Shown here in pieces: positions 1-64,000 of a stretch of DNA of 64,000 nucleotides (its first letter is position 1; each line of letters begins with the position of its first letter). The notes under the pieces are model-generated. The model did not search any database and was not told the DNA's origin. It worked only from the letters and a program-made list of their open reading frames with translations. The position numbers and the translations under genes are program-made. This stretch comes from Pectobacterium parmentieri (GTDB taxonomy: Bacteria; Pseudomonadota; Gammaproteobacteria; Enterobacterales; Enterobacteriaceae), in contig NZ_CP015749.1 in the NCBI RefSeq assembly GCF_001742145.1, positions 2,666,001 through 2,730,000 of the forward strand. Reading direction: 5' to 3'.

Positions 1-2
1 TC

Positions 3-1409
3 GATTCCACAGAGCGAAACGCCAAAAATCTGTCGTTGTCCTTGGCACGCCATGCCGAAGATACCTTTCTACAAGTCGATATCTTGTTACAGGATTTGCA
101 AGAACGCATCGATAAAGATGGTTTATCACCAACGCAAATAATCAGGCTCGGCGATATTTTAAAAAACAGGAAAACCACGCTGCCACAACTGCACGGAATC
201 CTTATCTACGATGAGAGGGGTGAATGGCTGGTAAGCTCGGCGGGAACTAAACCCACCAATGCGAATAACGCTGACAGAGAATATTTTAGATATCACCAAA
301 ACAACGTCAACAAAGACATGTACATCGGCAGCGTAATTACTAGTCGCTCTACCGGCGATCTGATCATTCCGGTTTCTATGCGTATCAGTAAACCAGACGG
401 CAGCTTTAACGGCGTGCTGCTCGCCACCCTCTCGCTGAACTATTTCAAACAGTATTATGGCTACTACTCCATGGGGAATATGGACGTACTCGCCATTCTA
501 CTTTCCGATGGCCGAATTCTGTACGGCCGCCCTTACGACGATTCGTATATCAATCGAAATGTGTCAAGTGGCCCACTCTTTTCAGAATATCTGCGACAGT
601 CCGAAAGCGGGACCGCGACGTTTGTCTCGACGCTCGACCATATCGAACGTATTTATGGCTACACAAAATTAAAGCGTTACCCCATCGTCATTGCCGCAGG
701 TTTCGATCTTGAATTGGTTCTCAGTAAATGGCGAACGGACAGTTTGGTCTACGCTGCCATTACGCTCATTTTGCTGCTCACGATGACCCTGCTCGGCCTG
801 ATCGTACTGCGGCAAATCCGTATGAATTTAAAAAATCAGATCGATTTAACCATCGTGCGTGATGAGCTCACATCGGTTAACCATACCCTGCAAACGCTGG
901 CGCTGTTTGATGGCCTGACAGGCTTGGCTAACCGCCGCCAGTTTGATATTTTCCTGCAGCAAACCCTCTCGCGAGTTGCCGGTACGCAGCAGCGCATGGC
1001 GTTGATCATGATCGACATTGACGCCTTCAAGAAATATAACGACCATTATGGGCATGTGGCTGGCGATGAGTGTCTGCGCAAGATTGGCCACGTCCTGAGC
1101 AACATGCCGAAGCGTAAAGAAGATTTAGTCGCCCGTTATGGCGGCGAGGAATTCGCTATCATCATCACCGATACCGATAAGCAAGGTGTCATCACGCTCG
1201 CTCAGCGCGTACTGGATGCAGTGCGGGAGGAAAAGATCCCCCATGAAATGACTTTGTTTCCGGAAAAAATCGTCACCATTAGCGCCGGAGCCTACGTGTT
1301 CCGCGTCGATAACCCACTGCCAGCGGCAACATCTATTATCGATATTGCCGATGCCGCATTGTATCGCGCCAAAAATGGCGGCAAAAATCGGTTCGAAGTC
1401 AGTGAATAG
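3..1409 (+). CDS. Diguanylate cyclase with extracytoplasmic sensor domain (5' end cut by window)
   Basis: This protein makes cyclic di-GMP from GTP. The reading frame is open back to base 3, so the true start and the first membrane helix lie outside the window. The visible part begins inside a periplasmic Cache-like sensor domain. A hydrophobic helix follows (bases about 740-815), then a GGDEF domain beginning at the LFDGLTGLANRR motif. The active site reads GGEEF (about bases 1140-1154). An RKED sequence five residues before it fits the RxxD product-inhibition site, so catalysis and c-di-GMP feedback look intact. No EAL domain is present. The ligand is unknown. Confidence 0.9.
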   Translation, partial: DSTERNAKNLSLSLARHAEDTFLQVDILLQDLQERIDKDGLSPTQIIRLGDILKNRKTTLPQLHGILIYDERGEWLVSSAGTKPTNANNADREYFRYHQNNVNKDMYIGSVITSRSTGDLIIPVSMRISKPDGSFNGVLLATLSLNYFKQYYGYYSMGNMDVLAILLSDGRILYGRPYDDSYINRNVSSGPLFSEYLRQSESGTATFVSTLDHIERIYGYTKLKRYPIVIAAGFDLELVLSKWRTDSLVYAAITLILLLTMTLLGLIVLRQIRMNLKNQIDLTIVRDELTSVNHTLQTLALFDGLTGLANRRQFDIFLQQTLSRVAGTQQRMALIMIDIDAFKKYNDHYGHVAGDECLRKIGHVLSNMPKRKEDLVARYGGEEFAIIITDTDKQGVITLAQRVLDAVREEKIPHEMTLFPEKIVTISAGAYVFRVDNPLPAATSIIDIADAALYRAKNGGKNRFEVSE

Positions 1410-1515
1410 CGATATCAATTGGAATTAATGTTGACGCAATGCCTGACAGCACGCGCAGGTTCTGACAAAATAGCGGCCATCTCCCCCTATTTCAAATTGA
1501 TGGGTCTCATCTCAG

Positions 1516-2379
1516 ATGGCAGCAAAGATTATTGATGGTAAAACGATTGCGCAGCAGGTCAAAGACGAAGTTGCCGCACGAGTCACGCAGCGTTTAACTG
1601 AAGGAAAACGCGCGCCGGGTCTGGCTGTTGTACTGGTCGGCGAGAATCCAGCGTCACAGATCTATGTCGCCAGCAAACGCAAGGTGTGTGAAGAAGTTGG
1701 CTTTATCTCCCGCTCTTATGATTTACCCATCACCACTACAGAATCAGAGCTGCTAGCGCTTATCGATCAGCTCAACGCAGACCAAGCGATCGACGGTATT
1801 CTGGTTCAGCTTCCGTTACCGGAAGGCATTGACAACACCAAGGTCATTGAACGTATCGCCCCAGATAAAGATGTTGATGGCTTCCATCCTTACAACGTGG
1901 GTCGACTGTGCCAACGAGCACCACTGCTGCGAGCCTGTACGCCACGCGGCATCATCACGCTGTTGGAACGCTATAATATCGACACCTTCGGGCTAAATGC
2001 CGTTGTAGTTGGCGCATCCAATATTGTTGGCCGTCCGATGAGCCTGGAACTGTTGCTGGCTGGCTGCACCACTACCGTTACGCACCGTTTTACTAAAAAT
2101 CTGCGCCACCATGTTGAAAACGCCGACCTCTTGGTTGTGGCAGTGGGCAAGCCGGGCTTCATCCCTGGCGAATGGATTAAACCGGGCGCAATCGTGCTGG
2201 ATGTAGGGATCAACCGTCTGGAAAGCGGCAAAGTGGTCGGCGATGTAGAATTTGAAACGGCACAGGAAAGAGCGTCTTACATCAGCCCCGTACCGGGCGG
2301 CGTCGGCCCAATGACCGTTGCCACACTGATTCAAAACACGCTACAGGCGTGCGAAGAGTATCATGACCACGCCAAATAA
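1516..2379 (+). CDS. folD: Bifunctional methylenetetrahydrofolate dehydrogenase / cyclohydrolase FolD
   Basis: FolD interconverts 5,10-methylene-THF and 10-formyl-THF in the cytoplasm, feeding purine and formyl-methionine synthesis. The protein has 287 residues, close to the usual length. The YVASKRK motif carries catalytic Tyr50 and Lys54. A Rossmann NADP site follows ([12 protein letters not shown]), and the conserved [12 protein letters not shown] motif lies near the C terminus. The ATG has no strong Shine-Dalgarno sequence. The gene is followed by an ERIC element and then ybcJ, the same neighbours as in E. coli. Confidence 0.97.
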
Positions 2380-2385
2380 TTGGCG

Positions 2386-2590
2386 ATACACATCATACTT
2401 CAAGTTGCTTGTGGGTTGACTGCCCTTAAATACTCGGCCCGTCGTGGGCCTCGCCCTAAAGGGCCGCTGCTAGCAGCGTTCAAATCCGCTCCGGCAGATT
2501 TGTCCCCCCCAGTCGCTTACTTATGCAAGCTTCTGGGGACTCGTGCGGTTGTCGCCTTCACGCAACTCGAATTATTTAGGATATATTAGG
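2386..2590. repeat. ERIC element, long form with internal insertion
   Basis: The right end reads CAACTCGAATTATTTAGGATATA and the left end ATCATACTTCAAG, the two termini of enterobacterial ERIC repeats. Inside are the core palindrome (CCCAGTCGCTTACTTATGCA then AGCTTCTGGGG) and an inserted module (AATCCGCTCCGGCAGATTT) followed by the GGCCCGTCGTGGGCC hairpin. It fills the folD-ybcJ gap and ends about 25 bases before the ybcJ start, so it would be transcribed in the ybcJ leader. Confidence 0.9.
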
Positions 2591-2614
2591 TCAAACACCG
2601 ATAAGCAGGAATTT

Positions 2615-2827
2615 ATGGCAACCTTTAATCTTGAAAAACATCCGCACGTTGAATTGTGCGACCTCTTGAAATTGTTGGGCTGGAGTGAAAGCGGCGCGAC
2701 GGCCAAACTGGCTATCGCCGCAGGCGACGTGACCGTCGACGGCCAGACGGAAACGCGCAAGCGCTGCAAAATCATCGCCGGGCAAACCGTTCAATTCAAT
2801 GGCGAGACGGTAACCATCGCCGAATAA
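2615..2827 (+). CDS. ybcJ: S4-domain RNA-binding protein YbcJ
   Basis: A 70-residue protein that is almost entirely one S4-like RNA-binding domain (HPHVELCDLLKLLGWSESG, then VDGQTETRKRCKI). It matches E. coli YbcJ in length and sequence as I recall it. Its RNA target is not known. The frame is open further upstream, but that extension runs through the ERIC repeat. The ATG at 2615 has AGCAGGA just before it and gives the family length, so it is chosen. It converges on cysS with a shared terminator. Confidence 0.93.
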   Translation: MATFNLEKHPHVELCDLLKLLGWSESGATAKLAIAAGDVTVDGQTETRKRCKIIAGQTVQFNGETVTIAE

Positions 2828-2850
2828 CTTTTGCGACACTGATGATGCCG

Positions 2851-2887
2851 AAAAAAAGCCCGCGATTTATATTTTGCGGGCTTTTTG
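2851..2887. terminator. Bidirectional rho-independent terminator between ybcJ and cysS
   Basis: An A-rich run, the stem AAGCCCGC / GCGGGCTT, a loop of about 13 bases, then a T-run. The A and T tracts flank the stem on both sides, so it can end ybcJ on the plus strand and cysS on the minus strand. Confidence 0.9.
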
Positions 2888-2919
2888 TTAGCTGAAAGCA
2901 TGTTTACTGAGATAAAGAG

Positions 2920-4305
2920 TTACTTACGACGCCAGATCGTTCCCTGCGGGCCGTCTTCCAGCACAATTCCCATTTCATTTAACCGATCGCGTGCCTGATC
3001 GGCCAGCGCCCAGTCTTTCGCCGCGCGTGCATCTTTACGCTGTTGGATTAACGCTTCGATTTCTTTTACTTCGTCGTTATCCACCTGCGCGCCGTTTTGC
3101 AGGAACTGTTCAGGATCTTGCTCCAGCAGGCCAAGTACGCCAGACAGTTTACGCAGTGCCGATGCCAGTTGATTCGCCGCCTGCACATCTTCCGCTTTCA
3201 GGCGGTTGACTTCTCGTGCCATATCAAACAGCACAGAGTAGGCTTCCGGCGTGTTGAAATCGTCATCCATCGCTTCGCGGAAACGTGCTTCAAACTCGTC
3301 ACCGCCGTGCGCCGCAACACTGAGATCCGTTCCGCGTAGTGCGATATACAGGCGTTCTAACGCCGCACGTGCCTGTTTCAGGTTATCTTCGCTGTAGTTC
3401 AACTGGCTACGATAGTGGCCTGACATCAAGAAGTAGCGCACGGTTTCCGGGTCGTAATACGCCAATACGTCGCGCACTGTGAAGAAATTGTTGAGCGATT
3501 TTGACATCTTTTCGCGGTCAACCATCACCATACCGGAGTGCATCCAGTAATTCACATACGGGCCATCGTGCGCACAACGGGATTGCGCAATCTCATTTTC
3601 GTGGTGCGGGAACATCAAATCTGAGCCGCCGCCGTGAATATCAAAGTGCTCGCCAAGCTGTTTGCAGTTCATGGCAGAACATTCGATGTGCCAGCCAGGA
3701 CGCCCTTCCCCCCACGGAGAAGACCAGTGAGGTTCACCCGGTTTGGACATTTTCCACAGCACGAAGTCCATCGGGTTACGCTTCACCGCTGTAATTTCAA
3801 CGCGCGCGCCAGCCTGTAACTGATCCAGATCCTGACGAGACAGCGCACCATAGCCCGGCGCGGTATCAACGGAGAACATCACATCGCCATTGCTCGCCAC
3901 ATAGGCGTGGCGACGGGCAATCAGCGTTTCTACCATTTCGATAATATCGGCAATATGGTGCGTCGCCCGCGGCTCGGCATCCGGGTGTACAATATTCAAG
4001 GCATCAAAATCTGCATGCATTTCTGCGATCATGCGGGTCGTCAGTTGGTCGCTGGTTTCGCCATTTTCGATCGCACGTTTAATAATCTTGTCGTCAATAT
4101 CGGTGACATTACGCACATATTTCAGTGAATATCCCAGATACCGCAAATAGCGCGCCACCACATCAAACGCCACGAAAGTACGCCCGTGACCGATATGACA
4201 CAGGTCATAAACGGTGATGCCACACACATACATTCCCACCTGCCCGGCGTGGATAGGTTTAAATTCCTCTTTTTGGCGACTCAGCGTATTAAAAATCTTT
4301 AGCAT
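2920..4305 (-). CDS. cysS: Cysteinyl-tRNA synthetase
   Basis: CysS charges tRNA-Cys with cysteine using ATP. The protein has 461 residues, matching E. coli. The class I signatures are HIGH at residues 37-40 and KMSKS near 266. Zinc-ligand cysteine Cys28 is visible ([10 protein letters not shown]), as is a further set around WHIECSAM. It is transcribed alone, opposite to ybcJ. Its leader holds three degenerate copies of a short repeat (see 4328-4380). Confidence 0.98.
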
Positions 4306-4327
4306 CAGGACGTTCCAGTGTTTTTAT

Positions 4328-4380
4328 AAAAAAATGGTTTTCACAAAAAATGGTCTTCACAAGAAAAATAGTGTTCACAC
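4328..4380 (-). repeat. Three short tandem repeats in the cysS leader
   Basis: On the minus strand three consecutive units share the pattern GTGAAnACCATTTTT: GTGTGAACACTATTTTTC, GTGAAGACCATTTTTT and GTGAAAACCATTTTTTT. They lie about 25-75 bases upstream of the cysS start. Function unknown. Confidence 0.7.
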
Positions 4381-4516
4381 GGCAGGTCAATTACCGTCGC
4401 GGTTAGCGTCAGTAACATCAATACATTCAGGGTTTACCCCCTAACAGCGTATTGAAACCTGAACCCTACTGTATTGCAAGGTTAAGAAGCGGGAATAAGC
4501 GAGAAAGGATAAAAAT

Positions 4517-4545
4517 GAAATGGCCCGGAAAATCCGGGCCATTTC
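4517..4545 (-). terminator. Hairpin downstream of the DoxX gene
   Basis: Perfect inverted repeat GAAATGGCCCGGA / TCCGGGCCATTTC with a three-base loop. On the minus strand it follows the DoxX stop by about 30 bases and is succeeded by a T-rich stretch, as expected for a terminator. Confidence 0.75.
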
Positions 4546-4575
4546 ACACAATCAGCGTTGTTGACGAAAAAACGA

Positions 4576-5007
4576 TCAGCGCCAGCGTGGATTCGACATC
4601 ACTGAGTATTTTCCGCTACCGAGCAAGGCAATAGCGATACCCGCAAAGAAGAAGACTGCTGTGCCTTCAACACCCCAGGCACCGGTTTTTGCCAGCGTGA
4701 AGAAACCATCTGGGTGAACCAGCAACGTCGCGACGAGCATGGTGAAAGAGAAAATCAGCGCGGAAGGACGTGTAAAAATACCTAAAATCATCAGGATCGG
4801 TATGATGACTTCGCCAGCATAGACACCGTAGCCAATGAAAGCAGGAAGCCCAGCATTGGTCAGCATACCTTCAATGGCACCAATCCCACCGTGCAGCTTG
4901 TGCCACCCGTGGAACAGCATCAAAACGCTGAAAGATACGCGCAGAAACAGCTTGCCAAAATCCGGTTTGTCTAATAAACGATTAACACCATCCAGAATAC
5001 CCAGCAT
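4576..5007 (-). CDS. DoxX family membrane protein
   Basis: A 143-residue protein with four predicted membrane helices (about residues 17-37, 55-75, 80-98, 115-135). The sequence FGKLFLRVSFSVLMLFHGWHKLHGGIG is typical of the DoxX family. Members are small inner-membrane proteins, some linked to redox or thiol stress; no reaction can be assigned here. It is monocistronic, ends at a strong hairpin, and a perfect 16-bp palindrome lies 46-61 bases upstream of its start, probably an operator. Confidence 0.85.
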   Translation of the reverse strand: MLGILDGVNRLLDKPDFGKLFLRVSFSVLMLFHGWHKLHGGIGAIEGMLTNAGLPAFIGYGVYAGEVIIPILMILGIFTRPSALIFSFTMLVATLLVHPDGFFTLAKTGAWGVEGTAVFFFAGIAIALLGSGKYSVMSNPRWR

Positions 5008-5428
5008 AGTTCACCTATCTCTTTAGAGTTATTTGGGAAAATAAGAGTTACTCTCAGATTAATCTGAGCCAGAAAAAAAGAATACATTGATTACGCAAAA
5101 CATTGATCTGGGGCAACAAAAATATCATTCAAATAAATTAACCATAATATCATCACTTAATCAATTTATTTGCTTTTAAAAATCCATACTGCGTGATGAA
5201 TGTATTAATCAATGCACACTTAACCACAGATCCCCCTTGCCAAGGATTACCTAAATAAGAGTAGTACACATTTTTATACGACTTTTCAATCACGCCAATC
5301 GCCAACCAACGCACAGCAAGAGCGAAATACTGACTCAATCGACCAGTTATGCTATAACAGCGCTCTTGTTGCTCACCGCCTTTTGTGGGCAGCACTCTTA
5401 TCACTAAGGCTATCTAGGGTTCATTATT
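5008..5428. other. Intergenic promoter region between the DoxX gene and ppiB
   Basis: About 420 bp, AT-rich, between divergent genes. It contains the palindrome at 5053-5068. A minus-strand open frame (5153-5404) shows no recognisable motif and no convincing ribosome site and is not annotated. ppiB transcription probably starts in the last 100 bases. Confidence 0.6.
5053..5068. promoter_or_regulatory. Perfect 16-bp palindrome, candidate operator for the DoxX gene
   Basis: CTCAGATTAATCTGAG is its own reverse complement. It lies 46-61 bases upstream of the DoxX start codon, a normal place for a repressor or activator site. The binding protein is unknown. Confidence 0.55.
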
Positions 5429-5923
5429 ATGATTACGCTTCATACCAATCACGGCGATATCGTTATTAATACGTTTGCAGACAAAGCGCCAGTTACCGTA
5501 GAAAACTTTCTGAACTACTGCAGCAGTGGTTTTTATGACAACACGATTTTTCACCGTGTCATTAATGGTTTTATGATTCAGGGCGGTGGCTTTGCTCCCG
5601 GCATGGATCAAAAAGAAACCAACGCGACAATCAAAAATGAAGCCAACAATGGCCTGAAAAATACGCGTGGCACGTTGGCGATGGCTCGTACTAACGATCC
5701 GCACTCAGCAACAGCTCAGTTCTTTATCAACCTCGTTGATAACGATTTTCTGAACTTCCGTTCAGAACGTGCCGATGGTTGGGGCTACTGCGTTTTCGCT
5801 GAAGTGACCGACGGCATGGACGTTGTGGATAAAATCAAAGGCGTGGCAACTGGCCGCAGCGGTATGCACCAGGACGTACCAAAAGAAGACGTGGTGATTA
5901 CCCACGTAACGGTCAGCGAATAA
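5429..5923 (+). CDS. ppiB: Cytoplasmic peptidyl-prolyl cis-trans isomerase B (cyclophilin)
   Basis: A 164-residue single-domain cyclophilin that catalyses proline isomerisation in folding proteins. Motifs are [15 protein letters not shown] (catalytic Arg), then [18 protein letters not shown] and the GYCVFAEV strand. There is no signal peptide, so it is the cytoplasmic PpiB type. lpxH follows 10 bases later on the same strand, as in E. coli, so the two are probably co-transcribed. Confidence 0.97.
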
Positions 5924-5933
5924 TCCGACCTGC

Positions 5934-6656
5934 ATGGCAACGCTGTTCATTGCCGATCTGCATTTAAGCGTTCATGAACCGGCGATTACCGCCGGTTTTC
6001 TGCGTTTTTTACGCCATGATGCGATTCATGCCGATGCGCTGTACATCCTTGGTGATCTGTTCGATGCCTGGATTGGTGACGACGATCCACAGCCGCTGCA
6101 CGCGACCATCGCCGCTGAACTGTGTGCATTACATCAGCGTGGCATCCCCTGCTATTTCGTACACGGTAATCGTGATTTTCTGATCGGCAAGCGTTTCGCC
6201 AAACAGAGCGGAATGACGCTGCTGCCGACGGAAACGGTGCTCAATCTCTACGGCCAAAAGATTCTCATCCTGCATGGCGATACTCTGTGTACTGACGATT
6301 TGGCCTATCAAAAATTTCGCCGCCGCGTACACACCCCGTTTATTCAGTGGCTGTTCCTGCTATTACCTTTATCGCTGCGCCTGAAGATTGCCGCTAAGAT
6401 GCGCGCCAGCAGCCAGCAGGCCAATAAGAAGAAATCGCAGCAGATTATGGATGTCAATCACGATGCTGTGCTTGGACGCTTACGACATCATCAGGTGACA
6501 ACGATGATCCACGGCCACACCCACCGGCCATCCATCCATCAGGTTTCTCTCGGAGAATCTCATGGCCGTCGTGCCGTTCTCGGTGCCTGGCATGAAGAAG
6601 GGTCGATGATTAAGGTCACACCACAAAATATCGAACTGATTTCCTTCCCATTTTAA
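5934..6656 (+). CDS. lpxH: UDP-2,3-diacylglucosamine diphosphatase LpxH
   Basis: LpxH hydrolyses UDP-2,3-diacylglucosamine to lipid X in lipid A synthesis, at the inner face of the inner membrane. The 240-residue protein keeps every metal-binding motif of this calcineurin-like phosphoesterase: IADLHL (Asp8, His10), GDLFDAW, GNRDF, LHGD and HGHTHRP. It lies directly behind ppiB. No terminator is visible after it; the next 450 bases hold the purEK control region and an ERIC element. Confidence 0.97.
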
Positions 6657-6714
6657 TGCTTTTCCTGACATTGACTTAACGGTCTCTCGTCTTATTCCCC
6701 TAACATTTCCGCAT

Positions 6715-6730
6715 ACGCAACCGTTTTCCT
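6715..6730 (+). promoter_or_regulatory. PurR operator of purEK
   Basis: ACGCAACCGTTTTCCT fits the purine repressor consensus ACGCAAACGTTTNCNT and, as I recall it, matches the E. coli purE operator base for base. PurR with hypoxanthine or guanine would block transcription of purEK here. Confidence 0.88.
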
Positions 6731-6800
6731 CGCCATAATGGCGTGATATGCTCTACGCCCTCAACGCCAGACCCTCCCTGTCTGGCCGACGCAATATTGG

Positions 6801-7070
6801 TTACCCTAAATAATTCGAGTTGCAGGACAAAACGTTATCGTTTTGAACAACGCAAAGCGTTGGCCCGCTAGGGCGAGGTTCATTTATAGACCTCGTAACG
6901 CGGCAACCGCACGAGTTCCCAGGAGCTTACACTAATAAGTGACTGGGGTGACAAATCTGCCGGAGCGGATTTGAACGCTGCTAGCAGCGGCCCTTTAGGG
7001 CGAGGCCCACGACGGGCCGAGTATTTAAGGGAAGCCAACGCACATGCGGCTTGAAGTATGACGGGTATAC
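6801..7070. repeat. ERIC element, longest mosaic form, in the purEK leader
   Basis: It starts TACCCTAAATAATTCGAGTT and ends AACTTGAAGTATGACGGGTATA-like (GGCTTGAAGTATGACGGGTA here). Between the ends lie an AACGTTATCGTTTTGAACAA module, the ERIC core CCCAGGAGCTTAC ... AAGTGACTGGGGTGA, the AAATCTGCCGGAGCGGATTT module and the GGCCCACGACGGGCC hairpin. At about 270 bp it is roughly twice the standard 127-bp ERIC. Confidence 0.92.
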
Positions 7071-7109
7071 CGCGTCACGAACACGTACAATTATAGGAGC
7101 GTTACAGGC

Positions 7110-7619
7110 ATGTCATCCAACGTTGCCCCGGCTAAAATTGCCATCGTCATGGGTTCAAAGAGTGACTGGGCCACCATGCAGTTTGCTGCGGAAATCCTCA
7201 CCACGCTGAACATTCCTTTTCATACCGAAGTCGTTTCCGCACACCGGACACCAGATAAGTTGTTCAGCTTCGCTGAGCAAGCGGCACAGAACGGTTTTGA
7301 TGTGATTATCGCGGGCGCAGGCGGCGCAGCACACCTGCCGGGTATGCTGGCAGCGAAAACGCTGGTTCCCGTGCTCGGCGTGCCGGTACAAAGCTCAACG
7401 CTGAGCGGTGTAGACAGTCTGTATTCCATCGTTCAAATGCCGCGCGGTATCCCGGTCGGCACATTGGCAATAGGCAAGGCGGGCGCAGCGAACGCCGCTC
7501 TGCTGGCCGCACAAATTCTCGCCCTGCATGATAAGGGCATCGCCACCCGACTGGCCGACTGGCGTCAAGCGCAAACTGATGATGTACTATCTCATCCTGA
7601 TCCGCGGGAGGAGGCATGA
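7110..7619 (+). CDS. purE: N5-carboxyaminoimidazole ribonucleotide mutase PurE
   Basis: PurE converts N5-CAIR to CAIR in de novo purine synthesis. The 169-residue length and the motifs [10 protein letters not shown] and VSAHRTPD identify the class I bacterial enzyme; [11 protein letters not shown] lines the active site. A TATAGGAGCG ribosome site precedes the ATG. Its stop overlaps the purK start by four bases (ATGA), so the two are translationally coupled. PurR control is expected from the upstream operator. Confidence 0.97.
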
Positions 7620-8686
7620 AACCGGTCTGCGTATTAGGCAATGGTCAGTTAGGCAGAATGCTCCGTCAGGCTGGCGAACCGTTAGGTATTGCGGTTTACC
7701 CCGTAGGGCTGGATGCAGAACCAGAGTCGGTTCCGTTTCATAATAGTGTGATTACCGCCGAGATCGAACGCTGGCCAGAAACCGCCCTCACTCGCGAACT
7801 GGCTGAACACACAGCGTTTGCGAATCGCGACATTTTCCCGCGTCTGGCCGATCGCCTGACGCAAAAGCAGTTGCTGGACTCGCTGGGTCTGGCAACCGCG
7901 CCCTGGCAATTGCTGGCCAGCGTCAGTGAATGGCCACACATCTTCACCTCATTAGGTGAACTCGCGATCGTTAAACGTCGCGTCGGCGGTTACGACGGTC
8001 GTGGGCAATGGCGCCTGCGTGACGGAGAACAGCAGACGCTGCCCGCAGATTGCTACGGCGAGTGCATCGTTGAGCAAGGGATTAATTTTTCTGGCGAAGT
8101 CTCGCTAGTTGGCGCCCGCAATACGCACGGCAAATGCGTGTTCTACCCGTTAACCCATAACCTGCATCAGGATGGCATTCTGCGTACCAGCGTGGCTTTC
8201 CCTCAACCTGATCCGCAATTGCAACAGCAGGCTGAGCAGATGCTGTCCACGATTATGAATGCGCTAGGCTATGTGGGCGTGATGGCGATGGAGTGTTTTA
8301 TTGTCGGCAATCGCTTACTCATTAACGAACTGGCTCCACGCGTACACAATAGCGGACACTGGACACAAAATGGCGCATCGATCAGCCAGTTTGAACTCCA
8401 CCTGCGCGCCATTCTGGATCTGCCGCTGCCGGTTCCGGCCGTCGAAACACCGTCGGTGATGGTCAATTTGATTGGAACCGATGTGAATATCGACTGGCTG
8501 GCGCTACCGCTGGTGCATCTGCACTGGTATGAAAAAGAGGTTCGTCCTGGCCGTAAAGTCGGACATCTCAATCTACCGTCGTCGGATATCGTACAGTTGC
8601 GACACACGCTGCAATCGCTGGTACCGCTATTACCAGAGGAATACCACAGTGGCCTGGCGTGGGCAGAAGAAAAACTCACTGCCTGA
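7616..8686 (+). CDS. purK: N5-carboxyaminoimidazole ribonucleotide synthase PurK
   Basis: PurK uses ATP and bicarbonate to carboxylate AIR to N5-CAIR, the substrate of PurE. It is a 356-residue ATP-grasp enzyme: an N-terminal GNGQLGRML nucleotide-fold motif, the [16 protein letters not shown] loop, and [13 protein letters not shown] near residue 240. GGAGG precedes the start inside purE. A 12-bp perfect hairpin lies just after the stop. Confidence 0.97.
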
Positions 8687-8698
8687 CGATCGGCGGCA

Positions 8699-8730
8699 GT
8701 TATCCGGCAGGTTGCGATCTGCCGGATAAC
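8699..8730 (+). terminator. Hairpin after purK
   Basis: Perfect 12-bp stem GTTATCCGGCAG / CTGCCGGATAAC with an 8-base loop, 12 bases after the purK stop. No clear T-run follows, so it may be a weak terminator or an RNA-stabilising hairpin. Confidence 0.6.
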
Positions 8731-8946
8731 GCTCATTAGATCACAACGCATCTGAGCACAACGCGATTAGAGGCAACAACAGGCGCCACACCACCAATTC
8801 GTCCCCGAAAAGAGAAAACCATCGTTACACGTGAAATCAGAAACATTGCGTTTATTATTTAATCTGCTTTTTATTTTATTTATTGTTCGTTTTTTATCAC
8901 CTCGCCTTTAAATAAAGCATCAATAATGAGCTATTGGAAATATTTG

Positions 8947-8976
8947 AATTAAAGTATCAATATTGATATTTTAATT
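8947..8976. promoter_or_regulatory. 30-bp near-perfect palindrome upstream of sdaC
   Basis: The centre TATCAATATTGATA is a perfect 14-bp dyad. It is flanked by AATTAAA and TTTAATT, which also pair, with a single G/T mismatch between. It lies in AT-rich intergenic DNA about 370 bases before sdaC. It could be an operator or a hairpin; the factor is unknown. Confidence 0.5.
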
Positions 8977-9168
8977 TTGGAGAAAATTTATTAAAATAAC
9001 CCTCATCATTCCATTTCTGTGATCGCTTCAATATTATTCGCTGACCACCACGATATAGAATGCCGCCGCAAAACAGTATTGATCTGTTGACATAATTAGC
9101 ACTATGTCTTGTTCTTTTTTTAACTTTGTAACGGCAAGTTGCCGGGACTGTAATTTTTATACCTGAAT

Positions 9169-9309
9169 ATACCCAAAATAATTCGAGTTGCAGGACAAAA
9201 CGTTAGCGTTTTGAACAACGCAAAGCGTTGGCCCGCAGGGCGAGGCCCACGACGGGCCGAGTATTTAAAGGCAGCCAACGCACAAGCAGCTTGAAGTATG
9301 ACGGGTATA
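9169..9309. repeat. ERIC-related element lacking the central core
   Basis: It has both ERIC termini (ATACCCAAAATAATTCGAGT and CAGCTTGAAGTATGACGGGT), the AACGTTAGCGTTTTGAACAA module and the GGCCCACGACGGGCC hairpin. The GTGACTGGGG core palindrome is absent. It lies in the sdaC leader. Confidence 0.88.
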
Positions 9310-9347
9310 AATAGGTATTCATGTGTTCACCGAGGAGAAACCACTAA

Positions 9348-10637
9348 ATGAGCACAATTCAAGATAGCAGCCACGTGTTAGAACAGGCTTCAGGGTGGCG
9401 TAAAAGCGACACCGTCTGGATGCTAGGTCTTTATGGCACGGCCATCGGCGCTGGCGTGTTATTCTTACCCATCAATGCTGGCATTGGTGGTTTAATTCCT
9501 TTAATTATCATGGCACTGATTGCCTTCCCGATGACGTATTATTCTCACCGTGCATTATGCCGTTTTGTATTATCCGGCAAGAAAGGTGGCGAAGATATTA
9601 CCGAAGTCGTTGAAGAACATTTCGGCGTTGGTGCTGGTAAATTAATCACTTTGCTTTATTTTTTCGCTATTTATCCGATCTTATTAGTTTATAGCGTTGC
9701 CATCACCAATACGGTAGATAGCTTTATTACTCACCAATTGCACTTACCTTCTCCACCGCGTGCCGTGCTGTCATTAATATTGATCCTTGGGTTGATGTTT
9801 ATTGTCCGTTTCGGTGAAGCGATGATCGTTAAAGCAATGAGTATTCTGGTTTATCCTTTTGTTGCCGTGCTGATGTTACTGGCGCTTTATTTAATTCCTA
9901 ACTGGAATACCTCTGTTTTTGAAAACATTTCTTTGAGTTCCAGCGTAACGGGCAACGGTCTGTTAGCAACATTATGGCTGGCTATTCCGGTGATGGTTTT
10001 CTCCTTCAACCACTCGCCAATCATCTCCTCATTCGCCGTTGCCAAACGCAAAGAATATGGCGATGACGCAGAAAAAAAATGCTCACGTATTCTGTCTTAT
10101 AGCCACATCATGATGGTATTGACTGTGATGTTCTTCGTTTTCAGTTGCGTACTGAGCCTTTCTCCGACGGAACTGATGGAAGCGAAAACACAGAATATTT
10201 CCATTCTGTCCTATCTGGCGAACCACTTTAACAATCCAGTCATCGGTTATCTGGCTCCGGTTATTGCCACCATCGCGATATCTAAATCCTTCCTGGGTCA
10301 CTACCTGGGCGCTGGCGAAGGTTTTAACGGCATGATCGTGAAAACCCTACGTAGCAGAGGCAAAACCATTTCCCATACCAAACTGAACCGCATCACGGCG
10401 CTGTTCATGCTGATCACCACCTGGATTGTCGCGACCAAGAACCCAAGCATTTTGGGTATGATCGAAACATTGGGTGGTCCGATTATCGCCTGCTTGCTGT
10501 TCCTGATGCCGATGTACGCCATCCAGAAAGTTCCAGCGATGAAGAAGTACAGCGGCCACATCAGTAACGTCTTTGTTACTCTGATGGGACTGATCGCGAT
10601 TTCTGCCATTGTTTACAGCCTGCGCGATCTGCTGTAG
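9348..10637 (+). CDS. sdaC: Serine transporter SdaC (HAAAP family)
   Basis: SdaC is a proton-coupled serine importer in the inner membrane. The 429-residue protein has about 11 hydrophobic helices and is near-identical in stretches to E. coli SdaC as I recall it ([51 protein letters not shown]). GAGGAG precedes the ATG. In E. coli the serine deaminase gene sdaB follows in the same operon; here a strong terminator and a regulator gene follow instead, so the transporter stands alone. Confidence 0.94.
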
Positions 10638-10687
10638 TCCCCCACGCTAATTTAACGCCAGAACGTTGTTCAACTCGCGCACGTTTT

Positions 10688-10716
10688 GCCACGCAACTCG
10701 AATTATTTAGGGGATC
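10688..10716. repeat. ERIC terminal fragment
   Basis: CACGCAACTCGAATTATTTAGGG is one ERIC end without its partner. It lies 50 bases after sdaC and appears to be a decayed remnant. Confidence 0.65.
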
Positions 10717-10737
10717 AATAGCGAGCATAAATTGTCC

Positions 10738-10773
10738 TTGTCGCGTTAAATGTCTGGCAGATTAACGCGACAA
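10738..10773. other. Perfect 12-bp inverted repeat after sdaC
   Basis: TTGTCGCGTTAA and TTAACGCGACAA form a perfect stem around a 12-base loop, directly before the sdaC terminator. It may be an extra RNA 3'-end hairpin. Confidence 0.6.
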
Positions 10774-10777
10774 TCGG

Positions 10778-10819
10778 GGGTTAATGCGAATGATTTGGCA
10801 TTAACCCTTTATTTTTTAT
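10778..10819 (+). terminator. Rho-independent terminator of sdaC
   Basis: Stem GGGTTAATGC / GCATTAACCC (10 bp), then TTTATTTTTTA. Its T-run overlaps the stop codon of the convergent XRE gene, so the terminator is partly encoded in that gene's 3' end. Confidence 0.85.
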
Positions 10820-11246
10820 CACTTTCAGGAAGCGACCAGACAATATTGTTTTCAGCCGCCGCAATGTACCAATCCACAGTGCTGTTAGCCGATTTCTTGA
10901 TTTCTTCATGTTTGGTGAGTGCGTTGCCAGGAAAGGTCGCGGCTTTCTTTCTGATACGCAAGGGGATCTGTTTTTTCTCACCGCTGATCTGTGCATGGAA
11001 GGATTCAACTTCCGCATCGAAGAGCACGCCTTCAATCTGATGCAGACGGTTCAACCCACGCAGAATAGACAACAGGCTAATGAGCGTAATGGATTCCCCC
11101 ATTTCAGCACGCTTGATCGTCGCAATGCCCAGCCCCGCCCGTTCGGCAAGATCGACCTGCGATAAACGCTGCTGGATTCTGCAATCTTTTATTCTCCGGC
11201 ACAGTTCGGTAATAATTTCGCCTTCATTCATGGTGCTGAATTTCAT
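10809..11246 (-). CDS. XRE-family transcriptional regulator
   Basis: A 145-residue protein with an N-terminal helix-turn-helix (about residues 14-68: IKDCRIQQRLSQVDLAERAGLGIATIKRAE) and a C-terminal half I do not recognise. The domain resembles HipB-type regulators, but no hipA toxin gene is beside it. An AGGTAAG sequence precedes the ATG. Three inverted repeats lie in the first 120 bases upstream, suggesting that it represses its own gene. Targets unknown. Confidence 0.82.
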   Translation of the reverse strand: MKFSTMNEGEIITELCRRIKDCRIQQRLSQVDLAERAGLGIATIKRAEMGESITLISLLSILRGLNRLHQIEGVLFDAEVESFHAQISGEKKQIPLRIRKKAATFPGNALTKHEEIKKSANSTVDWYIAAAENNIVWSLPESDKK

Positions 11247-11617
11247 CTTACCTGCCGCTTACCAGAGTCATAAAATTGCGCGCATTTTATCATCAATTTT
11301 TCAAATGGCACGGACAATTGATGACCGGTAGTCATAATTTTTTATGGTTTGATGAAACCATGAACATCCCATCAGGCGGGTTATATTGATGAAAACCGTC
11401 AAACAATCTAATAATTAAAACCATAAAAAACAGCCAAGGACGGTGTAATTAAAAACCAAATAAAAACAATAAATTAAAAGTAAAATCATTGATTAACAAA
11501 ATAAAAGAGACGACAAACATCTTAACTAAGATAAACTTTGTTCTATATTCATACGATTGTACAGCATAACAACTCTCTATTATTGAATCTCACCCTCGCA
11601 GGAAAGGAATCTCCATA
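11247..11617. other. AT-rich region between the XRE gene and the 153-aa gene
   Basis: About 370 bp between divergent genes. The XRE-proximal part has three inverted repeats: ATAAAAT ... ATTTTAT (11270-11290), TCATCAATT ... AATTGATGA (11290-11324) and ATGGTTT GATG AAACCAT (11344-11361). The rest (11380-11560) is strongly AT-rich compared with flanking genes. Confidence 0.65.
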
Positions 11618-12079
11618 ATGAGCATCACGAACCTTAATGGTATCACTAACTACTCAGTCCCCTCTGTAAACCGTAAAGAACCTGCGGAAAACGCATTTTC
11701 ACTTGCTGGTAATACGTCTAAGTCCCCCCATTCCGTTTCTGCTAATCCTCCCTCAACGATTCAGTCAAGCAAACGCTATGACTTTTCCAATATGACACCA
11801 CAAGAAGCGCTTGACGCGACAAAAGAACTTACGGCCTCCGGCGATATGTCATTTGAAGAAAGCCTGGAAATCGGTATGGCGGCACTGCTCATTTTGCATC
11901 CTCCGCTTGACGATGTCGCTCCCGCCGATCCCAACCAGAAAATCAATTTTATCCAAATGCTCAAAAACGGAATGAATGGCTCGTTGTCACGCGGCGAACA
12001 CCTACATGCAGAACAACAAAGAGCAGTATTGGATAAGTTAATGCAGCTTGGTTCAACACCAATTAGCATAAAAATCTAA
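11618..12079 (+). CDS. Uncharacterised protein, 153 aa
   Basis: I do not recognise this protein. Residues 1-50 are rich in Ser, Asn and Pro and probably disordered. A segment around residues 51-85 reads [20 protein letters not shown] then [13 protein letters not shown], which looks like a small folded helical module. A second helical part ([11 protein letters not shown] ... [16 protein letters not shown]) ends the protein. There is no signal peptide or membrane helix. AGGAAAGG precedes the ATG. Its stop overlaps the pstB stop on the other strand. AT-rich upstream DNA and the position between conserved blocks suggest acquisition by transfer. Confidence 0.75.
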
Positions 12080-12891
12080 CCAAATCGCCCAGTAATGTAA
12101 TCTTCCGTGCGGCGCTGTATCGGAGAGGTAAACAGATCGTCCGTGCGGTTGTACTCAATTAACTTACCCTGATTGATAAACGCGGTGTAATCCGACACAC
12201 GGGCCGCCTGCTGCATATTGTGCGTCACCAACACCAGCGTAAAGTGCTGCTTTAGCGTTCCCATCAGTTCCTCAACAATCAGCGTCGAAATCGGATCAAG
12301 CGCAGAGGTCGGTTCATCCAACAGCAGCACTTCTGGTTCAATGGCGATAGCACGGGCGATCACCAAACGCTGCTGCTGTCCACTGGATAGCGTGAGCGCG
12401 TTGTCGCTTAGCCGATCCTTTACCTCATGCCATAGTGCCGCTGCACGCAGCGCACGCTCAACGGCATCATCCAGTAAGCGACGATCGCGCAGCCCCTGCA
12501 ATCTCAGGCCATAAATCACATTTTCATAAATCGACTTGGGAAACGGATTCGGACGCTGAAAAACCATACCGATGCGGCGACGTAACACGGCAACATCCAA
12601 CTGCGGATCGTTAATGGGCATACCGTTCAGCCTGATATCACCTTCGGTACGGCAATCATCCACCAGATCGTTCATGCGATTAAAGCAGCGTAACAGAGTG
12701 GATTTGCCACAGCCAGACGGTCCAATCAGCGCCGTGACCTGGTTCTTCGGAATGCGAATCGAAATATCGTTCAATGCCTGTTTATTACCATAGTACAGAT
12801 TCAGATGTTCCACGGTTAACGTCGTCTGCTCATCACTCAGTTGATGAACATCAGGCAGCGGTGCCATCTCCTTTTGTGTCATAAATCCCAT
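12076..12891 (-). CDS. pstB: Phosphate ABC transporter ATP-binding protein PstB
   Basis: The ATPase of a phosphate importer, on the cytoplasmic face. The 271-residue protein has Walker [10 protein letters not shown], the signature LSSGQQQR, Walker [13 protein letters not shown] and switch histidine in VTHN. It starts 15 bases after pstA, so it is the last gene of a pstC-pstA-pstB operon. phoU, usually next, is missing, and the convergent 153-aa gene abuts instead. Confidence 0.93.
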
Positions 12892-12906
12892 AACTTCATC
12901 CTACTT

Positions 12907-14553
12907 TCAGAGTGATAACGACCGGTATTTCTCACGCAAAACATGACGGATCCCAATTGCAGCAAGGTTCAACCCGACCACAATCAATACCAGCAGCAGC
13001 GCGGTGATGTACACCAGCGGCCTTGCTGCTTCCACATCCGGGCTTTGAAACGCCAGATCGTAGATTTGGAACCCCAGATGCATAAATTTTCGCTCAAGAT
13101 GCAGATAAGGGAAAATGTCATCAACCGGTAAAACTGGCACCGACTTCACCACGCCGACTAACATCAGCGGCGCTGTTTCCCCCGCGGCACGCGCTACGGC
13201 AAGGATCAACCCCGTCATCATCGCAGGAACGGCCATCGGCAAAACGACGTGCCACAGCGTTTCGGCTTTGGTCGCCCCCAGAGCCAGCGAACCGTGGCGC
13301 ACAGACATCGGAATTCGCGACAACCCTTCCTCTGTCGCCACAATCACCACTGGCAGCGTTAGCAATGCCAGCGTCAGCGACGCCCACAGCAGCCCCGGCG
13401 TACCAAATGTCGGGTTCGGCAGCGCTTCAGAATAGAACAGTTGATCCAACGTGCCGCCGATGAGATAAACAAAAAAACCTAATCCGAATACACCGTAAAC
13501 AATCGATGGCACACCAGCCAGGTTAACCACCGCAATCCGCACCCAGCGCGTTAAACTATTCTTTCCTGCATATTCATGTAGGTAAACCGCAGCGATCACC
13601 CCCAGCGGCATCACGACAATGGACATCAGCACCACCATCAGCACGGTGCCAAAAATGGCAGGGAAAAGTTGGCCTGTGCTGTTGCTGTCCGGCGAGTAGT
13701 GCGCCAGCATGTATTTCGCCTGCTGACCCCAATGACCGGCTTTTTCCCACAGACTCATTGCATTAGGATACCAGGCCTGCTCAATGTCTCTGAGTGGGAT
13801 AAGATGGACGCTGCCGTTCGCATCCCGTAACTGCACGGTATCGCGATTAATATCCAGATTGAGTGCGGTTAGCTGGCGCGATAGTTCATCAAAGCGGCGT
13901 TGCAGTTCAATACGTTCTGCCTGAAGACGGGCCCGCGCCTGATTATCCAGCGTCTTTGCCTGCTGTCGCTTTTTCTCTTCCAGCCGTAGCGCCTCAAACT
14001 GCTGGTTGATCTTTGCCATCTCACCCATGCGAATTGCCTGCGTCTTCGCGAGCAATCCCTGCACCTGCTCGACGCGATGCTGTAGGGTTGCGGGGAGATC
14101 CGTCGCCACCAGCGATTGCTCTCCCTCCTGCATTCCTGCCAGATAACCGTAGGCGGTGCCATTATTGGTTCGCTTTAACACCAGAATGTCGGCAGGTTTA
14201 TCAAATTTGATAATGTCGCGGGACAGCAGCGCGCGAAAGCTCTGCCCATAAATTTCACGCTGGCCAATTTTGATCAAATAACGGGTTTCTTCCTTCCCAG
14301 ACGAAGACGCTAAATCAGCCTGTTGCAACTGCTGAGGCGAAAGCGTCTGCTCAGCATAAATTTCCCCTATCAGCGCGCGTTGAACACCCTGTTCAGGCTG
14401 TAATGTCAGTAGCCAGACGGGCTGCGGCCACAGATAACGCATTCCCTGCCCTGCCAGTAGCACAATAATAGCCAACATCGCCAACAGGCTGATTGAAATT
14501 GACGATGCGGTCAGCCACACCCAGGGCCTTCCCGAACGGAACCAGCGCTTCAC
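12907..14553 (-). CDS. pstA: Phosphate ABC transporter permease PstA, large form
   Basis: Inner-membrane permease subunit. At 548 residues it is nearly twice the length of E. coli PstA. The N-terminal helix (about residues 14-36) is followed by about 230 soluble residues, including a charged coiled-coil-like stretch (FEALRLEEKKRQQAKTLDNQ), before the usual permease domain with six helices and the GATKAETLWHVVLP coupling motif. It begins at a GTG overlapping the pstC stop (GTGA). Large PstA/PstC pairs are known from other gamma-proteobacteria such as Vibrio and Pseudomonas. Confidence 0.9.
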   Translation of the reverse strand: MKRWFRSGRPWVWLTASSISISLLAMLAIIVLLAGQGMRYLWPQPVWLLTLQPEQGVQRALIGEIYAEQTLSPQQLQQADLASSSGKEETRYLIKIGQREIYGQSFRALLSRDIIKFDKPADILVLKRTNNGTAYGYLAGMQEGEQSLVATDLPATLQHRVEQVQGLLAKTQAIRMGEMAKINQQFEALRLEEKKRQQAKTLDNQARARLQAERIELQRRFDELSRQLTALNLDINRDTVQLRDANGSVHLIPLRDIEQAWYPNAMSLWEKAGHWGQQAKYMLAHYSPDSNSTGQLFPAIFGTVLMVVLMSIVVMPLGVIAAVYLHEYAGKNSLTRWVRIAVVNLAGVPSIVYGVFGLGFFVYLIGGTLDQLFYSEALPNPTFGTPGLLWASLTLALLTLPVVIVATEEGLSRIPMSVRHGSLALGATKAETLWHVVLPMAVPAMMTGLILAVARAAGETAPLMLVGVVKSVPVLPVDDIFPYLHLERKFMHLGFQIYDLAFQSPDVEAARPLVYITALLLVLIVVGLNLAAIGIRHVLREKYRSLSL

Positions 14554-16718
14554 ATGTTTTCTCCTTCATCACGGTAGCGTTGGCGCAAGCGCTGCCGGAT
14601 AGTTTCAGCCAGCGTATTCACGATGAACGTGAAAATAAACAGCGTTAATGCGGTTAAAAACAGCACCCGATAGTGACCGCTGTTCGTTACGGCTTCCGGC
14701 ATTTCGATGGCAATATTCGCCGCCAGCGAGCGCAAGCCCTGAAGCAAACCTTCATCCATAATCGGCGTATTGCCCGTCGCCATGAGTACAATCATGGTTT
14801 CCCCCACGGCGCGGCCAAAACTCAGCATCAGCGCGGCAAAAATTCCGGCGCTGGCAGACGGCAGTACAACGCGCCACAAGGTTTGCCACGCTGTTGCACC
14901 CAGCGCCAACGACCCCTGACTTAAGCGCGCCGGCACGCTGAAGAGGGCATCTTCCGCCAGCGAAAAAATCAACGGGATCAGAGCGAAACCAAGGGCAACC
15001 CCCGCCACCAGCGTATTACGTTGGGCAAAATCGTCGCCCAACCATTGGTATAGTGGCTGCCCCAGTACCGCTATTTCGATATGTGGCGCAGCCCAACAGC
15101 CCACCACGAATGTCAGCAAAATGGCGGGGATGAGAAATAGTGCGTCCCAACCCATAGGGAAACGACTGCGCCAGCGCGTCGGCAGGCACTCAACCAACCA
15201 ACCACAGCCAAGCACCGCCAGCATCCATAATATCGGCATGACCAGAATGGCGGACAAATACGTCGCAAAATGTGGCGCTAACCAGATGGCCGCAATCAGG
15301 CCGATGACAACAGTCGGCAGCGCGCCCATGATCTCCAGTGTGGGTTTAATCCAGCGTCGCAGCGTCGGCGACATAAAGCAGGCAGTGTAAATCGCGGCAG
15401 ATAGCGCCAGCGGTGTAGCAAACAACATGGCATAAATCGCCGCTTTCATGGTGCCCAGCATCAGCGGCATCATGCTAAATTTGGCCTGATAGCTGTCATC
15501 CGCAGACGTGGATTGCCAGATATAAGCCGGTTCCGGGTAGTTCTCATACCACAGTTTTTGCCACAGCCCGCGCCAGCCAATATCAGGATATGGATTATCA
15601 ACCTGATAGCGATGCCAACCCTGTGCCGTTTCAATCAGCATGGCAGAACCACGCGACGAAAATGCCATCCCCTGCGCCTGTGCTGGTAACATCTGCGTCA
15701 GCAACGCATGTGATTGTTTACTGGCAAACAGTGACAGCTCACCCTGTGTATTTAATGTGGCAAATACGCGTCGCTGCGCCTCTGTTGCCAGCAACACCGA
15801 TTCCCCAGTAACGTGCGGAAACTGACGCGTTTCCGTCAGTCTGACGCCCTTTTCACTCGGGACTTCAAACCACTGGCTAATTCGCCCATCAACAGCCTGC
15901 ACCAGCAACGAACGTCCACCGGACAACAGCGCCAGATGCAGGGGTTCCGCCAGTTGCAATTGCCGTTCTTCACGCAGCGTCAGCGTATTTTCGCCCACTT
16001 GCCACAACGTTAAGGTATTTCCGCGGAGCAAATATACTTGCTGTCCGTCTGGCGTCAGCAATAGTTGGTTAACCGTACCGGAGGGAAGCGGAATAGGTGC
16101 CCGCTGCCGTACACCGTTATCATCAATATCGGCAATAATCAGTGCATTTTCCTGCCCAATCGCCGCGACAACAACCCGTTTTTCGCCCACAGCCGCTATC
16201 GCCAGATGACGCAGCGGTTGCGCGGGTAGCCCAAGTGAATACGCCTGCTCACCCAACGGATACACCCAGACAGGAGAACGGTTTTCCGTCCGTGATAATG
16301 CAGGCTGAACAAAAAGCAGACGGCCATCGGGTTGGCTCAAGGCATAAATCTGTCGCTCGCCCTGACTTTGCGCCAGCAGAGTCAGCGCAGGAACCAGTTG
16401 AATACGCGACATAGGCTGATTTTCCGCAAACGGAATAAATTCACCATAGCCCTGAGCATCGATACGAAAACCGATTTGCCCATTGTCGCTGAGTCCCAAT
16501 GCCAGCGACGGTTCGACAGTGTGGCGTTGAACCGTTTTTTTCCCGTTGGCCGAAGGAGAAAGGAACAGTGGCGTCACCACATACAGTAGATAGAAGAAGA
16601 TTAACAACAGCATAGCCAGCACCAGCAGCCCGCTGCCCGCCACAATGCGGTGAACCAAACGATCAACCCACGCTCGTCGACGATCCCGATACTGTAATGT
16701 GTTGCCGGTTTTTACCAT
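14550..16718 (-). CDS. pstC: Phosphate ABC transporter permease PstC, large form
   Basis: Partner permease of PstA. At 722 residues it is more than twice the length of E. coli PstC. After one N-terminal helix (about residues 28-52) comes a roughly 350-residue periplasmic region with repeated short beta-like units, suggestive of a propeller (VYLLRGNTLTLWQVGENTLT and similar). The C-terminal third is a normal permease domain with the GATAWQTLWRVVLP motif. No pstS gene lies in the operon, so the binding protein must come from elsewhere or the extra domain replaces it. Divergent from ppk. Confidence 0.9.
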   Translation of the reverse strand: MVKTGNTLQYRDRRRAWVDRLVHRIVAGSGLLVLAMLLLIFFYLLYVVTPLFLSPSANGKKTVQRHTVEPSLALGLSDNGQIGFRIDAQGYGEFIPFAENQPMSRIQLVPALTLLAQSQGERQIYALSQPDGRLLFVQPALSRTENRSPVWVYPLGEQAYSLGLPAQPLRHLAIAAVGEKRVVVAAIGQENALIIADIDDNGVRQRAPIPLPSGTVNQLLLTPDGQQVYLLRGNTLTLWQVGENTLTLREERQLQLAEPLHLALLSGGRSLLVQAVDGRISQWFEVPSEKGVRLTETRQFPHVTGESVLLATEAQRRVFATLNTQGELSLFASKQSHALLTQMLPAQAQGMAFSSRGSAMLIETAQGWHRYQVDNPYPDIGWRGLWQKLWYENYPEPAYIWQSTSADDSYQAKFSMMPLMLGTMKAAIYAMLFATPLALSAAIYTACFMSPTLRRWIKPTLEIMGALPTVVIGLIAAIWLAPHFATYLSAILVMPILWMLAVLGCGWLVECLPTRWRSRFPMGWDALFLIPAILLTFVVGCWAAPHIEIAVLGQPLYQWLGDDFAQRNTLVAGVALGFALIPLIFSLAEDALFSVPARLSQGSLALGATAWQTLWRVVLPSASAGIFAALMLSFGRAVGETMIVLMATGNTPIMDEGLLQGLRSLAANIAIEMPEAVTNSGHYRVLFLTALTLFIFTFIVNTLAETIRQRLRQRYRDEGENM

Positions 16719-16935
16719 TATTCTCGCCGTTAAAATGAAGCTGCCAGAGTCGTGTTGCTAACGTATTGCAGGTAGCATATGTTGCCTTTACGCCCATAAT
16801 ATGACAATGGTAAGTCTGTCTATGAATTAGATTTTATCGTCATCAACACGCCATAATGTTGTTGTACCCTATCTCCACAGCGGAAGGGTATGAATATTGG
16901 ATGAACCTTCAGTACATGAGTTGAGCGGAGTGACA

Positions 16936-19008
16936 ATGGGTCAGGACAAACTCTATATAGAGAAAGAATTAAGTTGGTTATCCTTTAATGAGCGAGTACT
17001 TCAGGAAGCAGCGGATAAAAGCAATCCATTAATCGAACGCATGCGCTTTCTGGGCATTTACTCCAGCAACCTTGATGAATTTTATAAAGTCCGTTTTGCC
17101 GACTTGAAAAGACGCATTCTGATTAACGAAGAACAAGGTCTGGACGGCAATCTGCGGCATCTTTTAGGCAAAATTCAGGCGCGTGTACTAAAAACCGATC
17201 AACTCTTTGACAGCTTGTATAACGAACTGCTGCTGGAGATGGCGCGTAACCAAATTTTTCTGGTCAACGAACGTCAGGTTTCCCCTAATCAGCAGGAGTG
17301 GCTGAGGGATTACTTTCGGCAATATCTGCGCCCGCACATCACGCCAATACTGATCTTTAACGAAACCAATTTGGTGGAGTTCCTGAAGGATAACTACACC
17401 TATCTGGCCGTCGAAATCATTCGTGGCGATGCGATCAGTTATGCCCTGCTGGAAATTCCTTCGGATAAAATACCGCGTTTCGTCAACCTGCCTGCGGAAG
17501 CGCCGCGTCGCCGTAAGACCATGATCCTTATAGATAACATTCTGCGTTACTGTCTTGATGATATCTTCAAGGGCTTCTTTGATTATGATGCGCTGAACGC
17601 GTATTCCATGAAGATGACGCGCGATGCGGAATACGATCTGGTCACGGAAATGGAATCCAGCCTGTTGGAGTTGATGTCCTCCAGCCTGAAACAGCGCTTA
17701 ACCGCCGAACCGGTGAGATTCGTCTATCAGCGTGACATGCCGGACGCGATGGTCACGATGCTACAAGAGAAACTGGGGATTTCATCCTTTGACTCCGTGA
17801 TCCCCGGCGGGCGTTATCATAATTTCAAAGATTTTATTTCTTTCCCGAACGTTGGACGCGCCAATCTGGTCAACAAACCGTTGCCTCGCCTGCGGCACAC
17901 GGGATTCAACCATTTTCGCAACGGGTTTGATGCGATCCGCGAACGTGACATCCTGCTCTATTATCCGTACCACACCTTTGAACATGTGCTGGAGTTGCTG
18001 AGGCAGGCCTCTTTCGATCCCAGCGTGTTGTCCATCAAAATCAATATTTACCGCGTCGCCAAGGACTCACGCATCATAACCTCGATGATTCATGCGGCGC
18101 ACAACGGCAAGAAAGTTACGGTGGTCGTGGAACTACAGGCACGCTTTGACGAAGAAGCGAATATCCACTGGGCCAAGCGTCTGACCGAAGCTGGCGTACA
18201 CGTCATTTTCTCGGTACCCGGGCTGAAGATACATGCCAAGCTGTTTCTTATTTCCCGTCGTGAAGGGGAAAACATCGTGCGTTACGCACATATAGGCACC
18301 GGTAACTTCAACGAAAAAACCGCCCGTCTGTATACCGACTATTCGCTGCTGACCGCCGATGAACGCATTACCAACGAAGTCCGTCGCGTCTTCAACTTCA
18401 TTGAAAACCCTTACCGTCCGGTCAGTTTCGAGCACCTCCTGGTGTCACCACAAAACTCCCGCGACAAACTTTACCAACTGATCGATACCGAGACCAAAAA
18501 CGCGCTGGCTAATCGTGATGCAGGCATTACGCTTAAGGTAAATAATCTGGTGGATAAAGGGCTGGCGGAAAAGCTGTATCAGGCTTCCTCTGCGGGCGTG
18601 AAGATTAACCTGCTGGTACGCGGCATGTGCTCATTGATCCCTAATCTGCCGGGGATCAGTGAAAATATTCAGGTCATCAGTATTCTTGACCGCTATCTGG
18701 AACACGATCGGGTGTATGTCTTCAACAACGGTGGGGACAAAAAAGTCTACCTCTCCTCCGCCGACTGGATGACCCGTAATATTGATTATCGCATTGAAGT
18801 CGCAGTGGAAATCCTTGATCCCATTTTGAAAAACCGCGTACTGGAAACACTGGATATTCTGTTCAGCGACACGGTGAAAGCCCGCGTCATTGATAAAGAG
18901 TCGAGCAACCGCTATGTATCACGCGGCAACAAGCGTAAAGTACGCGCGCAAAATGCCATTTACGACTACATCAAGGCGTTGGAGCAACCTGGAGATAAGC
19001 CTGAATAA
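16936..19008 (+). CDS. ppk: Polyphosphate kinase 1
   Basis: Ppk makes polyphosphate from ATP. The frame opens at an ATG at 16897, but the ATG at 16936 ([20 protein letters not shown]) matches the E. coli start and has GCGGAG five bases before it. The resulting protein has 690 residues. Motifs include [16 protein letters not shown] near the start and the catalytic-histidine segments [13 protein letters not shown] and [20 protein letters not shown]. Its stop overlaps the ppx start by one base (TAATG), so the two are co-translated. Confidence 0.97.
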
Positions 19009-20543
19009 TGCCGTTAACGAACAATGAAAAAATCGAGATGAAACCGCAAGAATTCGCGGCTATCGACCTGGGCTCCAATAGTTTTCACATGGTGATCGCA
19101 CGCGTGGTAAACGGTGCACTTCAGGTGTTGGGGCGTTTAAAACAGCGGGTACATCTGGCCGACGGGCTGGACAACAAAAGTGTGCTCAGTGAAGAAGCTA
19201 TTCAACGTGGCTTAAGCTGTCTGGCGCTGTTTGCCGAACGTCTGCAAGGTTTTCCGGCAATGAACGTCTCCATCGTCGGAACGCACGCGCTGCGTCAGGC
19301 GGCCAACGCGCAGGAGTTTTTGCGTCGTGCGGCGGATATCATCCCCTATCCGATAGAGATCATTTCCGGTCATGAGGAAGCCCGCCTGATTTTTATGGGC
19401 GTAGAGCATACGCAGCCGGAAAAAGGCCGCAAACTGGTTATCGATATCGGCGGTGGTTCTACAGAGCTGGTTATCGGGGAAGATTTCGAACCGATGCTGG
19501 TAGAAAGCCGTCGAATGGGGTGTGTCAGCTTCGCACAGCAATTTTTCCCCAATGGTGAAATCAGTGAAGCCAATTTCAAGCGCGCTCGGTTGGCTGCGGC
19601 ACAAAAGCTGGAAACGCTGTCCTGGGAATATCGCATATACGGCTGGAAATTCGCCCTCGGTGCATCTGGAACGATCAAAGCCACACACGAAATTCTGGTG
19701 GAGATGGGGGAAAAAGACGGTCTGATTACCCCCGAACGACTGGAAATGTTACGCACGCAAATCTTGCAGTTTAAGCACTTTAAATCACTGAGCCTGCCGG
19801 GGCTGTCCGAAGATCGGCAGTCGGTGCTGGTGCCGGGTTTGGCGATTTTGTGTGGTATTTTCGATGCGCTGGCGATCAAAGAATTACGCTTATCCGATGG
19901 CGCGCTGCGCGAAGGTGTGCTGTATGAAATGGAAGGCCGTTTCCGCCATCAGGATATTCGGATCCGTACCGCACAAAGTCTGGCGACCCATTACAATATC
20001 GACCGCGAGCAGGCGCGACGCGTGCGGGAAACCACGCAACAGCTCTATGCGCAATGGGCAGAGCAAAATCCGAGCCTGATGCATCCGCAGCTTGAGGCCA
20101 TCTTAAACTGGGCTTCCATGCTGCATGAAGTCGGATTGGGCATTAACCATAGCGGCATGCACCGCCATTCCGCCTATATTCTGCAAAATACCAACCTGCC
20201 CGGTTTCAATCAGGAACAGCAGCTTGTACTGTCAATGATCGTGCGACTGCACCGTAAAGCCATCAAACTGGAAGAGTTACCGCGGCTGAATCTGTTCAAA
20301 AAGAAGCAGTATTTGCCACTGGTGCAACTCTTGCGCCTTGCCACACTGTTGAATAACCAGCGTCAGGCAACGACAACGCCAGAATCATTGCAATTACATA
20401 CCGATGACAATTACTGGACGCTGACGTTCCCGCACGACTTTTTTACCAATAACACGTTGGTACAGCTCGATCTGGAACGTGAACAGGAATATTGGCAGGA
20501 CGTTACCGGCTGGAAGCTGATGATTGAGGAAGAGAAAGGCTGA
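19008..20543 (+). CDS. ppx: Exopolyphosphatase
   Basis: Ppx removes terminal phosphate from polyphosphate; the family also hydrolyses pppGpp. The 511-residue protein has the actin-like ATPase-fold motifs [16 protein letters not shown] and [16 protein letters not shown], and a C-terminal HD-like helical domain ([20 protein letters not shown]). It is coupled to ppk. The following 90 bases hold a perfect 12-bp inverted repeat but no T-run. Confidence 0.97.
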
Positions 20544-20625
20544 TTACCGAAGGTGTTGCGCAAGAAATCTGGTGCGCATTGGACACCATAATAAGGCCCA
20601 ATTGTACCACCGCGTTGGCGGGTTC

Positions 20626-20654
20626 ATTCTGGTTAACATAAAGTTAACCAGAAT
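20626..20654. other. Perfect 12-bp inverted repeat overlapping the sigma-28 promoter
   Basis: ATTCTGGTTAAC and GTTAACCAGAAT surround a five-base centre (ATAAA). The right part overlaps the -35 box of the sigma-28 promoter at 20639. It could be an operator or a 3'-end hairpin for ppk-ppx mRNA. Confidence 0.6.
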
Positions 20655-20665
20655 GGGGCCGATAC
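20639..20665 (+). promoter_or_regulatory. Sigma-28 (FliA) promoter of the YjfB-like gene
   Basis: TAAAGTTA, an 11-base spacer, then GCCGATAC. The flagellar sigma-28 consensus is TAAAGTTT-N11-GCCGATAA, so each half matches 7 of 8 with exact spacing. It lies 110 bases upstream of a gene of a putative motility family. Confidence 0.85.
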
Positions 20666-20774
20666 CAAATTGATGGCTGGTGAGAATTTTAACCAACATC
20701 GTGCAACCTCGGTGGAAAGGCGCGCTTTCTTTTCATGCCGGATAGTAATCCAACTCAACGTTAAGGAGAGAAAA

Positions 20775-20963
20775 ATGGATGTATCACAGATTGCCTCACT
20801 CGCAACCGACCTCAGCAACCTGCGCACCAGCAGTGAGGCCAGTACGCTTGTGATGAAAAAAGCGCTCGACAGCCAGGAAGCTGTTGCTTTAGGTATTTTG
20901 CAAGCGTTACCCCCGCTGCCAGCAAACCCGGCGATCGGGCGTAACGTCAATACCACGGCGTAA
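20775..20963 (+). CDS. YjfB-family putative motility protein
   Basis: A 62-residue protein (MDVSQIASLATDLSNLRTSS at the start, GRNVNTTA at the end) that fits the YjfB small motility family. Its molecular role is not known. AAGGAGAG precedes the ATG. A sigma-28 promoter upstream places it in the late flagellar regulon, which agrees with the family name. A strong terminator follows, so it is a single-gene unit inserted between ppx and yfgG. Confidence 0.85.
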   Translation: MDVSQIASLATDLSNLRTSSEASTLVMKKALDSQEAVALGILQALPPLPANPAIGRNVNTTA

Positions 20964-20978
20964 TTCCGTCGTACTACA

Positions 20979-21012
20979 CAACCCGCTTATCCGTTTTTGA
21001 GCGGGTTTTTTG
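20979..21012 (+). terminator. Rho-independent terminator of the YjfB-like gene
   Basis: Stem ACCCGCT / AGCGGGT followed by a run of T residues, 16 bases after the stop codon. Confidence 0.88.
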
Positions 21013-21197
21013 TACCACCTCTCCCTATCCTCATGTACTTTCCTCTTCGTGCTAGTTCCTAAAACCCCATCCCAGCACCGAACGTGCGGAAACCGAAGCG
21101 GTCATCACCTTTTTCACAGCGACGGATTGACCTCGTCTATCGCTTGTGCCTAAATAAACAACAGCGAATGTTCGCTTTCACAGAGGATTTACTGGTA

Positions 21198-21413
21198 ATG
21201 TCCACACTTGCCCACAAACGACGATTATCGATACGCCCACGACGAAGTGGCTCTCGGATCGCTCGTGCCGTTTTACTCATCAGCTTCGTTATCCTTTTAG
21301 GCCGTTTTGCTTACTCCACCATCACCGCGTTTGGCCATCATCAAGACAAGCAGCAGCAGCGTGCTGAACAATTATTGCTTCCTACCAACGTACTCATTAA
21401 TCAGAAAGAGTAA
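21198..21413 (+). CDS. yfgG: Small membrane protein YfgG
   Basis: A 71-residue protein with basic N-terminal residues and one hydrophobic helix (IARAVLLISFVILLGRFAYS), resembling E. coli YfgG (63 aa), which in E. coli also lies near ppx. The family has been linked to metal tolerance, but the role is poorly known. The frame is open upstream to 21084; the ATG at 21198 follows a GAGG and best fits the family length. An upstream ATG at 21168 remains possible. Confidence 0.75.
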   Translation: MSTLAHKRRLSIRPRRSGSRIARAVLLISFVILLGRFAYSTITAFGHHQDKQQQRAEQLLLPTNVLINQKE

Positions 21414-21533
21414 CGCTTAACCAAACCCGTCCCTTATATTCTACTTTTCTTCCTCAGGCTTTATTGCCTTCGCATTCTCGTGTTCGTTCTTCACGCCCGC
21501 GCACATTGCCCATTCAACCTTTGCCGTACAAAT

Positions 21534-21571
21534 AAAAAAACGGCAGTGCGAATCTTCGCAGCTACCGTTTT
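21534..21571 (-). terminator. Terminator of ohr
   Basis: On the minus strand AAAACGGTAGCTGCGA pairs with TCGCACTGCCGTTTT and a T-run follows. It lies 35 bases after the ohr stop. Confidence 0.82.
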
Positions 21572-21605
21572 CAACTCTCAGTAATACACTTACATCAAAC
21601 CAGAC

Positions 21606-22031
21606 TTAGACGATGGTCAAGGTCACATCGATGTTGCCACGCGTTGCATTGGAGTAAGGGCAAACGATGTGGGCTTTCTGCACCAGATCTTCAGCCACCG
21701 CACGCTCCAAACCTGGCAGAGAAATTTTTAACTCAACCTCAATACCAAATCCTGTAGGGATGGCGCCGATACCTACGCTACCGTTTACCGTGGTATCAGC
21801 CGGTACGGCGATTTTCTCACGCGCACCGACAAATTTCATGGCACCAAGGAAACAGGCAGAATAGCCGGCGGCAAACAACTGCTCTGGGTTAGTCCCCTCG
21901 CCGCCGGCACCGCCCAGTTCACGTGGCGTCGTCAATTTAATATCAACCGCGTTGTCGGAAGATACTGCACGACCATCACGACCCCCAGTGGCCTGAGCAT
22001 GAGCAACGTATAATACTTTTTCAATAGACAT
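21606..22031 (-). CDS. ohr: Organic hydroperoxide resistance protein Ohr
   Basis: Ohr is a thiol peroxidase that reduces organic hydroperoxides to alcohols, using lipoylated proteins as electron donors in characterised members. The 141-residue OsmC-fold protein has both catalytic cysteines: Cys60 (SACFLGA) and Cys124 ([10 protein letters not shown]). It is followed by its own terminator and preceded by an operator that matches the one before ohrR. Confidence 0.96.
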
Positions 22032-22093
22032 AATGTGACTCCAGATAGTTAAGGAAATAGGGATGCTGCTGTTATTTCATTTACATAGCAAAA

Positions 22094-22116
22094 AATTAAA
22101 TCGCACACTATTTAAT
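22094..22116. promoter_or_regulatory. OhrR operator upstream of ohr
   Basis: AATTAAATCG-CACA-CTATTTAAT on the plus strand. Its reverse complement and the site at 22683-22705 share TAAATAG-N4-CGATTTAATT. An identical half-site arrangement before ohr and ohrR, and the AT-rich dyad form, point to OhrR binding. Confidence 0.75.
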
Positions 22117-22189
22117 GAGTTAAAATAAATTACTTAAAAACATGACACTACATAACAAATCTTACGATGTGTATAGAACAAGTGCGTGT

Positions 22190-22639
22190 TTAAAGATGTC
22201 CGATAAGGCTCTTACGTAGCATTTCAAGATCCTTTTTGATCGTCTGTAACTGTTCAAGATGACATTCCGTCGCACAAAACACGCTTTCAGGAATCGCTCG
22301 CGCCTGTTGCTGAAGGGCACGTCCTGCTTCGGTTAACCCAATCAGTACCTGACGTTCATCTTCCGTACCTCGGTTACGCACCACTAATCCTGCGCTTTGC
22401 AACCGTTTGAGCAATGGTGTCAGCGTCGCGGAATCCAGATACAGCCGCTCGCCCAGTTCAGATACCGTCAATCCCTCTCGTTCCCACAGTATCAGCATGA
22501 CCAGATATTGGGGATAAGTCAGATTCAGCTCAGACAGCAAACGGCGATACAGCTTATTCATTGCCAGATTGGCAGAATACAGTGCGAAGCATAGCTGTCC
22601 ATCCAGTTTGTAAGCGTTGTCGTTCATCGTCTCTGCCAT
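22190..22639 (-). CDS. ohrR: Organic hydroperoxide-sensing repressor OhrR (MarR family)
   Basis: OhrR represses ohr until its reactive cysteine is oxidised by organic hydroperoxides. The 149-residue protein has the MarR winged helix ([30 protein letters not shown]) and the N-terminal sensing cysteine Cys17 ([11 protein letters not shown]). It is separated from ohr by 158 bases and transcribed in the same direction. A matching operator just before its start suggests autoregulation. Confidence 0.95.
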
Positions 22640-22682
22640 CGGTGTCTGTTACGTTTCTGAGACTGACTTTATATCGCCAAAA

Positions 22683-22705
22683 ACTAAATAGCAAACGATT
22701 TAATT
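22683..22705. promoter_or_regulatory. OhrR operator upstream of ohrR
   Basis: ACTAAATAG-CAAA-CGATTTAATT, 44-66 bases upstream of the ohrR start. It shares both half-sites with the site before ohr while the four central bases differ. Confidence 0.72.
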
Positions 22706-22858
22706 TCACGTTAAATAAAAATCAGCATAAAAAACACTCTCGGCCAGTATCAGTTCGTTTTTCAGACTGCGATTCGCCAGTAATCCTATTCTTAATCTAC
22801 TGATTTTGCGCTACGTTTAATAAAACATGGATAAAAAACAGACCGAGCATAAAACATT

Positions 22859-24337
22859 ATGTCGAGTGTAAAAAAGCTTACCGACCTCCGACGCCGCATC
22901 TCCCTTCTGCTATTGGAAAATAAAGAACTGGTTGAAGACATCATCAATCGGCAACCCCCTATCACAGAACATGACGAAACCACGTTAGGCGACAAAACGG
23001 TTTTAAGTAACAAAATCAGGCTACGTGAAAAAAGTATTCTGCTCGATCAAACCGCAGAAATCAGCGAACTGATCGTCGCTCTCCATGCGGCTGACCTGGC
23101 CGATTTACTAGAGTCGTTACCACAGGATGAACGTCTGGCGCTCTGGCGGCTCATCCCCATAGCGAAACGTGGTCGCGTTTTGATTGAAGCCTCTGACAGT
23201 ATTTCCGACGATCTGATCGGCGATATGCAGGATAAGGAAATTTTAAGGGCAGTTCGGGTACTCGATGTGGATGAACAGGCGCAATTATCTCGCCTCGTTC
23301 CCCGCCATTTATTGGGCCGAATACTGACCTCGCTTGAGCCGAAACAGCGCGCGCAGCTACGTGCCGCCATCAATTATGATGAAGATTGCCTTGGCCACAT
23401 GATGGACTTCAAACTCATCACCATACGCGCCGATGTCACGCTTGCAGCCGTACAGCGCTATCTGCGCTACCGTAAAACCATTCCTGAATCTACCGATAAG
23501 CTGTTCGTGACCGACCGCAAAAATACGCTAATCGGTGAGTTATCTCTGGCGAGTATCCTGCTCCACTCACCTCATGCTTTGGTTACCGACGTTATGGATG
23601 CTCAGCCGCTGAGGTTTCAGCCTGAAGATAAAGTCAAAGAAGCCGCCGGGGCTTTTGAACGTTACGACCTAATCTCCAGCGCCGTAGTGGACAGCAAAGG
23701 CAAACTAATGGGACGCCTGACAATTGAGGATATCGTTGATGTCGTGAACAGGCAAAGCGACAGTAATCTGCGGCGTTCAGCAGGGTTAACGCCCTCTGAA
23801 GATGTTTATGCACCGGTATATAAATCATTCCGTAATCGCTGGGCGTGGCTAGCCATCAACCTTTGTACCGCACTTATCGCTTCACGAGTCATTGGTTTGT
23901 TTGAACACACGCTATCCCATTTAGTTGCGCTGGCAACACTCATGCCAATTGTCGCCGGAATCGGCGGGAATACCGGTAACCAAACAATCACCATGATTGT
24001 ACGCGCACTGGCGCTACATCAACTTGAGCACGGTAAAAAATCGTACCTGCTGCTCAAAGAATTAGGCGTTGCACTGGTAAACGGGGTGATATGGGGCACG
24101 ATGATGGGCGTGGTCACCTTCCTGCTCTATGGCAACCCTGCTATGGGTGGCGTGATGATGCTGGCAATCTTGTTAAATTTGCTGCTCGCCGCGTTGATGG
24201 GGGTTGCGATTCCGCTGGTTATGATGAAGCTTGGACGCGACCCAGCCATCGGTTCCAGCGTGATGATTACGGCAATCACCGACACTGGTGGTTTCTTTAT
24301 CTTCCTTGGACTGGCAACGCTGTTCCTGCTGCCTTAA
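22859..24337 (+). CDS. mgtE: Magnesium transporter MgtE
   Basis: MgtE is a gated Mg2+ channel of the inner membrane. The 492-residue protein has the family order: an N-terminal superhelical domain (about 40-170), two CBS domains (about 180-300; VTDVMDAQPLRFQPEDKVKE), then five membrane helices with the pore motif PIVAGIGGNTGNQT. The CBS domains are the known Mg2+ sensor of the family. No riboswitch is visible upstream. Confidence 0.95.
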   Translation: MSSVKKLTDLRRRISLLLLENKELVEDIINRQPPITEHDETTLGDKTVLSNKIRLREKSILLDQTAEISELIVALHAADLADLLESLPQDERLALWRLIPIAKRGRVLIEASDSISDDLIGDMQDKEILRAVRVLDVDEQAQLSRLVPRHLLGRILTSLEPKQRAQLRAAINYDEDCLGHMMDFKLITIRADVTLAAVQRYLRYRKTIPESTDKLFVTDRKNTLIGELSLASILLHSPHALVTDVMDAQPLRFQPEDKVKEAAGAFERYDLISSAVVDSKGKLMGRLTIEDIVDVVNRQSDSNLRRSAGLTPSEDVYAPVYKSFRNRWAWLAINLCTALIASRVIGLFEHTLSHLVALATLMPIVAGIGGNTGNQTITMIVRALALHQLEHGKKSYLLLKELGVALVNGVIWGTMMGVVTFLLYGNPAMGGVMMLAILLNLLLAALMGVAIPLVMMKLGRDPAIGSSVMITAITDTGGFFIFLGLATLFLLP

Positions 24338-24349
24338 ACATATGCAATG

Positions 24350-24378
24350 TAAAAAGGGCTTTAATCAAAGCCCTTTTC
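24350..24378. terminator. Terminator between mgtE and galK
   Basis: AAAAAGGGCTTT AATC AAAGCCCTTTT, flanked by A and T runs on either side. It can serve mgtE (plus) and galK (minus). Confidence 0.88.
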
Positions 24379-24400
24379 GCTCACCTTTCCCAGCCTGAAC

Positions 24401-25564
24401 TTAACTCACGCGACCCGCACCGCCGGATGCCTGACACAAATAGATGGACGGCTGAAGACCGGTGCGTGCCGGATATTCACGTTCGATCACCTGTTTGACT
24501 TCATCCGTCAGCGCCGAAGGAATCAGCGCAACAATACAGCCACCGAAACCGCCGCCAGTCATACGCACGCCGCCCCGATCGCCAACATAATCCTGAATCA
24601 GTGCCACCAGCGTATCGATCGGCGGTACGGTAATTTCAAAATCGTCGCGCATGGAGACATGTGATTCGGCCATCAGCGTAAACAAACGGTGTGCATCTTG
24701 GCGCGCTAGCGCATCAGCCGCTTCCAATGTGCGGCGATTTTCGGTAATGACGTGTCGCGCACGGCGAATCGCTACCGGATCCAGCCCTTCGATTCCCGCC
24801 TCAAACTGTGACAGTGATACATCACGCAGCGCCTTGACGTTAAAGTGACGCGCAGCGGCTTCGCACTGCTGGCGACGCGTGTTGTATTCGCTGTCCACCA
24901 GCCCACGGCGCACGTTGGAATTCACGATCAGCACATCCACACCATCAAGCATACGAACAGAGCGCCCTTCCAGAGAGCGGCAGTCGATCAACATCGCCTG
25001 ACCTGCACGCCCTTGAGCGGAAATAAACTGATCCATAATACCGCAGCTACAGCCAACAAAATGGTTTTCCGCCTGCTGACCGTTTAGCGCCACATCCAAC
25101 TGGCTGATGTTCAGGTTATTCAATTCCTTGAACGTCTGCCCGATCGCCACTTCCAGCGAGGCCGATGAGCTTAGCCCTGCGCCAGAAGGCACATTGCCGG
25201 AAACCACCATATCCATGCCGCTGAGTAACAAACCACGCGCCAGCAAAAACTTCACTGTTCCACGGATATAGTTCGCCCAGACATATTCCGGATGAGGCTC
25301 TATTTCTTTAGCAAGATCAAATTCATCCAGTTGATTGTCATAGTCCACCGCGATCACTCGCACGATGCCATCCTGACGCACTGCCGCACTGACAACCGTC
25401 TGATAGTCGATAGCGCAAGGCAAAACAAAACCGTCATTATAATCGGTGTGTTCACCAATCAGGTTGACACGACCGGGGGCCTGAATCGCGGCATGCGGCG
25501 CATAACCAAATAAACGGACAAAAACAGACTCGGTTAACTGACGTAGAGAATCAATACGGCTCAT
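24401..25564 (-). CDS. galK: Galactokinase
   Basis: GalK phosphorylates galactose to galactose 1-phosphate. The 387-residue GHMP kinase has the galactokinase signature [20 protein letters not shown], the ATP loop [15 protein letters not shown] and the C-terminal motif [16 protein letters not shown]. It follows galT by 9 bases in one operon. galE is absent here, unlike the E. coli galETKM order, so epimerase must be encoded elsewhere. It will process galactose freed by the nearby gan cluster. Confidence 0.97.
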
Positions 25565-25573
25565 AAAATGACC

Positions 25574-26614
25574 TCAAATTTGCTCACGAAAATGGATATC
25601 ACTCACGTTGCGTAAACGTTCAGCGGCCTGTTCTGCCGTCAGATCACGCTGTGCTTCGGCCAGCATTTCATAACCAACCATAAATTTACGTACACTGGCT
25701 GACCGTAATAACGGCGGATAAAAATGGGCATGCAACTGCCAATGTTGGGTGTCATTGCCATTAAACGGCGCACCGTGCCACCCCATCGAATAAGGGAATG
25801 AACACTGAAACAGGTTGTCATAACGACTGGTCAATTTTTTAAGGATCAACGCCAGATCGTCACGCTGAATCCCATTTAGCTGCGGCAACTGCTGTACAGC
25901 AAACTTGGGCAGCAGCAACGTTTCAAATGGCCACGATGCCCAATAAGGGACAACCGCTAACCAGTGTTCCGTTTCCACCACAATACGCGATCCGTCAGCC
26001 TGCTCACGCTGTACATAGTCCAGCAGTAACGGCGAACCATGGCGGGAGAAATAGTCTCGCTGCTGCTCATCCTCGCGCTGTACCTCGTTCGGTAGAAAAT
26101 CGTTAGCCCAAACCTGCCCGTGTGGATGGGGATTGGAGCACCCCATCATCGTACCTTTGTTCTCAAACACCTGAACCCACGGATAGTGCTTACCCAGTTC
26201 CTCCGTTTGATCGCTCCACGTATCGATCACCGCTTTCAACGCGGGCAGCGAAAGCTGTGGCAGGCTTTTGCTGTGATCGGGAGAAAAACAAATCACACGG
26301 CTAACACCACGAGCTTGCTGCGCGCGAAAAAGCTCGTCATCACTCGACGGCGCATCTGGCGTGTCCTCCATCAGCGCTGAAAAGTCATTCGTAAAGACAA
26401 AGGTGCCCTGATAATACGGGTTGATATCGCCAGTAATGCGTTTATTGCCCGCACACAGATAACAGGTCGGATCGTAAGGTGGCGGCGTAGTGCGATCCGG
26501 TTCATCCTGCTGGCCTTGCCAGGGGCGCTTTGCGCGATGCGGGGAAACCAGAACCCATTCGCCTTTCAGCGGATTAAAACGGCGATGCGGATGTTCAGTT
26601 GGCTCAAACTGCAT
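25574..26614 (-). CDS. galT: Galactose-1-phosphate uridylyltransferase
   Basis: GalT exchanges UMP between UDP-glucose and galactose 1-phosphate in the Leloir pathway. The 346-residue protein carries the active-site motif [11 protein letters not shown], where the second His forms the uridylyl intermediate, and zinc-site [15 protein letters not shown] precedes the ATG. A GalR-type operator and a CRP-like site lie in the intergenic region shared with ganR, so control by a galactose-responsive repressor is likely. Confidence 0.97.
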
Positions 26615-27078
26615 AAGCTATTCCTCAATACAAAACACAAATTCGGTGCAACAACGGCGCCATCCACAGCCAATTGTACGGCGCTAACAGCGCGTCAGCG
26701 GCCAGGAGGAAGCATCAGGTCAGTCTGCAAATTCAGCCAGAAAAACCTCTTAATGTAATCAGTTTCACTCTATGTTATGGATAAAATAGCTGTAATAATG
26801 CTGAACAACGATAGTGCGCTATCGTTTAGCTATCACACGAGTGTAATCGGTTACCCTAAATTTAAACCTCAGAATAGTATTTTGGAAGAGAGAAATGACC
26901 GATGATTGTTGATAGCGATCACATAAGTACAGTCTGGATCAAAAAGGAAAGGAGGTCGGATAGGTAACATTCCCCAAAAACCTGTACATTTATAAATATA
27001 AATAATCGATTTTCTCTTTTAACTTGTGCGTTAGGCTGCGGTCCGCCTCACCACGCCTTTGATCGTTCAGGAATGCCA
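26615..27078. other. Divergent galT-ganR control region
   Basis: About 460 bp. It contains a GalR/GanR-type operator (26841-26856) and a CRP-like site (26908-26923; GTTGA-N6-TCACA). No other gene is apparent. Confidence 0.7.
26841..26856. promoter_or_regulatory. GalR/GanR-type operator between galT and ganR
   Basis: GTGTAATCGGTTACCC, close to the GalR/GalS consensus GTGTAANCGNTTACAC. Related sites precede ganL and ganK-ganE. Confidence 0.72.
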
Positions 27079-28089
27079 ATGGCCACAATAAAGGATGTCG
27101 CTCGTCTATCAGGTGTATCAGTCGCTACGGTTTCGCGCGTAATCAATAACTCCCCCAAAGCCAGCACGGCCTCAAGGGAAGCCGTACACAAGGCCATGGC
27201 GGAGTTGCAATATCATCCAAATGCCAATGCCAGAGCGCTCGCACACCAAAGTGCCGAGACAATGGGGCTGGTCGTTGCAGATGTGTCCGATCCCTTTTTC
27301 GGGACAATGGTCAAATCTGTTGAACAAATTGCACAGGCAACTGGCAATTTCCTGCTGATTGGTAACGGCTACCACAATGCCGAGCAGGAAAAGAAAGCCA
27401 TTGAGCAATTGATTCGCCACCGCTGCGCGGGATTGATCGTGCATGCAAAAATGCTTTCGGATGGGGAACTGGCAGCATTGATGAGCCATATTCCAGATAT
27501 GGTGCTCATCAACCGTACATTGCCCGGTTATGAAAACCGCTGCGTTGCGCTCGACGATCGCTATGGTTCCTGGTTGGCAACACGCCATCTGATTCAGGAA
27601 GGGCATCAGAGGATCGGCTTTCTCTGTTCTAACCACCAAATTTCCGACTCCGTCGACCGCCTGCAAGGCTATATGGATGCGCTGCAAGAGCACGGTATTC
27701 CACGGGATGAGCGCCTCATTGCGCGTGCCTCACCAGACGAAGTGGGCGGCGAGTCCGCCATGACGGAGCTTTTGAGTCGGGGCGGCAATATGACAGCAGT
27801 GGTGTGCTATAACGACTCTATGGCGGCAGGAGCCCTGTCCGTCCTGAGCGATAACAGTATCAACGTACCGCAAGATATGTCGGTTATTGGGTTTGATGAT
27901 GTCTTGATCGCCCGCTACCTTCGCCCTCGACTGACCACCGTGCACTATCCGGTTTCCGCCATGGCCATTCAGGCAGCGGAATTAGCTATCGCGTTATCTC
28001 ACGGTAAACAACTCAACGAAACGACGAATATGTTTAGCCCGACGCTGGTACGCCGCCATTCAGTAAGCCCTCCCACCCGCAAGAAATAA
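27079..28089 (+). CDS. ganR: LacI/GalR-family regulator of galactan use, GanR
   Basis: A 336-residue repressor with the LacI-type helix-turn-helix (MATIKDVARLSGVSVATVSR) and a periplasmic-binding-like sensor domain, most like E. coli GalS/GalR (VADVSDPFFGTMVKSVEQIA, PTLVRRHSV at the end). The ATG at 27079 is preferred over 27073 because AGGA lies six bases before it and the family starts MATIKD. Adjacent gan genes and GalR-type operators indicate that it controls them; galactose or a galacto-oligomer is the likely inducer. Confidence 0.88.
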   Translation: MATIKDVARLSGVSVATVSRVINNSPKASTASREAVHKAMAELQYHPNANARALAHQSAETMGLVVADVSDPFFGTMVKSVEQIAQATGNFLLIGNGYHNAEQEKKAIEQLIRHRCAGLIVHAKMLSDGELAALMSHIPDMVLINRTLPGYENRCVALDDRYGSWLATRHLIQEGHQRIGFLCSNHQISDSVDRLQGYMDALQEHGIPRDERLIARASPDEVGGESAMTELLSRGGNMTAVVCYNDSMAAGALSVLSDNSINVPQDMSVIGFDDVLIARYLRPRLTTVHYPVSAMAIQAAELAIALSHGKQLNETTNMFSPTLVRRHSVSPPTRKK

Positions 28090-28321
28090 CAGTCTTCCAT
28101 CAATGCTGTCTGCCTGATGCGATAATCCGCGTCAGAACGGGCAGCGAGACCATTGCGCGCTTGAATTCACATATCTTGTTTTTTCTCTTCCTTCAGCAAG
28201 CACGCTTTCTCTCTATTCCAGAAATGTGTCCGACTCAATATCGCATTACACCTTTTATGCAACGTTTCCGATTGTGGTATAAAAAAAATTTTATGCTGCA
28301 TTTGAGGTACACGAGCAAAAC

Positions 28322-28337
28322 GTGTAACCAGTTACAC
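28322..28337. promoter_or_regulatory. GanR-type operator upstream of ganL
   Basis: GTGTAACCAGTTACAC has perfect 6-bp arms (GTGTAA / TTACAC). It differs from the GalR consensus only in the centre. Confidence 0.78.
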
Positions 28338-28442
28338 ACCATTACATAGCGAATAACATCAGGTTAATACTAATAAATAACCCAATAACGGCCTGTAACA
28401 CCGTTAACTTAGTGTAAATTTTGGTGTAACTCTTTTGTTTTT

Positions 28443-28458
28443 TGTGAGAACAATCATG
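28443..28458. promoter_or_regulatory. CRP-like site upstream of ganL
   Basis: TGTGA-GAACAA-TCATG: the left half is perfect and the right half matches 3 of 5 of TGTGA-N6-TCACA. Catabolite control of a sugar porin is expected. Confidence 0.5.
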
Positions 28459-28575
28459 TCACGTACTATTTTATTCCCCCATAATCCTTCGCCATGAGTG
28501 GAAACGTTTTACCTCCGTTCACATCATGTTATTTGGAACATCCACATTCTTACCCGAATAAGCGAAAGGTATATT

Positions 28576-29883
28576 ATGAAAAGAAAACTGCTGACGACAT
28601 CCATTGCGCTGAGTTTGGCAATGCTGGCAACCCCTTCTTATTCTGTTGATTTTTCAGGATACTTCCGTTCTGGGGTGGGTGCTTCAAACCACGGAAAACA
28701 ACAGACAGCCGATAAAAATCTCGTTGGGCGCTTAGGTAACGAAAGCGATACTTATGGTGAAATTCAACTAGGGCAGCAGTTGTATAACGAAGATGGGAAA
28801 ACGTTTTACGTTGATAGTATGGTTTCTATGTGGTCAGACAGCTCAAACGGTGATGAAAGCACCGCAAACGACGATGCCACTTTCGGTTTACAGCAGTTTA
28901 ATTTGAAAGCGAAAGGCTTTGTGCCTGGGCTACCGGATGCCACGGTATGGGCGGGGAAACGCTACTATCAGCGTCATGACTTGCACATCATCGATACCAA
29001 ATACTGGAATATCTCCGGTGCGGGTGCCGGGATCGAAAACATCAAAGCCGGTGAAGGTGCTTTCTCGTTTGCCTGGATCCGTGCCGATGCCGAAAACATG
29101 AACGTCGACTGTAGCAACAGTGTCAACAGTCAGGAATGTCAAAACAGAACTGACACCTACAACGATCTGAATATCAACTATCTGGACGCACGCTATGCGG
29201 GCTGGAAGCCGTGGGACGGTGCGTGGACAGAGTTCGGAATCTCCTACGCGATGCCAAATGAGGCGGACACGCAGAAAAATATCTTCCTCGCGGAAGGGCA
29301 AAAATTCGATCCTAAAAACTCGATGATGATCACGGGCGAGCTCAGCCACTACTTCTCTGGCCTCAAATCCAACCAGAAACTGGTGCTGCAATATGCCGAC
29401 AAAGGGCTGGCGCACAACATGGTGGATCAGGGCGGCGGCTGGTATGACGTCTGGAGCATTAACGGCAGCGCTAAAGGCTACCGCGTCATTCAGACCGGTG
29501 ATCTGCCGATCACTGATAATATTTCTCTTAGCCATGTTCTGACCTACGGTAAAGCGGATGAAATCAAACGCGGGCACGACAGCACAGAGTTATTGTCTGC
29601 GGTAGGCCGTGGTCAATATGTCTGGACCAAGAACCAAAAAACCTATCTGGAAGCTGGCGCGTATCAAAAAACAGATAGCTGGAAAGCCGGTACAGAAACC
29701 AAATACAGTGGTGAGAAATACACGCTGGCACACGCTTTCACCGCCGATATTCCCATGATGACACGCCCGGAACTGCGCTTCTTCGTGTCTTATCAAAACC
29801 GTGGAAATGAAAACCGCAACACCTTCAACGACGCTCGCAGCAATGCAGTGAACTTCGGTATTCAAGCGGAAGCCTGGTGGTAA
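28576..29883 (+). CDS. ganL: Oligogalactan-specific outer-membrane porin GanL (LamB family)
   Basis: A 435-residue maltoporin-like beta-barrel that would carry galacto-oligomers across the outer membrane. A signal peptide ends near residue 23 (TPSYS then VDFSGYF). The mature N terminus [11 protein letters not shown] and C-terminal aromatic GIQAEAWW are typical of the LamB family. The frame is open upstream, but the ATG at 28576 has GAAAGG before it and begins the signal sequence. It is transcribed alone with a GanR-type operator and a CRP-like site upstream and two terminator-like hairpins downstream. Confidence 0.92.
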
Positions 29884-29899
29884 TCGGTCTCTAACCCTC

Positions 29900-29930
29900 A
29901 ACCCGACGGGCTCATCATTCCTGTCGGGTA
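29900..29930 (+). terminator. First hairpin after ganL
   Basis: ACCCGAC / GTCGGGT stem followed by ATTTCCC, 16 bases after the ganL stop. Confidence 0.7.
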
Positions 29931-29936
29931 TTTCCC

Positions 29937-29966
29937 AAAAGGCTTTCTACGGAGAGCCTTTTTCCG
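29937..29966 (+). terminator. Second terminator after ganL
   Basis: AAAAGGCT / AGCCTTTTT stem with a T-run. Together with the preceding hairpin it forms a tandem terminator. Confidence 0.8.
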
Positions 29967-30376
29967 TTATAGATTATTATACGAATGCTTACTTCTATGC
30001 TGGTGCTGCGTATCGGTTTCGTGCGTGTTAAACACCGTATTTCTCTGTGATATCGTCACACGCCCGACAAGGCGCGCTCAGTCGCCGCAGCGCCTTGACC
30101 ACTGGCTTTTCGGCGTGATTCGCGCCGCTATGCGGTTCCTTCGGTGTCCATGTCCGCTGCTCGGACCGCCTGCGACGTGCTCCCAGCACGGCGCAGGCTT
30201 TCGCGGCGTCCATGCCGCTCATCCAACGGCCATGTACACCTCAGCGCGAATTTTTACGCCTGGAACACACAGAACAGCGGCATATGTCGCAATAGATGAT
30301 TTTATCAGTGCGGGATCAGCGCCCGCTAAGGGCGCTGTTTAATTGGGGGTTTTGCTATTTAGATCCAATGATTTAA
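29967..30376. other. ganL-ganK intergenic region
   Basis: Mostly filled by the structured repeat copy A (30017-30260). A hairpin AGCGCCC GCTAA GGGCGCT (30319-30337) lies close to the ganK stop without a clear T-run. Confidence 0.7.
30017..30260. repeat. Structured interspersed repeat, copy A
   Basis: About 245 bp homologous to 51531-51778. It starts GTTTCGTGCG and ends near TTTTTACGCC. On the plus strand it can form four hairpins: CAAGGCGC/GCGCCTTG (30068-30097), CCGC TAT GCGG (30125-30135), a long stem GCCTGCG-AC-GTGCT / AGCAC-GG-CGCAGGC (30168-30198) and GCGGC/GCCGC (30203-30218). The minus strand has an open frame (30028-30222), but differences from copy B are not concentrated at third codon positions. 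Confidence 0.82.
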
Positions 30377-31459
30377 CTAAGCGCTGATACGCAGGCCATC
30401 GGCGTTGAACACCAGACAGTTAGTGGGGGAGAAGAAAACCTCAATGTGTTCATAGGGCTTGAAAGCGCTGTCGCCGGCCAGCAGAAGTTTGAAATTATCA
30501 ATCCCGCAGCATTGACCGAACAGATAAGTGCTATTGCCTAAACGTTCGACGACTTCACAACCGAATGACAGGCGAATCCCCTCACCTTCCGGTGAAACGT
30601 GTTCTGGCCGTAGCCCCAGCGTTACCGTACTGCCAGTGCCCAACTCACTGGTACGGATCGGCAGCTCAAGCTGTAGCTGATCGGCGACATTTACCGTCAG
30701 ACTATCCGGCGTCCAGTCGATAACCTGTGCAGGTAGGAAGTTCATTTTTGGCGAGCCAATAAACCCCGCTACAAACTGGTTAACCGGATGATAATAAAGC
30801 TCCATTGGTGATCCAACCTGCTCAACTTTACCGTAATTCATCACCACGATTTTGTCAGCCAGCGTCATGGCTTCGACCTGATCGTGCGTTACGTAGACCA
30901 TCGTCGTTTTCAATTCCTGATGTAGCTTGGCTATGTGCAACCGCATATCCACTCGCAGCTCTGCATCAAGGTTCGACAGCGGTTCATCAAACAGGAATAC
31001 TTTCGGGTTACGCACAATCGCGCGCCCTATCGCCACACGCTGACGCTGGCCGCCTGATAGCTCTTTCGGTTTGCGTTCCAGCAAATGAGACAGTTGCAGC
31101 GTCTTCGCCACCATTTCGATCTGGTGCTTAATCTGGTCTTTCGGGACGCCATTAACACGCAGGCCATAGCCCATATTCTCGGCGACGGTCATGTGCGGGT
31201 ATAGCGCATAGGATTGGAACACCATCGCCACACCACGATGCGCGGGGGCGACATCATTCACTACCGCATCATCAATCATGATTTCACCGCCTGTGACATC
31301 TTCCAGTCCGGCAATCATTCTCAGCAACGTCGACTTACCGCAGCCAGACGGCCCAACAAAAACAGCGAACTCTCCATCTGCAATCGTCAGATTCACATCG
31401 TGAAGCGTAATCGTTTTGCCAAAATGCTTACTAACTTTATCCAACTGGATCGACGCCAT
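30377..31459 (-). CDS. ganK: Galacto-oligosaccharide ABC transporter ATPase GanK
   Basis: A 360-residue MalK/MsmX-type ATPase that would energise GanF-GanG. Motifs are Walker [10 protein letters not shown], signature LSGGQRQR, Walker [17 protein letters not shown] and [12 protein letters not shown]; a C-terminal TOBE regulatory domain follows (LGLRPEHV). The start [11 protein letters not shown] at 31459 has GAGGT before it and is preferred over the longer frame. It is divergent from ganE and shares its operator region. Assignment to galactan uptake rests on position. Confidence 0.9.
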
Positions 31460-31618
31460 AACGGTAACCTCTTGATAATTTTGCTTTTCAGAATATAAGC
31501 GCAGAGTCACAACGGCCCAGTGGTCGTCTACTCAAAATGGCTCGGCAGCCCGTCCAGACGTATCCGCATCCGGCCAGGCTTACCTGCACGCTGGTCATAA
31601 TCGCAATATAACAGCATG

Positions 31619-31634
31619 GTGTAACCGTTTGCAC
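31619..31634. promoter_or_regulatory. GanR-type operator 1 (ganK-ganE)
   Basis: GTGTAACCGTTTGCAC differs from GTGTAANCGNTTACAC only by G for A at position 13. Confidence 0.78.
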
Positions 31635-31651
31635 AAACAGGGGGTTACTTT

Positions 31652-31667
31652 TGTGCATAAGATCACA
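31652..31667. promoter_or_regulatory. CRP site between ganK and ganE
   Basis: TGTGC-ATAAGA-TCACA matches 9 of 10 positions of TGTGA-N6-TCACA. It lies between GanR-type operators, as expected for a sugar operon under catabolite control. Confidence 0.78.
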
Positions 31668-31724
31668 GCCTTTACATGTTTCACTGGCAGACGTGGCGCA
31701 CTCTGCTTAATGTAATCGCCACTG

Positions 31725-31739
31725 GTGTAACCGTTACCC
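31725..31739. promoter_or_regulatory. GanR-type operator 2 (ganK-ganE)
   Basis: GTGTAACCGTTACCC has the same half-sites with one central base fewer than operator 1. Confidence 0.6.
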
Positions 31740-31845
31740 TAGCTTGTGAAAAACGCGCAATAAAGCATCACGCGCCACACAACGACGATCACCAAACAAC
31801 GCGTGCTGTCAGATGCCTCATTCACTGCTGTGTACTGCCGTGCGA

Positions 31846-31857
31846 TGTAACGTTACA
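31846..31857. promoter_or_regulatory. GanR-type operator 3 (ganE leader)
   Basis: TGTAACGTTACA is a perfect 12-bp palindrome with GanR-like half-sites, about 90 bases before ganE. Confidence 0.6.
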
Positions 31858-31948
31858 CCAACATCGTACAAGGACGACAAAAACGGCGAGAGCGGGAAGT
31901 GCGCAACGATTTCCTACCATGATTGGCCCACCAGGGCTTTGAGGACTA

Positions 31949-33184
31949 ATGATGAAAATGAAAACACTGACCACCGTCATTATGATTTCACTGGGTATCA
32001 CCGGCGTGCTCAGCAAATCAGCGCTGGCAGCCGACAAAGAACTTCTGGTCTGGGAAGATATCAAAAAATCTGACGGCATCGCCGACGCGATAAAAGCCTT
32101 TGAAAAACAGAATAATGTCAAAATCAAAGTGCTGGAGACGCCTTACGCTCAGCAGATTGAGAAACTCCGTCTGGATGGCCCAGCGGGTATCGGCCCAGAT
32201 GTGATCGTGATGCCACACGATCAGGTTGGCACCGCCGTGGTTCAGGGGTTAATTAGCGAATTGAAGCTGGATCAGGCGTTCCTGTCGAGTTTCACCAAAC
32301 CTGCACTGGAAGCGCAAACCTATAACGGCAAGCTGTACGGCGTGCCGAAAGCGGTTGAAACCACCGTACTGGTGTACAACAAAGACCTGATGCCACAACC
32401 GCCGGAAAAATTCGACGACCTGTTCGCCTTCTCTAAACAGCAGCGTGCCGAAGGTCGCTATGGTCTGTTGGCAAAATTTGATGAGATTTATTACGCCTAT
32501 GGCGTCATCGCCGGGATGGGCGGCTACATTTTCGGCCAGAACAGCAACGGGTCACCGAATGTAAAAGACATCGGTCTGGATAAACAAGCCACCATCGACG
32601 CCGTCAACTACATCAAGAAATTCTACACAGATGGCCTGTTCCCGCCCGGTATCGTTGGTGAAACCGGCGCTAACGCCATCGACTCCCTGTTTACTGAGAA
32701 AAAGGCCGCAGCCGTGATTACCGGTCCGTGGGCATTCCAGCCGTACAAAAATGCAGGCGTAAACTACGGCGTCGCCCCACTGCCGCTGCTGCCAAACGGC
32801 GAACACCCGCGTTCACTGCTGGGTGTAAAAGGCTACAGCATCTCCACCTACTCCAAGAACAAAGATCTGGCACAGAAATTCATTGAGTTCATCAATCAGC
32901 CGGAATACGCCAAAGTTCGCTTCCAGTTGACCGGAGAAATCCCACCGATTGCCGCACTGGTTGACGATCCACTGATTAAGGATGACGAAAAATCTCGTGC
33001 TGTCGCGATCCAGTCTGGTTATGCCGTCCCGATGCCGAGCGTACCGGAAATGCAGGAAGTCTGGACGCCAGCCAACAGTGCGCTGCAATTGAGCGTGACG
33101 GGCAAACAGGACACTAAAGCGGCGTTGGAGTCCGCCGTGAAGGTAATAAAAATGCAAATCGAAGCTAACCACAGTAACCAGTAA
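31949..33184 (+). CDS. ganE: Galacto-oligosaccharide-binding protein GanE
   Basis: A 411-residue periplasmic binding protein of the MalE/CycB type. A signal peptide ends near SALA-ADKELLVWEDIKKSDG. The body has the family segments GPDVIVMPHDQVG and ITGPWAFQPYKNAGVNYGVAPLP. GAGG lies about eight bases before the ATG pair. It is the first gene of ganEFGAB and would bind oligogalactans in the periplasm and present them to GanF-GanG. A hairpin between it and ganF probably favours its higher expression. Confidence 0.92.
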   Translation: MMKMKTLTTVIMISLGITGVLSKSALAADKELLVWEDIKKSDGIADAIKAFEKQNNVKIKVLETPYAQQIEKLRLDGPAGIGPDVIVMPHDQVGTAVVQGLISELKLDQAFLSSFTKPALEAQTYNGKLYGVPKAVETTVLVYNKDLMPQPPEKFDDLFAFSKQQRAEGRYGLLAKFDEIYYAYGVIAGMGGYIFGQNSNGSPNVKDIGLDKQATIDAVNYIKKFYTDGLFPPGIVGETGANAIDSLFTEKKAAAVITGPWAFQPYKNAGVNYGVAPLPLLPNGEHPRSLLGVKGYSISTYSKNKDLAQKFIEFINQPEYAKVRFQLTGEIPPIAALVDDPLIKDDEKSRAVAIQSGYAVPMPSVPEMQEVWTPANSALQLSVTGKQDTKAALESAVKVIKMQIEANHSNQ

Positions 33185-33224
33185 ACCACTGCACCACTGT
33201 GGGTCAACATGGGATCCCCTTGTT

Positions 33225-33256
33225 TATCCCCACTCGGTTTCGGGATGTGGGGGATA
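33225..33256 (+). other. Intercistronic hairpin between ganE and ganF
   Basis: TATCCCCAC and GTGGGGGATA form a stable stem with a G bulge, without a T-run. Such hairpins after the binding-protein gene often stabilise its part of the mRNA. Confidence 0.65.
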
Positions 33257-33284
33257 CCATGTTTTTAAGAAAATGGAGGTAGAT

Positions 33285-34589
33285 GTGACCATCAACGCCA
33301 GCGGCCTTACGCCACAAGAAAGAGGACATCGCCACGCCAGAACGGCTGTATTGCTGGCGCTCGTCCCCGGACTCGGACAGATTTATAATCGCCAGTTCGT
33401 CAAAGGTGCGCTTTTCTTTATCGTCATGGTCTGCTTCATCGGCATATTCCATGATTTCCTGCGGAACGGCGCCTGGGGGCTTATCACGCTAGGCACCGAA
33501 CTGCCGCGCGATCACTCTATTTTTCTGCTGGCAAAAGGCATTATCAGTGTGATCGTCGCCGCCTTTGGTGTCGGCGTCTACTATTACAGCCTACGTGATG
33601 CCTACGTCTGCGGCACCAGACGTGATAAAGGCCTACCGTTGAACAGCGTGAAGAAGCAATATCAGATGCTGCTGAGCGAAGGTTTCCCTTATCTGATGAT
33701 CACGCCAGGCTTCATCCTGCTGGTGTTTGTCGTGGTTTTTCCGATTATTTTCGGTTTTTCCATTGCCTTTACTAATTACAATCTCTACCACACGCCGCCC
33801 GCCAAGCTGGTCGACTGGGTGGGGATGACGAATTTTATCAACATCTTCCGGCTCGATCTCTGGCGCTCGACGTTCTTTGACGTGCTGCAATGGACGGTAA
33901 TTTGGACACTGATTGCGACCACACTCCAGTGCGCCGTGGGCATCCTGCTGGCGATTTTGGTGAACCAGAAAGGCCTGCGCTTTAAGCCACTGATCCGCAC
34001 CATCCTGATCCTGCCGTGGGCAGTGCCAGGTTTCGTGACCATCCTGGTCTTCGCTGGGATGTTTAATGAAACGTTTGGCGTGATTAATAACGGCATTCTG
34101 GCTGCCCTAGGGATTGAACCTAAAGCGTGGATGACCGATCCGTTCTGGACCAAGACCGCGTTGATCCTGATGCAAACCTGGTTAGGCTTTCCGTTTGTGT
34201 TCGCCATGACGACCGGCGTATTGCAGGCTATTCCTGATGATTTGTACGAAGCCGCAACCATTGACGGTGCCAGCAGTTGGTACAAGCTGACTACCATCAC
34301 GCTGCCGCTGGTGCTCTACTCCATTGCGCCCATCATCATCACGCAGTACACGTTCAACTTTAATAATTTCAACATCATCTATCTGTTCAACAACGGTGGC
34401 CCGGCAGTGATCGGCTCCAACGCAGGCGGGACAGATATTCTGGTGTCTTGGATTTATAAGCTGACCATGTCTTCTTCCCAATATGCGATCGCCGCCAGCA
34501 TCACCATTCTGCTGTCGATCTTTGTCGTGGGGATCGCGCTGTGGCAGTTCCGCGCCACCAATTCCTTCAAACAAGACAACATGGCATAG
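33285..34589 (+). CDS. ganF: Galacto-oligosaccharide ABC transporter permease GanF
   Basis: A MalF-like inner-membrane permease of about 434 residues. Early hydrophobic helices and a MalF-type loop precede the permease domain with the motif EAATIDGASSWYKLTTITLP. The start is uncertain. An ATG at 33273 opens the frame, but GGAGGT lies inside that extension four bases before a GTG at 33285, which is therefore preferred. ganG follows after 12 bases. Confidence 0.9.
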   Translation: MTINASGLTPQERGHRHARTAVLLALVPGLGQIYNRQFVKGALFFIVMVCFIGIFHDFLRNGAWGLITLGTELPRDHSIFLLAKGIISVIVAAFGVGVYYYSLRDAYVCGTRRDKGLPLNSVKKQYQMLLSEGFPYLMITPGFILLVFVVVFPIIFGFSIAFTNYNLYHTPPAKLVDWVGMTNFINIFRLDLWRSTFFDVLQWTVIWTLIATTLQCAVGILLAILVNQKGLRFKPLIRTILILPWAVPGFVTILVFAGMFNETFGVINNGILAALGIEPKAWMTDPFWTKTALILMQTWLGFPFVFAMTTGVLQAIPDDLYEAATIDGASSWYKLTTITLPLVLYSIAPIIITQYTFNFNNFNIIYLFNNGGPAVIGSNAGGTDILVSWIYKLTMSSSQYAIAASITILLSIFVVGIALWQFRATNSFKQDNMA

Positions 34590-34601
34590 GAAAGCGCGCA
34601 G

Positions 34602-35450
34602 ATGAAAAAACACAGCGTAAAACGCCAGAATTTTATCAAACTCGGCCTGACCTACCTGCTGCTGACGATTGTGGCCGTCATCATTATTTATCCACTGATC
34701 TGGACGGTAGGCGCGTCGCTTAACCCGGGCAGCAGCCTGCTCAACACCTCGATCATCCCGGATAACTTCTCCTTTATTCACTATGAGGAGTTGTTTAACG
34801 GCCAGATTGACTATGCCGCCTGGTACTGGAACTCGATGAAAATCAGCTTCCTGACCATGATTTTGACGCTCGTCAGCGTCAGTTTCACCGCGTATTCCTT
34901 CTCTCGCTTCCGCTTTCGCGGCCGCCAGAACGGGCTGATGCTGTTTCTGCTGTTGCAGATGATCCCGCAGTTCTCCGCATTGATCGCCATTTTCGTACTG
35001 GCACAGATGCTGGGGCTGGTGAACAGCCATATTGCGCTGGTGCTGGTTTACGTCGGTGGCATGATCCCGATGAACACTTATCTGATGAAAGGCTATCTGG
35101 ATGCTATTCCGAAAGATCTGGATGAATCCGCGCGTATGGACGGCGCGGGCAACTTCCGCATCTTTATCGAGATCATTATGCCGCTGTCCAAGCCGATCAT
35201 TGCGGTGATTGCCCTGTTCTCATTTACCGGTCCACTGGGTGATTTCATTCTCTCCAGCACCATCCTGCGCACGCCGGATCAATACACGTTACCTATCGGG
35301 CTTTACAACCTGGTCGCGCAAAAGATGGGCGCTAGCTACACCACCTACGCCGCAGGTGCCGTGCTGATCGCGGTACCGGTCGCCATTCTTTATCTTTCAT
35401 TGCAAAAGTACTTTGTCTCCGGCCTGACGTCAGGCGGGACCAAAGGGTAA
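34602..35450 (+). CDS. ganG: Galacto-oligosaccharide ABC transporter permease GanG
   Basis: A 282-residue MalG-like permease with six membrane helices and the coupling motif ESARMDGAGNFRIFIEIIMP. It pairs with GanF and is driven by GanK. It ends KYFVSGLTSGGTKG, as MalG proteins do. ganA begins 35 bases after its stop. Confidence 0.94.
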   Translation: MKKHSVKRQNFIKLGLTYLLLTIVAVIIIYPLIWTVGASLNPGSSLLNTSIIPDNFSFIHYEELFNGQIDYAAWYWNSMKISFLTMILTLVSVSFTAYSFSRFRFRGRQNGLMLFLLLQMIPQFSALIAIFVLAQMLGLVNSHIALVLVYVGGMIPMNTYLMKGYLDAIPKDLDESARMDGAGNFRIFIEIIMPLSKPIIAVIALFSFTGPLGDFILSSTILRTPDQYTLPIGLYNLVAQKMGASYTTYAAGAVLIAVPVAILYLSLQKYFVSGLTSGGTKG

Positions 35451-35485
35451 TGACTCAACATCTGTACCTATTCCAGGAACGTAAA

Positions 35486-36703
35486 ATGAAAATGAAAAAA
35501 CGCGTACTGATGGCCGCCATGCTCGCAACTGGCCTGCTGACTGTCTCCCTGCCGCAAACCCTGTATGCTGCAGAAAATGTGACGATCAACAAATTGACGA
35601 ACGTCCCTGCCGACTTCATTAAAGGCGCGGACATTTCCATGCTGAACGAGGTGGAAAAGCACGGCGGAAAATTTTATGACGAGCATGGCAAGCAGAAAGA
35701 TGCCATGCTGATCCTGAAAGAAAACGGCATTAACTATATCCGTCTGCGCATCTGGAACGATCCGAAAGATATGGCGGGCAATGGCTACGGCGGCGGTAAC
35801 AACGATCTGGCGACCACGTTAGCGCTGGCTAAACGCGCCAAAGCGAACGGTATGAAAGTGCTACTGGATTTCCACTACAGCGATTTCTGGACCGATCCAG
35901 CCCACCAAAACAAGCCCAAAGCCTGGTCTGGCCTAAACGTAGCACAGCTCACTACGGCCGTGCATGACTACACCAAAGCCACCATTAGCGAATTCCAGAA
36001 AGCGGGCGTCATGCCGGATATGGTGCAGATCGGTAACGAACTGAACGGCGGGATGCTGTGGCCGGAAGGAAAAAGCTGGGGTCAAGGTGGCGGCGAATTC
36101 GATCGCCTCGCTGCATTACTGAAAGCCGGTATTCAGGGCGTGAAGGACGTACAAGGCGCGAATAACGTCAAAATCATGCTGCATCTGGCTGAAGGCACCA
36201 AAAACGACACCTTTATCTGGTGGTTTGATGAAATCGTCAAACGCAATGTCCCGTTTGATATCATCGGTGCCTCATTCTACACCTACTGGAACGGCCCCAT
36301 CAGCGCGTTGCAGTACAACATGAACGACGTCACCAAGCGCTACAATAAAGACATCATCGTGGTTGAAGCAGCCTATGCCTATACACTGGAAAACTGCGAT
36401 AACGCCGAAAACAGCTTCCAGCAAAAAGAGCTGGATGCAGGCGGCTATCCGGCTTCCGTTCAGGGGCAGGCCAACTACCTGCACGATCTGATGCAAAGCG
36501 TCATCAACGTTCCCAACCAACGCGGCAAAGGCGTCTTCTATTGGGAGCCAATCTGGTTACCTACTCCCGGCGCAACCTGGGCCACGAAAGCGGGCATGAA
36601 GTACAACAAGGACGAATGGAAGGAAGGCAACGCGCGGGAAAATCAGGCGCTGTTCGACTGCAAAGGCAACGTCCTGCCTTCCATCAAAGCGTTTAAGTCG
36701 TAA
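35486..36703 (+). CDS. ganA: Arabinogalactan endo-beta-1,4-galactanase GanA (GH53)
   Basis: GanA cuts beta-1,4-galactan side chains of pectin into oligomers. The 405-residue protein has a signal peptide (MKMKKRVLMAAMLATGLLTV, cut near residue 28). The GH53 catalytic pair is visible: Glu185 in QIGNELNGGM (acid/base) and Glu294 in IVVEAAYAY (nucleophile). The frame is open upstream to the ganG stop; the ATG at 35486 starts the signal peptide and has AGGAACG before it. Confidence 0.95.
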   Translation: MKMKKRVLMAAMLATGLLTVSLPQTLYAAENVTINKLTNVPADFIKGADISMLNEVEKHGGKFYDEHGKQKDAMLILKENGINYIRLRIWNDPKDMAGNGYGGGNNDLATTLALAKRAKANGMKVLLDFHYSDFWTDPAHQNKPKAWSGLNVAQLTTAVHDYTKATISEFQKAGVMPDMVQIGNELNGGMLWPEGKSWGQGGGEFDRLAALLKAGIQGVKDVQGANNVKIMLHLAEGTKNDTFIWWFDEIVKRNVPFDIIGASFYTYWNGPISALQYNMNDVTKRYNKDIIVVEAAYAYTLENCDNAENSFQQKELDAGGYPASVQGQANYLHDLMQSVINVPNQRGKGVFYWEPIWLPTPGATWATKAGMKYNKDEWKEGNARENQALFDCKGNVLPSIKAFKS

Positions 36704-36743
36704 ACCGTATTCAACACGTTGACAACCCGTTTAGGAGAGAACG

Positions 36744-38804
36744 ATGTTTAAATTCCCCCCATTAAGCAGCAAGGTGCCTGTTCTGCTGCACGGTGCAGAC
36801 TATAATCCAGACCAATGGCTGGACAACCCAGAGGTATTGGAAAAAGACATCGAGATGATGAAGCAGACCCAGTGCAACGTCATGTCCGTGGGCATTTTTA
36901 GCTGGTCCGGGATTGAGCCGGAAGAAGGTCGCTACGAATTTGGCTGGCTGGATGGCATCCTCGACATGCTGCATGCCAATGGGATCTTCGTTTTTCTGGC
37001 AACGCCCAGCGGTGCTCGCCCGGCCTGGCTCTCGCAGAAATACCCGGACGTGTTGCGTGTGGGTAGCAATCGCGTGCGGGCGCTGCACGGAGGTCGTCAC
37101 AACCACTGCCTGAGTTCGCCGAATTATCGCGAAAAAGTAAAACAAATGAACACCCAGTTGGCAAAACGCTACTCGCACCATCCTGCGGTGATCGGCTGGC
37201 ATATTTCCAACGAATACAGCGGCGAGTGCCATTGTGATACCTGTCGCAGCACCTTCCAAAGCTGGTTGAAAGCCCGCTACGGCACGTTAGAGGCGCTGAA
37301 TAAAGCGTGGTGGAGCACCTTCTGGAGCCACACCTACACCGACTGGTCGCAGTTAGAACCACCGTCACCCATCGGTGAAGTCTCCATTCACGGCCTGAAT
37401 CTGGACTGGAAACGTTTTAACACCTCACAGGTCAGTGATTTTTGTGCCGCCGAAATTGCGCCGCTAAAAGCCGAAAATCCGTCACTGCCAACCACGACGA
37501 ACTTCATGGAATATTTCTATGATTACGACTACTGGCAGTTGGCGAAGGTGATCGATTTCATCTCCTGGGACAGCTACCCGCTGTGGCATAACGCGGAAGA
37601 TGACTGCACGCTGGGTGCTTACACCGCGATGTATCACGACCTGATGCGCACGCTGAAAGGCGGCAAGCCTTTCTACCTGATGGAGTCGACGCCGAGCCTG
37701 ACCAACTGGCAGCCGATCAGCAAACTGAAAAAGCCGGGTATGCATATCCTGTCTTCGCTTCAGGCCGTCGCGCACGGGTCAGACTCCGTGCAGTATTTCC
37801 AGTGGCGTAAGAGCCGCGGTTCCGTCGAGAAATTCCACGGTGCCGTCGTCGATCATGTCGGGCATATCGACACCCGTGTCGGGCGCGAAGTACAGGAGTT
37901 GGGTGACATACTCAATAAACTCGCTCCTGTCGCAGGCAGCAGGGTCGATGCGAAAGTCGCCATCGTTTTCGACTGGGAAAGCCGCTGGGCGATGGATAAT
38001 GCTCAAGGGCCGCGCAATGCGGGGCTGTTCTATGAAAAAACCGTCACCGATCACTATCGGACGTTCTGGGAACAGGGCGTGGCGGTGGACATCATTAACG
38101 CCGATGTCGACCTCAGCGGTTATCAGGTTGTGATTGCACCGATGCTCTACATGGTGCGCGATGGTTTTGCCGAACGCGTCGATGCTTTCGTCAAACAAGG
38201 TGGCCGCTTCGTCACTACCTACTGGTCTGGTGTCGTTAACGACACCGATCTGTGCTACCAAAACGGTTTCCCCGGTCCGCTGCGCCCTATCATGGGAATT
38301 TGGGCGGAAGAAATCGACGGACTGTACGATCATGAAAGCAACAGTATCAGCGGTCTGACAGGGAATGAACAACGTCTGGCCGGCCCGTATCAGGTCACTC
38401 ACCTGTGCGAACTGATTCATCTGGAAGGCGCACGGGCACTAGCGACCTATGACAGCGATTTCTATGCCGGACGTCCAGCCGTGACGGTCAATGATTACGG
38501 CAAAGGACAGGCGTACTACATCGCATCGCGCAACGATCTCGCCTTCCAGCGGGATTTCTTCACCACGCTGATACAAACGCTGGATCTACCGCGCGCGCTG
38601 CCAATCGATCTGCCTTACGGCATTGTCGCTCATCGTCGTGATGACGGGGAAAGCGAGTTTATCTTCGTACAGAACTACACGGCAACGCCGCAGCACATTA
38701 CGCTGCCTGCCGTTTACGAGGAAATGACGACAGGCAGCACGCTTTCAGGGTCTATCGACCTGTCAGGCTACGGCTGCCGGATTCTACGCCGCGCATTACA
38801 GTAA
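36744..38804 (+). CDS. ganB: Beta-galactosidase GanB (GH42)
   Basis: GanB releases galactose from imported galacto-oligomers. It has no signal peptide, so it is cytoplasmic. The 686-residue GH42 enzyme shows the acid/base Glu157 (SNEYSGE), the nucleophile Glu314 (LMESTPS), and cysteines 122, 162, 164 and 167 that form the family's zinc site. TTAGGAGAG precedes the ATG. It is the last gene of ganEFGAB. A hairpin follows at 38848-38882. Confidence 0.96.
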   Translation: MFKFPPLSSKVPVLLHGADYNPDQWLDNPEVLEKDIEMMKQTQCNVMSVGIFSWSGIEPEEGRYEFGWLDGILDMLHANGIFVFLATPSGARPAWLSQKYPDVLRVGSNRVRALHGGRHNHCLSSPNYREKVKQMNTQLAKRYSHHPAVIGWHISNEYSGECHCDTCRSTFQSWLKARYGTLEALNKAWWSTFWSHTYTDWSQLEPPSPIGEVSIHGLNLDWKRFNTSQVSDFCAAEIAPLKAENPSLPTTTNFMEYFYDYDYWQLAKVIDFISWDSYPLWHNAEDDCTLGAYTAMYHDLMRTLKGGKPFYLMESTPSLTNWQPISKLKKPGMHILSSLQAVAHGSDSVQYFQWRKSRGSVEKFHGAVVDHVGHIDTRVGREVQELGDILNKLAPVAGSRVDAKVAIVFDWESRWAMDNAQGPRNAGLFYEKTVTDHYRTFWEQGVAVDIINADVDLSGYQVVIAPMLYMVRDGFAERVDAFVKQGGRFVTTYWSGVVNDTDLCYQNGFPGPLRPIMGIWAEEIDGLYDHESNSISGLTGNEQRLAGPYQVTHLCELIHLEGARALATYDSDFYAGRPAVTVNDYGKGQAYYIASRNDLAFQRDFFTTLIQTLDLPRALPIDLPYGIVAHRRDDGESEFIFVQNYTATPQHITLPAVYEEMTTGSTLSGSIDLSGYGCRILRRALQ

Positions 38805-38847
38805 AGATTCATGCTGATCAGTTAAGCATCGCAATACTGATGGGGCA

Positions 38848-38882
38848 CCGGTGATGAGTGTTTCGACGAAACTCCATCACCG
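38848..38882 (+). other. Hairpin after ganB
   Basis: CGGTGATG and CATCACCG with internal GTTTCG-like pairing form a stem 45 bases after ganB. No T-run follows, so it may protect the mRNA end rather than terminate. Confidence 0.55.
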
Positions 38883-38958
38883 TGTGTCGCCTAACAGTAA
38901 TGTTAGGTGAGTGGCATTACCATACGCACGCTGATAAACAAACGAAGAGGTGACTACG

Positions 38959-39300
38959 ATGGGCAAGATTCACAATTTTCGGAAATTGTTCGCATCAATG
39001 TTGGGTAAGCAAATTACCGAAATTGAAATCGCTTCACCGCTAGACAAAGAGAATTTGCAGCAGTTAGTGAACGCCTTTGGTGGCAAAGAAAATATCGTCA
39101 GTCTGGATGCCTGCATCACCCGCCTGCGGGTCGAGGTTCACAGCCTGCGTCTGGTCAACAGCGACAGCCTGCAAAAGCTGGGTGCTATCGGCGTGATTAT
39201 TGTCGGTCATCAGGTGCAGGCCATTTTCGGCACCCAGTCAGATAACCTACGGCGCGAACTGGCCGCCTGGTTTGAGGATGATGGCGCGGAAGCACACTAG
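38959..39300 (+). CDS. Orphan PTS EIIB domain protein
   Basis: A 113-residue protein made of one glucose-family EIIB domain. The phosphorylation site is Cys52 in [13 protein letters not shown]. No EIIC or EIIA gene lies nearby. AAGAGG lies eight bases before the ATG at 38959. Its position just after ganB suggests shared expression or a regulatory role through phosphotransfer, but this is not shown by the sequence. Confidence 0.82.
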
Positions 39301-39400
39301 CGACACGTTTTCGTCCCGACCGGTGATAAATACACTGTGGCATCTCTGACTTACTACGCAGGTCAGCAAATGGGATAAAAACGGGGAAACACATTAAGCC

Positions 39401-39437
39401 ATGCCGCTAACGGACACAACACGCCCGTTAGCGGCAT
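39401..39437 (-). terminator. Hairpin after dld
   Basis: ATGCCGCTAACGG and CCGTTAGCGGCAT form a perfect 13-bp stem with an 11-base loop, just after the dld stop on the minus strand. The following T-run is poor. Confidence 0.68.
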
Positions 39438-39444
39438 CAGCTAG

Positions 39445-41202
39445 TTAATGATTAATGTGGTGATCTTCACAATCGGTACAGCCCCAGTTTTTCAGCTTGG
39501 TAGTTTTTCCTATTCCTGGGTTCAAGCTATTGGTAGGATCGCTTTTCTGATAGAACGCTTTCAACTGTGGTTTAGCCTGATAGAGATGACCAACATTGTG
39601 CTCTGCCGGATATTCCGCCCCACGCTGATCGAGTAAGGCCAGCATTCTCTCTTTCAGTTCATGAATATCTACGCCTTTCTTCACAATGTAGTCCTGATGG
39701 AAGACATGGCACATGAAGTGACCGTAATACAACCGATGCACCAGCATGTTGCCAATTTCCGCAGGCAAATGCTCGAACCATTCACGATCATTACGCCGCA
39801 GAGCGATGTCCAGAGCCAAGATATTTTCCACTTCATTGCTATGTACAGCATGATAGCGGATAGCGGCTCCCGCCGCGACGAAGCGATGCAGAAAGGCCTT
39901 AGCGCCTTCTTCCGGCGTACAGACAAAAAACTCACCGTCGGCATCATGAAAATGCTGTTCCAGCCAACGGCGTGCTTCATCAATACCATCGCCCGCCATT
40001 TTCAACATCAAGTGGTGCTCAAAACGGTCACGATACGTTTTCATCCGTGCCGGTAGATGAGAAGGCAGCAGACGGCCGAGAAACTGCATAGTACGATCAA
40101 CGAGATGTGACGGTAGGAAAGGCACTTTGCTAAAGATCGCGTCCATCTGTCCTTTCAGGTTGAAGAATAGGGGTAATTTATCCGTACCCAGTTTATCGAT
40201 CATCATAAACGTATCTTTGCCGTATATTTCGGCGATATCGAATATATCGCGATGCATATACTCACCCGCCACCGGTAAATTTTTAAAATTGGCGAGCATA
40301 TGGCGGCGTAATTCCGTTAATACCTGCGGCTGATTAGTCCCAATATAAAAGGTCTGTTGAGATTTCTCCGCTGGAAACGTATCCAGACGCACAGCAAAAA
40401 CCGAAAGCTTTCCTGCGCAGCCAGCGGCCTCAAACAAGCGGCGTTCATCAGCGTTAAAGCGCGACGGCGTGTCTGCATCAACATTTCGCACACGTTCAAT
40501 ATAGTCGTGGTCGGATGCCTGGCGTCCATCATCAATCACATCGCTCGCGTCATACTGTTGTGATTCCAGACGAGTCAGAATGACTTCCGGCGTATCACCC
40601 AAATTGATCCCCAGGTGATTGATCAGTTCCACTTCACCATGCTCGTTAACCCGACCGTAAAGTGCCATTTCGGTATATGCCGGCCCCCGATGAACCAGCG
40701 AACCGCCAGAGCTATTACAAATTCCCCCAATCACCGATGCGCCAATACAAGAAGAACCGATCACAGAATGCGGTTCACGCCCAAGCGGTTTCAATACGCG
40801 TTCAAGATGCCACAGGGTGCTTCCCGGCAGCGCCACAACCTGTCGCCCTTCATCCAGCAGTTGAACGTTATCCAAACGCAAAGTGTTAATGATCACAATT
40901 TCTCGATCGTAATCATTACCGCTCGGGGTGGAACCTTCGGTTAAACCGGTATTAGCGGCCTGCATCAGCACAATGCGCCCCGCTTCAATACTGGCTTTAA
41001 ATACCCGCCACTGTTCGAGTAGTGAAGCAGGAAAAACCACGGCCAGAGCCTCTCCGCTACCCGAACGGAAGCCTTTGCGATAACGCTCCGTTTTATTTTT
41101 ATCGGTTAAGATGTGGGGCTTACCGACAATGCGGGTTAGCATTTGAATAAGATCTTGAGAATCAACGGAAATGCGACTTTCTGAGATTACATCGTCCTTC
41201 AT
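39445..41202 (-). CDS. dld: Quinone-dependent D-lactate dehydrogenase Dld
   Basis: Dld is a peripheral membrane flavoenzyme that oxidises D-lactate to pyruvate and feeds electrons to quinone. The 585-residue protein follows E. coli Dld closely: FAD-binding LMQAANTGLTEGSTPSGNDY and GREPHSVIGSSCIGASVIGG, and the FHQDYIVKKGVD segment. It is slightly longer than E. coli Dld (571 aa). The extra C-terminal tail GCTDCEDHHINH is rich in Cys and His. Confidence 0.95.
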   Translation of the reverse strand: MKDDVISESRISVDSQDLIQMLTRIVGKPHILTDKNKTERYRKGFRSGSGEALAVVFPASLLEQWRVFKASIEAGRIVLMQAANTGLTEGSTPSGNDYDREIVIINTLRLDNVQLLDEGRQVVALPGSTLWHLERVLKPLGREPHSVIGSSCIGASVIGGICNSSGGSLVHRGPAYTEMALYGRVNEHGEVELINHLGINLGDTPEVILTRLESQQYDASDVIDDGRQASDHDYIERVRNVDADTPSRFNADERRLFEAAGCAGKLSVFAVRLDTFPAEKSQQTFYIGTNQPQVLTELRRHMLANFKNLPVAGEYMHRDIFDIAEIYGKDTFMMIDKLGTDKLPLFFNLKGQMDAIFSKVPFLPSHLVDRTMQFLGRLLPSHLPARMKTYRDRFEHHLMLKMAGDGIDEARRWLEQHFHDADGEFFVCTPEEGAKAFLHRFVAAGAAIRYHAVHSNEVENILALDIALRRNDREWFEHLPAEIGNMLVHRLYYGHFMCHVFHQDYIVKKGVDIHELKERMLALLDQRGAEYPAEHNVGHLYQAKPQLKAFYQKSDPTNSLNPGIGKTTKLKNWGCTDCEDHHINH

Positions 41203-41272
41203 AGCGGTCTGTCCTGTAAATTATTTAACAAATACGATAAAAAAGACTCGCATTCAAAAAACGTCACATGGA

Positions 41273-42238
41273 TTAGTAACGACTCGCGCGATTCAGCAGT
41301 TCAATATCTTCAACGGGTAACACTAGCTGTGTCGCGCTCGCCAATTCAGCGACCTGCTCCAGCGACGTCGCACTGGCAATCGGGGCAGTAATACTCGGAC
41401 GTGCAATTAGCCAGGCCAGCGCGACCTGTGATGACGTCGTTTGATGCGCATTCGCCACGCTATCCAGCGCTTCCAAAATAGTGCGACCACGCTCATTCAG
41501 GTATTTTTCTACTACGCCCTGCCCGCGCGCACTTTTCGACGCATCCTTCGGCTGACGATACTTGCCTGACAGAAACCCGCTGGCCAGCGAATAATAGCTA
41601 ATCACGCCAACCCCTTGCTCACGCACCAGCGGTTCCAGCGCGGCCTCATACCCTTGCCGATCGTACAAATTGTATTCCGGTTGCAGGGTTTCATACCGTG
41701 CGAGATGGTTGGCTTTGCTGACTTTCAGCGCTTCAGCCAGACGCGCAGCACTGTAGTTAGACGCCCCAATCGCGCGCACTTTACCCTCTTTAATCAGCGC
41801 ATCAAACGCGGCCAGCGTTTCTTCCAGCGGCGTTTCCTTGTCGTCAGTATGTGCCTGATAGAGATCGATGTAGTCGGTTTGCAAGCGCTGTAATGAAGCC
41901 TCAACCGCCTGACGAATATAAGCCGCAGACAGCCCTTTCTTGCCATCGCCCAAATCCATGCCAACCTTGGTGGCAATAATCACCTTGTCGCGCTGACCGC
42001 TTTTTTTCAGCCAGTTGCCGATGATCGTTTCAGACTCCCCGCCTTGATTGCCGGGCGCCCAGCGTGAGTAAACATCAGCGGTATCAATGAAATTCAGCCG
42101 ATGCGCCACGAGTGCATCCAGCAGACTAAATGACGTCGCCCGATCGACCGTCCAACCAAAAACATTACCACCGAACGAAAAAGGCGGGACCACAATGCCT
42201 GAACGTCCAAGCTCACGTGTGGTATCTGATACTGACAT
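41273..42238 (-). CDS. Aldo/keto reductase
   Basis: A 321-residue NADP(H)-dependent TIM-barrel oxidoreductase. Catalytic Asp and Tyr lie in FIDTADVYSRWAPGN; Lys in IIATKVGMD and His in YQAHTDD complete the tetrad. The GASNYSAARLAEAL segment is typical of the family. The start at 42238 (MSVSDTTRELG) has AGGAGAG before it on the minus strand. The substrate cannot be named. It is upstream of dld in the same direction, 70 bases apart. Confidence 0.9.
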   Translation of the reverse strand: MSVSDTTRELGRSGIVVPPFSFGGNVFGWTVDRATSFSLLDALVAHRLNFIDTADVYSRWAPGNQGGESETIIGNWLKKSGQRDKVIIATKVGMDLGDGKKGLSAAYIRQAVEASLQRLQTDYIDLYQAHTDDKETPLEETLAAFDALIKEGKVRAIGASNYSAARLAEALKVSKANHLARYETLQPEYNLYDRQGYEAALEPLVREQGVGVISYYSLASGFLSGKYRQPKDASKSARGQGVVEKYLNERGRTILEALDSVANAHQTTSSQVALAWLIARPSITAPIASATSLEQVAELASATQLVLPVEDIELLNRASRY

Positions 42239-42309
42239 AATCACTCTCCTTTTGAATCATGCAGAAAACACCATAAAAATACTCGCCAACCTGCAACCTA
42301 AAGTAGGGC

Positions 42310-42317
42310 AATGCAAC
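42310..42317. promoter_or_regulatory. CytR-like octamer upstream of nupC
   Basis: AATGCAAC, the reverse complement of the CytR half-site GTTGCATT. It lies about 180 bases before nupC. A partner half-site was not found with confidence. Confidence 0.3.
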
Positions 42318-42495
42318 TTTCTGTGTGCGATAAGAATAATGAATGAACAGAAAGACCCAAATAACGAGACGTGGCATTTAGTTTAGATAAAATCCCGAGG
42401 TATAATTGTTTTTTTGCGTTCTTCCTCTCATTTTTAGTGCACGCGTTACATAAAATGACGTGGAAAATTTGGCCTGCCTCATATTCGGAGCACAC

Positions 42496-43692
42496 ATGTC
42501 CTTGTCCCATATCGCGCAATTTGTTCTGGCGCTGGTTGTTGTTACGGCGCTGTCGCTACTCGTCTGCCGCGATCGTAAAAGCATTCGTATTCGTTTTATT
42601 ATTCAGCTACTCGTCATCGAAATTCTGCTCGCCTACTTCTTCCTGTACTCAAACGTTGGGCTAGGGGTGGTCAAAGGGTTCGCGGCAGTCTTCGACAAAT
42701 TACTCGGATTTGCAGGCCAAGGGACGGACTTCGTATTCGGTGACATGGTGAATAATGAGAAGAACCTGATTTCCTTCTTCTTCAAAGTGCTCTGTCCTAT
42801 CGTCTTCATTTCTGCGCTGATCGGTATTTTGCAACACATCAAAGTGCTGCCCTTCATCATCCGCATCATTGGTACGATTCTGTCCAAAGTGAACGGCATG
42901 GGCAAACTGGAATCCTTTAACGCAGTCAGTTCACTGATTCTCGGCCAGTCTGAAAACTTCATTGCTTATAAAGATATTCTCGGCAAGATGTCCGAAAAAC
43001 GCATGTACACCATGGCCGCTACCGCCATGTCCACCGTGTCGATGTCCATCGTCGGTGCGTATATGTCTATGCTGGATGCCAAGTTCGTCGTTGCTGCGCT
43101 GATCCTGAACATGTTCAGTACCTTCATCGTGCTGTCGCTGATTAACCCCTACAAAGTCGGTGAAGAGCAGGAATTGCAGTTGGGTACTCTGCATGAAAAT
43201 CAGAGCTTCTTTGAAATGCTGGGCGAATACATTCTGGCAGGCTTCAAAGTCGCCGTTATCGTCGCCGCTATGCTGATCGGCTTCATCGCCCTGATTGCCG
43301 CAGTCAACGCGGTTTTCAGCGCCATTTTTGGCGTCAGTTTCCAGGAAATCCTTGGCTACGTGTTCTACCCGTTCGCCTGGATCATGGGTATCCCGTCGCA
43401 TGAAGCCCTTCAGGTTGGTAGCATCATGGCAACCAAACTGGTTTCTAACGAATTTGTCGCGATGCTGGAACTGCAAAAAGTGGCTGGTGAACTGTCTCCA
43501 CGTAGCGTAGGCATTCTGTCGGTGTTCCTGGTGTCCTTCGCCAACTTCTCGTCCATCGGTATTATTGCTGGCGCGATTAAAGGCCTGAACGAGCAGCAAG
43601 GTAACGTGGTTTCCCGCTTCGGCCTGAAGCTGGTTTACGGTTCCACGCTGGTGAGTATCCTTTCCGCGTCTATCGCCGGTCTGGTGCTGTAA
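42496..43692 (+). CDS. nupC: Nucleoside-proton symporter NupC
   Basis: NupC imports nucleosides across the inner membrane by proton symport. The 398-residue concentrative nucleoside transporter carries family motifs [33 protein letters not shown] and [12 protein letters not shown]. The start [13 protein letters not shown] at 42496 has CGGAG before it; the longer frame upstream lacks support. It ends at a clear terminator. Confidence 0.95.
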
Positions 43693-43724
43693 CCCTTCAT
43701 CGCGCTATAAAACCCTTATCCCAG

Positions 43725-43754
43725 TCCGGCAGTCTTACACTGCCGGATTTTTTT
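43725..43754 (+). terminator. Terminator of nupC
   Basis: TCCGGCAGT CTTAC ACTGCCGGA followed by seven T residues, 33 bases after the stop. Confidence 0.92.
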
Positions 43755-43872
43755 CCTACAAACCCTGACACATCTTCCATATTTCCTTCATTTTTGTCCG
43801 GCATCCCCTGTTTAAACTAGTAAAATGCGGCCATTGGCTAATGTTGATCGCTTAAGCCTCATTTTAGGAGAA

Positions 43873-43924
43873 ACACGGGGATGAGGTTCCCGCAGGGACA
43901 CCTCGCCCCGTGGTCGCTCCGTGT
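43873..43924. repeat. Long nested hairpin in the mdtA leader region
   Basis: Outer arms ACACGG / CCGTGT. Inside, CACGGGG-AT-GAGGT-TCCC pairs with GGGA-C-ACCTC-G-CCCCGTG around a GCA loop (43874-43912). It is probably an interspersed repeat or a leader structure; it is followed by an ERIC end. Confidence 0.65.
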
Positions 43925-43978
43925 ATCTCGGTTCTTAAACGATCGGCACGTGGCCATTGGTCCAATAACACGCTGAGT

Positions 43979-44019
43979 ATGACAGCCAACGCACATGCAG
44001 CGTGAAGTATGACGGGTAG
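43979..44019. repeat. ERIC terminal fragment upstream of mdtA
   Basis: AGCCAACGCACATGCAGCGT then GAAGTATGACGGGTA is one ERIC end without its partner. Confidence 0.75.
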
Positions 44020-44060
44020 ATCGTACTTCCCGCGCAACCTGGAGAGAGTAATCCACCACT

Positions 44061-45293
44061 ATGAATGCTAAACGTATCCGAGGCCTGCTGGTACTTGCCG
44101 CTGTTATCGCTATTGCCGTACTGATCTGGCGCCATTTTACCCAGACGTCGCCTGCCGCTCCCGGCACGAGTGAACAGCACGCCGCCCGTACGTCAAATTC
44201 GGGCAGTAGCAGTGGTGGTGGGCGCAGGGCGGCCATGCGCACGCTGGCTCCCGTACAGGCGGCGCTGACGCAATCCGCCTCCGTACCTTATTATCTGTCC
44301 GGTTTAGGCACCGTGACCGCAGCCAATACCGTGACGCTACGCAGCCGGGTGAACGGGCAACTGATGGCACTGCACTTTCAGGAAGGGCAGCAGGTTAAGG
44401 TTGGTGACCTGCTGGCAGAAATCGATCCCCGCCCTTTTCAGGTTGAACTGACGCAGGCACAGGGGCAGTTGGCAAAAGATCGGGCCGTGCTAGCTAACGC
44501 TCAGCAGGATTTAGCACGTTATCAGCAACTGGTGAAAACCAACCTGATCTCCCGTCAGGAACTGGATACACAGATCGCCGCCGTGCGACAGGCAGAAGGC
44601 GCATTAAAAGCCGATGACGGTGCCGTAGCCAGCGCACAGCTCCAACTGGATTACAGCAAAATTACCGCCCCTATCAGCGGCCGGATCGGTTTAAAACAGG
44701 TCGATGTGGGGAATTACATCACCAGCGGCGACACCAATGGCATTGTCGTGATTACACAGACGTACCCTATCGATGTCGTCTTTACCGTACCGGAAGCGGA
44801 AATCTCCACCATTATTATCGCGCAGAAATCAGGTCAGCCGCCGGTGGTAGAAGCCTGGGATCGCACCAACCAGAAGAAACTCTCGCAGGGTAGCCTGCTC
44901 AGTATGGATAACCAGATCGACACCACTACGGGTACGATCAAGCTCAAGGCGCGTTTTGACAATCTGGATGATGCCCTGTTCCCGAATCAGTTTGTGAATA
45001 TCCGCATGAAGGTCGATACGCTGCAAAACGCCGTCGTCGCACCGTCTGCCGCCGTACAAATGGGCAATGAAGGCCGCTTCGTCTGGATTTTGAATGATAA
45101 GAACGAGGTTAGTAAGCGTCAGGTCACGACCAGTATTCAGTTCGGCCAGTTGGTCGTGGTCACCGCCGGACTGGACGCCGACGTGCAGGTTGTCACTGAC
45201 GGCATCGACCGTCTGACCGAAGGAACCAAAGTGGAAGTCGTTCCCTCTACGCTGACGGAGAAAACGCCTGCAATCACTGGGGAGAAATCCTGA
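44061..45293 (+). CDS. mdtA: Multidrug efflux periplasmic adaptor MdtA
   Basis: A membrane-fusion protein that links the MdtBC pump to an outer-membrane channel such as TolC. The 410-residue protein has an N-terminal membrane anchor (about residues 7-24), a Ser/Gly-rich linker, a lipoyl half-motif ([20 protein letters not shown]), a coiled-coil hairpin and a beta-barrel domain. Its stop overlaps the mdtB start by one base (TGATG). It begins an mdtABC operon like that of E. coli, where BaeR activates it. Confidence 0.95.
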
Positions 45294-48200
45294 TGCAGGA
45301 TACCGTTCCAGCCAGCGGAGGCGGACCATCACGCCTGTTTATTCTACGCCCCGTCGCGACGACGCTGCTGATGTTCGCCATTTTGTTGGCCGGCATCATT
45401 GGCTATCGGGCACTGCCCGTTTCAGCCCTGCCTGAGGTTGATTATCCGACGATTCAGGTCGTTACCCTGTATCCGGGAGCCAGCCCCGACGTAGTGACCT
45501 CGGCGATTACCGCGCCGCTGGAACGGCAGTTCGGCCAGATGTCCGGGCTAAAACAGATGTCGACGCAGAGCGCAGGCGGCGCATCCGTCATCACGCTTCA
45601 ATTCCAGCTTGAGCTGTCGCTGGATGTCGCGGAACAGGATGTGCAGGCTGCCATTAATGCGGCCAGCAATCTGTTGCCAAGCGATCTGCCCTATCCACCC
45701 ACTTACAGCAAAGTGAACCCGGCTGACCCGCCCATTATGACGCTGGCCGTCACCTCCACCGCGATGTCGATGACGCAGGTGCAGGACATGGTGGACAACC
45801 GGATCGCGCAAAAAATTTCGCAGGTCGCGGGCGTCGGGCTGGTGTCGTTAGCCGGTGGCCAGCGACCGGCCGTGCGGGTAAGGCTAAACGCGCCAGCGCT
45901 GGCGGCTTACGGTCTGACCAGCGAAACTATTCGCACCGCGATTACCGCCGCCAACGTGAATTCCGCCAAAGGGAGTCTGGATGGTCCGACGCGTTCAGTG
46001 ACGCTCTCCGCCAACGACCAGATGAAATCTGTTGATGATTACCGCAAGCTGATTGTTGCGTGGAAAAACGGCGCGCCGGTAAGGCTTCAGGATGTCGCCA
46101 CGATTGAGCAGGCCGCCGAGAATATTCATCTCGGTGCCTGGGCGAATCGGCAGCAGGCGATCATTATCAACGTTCAGCGCCAGCCAGGTGCTAACGTTAT
46201 CACGACGACGGATAGCATTAACAAGATGCTGCCCGCGTTAAAAGCCAGCCTGCCGAACTCTGTGGATGTCACTACGCTGACTGACCGCACCACCAGTATT
46301 CGCGCCTCAGTAAAAGACGTCCAGTTCGAGCTACTGCTGGCGATCGCGCTGGTCGTGATGGTGATTTACCTGTTCTTGCGTAACGCCGTCGCCACGCTGA
46401 TCCCAAGCATTGCCGTACCGCTATCGCTGGTTGGCACCTTTGCCGCCATGTATTTCCTCGGTTTTTCCATCAATAACCTGACGTTAATGGCACTCACCAT
46501 CGCCACGGGTTTCGTGGTAGATGATGCCATCGTGGTGATCGAAAATATCTCCCGCTATATCGAAAAAGGGGAAAAGCCGCTTAACGCGGCGCTGAAAGGG
46601 GCGGGAGAAATCGGCTTCACCATCATTTCTCTGACCTTCTCACTCATCGCCGTGCTGATCCCACTGCTGTTTATGGGCGATATCGTCGGACGCTTGTTCC
46701 GCGAGTTTGCCGTAACGCTAGCAGTGTCGATCCTGATTTCCGCCGTCGTGTCGCTCACGCTCACCCCGATGATGTGTGCCCGCATGCTGAGCCATCAGTC
46801 GCTGAGTAAACAGAACCGTTTTACTCGCGCCAGTGAACGTTTCTTCACTCGCCTGATTACTGTCTACGGCGTCTGGTTACGCAAAGTACTGAATCATCCG
46901 TGGCTGACGCTGAGCGTCGCGCTCGGTACGCTGCTGCTCACTATCCTGCTCTATATCTGGATCCCGAAGGGCTTCTTCCCGATACAAGATAACAGCATCA
47001 TTCAGGGCACCGTACAGGCACCGCAGACGGTCTCGTTCAGCAATATGGCTGACCGCCAACAGCGCGTCGTGTCTATTATCATGAAGGACCCTGCGGTAGA
47101 GAGCATTTCCTCATACGTCGGCGTCGATGGCACGAATGCCGCGCTGAACAGCGGCCGACTGCAAATCAACCTGAAACCGCTCAGTGAACGCAGTGAGCGT
47201 ATTCAGGCGATCATCAGTCGCCTGCAACAGCAAACGGCCCAGATTCCCGGCATTCAGTTGTATCTGCAACCGGTGCAGGATCTCACCATCGACACCCAGA
47301 TTAGCCGCACGCAATATCAGTTTACGTTACAAGCGATGTCGCTGGATGAACTGAGCGTTTGGGTGCCGAAGCTGATGACCGACTTGAAAAAGCTACCGCA
47401 GCTAGAGGATGTCAGCAGCGACTGGCAAGACGGTGCTGCGGTCGCCTACGTCAACGTCGATCGCGACAGCGCCAGTCGTCTGGGTATCACGATGTCACAG
47501 GTCGACAGCGCACTGTATAACGCTTTTGGTCAGCGTCTGGTTTCCACTATTTATACGCAGGCCAGCCAATACCGCGTGGTGCTGGAACACGATACGACCA
47601 ACAATACCGGTCTGGACGCGTTGAACGACGTGCGCCTCATCAGCAGCGACGGCGGTACGATCCCGCTCAGCAGCATCGCCACGATTGAAGAGCGTCAGGG
47701 GCCGCTGGCGATCAACCATATCGACCAGTTCCCCTCGACGACGATCTCTTTCAACGTCGCCAGCGGCTACGCACTAGGCGAAGCGGTTGATGCCATCACG
47801 CAGGCCGAACAACAGATGAATCTGCCTGCGGATATCACTACCCGTTTTCAAGGCAGTACGCTGGCGTTCCAGTCGGCGCTGAGCAGCACCGTGTGGCTCA
47901 TCATTGCGGCGATTGTCGCGATGTACATTGTGCTCGGCGTGCTATACGAAAGCTTTATTCATCCGATCACCATCTTATCTACGCTGCCAACGGCGGGTGT
48001 CGGTGCGCTGCTGGCACTGATGATGGCGGGGAATGAGCTGGATGTGATTGCCATTATCGGGATCATCTTGCTCATCGGGATCGTGAAGAAAAACGCCATC
48101 ATGATGATCGACTTCGCGCTAGCAGCGGAGCGAGAACAGGGGATGACACCGTATGACGCCATTTATCAGGCCTGTCTGCTGCGTTTTCGACCGATTCTGA

Positions 48201-48415
48201 TGACCACGATGGCCGCCCTACTCAGTGCGCTACCGCTAATGCTGAGCACCGGCGTCGGCGCGGAACTGCGCCAGCCGCTAGGGGTCTGTATGGTCGGTGG
48301 CCTGATCATGAGCCAGATTCTGACGCTGTTTACGACACCAGTAATTTACCTGCTGTTTGACCGCCTGGCAGCGCGCTTCCGTCGTGCACCGCATCAGGAG
48401 GAAGAAACCGAGTGA
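45293..48415 (+). CDS. mdtB: RND multidrug efflux pump subunit MdtB
   Basis: An inner-membrane proton-driven drug pump subunit that works as a heteromultimer with MdtC. The 1040-residue protein has 12 membrane helices and two large periplasmic loops, with the RND motifs [19 protein letters not shown] (proton-relay Asp pair in helix 4) and [15 protein letters not shown]. mdtC starts at a GTG that overlaps its stop by four bases. Confidence 0.96.
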
Positions 48416-51400
48416 AGTTCTTCGCCCTGTTCATCCACCGCCCCGTCGCCACCCTGCTGTTGACGTTGGCCATCGCGCTCTGTGGCGTATTAGGTTTCCG
48501 CCTGCTGCCGGTATCCCCGCTGCCGCAGGTGGATTTCCCGGTGATCTCGGTCAGCGCCTCACTGCCCGGTGCATCACCGGAAACCATGGCCTCTGCCGTC
48601 GCGACGCCGCTGGAACGTGCACTCGGTAGAATTGCAGGCGTCAACGAAATGACATCCACCAGCTCGCTCGGCAGTACGCGCGTCATTCTGGTGTTTAACC
48701 TCGATAGGGATATCAACGGCGCAGCGCGCGATGTTCAGGCGGCTATCAACGCCGCGCAGAACCTGCTGCCGTCCGGTATGTCCAACCGCCCGACTTACCG
48801 TAAGGTCAACCCATCCGACGCACCGGTCATGATCCTGACGCTGACCTCGGACACCTACAGCCAGGGCCAACTGTACGATTTCGCGTCCACCCAACTGTCA
48901 CAGAAAATCTCTCAGATGGAAGGTGTTGGCGATGTCTCTATCGGCGGAAGTTCGCTCCCCGCCGTGCGCGTGGCGCTGAATCCGGTGGCGTTATTTAACC
49001 AAGGCATTTCCCTCGATGACGTACGGCAGACTATCGCACAGGCGAATGTGCGCCGGCCGTTAGGGAATGTGGAAAACAGTCAGAGAAGTTGGCAGATACA
49101 AACCAACGATGAACTCAAAACTGCCGATGCTTATGCACCGCTGATTATCCACTACAACAACGGCGCCGCCGTTCGCCTGAGCGACGTCGCCACGGTGGAA
49201 GATTCGGTGCAAAACGCCCGCAATGCAGGAATGGCGAACGCGAAACCTGCCATTCTGGTGATGATTCGCCGCGCGCCGGATGCCAACATTATCACCACCG
49301 TAGACAACATCCGCGCCGCGATGCCGGAACTGCGCGCCAGCCTGCCTGCCGAAATACAGTTGGATGTCGCCCAGGATCGTTCCCCCACGATTCGCGCCTC
49401 GCTGGCGGAAGTGGAGCAATCACTGATTATCGCCGTCGCGCTGGTTATTCTGGTCGTCTTCCTGTTCTTACGCTCCGGGCGGGCAACCGCTATTCCGGCG
49501 CTGGCCGTTCCCGTGTCGCTCATTGGCACCTTTGCTGCCATGTACCTGTGCGGCTTCAGCCTGAATAACCTGTCGCTGATGGCGCTCACCATTGCCACCG
49601 GTTTCGTGGTGGATGATGCCATCGTGGTATTGGAAAATATTTCCCGCCACATTGAAGCGGGCATGAAGCCGCTCCAGGCATCGCTTCAAGGGGTGAGAGA
49701 AGTTGGGTTCACCGTGTTATCCATGAGCCTGTCGCTGGTGGCCGTGTTCATCCCGCTGCTGCTGATGGACGGCCTGCCGGGACGGCTGTTCCGCGAATTC
49801 GCCGTAACGCTGTCGGTAGCGATCATGATTTCCCTGCTGATCTCGCTCACGCTGACGCCGATGCTGTGCGCACGACTGCTGCGTGCCGTGCCCAAACGCA
49901 GCCAGCCGCGCACTCGGGGTTTTAATCGTGTGTTGCTCGCGATGCAACAAGGCTACGGGCGTTCGCTGAAGTGGGTACTCAACCATGCCCGCTGGGTTTT
50001 GCTGCTCTTGCTGGGCACCATCGCACTCAACGTCTGGCTGTACATCAGTATTCCGAAGACTTTCTTCCCGGAACAGGATACGGGCAGGTTGATGGGCTTT
50101 ATTCAGGCTGACCAGAGCATTTCTTTTCAGGCTATGACGGTAAAGCTCCAGAATTTCATGACCATTGTCAGCAGCGATCCTGCGGTGGATAACGTGAACG
50201 GTTTTACGGGGGGATCGCGTACCAACAGCGGCTCGATGTTTATTTCGCTTAAGCCGCTTTCTGAACGCGATGTTTCCGCTCAACAGGTAATTAGTCGCCT
50301 GCGCGTCAAGCTGGCAAAAGAACCCGGTGCCAACCTATTTTTAATGCCAGTGCAGGATATCCGTATCGGCGGACGGGAATCGAGCGCGGGCTATCAGTAC
50401 ACACTCCTGTCTGATGATTTGAGCGAACTGCGAACCTGGGAGCCAAAGATTCGTGCTGCTTTCAGCAAACTGCCTGAGCTGGCCGATGTGAATTCCGATC
50501 AACAGGATAAAGGCGCAGAAATGGCGTTAACCTACGATCGTGATGCGATGGCACAGTTAGGCATCAACGTCTCTGCTGCCAATGCATTGCTTAATAATGC
50601 CTTCGGCCAGCGTCAGATTTCGACCATTTATCAGCCGTTAAACCAGTACAAGGTCGTGATGGAAGTGGACGACGCCTACACGCAGGATGTCAGTTCACTG
50701 AACAAGATGTTCGTCATCAATAGCGACGGTAAGCCCATCCCGCTTTCTTATTTCGCCAGTTGGAAGCCGATCAACGCGCCGCTGTCGGTGAATCATCAGG
50801 GGCTATCTGCCGCATCGACCATCTCTTTTAACCTGCCTGAAGGCACCGATCTTTCCACTGCGACAGCGGCGGTAGAAAGAACCATGACGTCACTAGGCGT
50901 GCCGTCATCGGTACGCGGCCAGTTCTCCGGTACGGCACAGGCGTTCCAGCAATCACAGTCGTCACAGTTGTTGCTCATTCTGGCGGCGATTATCACGGTG
51001 TATATCGTACTGGGCGTGCTGTATGAGAGCTATGTGCATCCGCTGACGATTCTGTCTACCCTGCCCTCTGCGGGCGTGGGTGCTCTGCTGGCACTGGAGT
51101 GGTTTGGCGTACCGTTTAGTCTGGTGGCGCTGATAGGTATCATGCTGTTGATTGGGATCGTGAAGAAGAATGCGATCATGATGGTGGATTTCGCGCTGGT
51201 GGCACAGCGCAGCGGCAAGCTGAGCGCACGGGACGCCATTTTTCAGGCCTGCCTACTGCGTTTCCGCCCGATTATGATGACCACATTAGCCGCGCTGTTT
51301 GGCGCACTGCCGCTGGTGCTGACCAGCGGTGACGGTGCCGAGCTGCGTCAACCGCTCGGCATCACGATTGTCGGCGGGCTGGTGATGAGCCAGATCCTCA

Positions 51401-51492
51401 CGCTGTATACCACCCCGGTGGTGTATCTGTTTTTCGACAAGCTGAGGAATATTCGGCGCAAAGCACCGGAGAGGGATTTGTCACTGTCGTGA
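48412..51492 (+). CDS. mdtC: RND multidrug efflux pump subunit MdtC
   Basis: Partner of MdtB in the heterotrimeric pump. The 1026-residue protein has the same layout ([34 protein letters not shown]). It starts at GTG (GTGA overlap with the mdtB stop). In E. coli mdtD follows at once; here 412 bases containing structured repeat copy B intervene, so readthrough to mdtD may be altered. Confidence 0.96.
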
Positions 51493-51904
51493 CGGAACAT
51501 GAGCACCAGTAAAATGCTAATTTAGGAGAAGTTTCGTGCGCTTAACGTTCGCTGTTTTTCTAGTAGCGCCCCGACGCGCCCGACCAAGGGCGGCTCAATT
51601 GCCGTCGCCCTTGGAACCCTGGCTTTTTTGGCGGGAAATTATGCCGCTGTGCGGTGCCTTCGGGAAAAGCATCCTCTTTGCGGACCGCCGCTGACGCGTT
51701 CCCGACGCAGCATCGGCTTGCGCGGCATCCATGCCGCTTATCCGAGAGTCTGCCTTTCCCTCAGCATAATTTACGCCAAGGGAAATACTCAGCGCACGAA
51801 ACCACGCCTAAATAGCAGTATTCGTGATTTAAAAACACTATGCGCAATGTGAGGACACCACCAACTATGCCGAATATATCCAACAATCCAGAGGGTCATG
51901 GAAG
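51493..51904. other. mdtC-mdtD interruption
   Basis: A gene-free 412-bp stretch inside what is one operon in E. coli. It is mainly structured repeat copy B (51531-51778). No clear terminator was found. Confidence 0.75.
51531..51778. repeat. Structured interspersed repeat, copy B
   Basis: Homologous to 30017-30260. Same start (GTTTCGTGCG) and similar end (AATTTACGCC). Hairpins correspond one to one: CCAAGGGCG/CGCCCTTGG (51584-51614), CCGC TGT GCGG (51644-51654), GCCG ... GCGT/ACGC ... CGGC (51687-51717) and GCGGC/GCCGC (51722-51737). In the first and third stems the bases differ from copy A but pairing is kept. Confidence 0.82.
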
Positions 51905-53305
51905 ATGACCCAACCAGCTTCCGTTCGCTGGCAGCTCTGGATTGTTGCCTTTGGCTTTTTTATGCAGACGCTGGATACCACCATCGTGAATACCGCGCTG
52001 CCTTCGATGGCGGCGAGTCTGAATGAAAGCCCGCTGCATATGCATTCGGTGATTGTTTCCTATGTGCTGACCGTCGCAGTGATGCTGCCCGCCAGCGGCT
52101 GGCTGGCGGATCGTATCGGCGTGAAGAACATCTTTTTCGCCGCGATTCTGCTGTTTACGCTGGGGTCGCTGCTGTGTGCCCGTTCGGAAACGTTGGATGA
52201 GCTGCTGCTCTCCCGCGTGATTCAGGGCATTGGTGGCGCGATGATGGTGCCGGTAGGACGTCTAACGGTGATGAAGATCGTCCCACGCGATCAATATATG
52301 GCGGCAATGACTTTCGTGACGCTGCCCGGACAGATTGGCCCATTACTGGGGCCGGCGCTCGGCGGCTTTCTGGTGGAGTACGCCAGTTGGCACTGGATTT
52401 TCCTCATCAACCTGCCCGTTGGCATTCTCGGCGCATTGGCAACCTGGTTCCTGATGCCCAATTACACCATGCAAACCCAGCGCTTTGATATCAGCGGTTT
52501 CGTTTGGCTTGCCGTAGGCATGGCGACGCTGACGCTAGCGTTGGACGGTAACCGTAGTCTCGGCATTCCGCCGATTGCCATTTTCGCGCTGATTGCCATC
52601 GGGCTTATCGCACTATTGAGCTACTGGCTGCACGCTCGTCATAACGAACGGGCGCTGTTCAATCTGCGTTTGTTCGACACCCATACTTTTTCTATCGGCC
52701 TGACCGGCGGGCTGCTGGCTCGCATCGGTAGCGGCATGTTGCCGTTTATGACACCGCTATTTTTGCAGTTGGGAATGGGGTTTTCTCCGTTCCATGCCGG
52801 ATTGATGATGGTGCCAATGGTATTGGGTAGCATGGGAATAAAACGCGTTGTGGTGCAGATCGTCAACCGATTCGGCTACCGGCGTGTGCTGGTCGCCTCG
52901 ACGTTATTGCTGGCGCTGGTCACGGCGCTATTTGCACTGGTCGCGCTTATGCAATGGATCTGGATGATTCCGATTGTGCTGTTCTTCCTCGGTACAGTGA
53001 ACGCTATTCGCTTCTCTACCATGAACACGCTGACGTTGAAAGATCTGCCTGATTCCCTCGCCAGCGGCGGAAATAGCCTGCTGTCGATGACCATGCAGCT
53101 CTCCACCAGCCTGGGAGTGAGCATCGCGGGTATCCTGCTGGGTATGTTTTCTCAACCACATATCGCAGCAGAAAGCGGGGCAACCCACACGGTATTTCTC
53201 TATACCTATCTCAGCATGGTCGTCATCATCGCCCTGCCGGCGTTGATTTTTAATCGTGTCCCACCTGACACCGTAAAACAGTCAACGCTAGCGCGTAAAT
53301 CGTGA
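51905..53305 (+). CDS. mdtD: MFS transporter MdtD (DHA2 type)
   Basis: A 466-residue major-facilitator protein with about 14 membrane helices. The motif [13 protein letters not shown] in helix 1 and [13 protein letters not shown] (motif A) are typical of the 14-helix drug:proton antiporter group. It is the homologue of E. coli MdtD, which is not needed for MdtABC drug efflux; a role in iron-citrate export has been proposed. baeS starts 7 bases later. Confidence 0.92.
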
Positions 53306-53312
53306 GGTTGTT

Positions 53313-54686
53313 ATGAAATTTGGAATCACTGCCAAGCTGTTTCTCGCGATTTTCGCCACCTGCATGCTAGTGCTAATGACCATGCACTGGGGCGTGCGCG
53401 CCAGTTTCGAACGCGGCTTTATCGACTACATTAAGCGCGGCAACGAACAGCGGGTTACGCAACTGCGCGATGCGCTGGCGGAGCAATATCAACTACGCGG
53501 CAGTTGGTCATTCCTGCGCAACAATGAGCGTTTGGTGTTCAAGATGCTGCACGCTATGGATCAAAACAACGACACCGATACCGACAATAGTATGCAGGGA
53601 TGGCGAGTGCGCCTTTGGGTGCTGGATACGGGTAAACGCAAGCTGTTCGGATCGCCGGCACCGATACCTAATGAAGGCACCTGGCAGCCGATTCAGGTGC
53701 AAAATCAGACCGTCGGCTGGATTGTCGCCTCGCCTGTTGAACGTCTGACCCGTAACGCCGATATCAGTTTCGATCAACAGCAGCAGCGCACCAGTTGGCT
53801 GATTGCCGCGCTATCGATGTTGCTGGCTATCATCGCCACCTGGCTGACCGCCCGTGGCCTTCTCGCACCCGTCAAACGACTGGTCAACGGCATGCACAGT
53901 TTGGCATCGGGAGATTTCAGCACCCGCGTGACAGCAAGCTCGCACGATGAACTGGGCAGGCTGGCACAGGATTTCAATCAGCTTGCCAATACGCTGGAAA
54001 AAAATGAACAGTCGCGCCGCGCGTTTATGGCCGATGTATCCCACGAGCTGCGCACGCCGCTGGCAGTGCTACGTGGCGAGCTGGAAGCCTTGCAGGATGG
54101 CGTGCGCAAGCCCGATGCGCATTCCCTGCATTCGCTCCAGTCTGAGGTCGCAACACTCACCAAACTGGTGGACGATCTGCACCAGCTCACCTTGTCCGAT
54201 CGCGGGGCGCTGGCCTACCGCAAAACGTCTGTGGATATAGTGCAAACCCTGCATATTGCTATCGCCGCATTTCATGAACGTTTCCAGAAAAAGCAGATTA
54301 CGTTAACCACCGACTTACCGCTTCAGGCTAGCGTTTTTGGTGACCCGGATCGGCTAAGCCAGTTGTTTAATAATCTACTGGAAAATAGCCTGCGCTATAC
54401 TGACGAGCAGGGTCAACTGACCCTTTCAGTTGTTCAGCGCCATAAACACTGGGCTATTATCTGGCAGGACAGTGCCCCCGGCGTAACCGATGAGCAGCTC
54501 ACGCTGATTTTCGAGCGTTTTTATCGGGCGGAAAGCTCACGCAACCGCGCCAGTGGTGGCTCCGGTCTGGGGCTGGCTATCTGCAATAATATCGTTGAGG
54601 CACATAACGGACGGCTGTATGCTAAACATTCACCATTAGGGGGAGTGATGATTACCATTGAGCTTCCATCGCACGTACCTGATTAA
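53313..54686 (+). CDS. baeS: Envelope-stress sensor histidine kinase BaeS
   Basis: Inner-membrane sensor of envelope damage that phosphorylates BaeR. The 457-residue protein has two membrane helices (about 9-29 and 163-183) around a periplasmic sensor, a HAMP domain (RLVNGMHSLASGDFSTRV), the phosphorylated His in DVSHELRTPLAVLRGE, and ATPase motifs NNLLENSLRYT and GSGLGLAI. It is followed by baeR. Confidence 0.96.
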   Translation: MKFGITAKLFLAIFATCMLVLMTMHWGVRASFERGFIDYIKRGNEQRVTQLRDALAEQYQLRGSWSFLRNNERLVFKMLHAMDQNNDTDTDNSMQGWRVRLWVLDTGKRKLFGSPAPIPNEGTWQPIQVQNQTVGWIVASPVERLTRNADISFDQQQQRTSWLIAALSMLLAIIATWLTARGLLAPVKRLVNGMHSLASGDFSTRVTASSHDELGRLAQDFNQLANTLEKNEQSRRAFMADVSHELRTPLAVLRGELEALQDGVRKPDAHSLHSLQSEVATLTKLVDDLHQLTLSDRGALAYRKTSVDIVQTLHIAIAAFHERFQKKQITLTTDLPLQASVFGDPDRLSQLFNNLLENSLRYTDEQGQLTLSVVQRHKHWAIIWQDSAPGVTDEQLTLIFERFYRAESSRNRASGGSGLGLAICNNIVEAHNGRLYAKHSPLGGVMITIELPSHVPD

Positions 54687-54719
54687 TTGCTATTCCTGAA
54701 ACCGAAACTAAGCAGAGCT

Positions 54720-55448
54720 ATGACAACCGCACCCGATTTCGCTATGGCGTCCCCCATTTTGATCGTCGAAGATGAGCCCAAATTGGGGCAATTGCTGGTG
54801 GATTACCTTCAGGCTGCGGACTATGCCACGCACTGGTTGCCTAATGGCAATGACGTCATTGAGTGGGTGCGGCAGCATTCTCCTTCCCTTATTTTGCTGG
54901 ATTTGATGTTGCCAGGCTGCGATGGCCTGACGATTTGCCGCACCATCCGCCAGTTTTCCAACGTGCCGATTATCATGGTCACCGCCCGCAGTGAAGAGAT
55001 CGACCGCCTGCTGGGGCTGGAAATTGGTGCCGATGACTATATTTGTAAGCCTTTCAGCCCGCGTGAAGTCGTCGTGCGCGTCAGAACGCTACTGCGCCGC
55101 TGCGGCTGGCAGAACGACGGCATGAAAGCCGCCGAGAAAAGCGAAACAGCGCTGTTGATTGATAAAAGCGGCTTTCAGGCCAGCTATCTGGGACAAAACC
55201 TTGACCTAACACCTGCGGAGTTTCGTCTGCTCAAGACGCTCTCCACCGAACCGGGCAAGGTGTTTTCACGCGAGGCGCTGCTGGATAAGCTTTACGACGA
55301 TTATCGTGTCGTGACCGATCGCACCATCGATAGCCACATCAAAAACCTGCGCCGCAAGCTGGAACAACTGGATGAAGAAACCTCATTTATCCGCACGGTT
55401 TACGGCATCGGCTATCGCTGGGAAGCTGCGCCCTGCAATGAGGTATAA
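54720..55448 (+). CDS. baeR: Envelope-stress response regulator BaeR
   Basis: An OmpR-type DNA-binding regulator activated by BaeS; in E. coli it activates mdtABCD and spy. The 242-residue protein has a receiver domain ([18 protein letters not shown]; phospho-Asp in [10 protein letters not shown]; Lys in [10 protein letters not shown]) and a winged-helix domain ([19 protein letters not shown]). The frame is open from the baeS stop; the ATG at 54720 gives an N terminus like that of E. coli and is chosen. Confidence 0.95.
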
Positions 55449-55508
55449 CGCCGACCGCCTTTCATTTCACACCAATCCCTTCCACACGAAGAAGAGGCTT
55501 TCACGATA

Positions 55509-56060
55509 ATGACTGCATTATTTTCCGAAACCACCACAATCGAGACGTCTCGCCTGCTGCTGCGTCCGCTTTATCGTGATGATGCACCAGCGCTGTTCGC
55601 CTTCATGTCCGATCCGGTCGTCATGCGTTTCTGGAATCACCCGCCCTGGCAACAGATCGAACAGGCGCATGATGCGATTGACGAATACTGGAGCGCGCTG
55701 TGTGCCGGGCAGTACATGAAGCTAGGGCTGAAAGTGAAAGAGAGCGGCGAGCTGATCGGCACCTGTGTGCTGTTCAACCTTGAGATTGACTCCAAACGCG
55801 CAGAGATCGGTTACTGTCTGGCGGCGAGTGCACAAGGGAAAGGCTATATGACGGAAGCGCTCTCTGCCCTGCGGGATTTCGCCTTTGAAACAGCGGGCCT
55901 AAGCCGGCTGGAAGCCGAAATCGATCCCCGCAATGTGGCCTCAGCGCGATCGCTGGAACGGCTGGGGTTCACGCAGGAAGGGTTGTTAAAGCAGCGTTGG
56001 ATCGTAGGCGGTGAAGTGTCTGATTCTGCGCTCTACGGCCTGCTGGCAGCAAGGCGCTAA
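55509..56060 (+). CDS. GNAT-family N-acetyltransferase (RimJ/RimL type)
   Basis: A 183-residue acetyltransferase. ETSRLLLRPLYRDDAPALF at the start and the acetyl-CoA loop around AASAQGKGYMTEALSALRDF mark the RimJ/RimL-like group, which acetylates protein N termini or small amines. The substrate is unknown. It starts 60 bases after baeR on the same strand and may be cotranscribed; in E. coli yegP lies here instead. Confidence 0.88.
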   Translation: MTALFSETTTIETSRLLLRPLYRDDAPALFAFMSDPVVMRFWNHPPWQQIEQAHDAIDEYWSALCAGQYMKLGLKVKESGELIGTCVLFNLEIDSKRAEIGYCLAASAQGKGYMTEALSALRDFAFETAGLSRLEAEIDPRNVASARSLERLGFTQEGLLKQRWIVGGEVSDSALYGLLAARR

Positions 56061-56341
56061 CCGCTACCTTTCCATACCAGTCAAAAATACTGTCCGACTT
56101 AATGAAAATTTTGTCATTTTCTCTTTTCCCACGGCTGTTACCATTTCAAGCCTACAATAATGACAGGTCTCCATCCGCATCACATGCGGGCACAGGTCAC
56201 CTGCAACACCATTGATTTTTTAACGTCATTGATTTTGAAAACAATTTATCTGCAAAGCGATTGATCTGCAAAAGCATTGCGCTTCAAAGCAGTTGTTCTT
56301 CAAAAGAATGGGGCTTGAAAACAATAGACAGGGGAAAATGT
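56061..56341. other. Leader region of the hydroquinone reductase gene
   Basis: 281 bp. The last third is a run of 16-bp tandem repeats (56229-56324). The rest is AT-rich with no gene. Confidence 0.65.
56229..56324 (+). repeat. Six degenerate 16-bp tandem repeats
   Basis: Six consecutive 16-base units: TTGATTTTGAAAACAA, TTTATCTGCAAAGCGA, TTGATCTGCAAAAGCA, TTGCGCTTCAAAGCAG, TTGTTCTTCAAAAGAA, TGGGGCTTGAAAACAA. The consensus is about TTGnTCTTCAAAAGCA. They end 17 bases before the start codon of the next gene. Confidence 0.75.
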
Positions 56342-57301
56342 ATGTCAGGTTTAGTTGATGGCAAATGGGTTAACGGCGATGTCGCGACCGAAGAGATCAA
56401 GAACGGCGCGTTCCACCGCGAAGAAACCAAATTTCGACAAACCGAGCTGGTACCAGAAGCCGGTCGTTACCAGCTTTTTGTCTCCTATCTCTGCCCGTGG
56501 GCATCACGCACGCTGATTTTCCACAAGCTGAAAGGGCTGGAGAACATTATTTCGCTCTCGATTGCTAATCCGCGTATCGCCGATAACGGCTGGGAATTTG
56601 CAACGCCGCAGGATGCGGGTGAGCATGCAGGCGAGATTCACTATCTGCACCAGTTGTACACCGCCAGTGTACCGAACTATAGCGGAAAGGTATCGGTGCC
56701 CGTACTGTGGGATCGGGTAGAAGGCCGTATCGTAAACAACGAATCGGCAGATATCATCCGCATGCTAAACAGTGAATTCAACGATCTGACCGGCAATCAC
56801 CTCGATTTCTACCCATCGGAGCTGCACGGTGAGATCGACCGTTGGAACGAAACCGTGTACCACAACGTCAATAACGGCGTGTATAAAACCGGGTTCGCCA
56901 AAACGCAGGCACACTATAACGATGCCGTCACCACGCTATTTGCTACGCTGGACGAACTAGACGATCATCTGGCCAACCATCGCTATATGCTGGGCGACAC
57001 GCTGACCGAAGCCGACTGGCGTCTGTTCGTGACGCTGATACGTTTTGACGTGGCCTACCACGGCGCGTTCAAATGTAATCTGAAACGTATTGCCGACTAT
57101 CCACACTTATCAAATTACCTGCGCGAACTGTATCAGTGGCCGGGCATTGCAGAGACGGTCAATATCGACCATATCAAAGCCGGTTATTACGGCATTGCCT
57201 GGCTGAATCCGACACAGATTGTACCGGTTGGCCCACGGGTTGATTTATACCAGCTCCACAACCGCGAAACCCTCGGCACATCCCGTATCGCCACACGTTA
57301 A
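56342..57301 (+). CDS. yqjG: Glutathionyl-hydroquinone reductase (YqjG/Xi-class GST)
   Basis: A cytoplasmic enzyme that removes glutathione from glutathionyl-hydroquinones. The 319-residue protein has the catalytic Cys51 in SYLCPWASR and the Xi-class GST layout with a C-terminal helical domain (DELDDHLANHRYMLGDTLTE). The ATG at 56342 has CAGGGG before it and gives the family N terminus (MSGLVDGKWV); the longer frame runs through tandem repeats and is rejected. A terminator follows. Confidence 0.9.
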   Translation: MSGLVDGKWVNGDVATEEIKNGAFHREETKFRQTELVPEAGRYQLFVSYLCPWASRTLIFHKLKGLENIISLSIANPRIADNGWEFATPQDAGEHAGEIHYLHQLYTASVPNYSGKVSVPVLWDRVEGRIVNNESADIIRMLNSEFNDLTGNHLDFYPSELHGEIDRWNETVYHNVNNGVYKTGFAKTQAHYNDAVTTLFATLDELDDHLANHRYMLGDTLTEADWRLFVTLIRFDVAYHGAFKCNLKRIADYPHLSNYLRELYQWPGIAETVNIDHIKAGYYGIAWLNPTQIVPVGPRVDLYQLHNRETLGTSRIATR

Positions 57302-57313
57302 TACGGCGAGATC

Positions 57314-57349
57314 TGGCCTGCTCTGTTTATGACAGGCCATTCTTTATTT
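57314..57349 (+). terminator. Terminator after yqjG
   Basis: TGGCCTG / CAGGCCA stem followed by TTCTTTATTT, 12 bases after the stop. Confidence 0.78.
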
Positions 57350-57495
57350 AGGTCAAAAAATTGATTTACGTCAAACAATAGGCCCACGTTTCGTGTGTCG
57401 TCTACTGCAATTTCCACCTATTAGCGCTAGAATCCTCCGCCTTTACTGTTCCCACCGTGGAGCAGCCTGACTTGTGATCAGAATCGAGAGATACC

Positions 57496-58857
57496 ATGTT
57501 TAAACCGGAACTGCTTTCTCCGGCCGGTACGCTGAAAAATATGCGCTACGCCTTTGCCTATGGCGCGGACGCGATTTATGCCGGTCAACCTCGCTACAGC
57601 CTGCGCGTGCGCAATAACGAATTCAACCATCAGACGCTGGCGCAAGCCATTAACGAAGCGCATGAACTGGGCAAAAAATTCTACGTGGTCGTTAACATCG
57701 CGCCACACAACGCCAAGCTGAAAACCTTCCTACGCGATCTGCAACCCGTAATCGAAATGGGGCCGGATGCGCTGATCATGTCCGATCCCGGTTTGATCAT
57801 GTTGGTGCGCGAAAACTTCCCACAGATTGATATCCACCTTTCCGTTCAGGCCAACGCGGTCAACTGGGCGACGGTGAAATTCTGGCAGCAGATGGGGCTG
57901 ACGCGTGTGATTCTGTCACGCGAACTGTCGCTGGAAGAGATTGCAGAAATCCGCCAGAACGTGCCGGATATGGAACTGGAGATTTTCGTGCACGGTGCGC
58001 TATGCATGGCCTACTCCGGCCGCTGCCTGCTGTCCGGTTACATCAACAAGCGCGACCCGAATCAAGGCACCTGCACCAACGCCTGCCGCTGGGAATATAA
58101 GGTTCAGGAAGGCAAAGAGGACGAGGTTGGGAACATCGTTCATCAGCACGAACCTATCGCGGTGAAAAATGTTGAGCCCGCACTGGGCATAGGCGAACCG
58201 ACCGATAAAGTCTTTATGCTGGAAGAAAACATGCGCCCCGGCGAGTACATGAGCGCATTTGAAGACGAGCACGGCACCTACATCATGAACTCCCGCGACC
58301 TGCGTGCGATCCAGCACGTTGAACGCCTGACGCAGATGCAGGTTCATTCGCTGAAAATCGAAGGTCGCACCAAGTCATTCTATTATTGCGCTCGAACCGC
58401 ACAGGTATATCGCCGCGCCATCGACGATGCCGTCGCGGGCAAGCCGTTCGACTCAACATTGCTGGAAACGCTGGAAGGTCTGGCGCATCGTGGCTATACC
58501 GAAGGCTTCCTGCGTCGTCACGTGCATGAAGATTACCAGAACTACGACTACGGCTATTCTGTTTCCGATCGTCAGCAGTTTGTCGGCGAATTCACCGGCG
58601 TGCGCCGCGACGGGCTGGCGGAAGTCGAAGTGAAGAACAAATTCTCCTGCGGCGACAGCGTGGAAATGATGACGCCAAACGGCAATATTCAGTTCACCAT
58701 CGAAGCCATGCAAAATACCAAAGGCCAGCCGACCGAGGTTGCACCGGGTAACGGCCATATCGTTTATCTGCCGGTGCCAGATGATGTCTCGCTGGATTAT
58801 GCGCTACTGCTACGTAATCTGCCGGGCACGACCACGCGTAATCCTAACATCGAATAA
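57496..58857 (+). CDS. trhP: tRNA hydroxylation protein TrhP (YegQ, peptidase U32 family)
   Basis: TrhP takes part in prephenate-dependent formation of 5-hydroxyuridine at tRNA position 34. The 453-residue protein has the U32 signature EIFVHGALCMAYSGRCLLSG and conserved cysteines (GTCTNACRWEY) that could bind an iron-sulfur cluster. It is the E. coli YegQ homologue and, as there, is followed by the CyaR small RNA. A hairpin terminator follows. Confidence 0.94.
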   Translation: MFKPELLSPAGTLKNMRYAFAYGADAIYAGQPRYSLRVRNNEFNHQTLAQAINEAHELGKKFYVVVNIAPHNAKLKTFLRDLQPVIEMGPDALIMSDPGLIMLVRENFPQIDIHLSVQANAVNWATVKFWQQMGLTRVILSRELSLEEIAEIRQNVPDMELEIFVHGALCMAYSGRCLLSGYINKRDPNQGTCTNACRWEYKVQEGKEDEVGNIVHQHEPIAVKNVEPALGIGEPTDKVFMLEENMRPGEYMSAFEDEHGTYIMNSRDLRAIQHVERLTQMQVHSLKIEGRTKSFYYCARTAQVYRRAIDDAVAGKPFDSTLLETLEGLAHRGYTEGFLRRHVHEDYQNYDYGYSVSDRQQFVGEFTGVRRDGLAEVEVKNKFSCGDSVEMMTPNGNIQFTIEAMQNTKGQPTEVAPGNGHIVYLPVPDDVSLDYALLLRNLPGTTTRNPNIE

Positions 58858-58890
58858 ACCAGTAATCCCGCAGGATGGCTCGCACATCCA

Positions 58891-58920
58891 GCATTGCCCT
58901 TCACAGGGCAATGCTTTCTT
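58891..58920 (+). terminator. Terminator of trhP
   Basis: GCATTGCCC TTCACA GGGCAATGC followed by TTTCTT, 34 bases after the stop. Confidence 0.85.
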
Positions 58921-59018
58921 ACGGTATGTCCCCCCACTAACGCCCTTTCCCCGTAACAAATAAGTACACTCACAGCCTGAAGGTATCGTTACAAAGCTCA
59001 GGGGTTTTTTAACGAATA

Positions 59019-59034
59019 TTAGAAACAGATCACA
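59019..59034 (+). promoter_or_regulatory. CRP site of cyaR
   Basis: TTAGA-AACAGA-TCACA: the right half is perfect, the left matches 3 of 5. Its centre lies 41.5 bases upstream of the predicted cyaR start at 59068, the class II activator position. A TAGTAT -10 box (59056-59061) sits at -12 to -7. Confidence 0.78.
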
Positions 59035-59067
59035 TCAATTCGCCGGTCTTGTGGTTAGTATTGCGTC

Positions 59068-59162
59068 GCTGAGAAAACATAGAACGAAAAATAAGCGTAG
59101 TGATACTACTAGGAACCACCTCCTTGGCCAGCTCAATCTCCCTTGAGCTGGCTTTTCTTTTT
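59068..59162 (+). ncRNA. cyaR: Hfq-dependent small RNA CyaR
   Basis: CyaR represses ompX, nadE and other mRNAs by base pairing in E. coli and Salmonella. Here GCTGAGAAAACATA opens the RNA, as in E. coli. The conserved seed region AGGAACCACCTCCTTGGCC is intact. The terminator GCCAGCTCAA TCTCCC TTGAGCTGGC then TTTTCTTTTT keeps the TCTCCC loop while its stem bases differ from E. coli. The position after trhP/yegQ is the same. Length is about 95 nt. Confidence 0.92.
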
Positions 59163-59191
59163 CTCCCGCCCACGTATTTCCCCACCGCACA

Positions 59192-59394
59192 TATACCCTA
59201 AATAATTCGAGTTTCAGGCAGGCGGCAAGAGAAGGCATCCCGATGAGCTTACTCAGGTAAGTGATTCGGGTGACAAATCTGCCGGGAGCAGATTTGAACG
59301 CTGCTTGCAGCGGCCCTTTAGGGCAAGGCCCACGACGGGCCGAGTATTTAAGCGCTGTCAACGCACATGCAACTTGAAGTATGACGGGTATATT
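59192..59394. repeat. ERIC element, long form, upstream of yegS
   Basis: Termini TATACCCTAAATAATTCGAG and TTGAAGTATGACGGGTATA. It contains a diverged core (GATGAGCTTACTCAGGTAAG), the AAATCTGCC ... AGATTT module and the GGCCCACGACGGGCC hairpin. It lies between cyaR and yegS. Confidence 0.92.
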
Positions 59395-59486
59395 CACCGA
59401 CTCTTCTGATATCTGCCTACCAATTTAGTGACTATGATTAACTGCAACGTTTCGTATTAACAACATCGCAGCCAGAGAAAGACGAC

Positions 59487-60386
59487 ATGGAAAAAAATCC
59501 AATCACACTGCTGATTTTGAATGGGAAAAGTGCGGGTAATGAAGAGCTTCGCGAGGCCATCGGTGAGCTACGCAAAGACGGCTATACGCTGCATATCCGC
59601 GTCACCTGGGAATACGGTGATGCGAAGCGCTACGTGGAAGAGGCGATTCAACTCAGCGCGGATAATGTGATCGCCGCCGGAGGCGATGGCACCGTCAATG
59701 AAGTCGCCACAGCACTAGCCATGCAACCGGAAGCGGTTCGTCCGTGTCTGGGAATTGTGCCACTGGGCACGGCCAACGATTTTGCCACCAGTTGTCAGAT
59801 TCCGATGGAAATGCACAATGCGATGACGTTGGCGATCAAAGGCCGCGCTACCGCGATTGATATCGCCAAAGTCAATGACAGTCACTACTTCATCAACATG
59901 GCAACGGGCGGATTTGCTACGCGCATTACGACGGAAACCCCCGCCAAGATGAAGGCCGCACTGGGGAGTGCCTCTTACGTGCTGCACGCGCTCTTTCGTA
60001 TGGATATGCTGCAAGCCGAGCGCTGTGAGATTCGCGGGCCGGATTTTCACTGGTCGGGCGATACATTGGTTATCGCAGTGGGAAATGGCAGTCAGGCAGG
60101 CGGCGGACAGCAGCTTTGTCCGGAGGCGCTGATCAACGATGGACTGCTGGAACTGAGCGTACTGTCAGCAAAAGAGCTGTTGCCCAATATGCTTCAGGCC
60201 TGGTTTACCGGCAGCGAAAACCAGAACATGATCTCCGCGACCCTGCCCTGGCTGGAGATCACCGCACCAGACGATATGACGTTTAATCTGGACGGCGAGC
60301 CGCTCACCGCCAAATGTTTCCGCATCGAGGTGCTTCCCGCAGCGATCTACTGTCGGTTGCCGCCTCAGTGTTCGCTGTTGGAATAA
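59487..60386 (+). CDS. yegS: Lipid kinase YegS
   Basis: A cytoplasmic diacylglycerol-kinase-fold enzyme; E. coli YegS phosphorylates phosphatidylglycerol in vitro. The 299-residue protein has the nucleotide motif [10 protein letters not shown] near residue 66 and GTANDFATS after it, and a C-terminal beta-sandwich domain with [10 protein letters not shown]. Cotranscription with cyaR is unlikely because of the terminator. It converges on psiE with a 13-base gap. Confidence 0.93.
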
Positions 60387-60399
60387 CGACGCGTTCTGA

Positions 60400-60807
60400 T
60401 TATTCCCGCTTCAGGCGATTACTGTTTGCCAGGTATAACGTCACCACCAGCAGCAGGATCGCCGCTGAATACACCAGCGTATCCGATGGACTTTTGTGAT
60501 CGACAATAATCAGGCGAATGATGGCCGTGATGCCGATGTAGATAAAATAGCGCAGTGGGAAGTGATAGCCGGACTGAAAATACTTCACGATTAGAGCAAT
60601 AAATTCAAAATAGAGAAAATAAATCACAATGCCTTCTATCAACTGATAGGAGGAATCTTTCTCGCTGGAGATCAACAGCACCTTCGCCAAATGAAACGTT
60701 TCTTTGACTAAAAAAATCACCAAAATGGTTGCCAGCGCCAGCAGACCGATATTGAGTATCGTCTGAAGCGCCTTGGCAGCCATTGCACTACGAGCAGAAC
60801 CTGCCAT
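60400..60807 (-). CDS. psiE: Phosphate-starvation-inducible protein PsiE
   Basis: A 135-residue inner-membrane protein with four predicted helices (about 18-38, 55-75, 83-101, 110-128) that matches E. coli PsiE. Its function is unknown; in E. coli it is induced by phosphate starvation through PhoB and controlled by CRP. I did not find a clear Pho box upstream. Confidence 0.88.
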
Positions 60808-60951
60808 ATGTTATCCCCACATCCTATTTCACATTAACACCAAGATTTCACAGCAAAGTAACCGGACACACCCGTACTGTCACGCCGAAATACGCTTAAT
60901 TTAGTTTGAAATTACTGACAAAGATGTCGCACAAAGTACAAGTCGATTTAC

Positions 60952-61016
60952 TTATCCCCGTCATACTTCAAGCGGCGTGCGCGTTGACTTCACGCCACTC
61001 GAATTATTTAGGGTAC
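60952..61016. repeat. Internally deleted ERIC element next to the thiD stop
   Basis: CCCCGTCATACTTCAAGC at one end and CGAATTATTTAGGGTA at the other, with only about 25 bases between. Both ends are present but the centre is lost. It lies 8 bases beyond the thiD stop codon. Confidence 0.85.
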
Positions 61017-61023
61017 GCAATAT

Positions 61024-61827
61024 TTACCACCAGCGATGGAAGTGATGAACGGGGCCGATCCCGTGCCCGACCTCCAGCGTGTCGGCCTGCTGTAGCGCCT
61101 GCTGTAAATAGTCCTTAGCGACCTTAACCGTCTCTCCCCAGCTATCGTGACGCGGTCGCAGCGCCGCCAGCGCGGCAGACAACGTACAGCCCGTACCATG
61201 CGTGTGACGCGTATCCACGCGCGGCGAACTAAAGCGCTGCGGGTCGGCCTGTCGGCTGAACAGCCAGTCTGGGCTTTCCGCTTCACTGAGGTGACCACCT
61301 TTCATTAACACCGCCTGACAGCCCATCGCCAGCAGTGCTTCCCCCTGTTCACGCATGTCCAGTTCATTGGTGGCAGGTGACGTATTCAGCAATGCGGCGG
61401 CTTCTGGCAGGTTGGGCGTAATCAAGGAAACCAGCGGCAACAGCTCACGGCGGATCGACTCCACCGCTTCAGGCGCGAGCAGCGGATCGCCGCTTTTCGC
61501 CAGCATCACGGTGTCTAGCACCACAAAAGGAACCGTGTAATGACGCAGACGCTCGGCAACCGTTTCAACAATATCGGCCTGCGCCAGCATCCCAATCTTG
61601 GCGCTGTCGATACGCACATCGCTCAACACGGAATCTAACTGCGCTGCGACAAAATCCGGCTCAATTCGGTAGACAGACTGCACGCCGCGTGTGTTCTGCG
61701 CCACTAGCGCGGTAATGACCGAGGTGCCATAAGCCCCCAGGGCTGAAAACGCTTTTAAATCCGCCTGAATCCCCGCACCGCCACTCGGATCGGTACCCGC
61801 AATCGTCAACGCATTGATACGTTTCAT
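61024..61827 (-). CDS. thiD: Hydroxymethylpyrimidine (phosphate) kinase ThiD
   Basis: ThiD phosphorylates HMP and then HMP-P to HMP-PP for thiamin synthesis. The 267-residue ribokinase-fold protein has [20 protein letters not shown] at the N terminus, and the anion-hole [13 protein letters not shown] near the C terminus. It overlaps thiM by four bases (ATGA), so it is translated from the same mRNA under the TPP riboswitch. Confidence 0.96.
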
Positions 61828-62618
61828 GCCAGATCCTCCGCACGCAAGGTATAGAGTCGATCAAGGAAGTTGGGAATAAAACTCCCCGTACCTTGCGACG
61901 CCAAGGCCGCCTGTTGCCCTACTAATGCCATGACATAGCACGCCGCCGCCACGTGGGATAAGCGATCACCTTCCAGAGAAGCAAATCCCGCAACCACCGC
62001 CGACAGCGCGCAGCCCGTACCGACCACGCGTGTCATCATGCTATCGCCGCCGGCTACCGCCATATCGCGCTCACCGTCCGTGACATAATCCACTGCTCCG
62101 GTCACGGCCACAATCGTCCCCACCTGCCGGGCCAATTCGCGCGCAGCAGGGAGAGCCACCAGCGAATCATCGGTGCTATCCACGCCCCTCCCCTGCGCGG
62201 CCAACCCAGCAAGCGCCATGATTTCGGACGCATTGCCGCGAATCGCCGCCGGTTTCCACGTCAGCAATTCCTGGCAAAATTCAGTACGGAAAGTTAAACC
62301 ACCTACGGCAACGGGATCGAGCACCCACGGCGTACCCGCCTGATACGCGCTGCTTACGGCTGCACGCATCGCCTCGGCACGCGTGCGTTCCAACGTACCA
62401 ACATTAATCAGTAACGCATCTGCCATCACGCTGAACTGCGCGGCTTCATCAGGATCGACCACCATAGCGGGCGAAGCATTCAACGCCAACAACACATTAG
62501 CAGTAAAAGATTGCACTACATCGTTGGTCAAACAGTGTACCAGCGGTGAAGCAGAACGAAATTGAGTGAGTGAGGTTGCTGCCTGAGCGGCAGAAAAGTC
62601 GGTGGGTTGCGTGTTCAT
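61824..62618 (-). CDS. thiM: Hydroxyethylthiazole kinase ThiM
   Basis: ThiM phosphorylates hydroxyethylthiazole, a thiamin salvage step. The 264-residue protein has the family segments [34 protein letters not shown] and [14 protein letters not shown] (catalytic Cys/anion hole). It is the first gene of thiM-thiD. A GGGAG sequence before the ATG is the likely target of riboswitch control. Confidence 0.96.
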
Positions 62619-62666
62619 AGGTCTCCCAACCGGCGTGGAAGAAAGCGGTAACCGGTGGGGAATACC

Positions 62667-62748
62667 GTGACTTCCCTACGCTGGCATTATCCAGATCAGG
62701 TGGTACGGGTATTTCTCAGCCTTCACAAAGAAGGGCACCCCGAGTCAT
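62667..62748 (-). ncRNA. TPP riboswitch (Thi-box) of thiMD
   Basis: On the minus strand the aptamer reads GACTCGGGGTGCCCTTC, then GTGAAGGCTGAGAAATACCC, then GTACCACCTGATCTGGATAA, then TGCCAGCGTAGGGAAGTC. These are the conserved Thi-box elements, including the CUGAGA pyrimidine-binding loop and the ACCUGAUCUGGAUAAUGCCAGCG pyrophosphate arm. It lies about 50 bases upstream of thiM. In E. coli the thiM riboswitch blocks ribosome access when TPP binds. Confidence 0.96.
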
Positions 62749-62777
62749 TTACTACGCTTCGCAGCATAAGTAAGTGA
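62745..62777 (-). other. Hairpin just upstream of the TPP aptamer
   Basis: TCATTTACT and AGTAAGTGA pair with one mismatch around a 15-base loop. The inner arm shares bases with the 5' strand of the aptamer's closing stem. Confidence 0.45.
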
Positions 62778-62973
62778 CCCCCGTAAAGCAAGCGCCAGTT
62801 CGTCCCGTTCCACCACCGATAAAAATGAAAAACTACAGTCCGCGCTGACATAGAGAAAAACGCCATCCCCCTTTAGATTGGTTAATCAACCCCATACTGA
62901 GGATCAGAGATGGGATGGTCGACGCCGAGATTGATCCGGTAATCAATACAATTTGGCTAAGCAGATAAGTTAA

Positions 62974-63381
62974 CAAAACGGGGATACACTCCGGCTGGAA
63001 AATATTCCGGGTATCGGTCCGCTACGTGCATCAATCCTGACTGTCGCATTGAATGAAGGCACCGATTTTCATAATGGACGATACTTTGCCAGTTATTTGG
63101 TCCTGGTTTCGAAGGAGCACAATAGCGGCGGAAAAGTCAGGCTTCTCGGGATAACAAAACGTGGAGACGGTTATCTACGTGGGCTGCTTATCCATGGATC
63201 CCGCTCAGTGGTTTACCGGGTAATGAACCGCCGGGAAGATCGAAGCGGCAGTCTCCAGCGATGGCTGAAAGGTATCATTGTCCGCAGCGGCGTGAATAAA
63301 GCCGTAGTCGCGCTGGCGAACTAAAATGCCCGGGTGGCTTGGGCTCCGGTAAACCAGAGAACGGATTATATAGCTAAGTAA
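62974..63381 (+). pseudogene. IS110-family transposase remnant
   Basis: The readable frame matches the C-terminal Transposase_20 region of IS110-type transposases: RLENIPGIGPLRASILTVAL, then SGGKVRLLGITKRGDGYLRG. The N-terminal RuvC-like half is absent. The frame is stopped by TAA at 63322-63324, after which the same frame continues with NARVAWAPVNQRTDYIAK to a second TAA at 63379. The family usually reads ANKNARVAWA here, so AAA to TAA is the likely mutation. DNA to about 63600 looks like the end of the same element. Confidence 0.82.
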
Positions 63382-63625
63382 TCAATTGATTTATAAGAAG
63401 TCCGAAGCGTTGATGAACTGGCAGGTAGAACCGATTCTCTGTAAACCTGACAAATAACTCGGCCACAGCAGGCCCTTGCGATAATCAGGCCAGGGATTAC
63501 GGATGTTCATCGAGGCTCACGAAGCCGAATATATGTGCGTGACGACTTTGTCAGAAAAAAACTGTCCGTGCTTGCATCGGCGAGGTGTCCATATAGCTAT
63601 TTAGCTTTCACTTACCAACTCTATA

Positions 63626-64000
63626 TTACTTGAATAGATCCTTAACAAATGAAATCTTCGGGTTGATAGCGATTAACTTATCAAGCAACGGATAAAACCA
63701 TTCGGGTGCTTTCCATTGGTTAAAATCAGGATGATGGTTGATCGCCATCGGTGTTTTAAGTAACGGATGATCAATGTCAGGGGTACTTAAGCCATGTTTG
63801 GCACGGAAATTTTTAATGGCCTGATATTCGAATGGCCAGAGGAATTGATGATCTTCTGATATTTCATAACCTAATAAAGGAGACTCATTTTCTACAAGTT
63901 CTGAACGTGCAGACCATTTCAAGTGATTATCACAAAGAGCGGTGAGCCAGTCCGTTAATACTTTTCCATCCTTTGAATAAAGGGCTTCTCGGACAAAATT
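63626..64000 (-). CDS. Unrecognised protein, C-terminal part (N terminus beyond window)
   Basis: The frame is open from the right edge to the stop at 63626. The visible 124 residues include EALYSKDGKVLTDWLTALCD at the edge and EDHQFLWPFEYQAIKNFRAK in the middle, and end KISFVKDLFK. It is rich in aromatic and charged residues, with no signal or membrane helix. I do not recognise the family. The aromatic, Trp-rich style resembles some immunity proteins of contact-dependent toxins, but this is only an impression. AT content is higher than in core genes and an IS remnant is adjacent, so it may be part of an acquired segment. Confidence 0.6.
   Translation of the reverse strand, partial: NFVREALYSKDGKVLTDWLTALCDNHLKWSARSELVENESPLLGYEISEDHQFLWPFEYQAIKNFRAKHGLSTPDIDHPLLKTPMAINHHPDFNQWKAPEWFYPLLDKLIAINPKISFVKDLFK

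Follow-up and report, generated by a model that had tools for sequence, protein, structure and literature searches.

Two copies of a structured repeat in the window

The window analysed here is a stretch of 64,000 nucleotides from Pectobacterium parmentieri (NZ_CP015749.1, positions 2,666,001 to 2,730,000), and it carries two copies, A and B, of a structured repeat (Table 1). Copy A is located behind a frame resembling a porin and faces one resembling an ABC ATPase, and the frames around copy B are presumably mdtC and mdtD. A first-pass annotation, made by a model from the letters of the window, had described two homologous segments with the same hairpins in the same order, and all of these were present as claimed. 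Core spans were set by a covariance model built in this analysis, which returned 30016-30260 for copy A, one base off the span claimed earlier, and 51531-51777 for copy B.

The core is approximately 245 nt long, and fuller forms add flanking inverted repeats or a second core placed tail to tail. In the consensus, a variable outer hairpin (found in many copies) is followed by hairpin 1, hairpin 2, a linker and an AT-rich stem, which closes a small hairpin and a long stem bearing hairpins D and E. The near-invariant start, GTTTCGTGCG, pairs with CGC.CGAC to form hairpin 1, and the multibranched domain of copy A consists of the outer AT-rich stem, the small hairpin, the long stem and hairpins D and E.

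Table 1. Features of copies A and B, in window coordinates. Helix numbers and paired fractions refer to the structure derived from 50 copies.
Feature	Position	Strand	Description
Copy A core	30016..30260	+ (consensus direction)	GTTTCGTGCG to TTTTTACGCC; covariance model 255.3 bits, L001:1507-1751
Copy A hairpin 1	30019..30067	+	TCG.GCGT / ACGC.CGA stem, variable loop; helix 1, 99.4% of cells paired
Copy A hairpin 2 (stem 1 of the first-pass annotation)	30068..30097	+	CAAGGCGC/GCGCCTTG; helix 2, 99.3% paired
Copy A multibranched domain	30112..30260	+	Helices 3-8; DNA fold
Copy A hairpin D (stem 3 of the first-pass annotation)	30168..30198	+	Helix 7, 98.6% paired; minus-strand loop has GGA
Copy A hairpin E	30203..30218	+	Helix 8, 99.7% paired; minus-strand loop AUGGAC = AYGGAY
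Copy B core	51531..51777	+	Covariance model 214.3 bits, L014:1458-1704; between two plus-strand frames
Copy B hairpin 2	51584..51614	+	CCAAGGGCG/CGCCCTTGG; from the sequence, helix 2
Copy B hairpin E	51722..51737	+	Minus-strand loop AUGGAU; from the sequence
Copy B flanking inverted repeat, left arm	51531..51542	+	GTTTCGTGCGCT; inversion junction at this site in other species
Copy B flanking inverted repeat, right arm	51791..51802	-	AGCGCACGAAAC on plus

Copy number and distribution

With copy A as the query, BLAST returned 28 places at E≤10 in the 5.03-Mb genome from which the window was taken, 19 of them below 1e-4, and another copy used as the query returned 25 places at E≤0.001; in these counts, a copy split by an insert registers as two places. 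A hand tally of loci put the number of copies in this genome, whole or partial, at 23 or more, those in the window included and one further decayed place (L255) omitted. The two copies described at first are both real, but they are not the only ones. Among near full-length BLAST matches, the own-genome copy nearest to copy A is only 81% identical to it, and the spread of the repeat in this genome is therefore old.

The repeat was found in all 25 Pectobacterium genomes searched (the own genome included; 16 to 37 matches each), yet no description of it was found in the literature searched, the coverage of which takes in few subscription papers. In a family-wide sample it occurred in 9 of 119 genomes, again including the own one, and the matches listed from a pattern scan include Brenneria, Dickeya, Samsonia, Candidatus Symbiopectobacterium, Winslowiella and a record titled Serratia marcescens. 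The family covariance model had matches in at least 20 of 295 genomes of the order, at least three of them in the own genus; these counts are lower bounds, as seven candidates were scored per genome. Searches of plasmids, phages and E. coli with copy A were negative, and divergent relatives as queries had part-length matches in Pantoea, Klebsiella, Citrobacter and E. coli records. At G110:C1 (approximately 1431574-1432707; L071, L079 and L085), short partial matches recur about every 550 bases, a pattern that may come from a tandemly arrayed distant relative.

Folding, covariation and coding

Folded as single-stranded DNA and compared with 200 dinucleotide shuffles, copies A and B had z scores of -4.58 and -4.30, respectively, and RNA folding of either strand over slightly wider spans gave -3.08 to -4.09, likewise against 200 dinucleotide shuffles. 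Covariation was scored on an alignment (A2) of 50 copies, namely 48 of the 50 rows of an earlier set (L212 and L111 omitted) and both window copies. RNAalifold on the plus strand gave 51 pairs, 32 of them with double changes; in helix 2, five of six pairs were so changed. Standard pairs occupied 96.8% of 2530 cells versus 82.9% after shuffling, a fraction attained by 0 of 500 shuffles. Double-changed paired cells numbered 371 against a shuffle mean of 102, a count inflated by related rows and reached in none of 500 shuffles. The covariation score was 0.426 versus 0.166 for shuffles (0 of 500 reached it) and 0.036-0.092 for structures slid by one to three columns, over which the true structure is favoured because it was derived from the scored rows themselves. 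Further pair types were no more numerous than in shuffles (70 versus 69.8). The first-pass annotation had proposed a selected RNA or DNA structure and had named missing covariation among many homologues as the outcome that would speak against it; the 50 copies do covary, which supports the proposal.

That coding is less likely had also been suggested. The minus-strand frame is stop-free and of frame-preserving length in only 7 of the 50 copies, copy A among them, and Pfam gave no match for either ORF over copy A; the repeat is therefore non-coding, a minus-frame protein being ruled out by the loss of the frame in most copies together with the lack of a Pfam match. Synonymous bias in this frame was assessed through frame conservation only.

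Four groups of orthologous copies, which we picked at the sites of copies A and B, comprised 9, 7, 5 and 3 copies; their cores were 92-96% identical, versus 78-91% for a nearby coding stretch. The 40-nt left flanks of the same groups were 49-83% identical and the 60-nt right flanks 51-93%, and in one group the right flank (93%) was level with the core. These results indicate that the core is constrained or homogenised.

Position and orientation relative to genes

Among 206 distinct cores with enough flanking sequence, 99 lay between convergent genes, 101 between tandem genes and five between divergent genes, and one overlapped a long ORF; these cores are not independent, as orthologous copies of one site were counted apart. 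The tandem cores were split evenly, with 50 in the direction of the genes and 51 against it. In the own genome, nine of the 23 copies were convergent, 14 tandem (six with and eight against the genes) and none divergent. Thus, the copies lie mostly at gene ends and avoid divergent gaps, and their orientation relative to the genes is free.

The gene upstream of copy A was matched in 23 of the 25 genus genomes, and all 23 carry the repeat at this site (site A), 14 in plus and nine in minus orientation, some copies being truncated or cut by a contig end. Whole or partial copies occur at the site of copy B (site B) in all 25 genomes. At a third site, that of copy L111 (site C), 15 copies are in plus and eight in minus orientation, and two genomes are without the repeat. 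Copy A and its identical counterpart in genome G006, both in plus orientation, are 95% identical to the minus copies L191 and L193 at the same site; the other plus copies of site A, none of which is one of its seven nearest, are at most 87% identical to copy A. Similarly, the site B minus copies L202, L211, L212 and L218 are 94-96% identical to the plus copies L197, L199, L219 and L220. There the flip is exact: perfect inverted repeats of 11-15 bp enclose the core, which is reversed between GTTTCGTGCGC and GCGCACGAAAC. At site C, identity between plus and minus copies does not exceed 87%, so that no inversion can be deduced for this site. A dif-like site at GTTTCGTGCGC was considered and rejected, as its second half was not conserved when inspected by eye.

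Of the 36 flanking-gene clusters that had three or more distinct copies, counted over the fetched loci, 26 contained both orientations. As the two sides of one site often form two clusters, the copies were also grouped into sites by hand, and about 14 of about 20 sites were mixed in orientation. Orientation was scattered across the species tree of the 25 genomes. At one Dickeya site, all six orthologues were filled, with two unlike alleles. Near-identical alleles in distant species, together with the unlike Dickeya alleles, indicate that whole intergenic alleles have been exchanged. The orientation pattern therefore arises only partly by inversion, the other part being allele exchange between species. 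The short flanking repeats may allow the unit to be inverted by rare recombination or strand switching.

The first-pass annotation was right about the structure, but contained neither this flipping in place nor the distant kin matching RF01731 that are described below. The flips provide matched pairs of orientations with which to ask how a structure at the 3' end affects a gene. The Correia elements of Neisseria are likewise small intergenic repeats for which inversion has been reported; according to the accessible part of that report, their inversion is stress-linked (PMC10969869), whereas the differences seen here are between species only.

Arrangement of copies and search for a mobiliser

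Neighbour relations among 179 distinct copies were 15 tail to tail, none head to head and five on the same strand. Ten loci, five of them at site B, account for the 15 tail-to-tail relations, and each pair of full copies enters this count two times. With orthologous copies counted apart, 31 of 237 had an inverted 5'-end motif no more than 150 nt from the 3' end, and 0 of 237 had one on the 5' side. Terminal inverted repeats are clear at site B and in L111; this copy has a hairpin on the left, and the right side of its core is followed by GCGCACGAAAC and the hairpin in inverted form. Tail-to-tail pairs are also found among relatives in three other genera (g20, g49 and g120). In the site B gap (window positions 51531-51802; L200, L205, L208-L210 and L214-L216), two or three copies, whole or partial, are often present together, tail to tail or in tandem.

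In REPINs and BIMEs, inverted modules of 20-40 nt are placed tail to tail behind genes. The 15 tail-to-tail relations against no head-to-head ones, and the pairs in three other genera, would suit a repeat of this type whose modules are moved by a Y1 (RAYT-type) transposase. However, the modules here are about 240 nt long and no linked RAYT was found. A Y1_Tnp domain (Pfam) occurs in 8 of the 25 genus genomes, with the repeat in all 25, and a core lay within the fetched 1.5-kb flank at only one of 24 Y1 loci; a single Y1 gene, coding for 171 aa, is present in the own genome. RAYT mobilisation is thus unsupported, and we regard a REPIN/BIME-like origin as improbable.

No mobiliser of another kind was found near the copies either: no transposase was recognised by eye among the 25 largest clusters, or by Pfam among 10 representatives, of 987 ORFs near part of the loci. 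Target duplications were not recognised at site A, site C or one Dickeya site. Clean empty sites were likewise not found, with none of 23 at site A, none of six at the Dickeya site and, at site C, two of 25 without the repeat that were rearranged or unlike. The repeat is short, non-coding and multicopy, as is a MITE. It might derive from an insertion sequence with Tn5-like ends, since some copies have CTGTCTCTTA-like tips, and outer tips such as CTGTCTCTTATTCACATT (L053, L036, L037 and L140) resemble the mosaic end of Tn5. This origin appears very unlikely, as the outer hairpin is variable or decayed in many copies and neither a target duplication nor a transposase nearby was recognised at the sites and ORFs just listed.

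Many copies (L018, L019, L008, L101, L107, L230, L400 and others) carry a structured insert of approximately 77 nt in the loop of hairpin D. The same unit is present in L280, inside another palindromic repeat, and in L296, inside a repeat that we assume to be ERIC from its appearance. It is as if the insert targets hairpin loops.

ERIC and YPAL/RU-2, as the available text of one study describes them, are dispersed, palindromic, intergenic and probably non-autonomous, like the repeat reported here, and YPAL targets adjoin dyad symmetries (PMC2229807). By those descriptions, they are set apart from it by their lengths of 127 bp and approximately 168 bp, respectively, versus a core of 245 nt (PMC2229807).

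Which strand is read

A functional single strand should accept G.T on itself and not A.C. The plus-strand structure had 57 G.T and 27 A.C among 2530 cells. Without the pairs 113-252 and 207-212, helix ends that were excluded after the table had been seen, it had 21 and 25 of 2431, and in variable pairs only 8 and 23 of 1536. An earlier fold of 46 copies had given 61 G.T and 17 A.C on the plus strand, and 108 and 26 on the minus strand. As each fold selects pairs suiting its own strand, alignment A2 was folded both ways. The plus-fold pair set had 59 G.T and 28 A.C, and the minus-fold set, read on the minus strand, had 128 and 14. Read on the plus strand, the 47 pairs common to both folds had 10 G.T and 25 A.C, and the union of both sets 63 and 131. 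Wobbles in the common pairs were rare, with 25 of 2334 cells on the minus strand versus 10 on the plus strand. This both-strand check supersedes our first count, on the plus-strand structure without the two helix-end pairs, from which no polarity had been read. Five tRNAs in the fetched DNA had 11 G.T and no A.C among 119 pairs, a tiny control drawn with a tRNA-finding program that itself favours such pairs.

The minus strand also folds more stably in 48 of the 50 copies (mean difference, 10.9 kcal/mol). Minus-only pairs covary too (columns 121-132 and 137-243), and the minus-only pair 165-220 is G.U on the minus strand in 48 of 50 copies. On this strand, GGA (TCC on plus) is found in hairpin E of all 50 copies and in hairpin D of 48; pairing does not account for these near-invariant loops. 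The loop of hairpin E fits AYGGAY in copies A and B, and that of hairpin D is NGGGA. The signal in favour of the minus strand is mild and changes with the set of pairs counted. From these folds, a folded minus-sense single strand, whether RNA or ssDNA, seems to fit the data best.

Alternatively, the elements may be strand-neutral DNA palindromes, in which arm-to-arm copying at replication keeps the arms complementary and no strand is read. The covariation is mostly Watson-Crick in nature, as the 371 double-changed cells illustrate when set beside the 57 G.T and 27 A.C of the plus-strand structure, and this is consistent with such copying. The minus-strand preference and the conserved loops speak against it. 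Because of the mild preference in the both-strand check, strand neutrality is no longer our first choice and is now considered rather unlikely, and the two RNA readings discussed below have gained in probability.

Relatives in Rfam and a possible link to CsrA

The window copies do not reach the gathering cut-off (43 bits) of the Rfam family RF01731, TwoAYGGAY: copy A had no hit at E≤10, and copy B had a weak minus-strand match of 27.8 bits. Four relatives found with the covariance model of this repeat (L413, L410, L415 and L416) do match the family, at 45.9-52.8 bits, on the strand opposite to the consensus and within family model positions 43-124. As far as the accessible text of its description goes, TwoAYGGAY is a probable RNA, probably not cis-regulatory, that occurs in human gut samples, Gammaproteobacteria and Clostridiales (PMC2864571); Rfam's own type for the family is Cis-reg. 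Compared with that text (PMC2864571), the likeness lies in the inner junction and in the two GGA-loop hairpins on the minus strand. By contrast, the second loop here is NGGGA rather than AYGGAY, and hairpins 1 and 2 and the outer domain are extra. The repeat is thus related to TwoAYGGAY as a larger, diverged relative of elements having this inner domain, outside the family as it is defined. This suggests that TwoAYGGAY, listed in Rfam among structured RNAs, is, at least in part, the inner domain of a dispersed palindromic repeat that flips.

The portion of one paper available to us proposes, on motif grounds, that TwoAYGGAY binds CsrA (PMC4333381). The repeat described here could then be a dispersed regulatory RNA, with a minus-strand transcript whose two GGA loops bind CsrA/RsmA, either at sites in 3' UTRs or as a distributed sponge. 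The minus-strand GGA in 50 and 48 of 50 copies, the AYGGAY loop of hairpin E in copies A and B, the lean of wobbles and stability towards the minus strand, and the minus-strand matches of relatives to TwoAYGGAY are all consistent with this. In P. atrosepticum, several sRNAs predicted in silico and confirmed by RNA-seq are 237-255 nt long and lie in 3' UTRs, according to the part of that study at hand, some of them bearing the label TPP/isrH (PMC4710047). They may be copies of this repeat, a comparison made by size. However, orientation is unbiased relative to genes, flips in place exchange the transcribed strand, and wobbles are few for an RNA (25 of 2334 common-pair cells on the minus strand). 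A CsrA-binding RNA is therefore a possibility that we hold at well below even chances. Because the GGA loops are nearly invariant, the question of CsrA/RsmA binding lends itself to a direct test.

A bolder variant takes the flips into account. The copies might be invertible modules placed behind genes across the genome, each flip switching a CsrA/RsmA site (the pair of minus-strand GGA loops) into or out of the upstream transcript. We consider this speculative and improbable; if true, post-transcriptional regulation in soft-rot bacteria would include a distributed layer controlled by the orientation of the modules.

What the repeat may be

We favour, and would give an even chance to, the reading that the repeat is old, non-coding and of a MITE/BIME-like kind, flips in place, and has a folded minus strand that is read for the sake of the element itself. 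The minus strand would act in its folded form, either as ssDNA recognised by a protein while the element is replicated or transferred, or as the element's own RNA. As orientation relative to genes is free, the folded strand would probably serve the element and not the neighbouring gene. Several results weigh against this reading: the strand signal is mild and varies with the pairs counted, wobbles being rare on either strand; part of the orientation pattern reflects exchange of whole alleles between species; and the sites and ORFs examined yielded no target duplication, clean empty site or mobiliser. In addition, the higher identity of the cores (92-96%) than of the coding stretch (78-91%) is as compatible with a host function, or with gene conversion, as it is with a selfish element.

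At the gathering level, the Rfam matches in the window are limited to the CyaR sRNA (59074-59158) and a TPP riboswitch (62656-62752).
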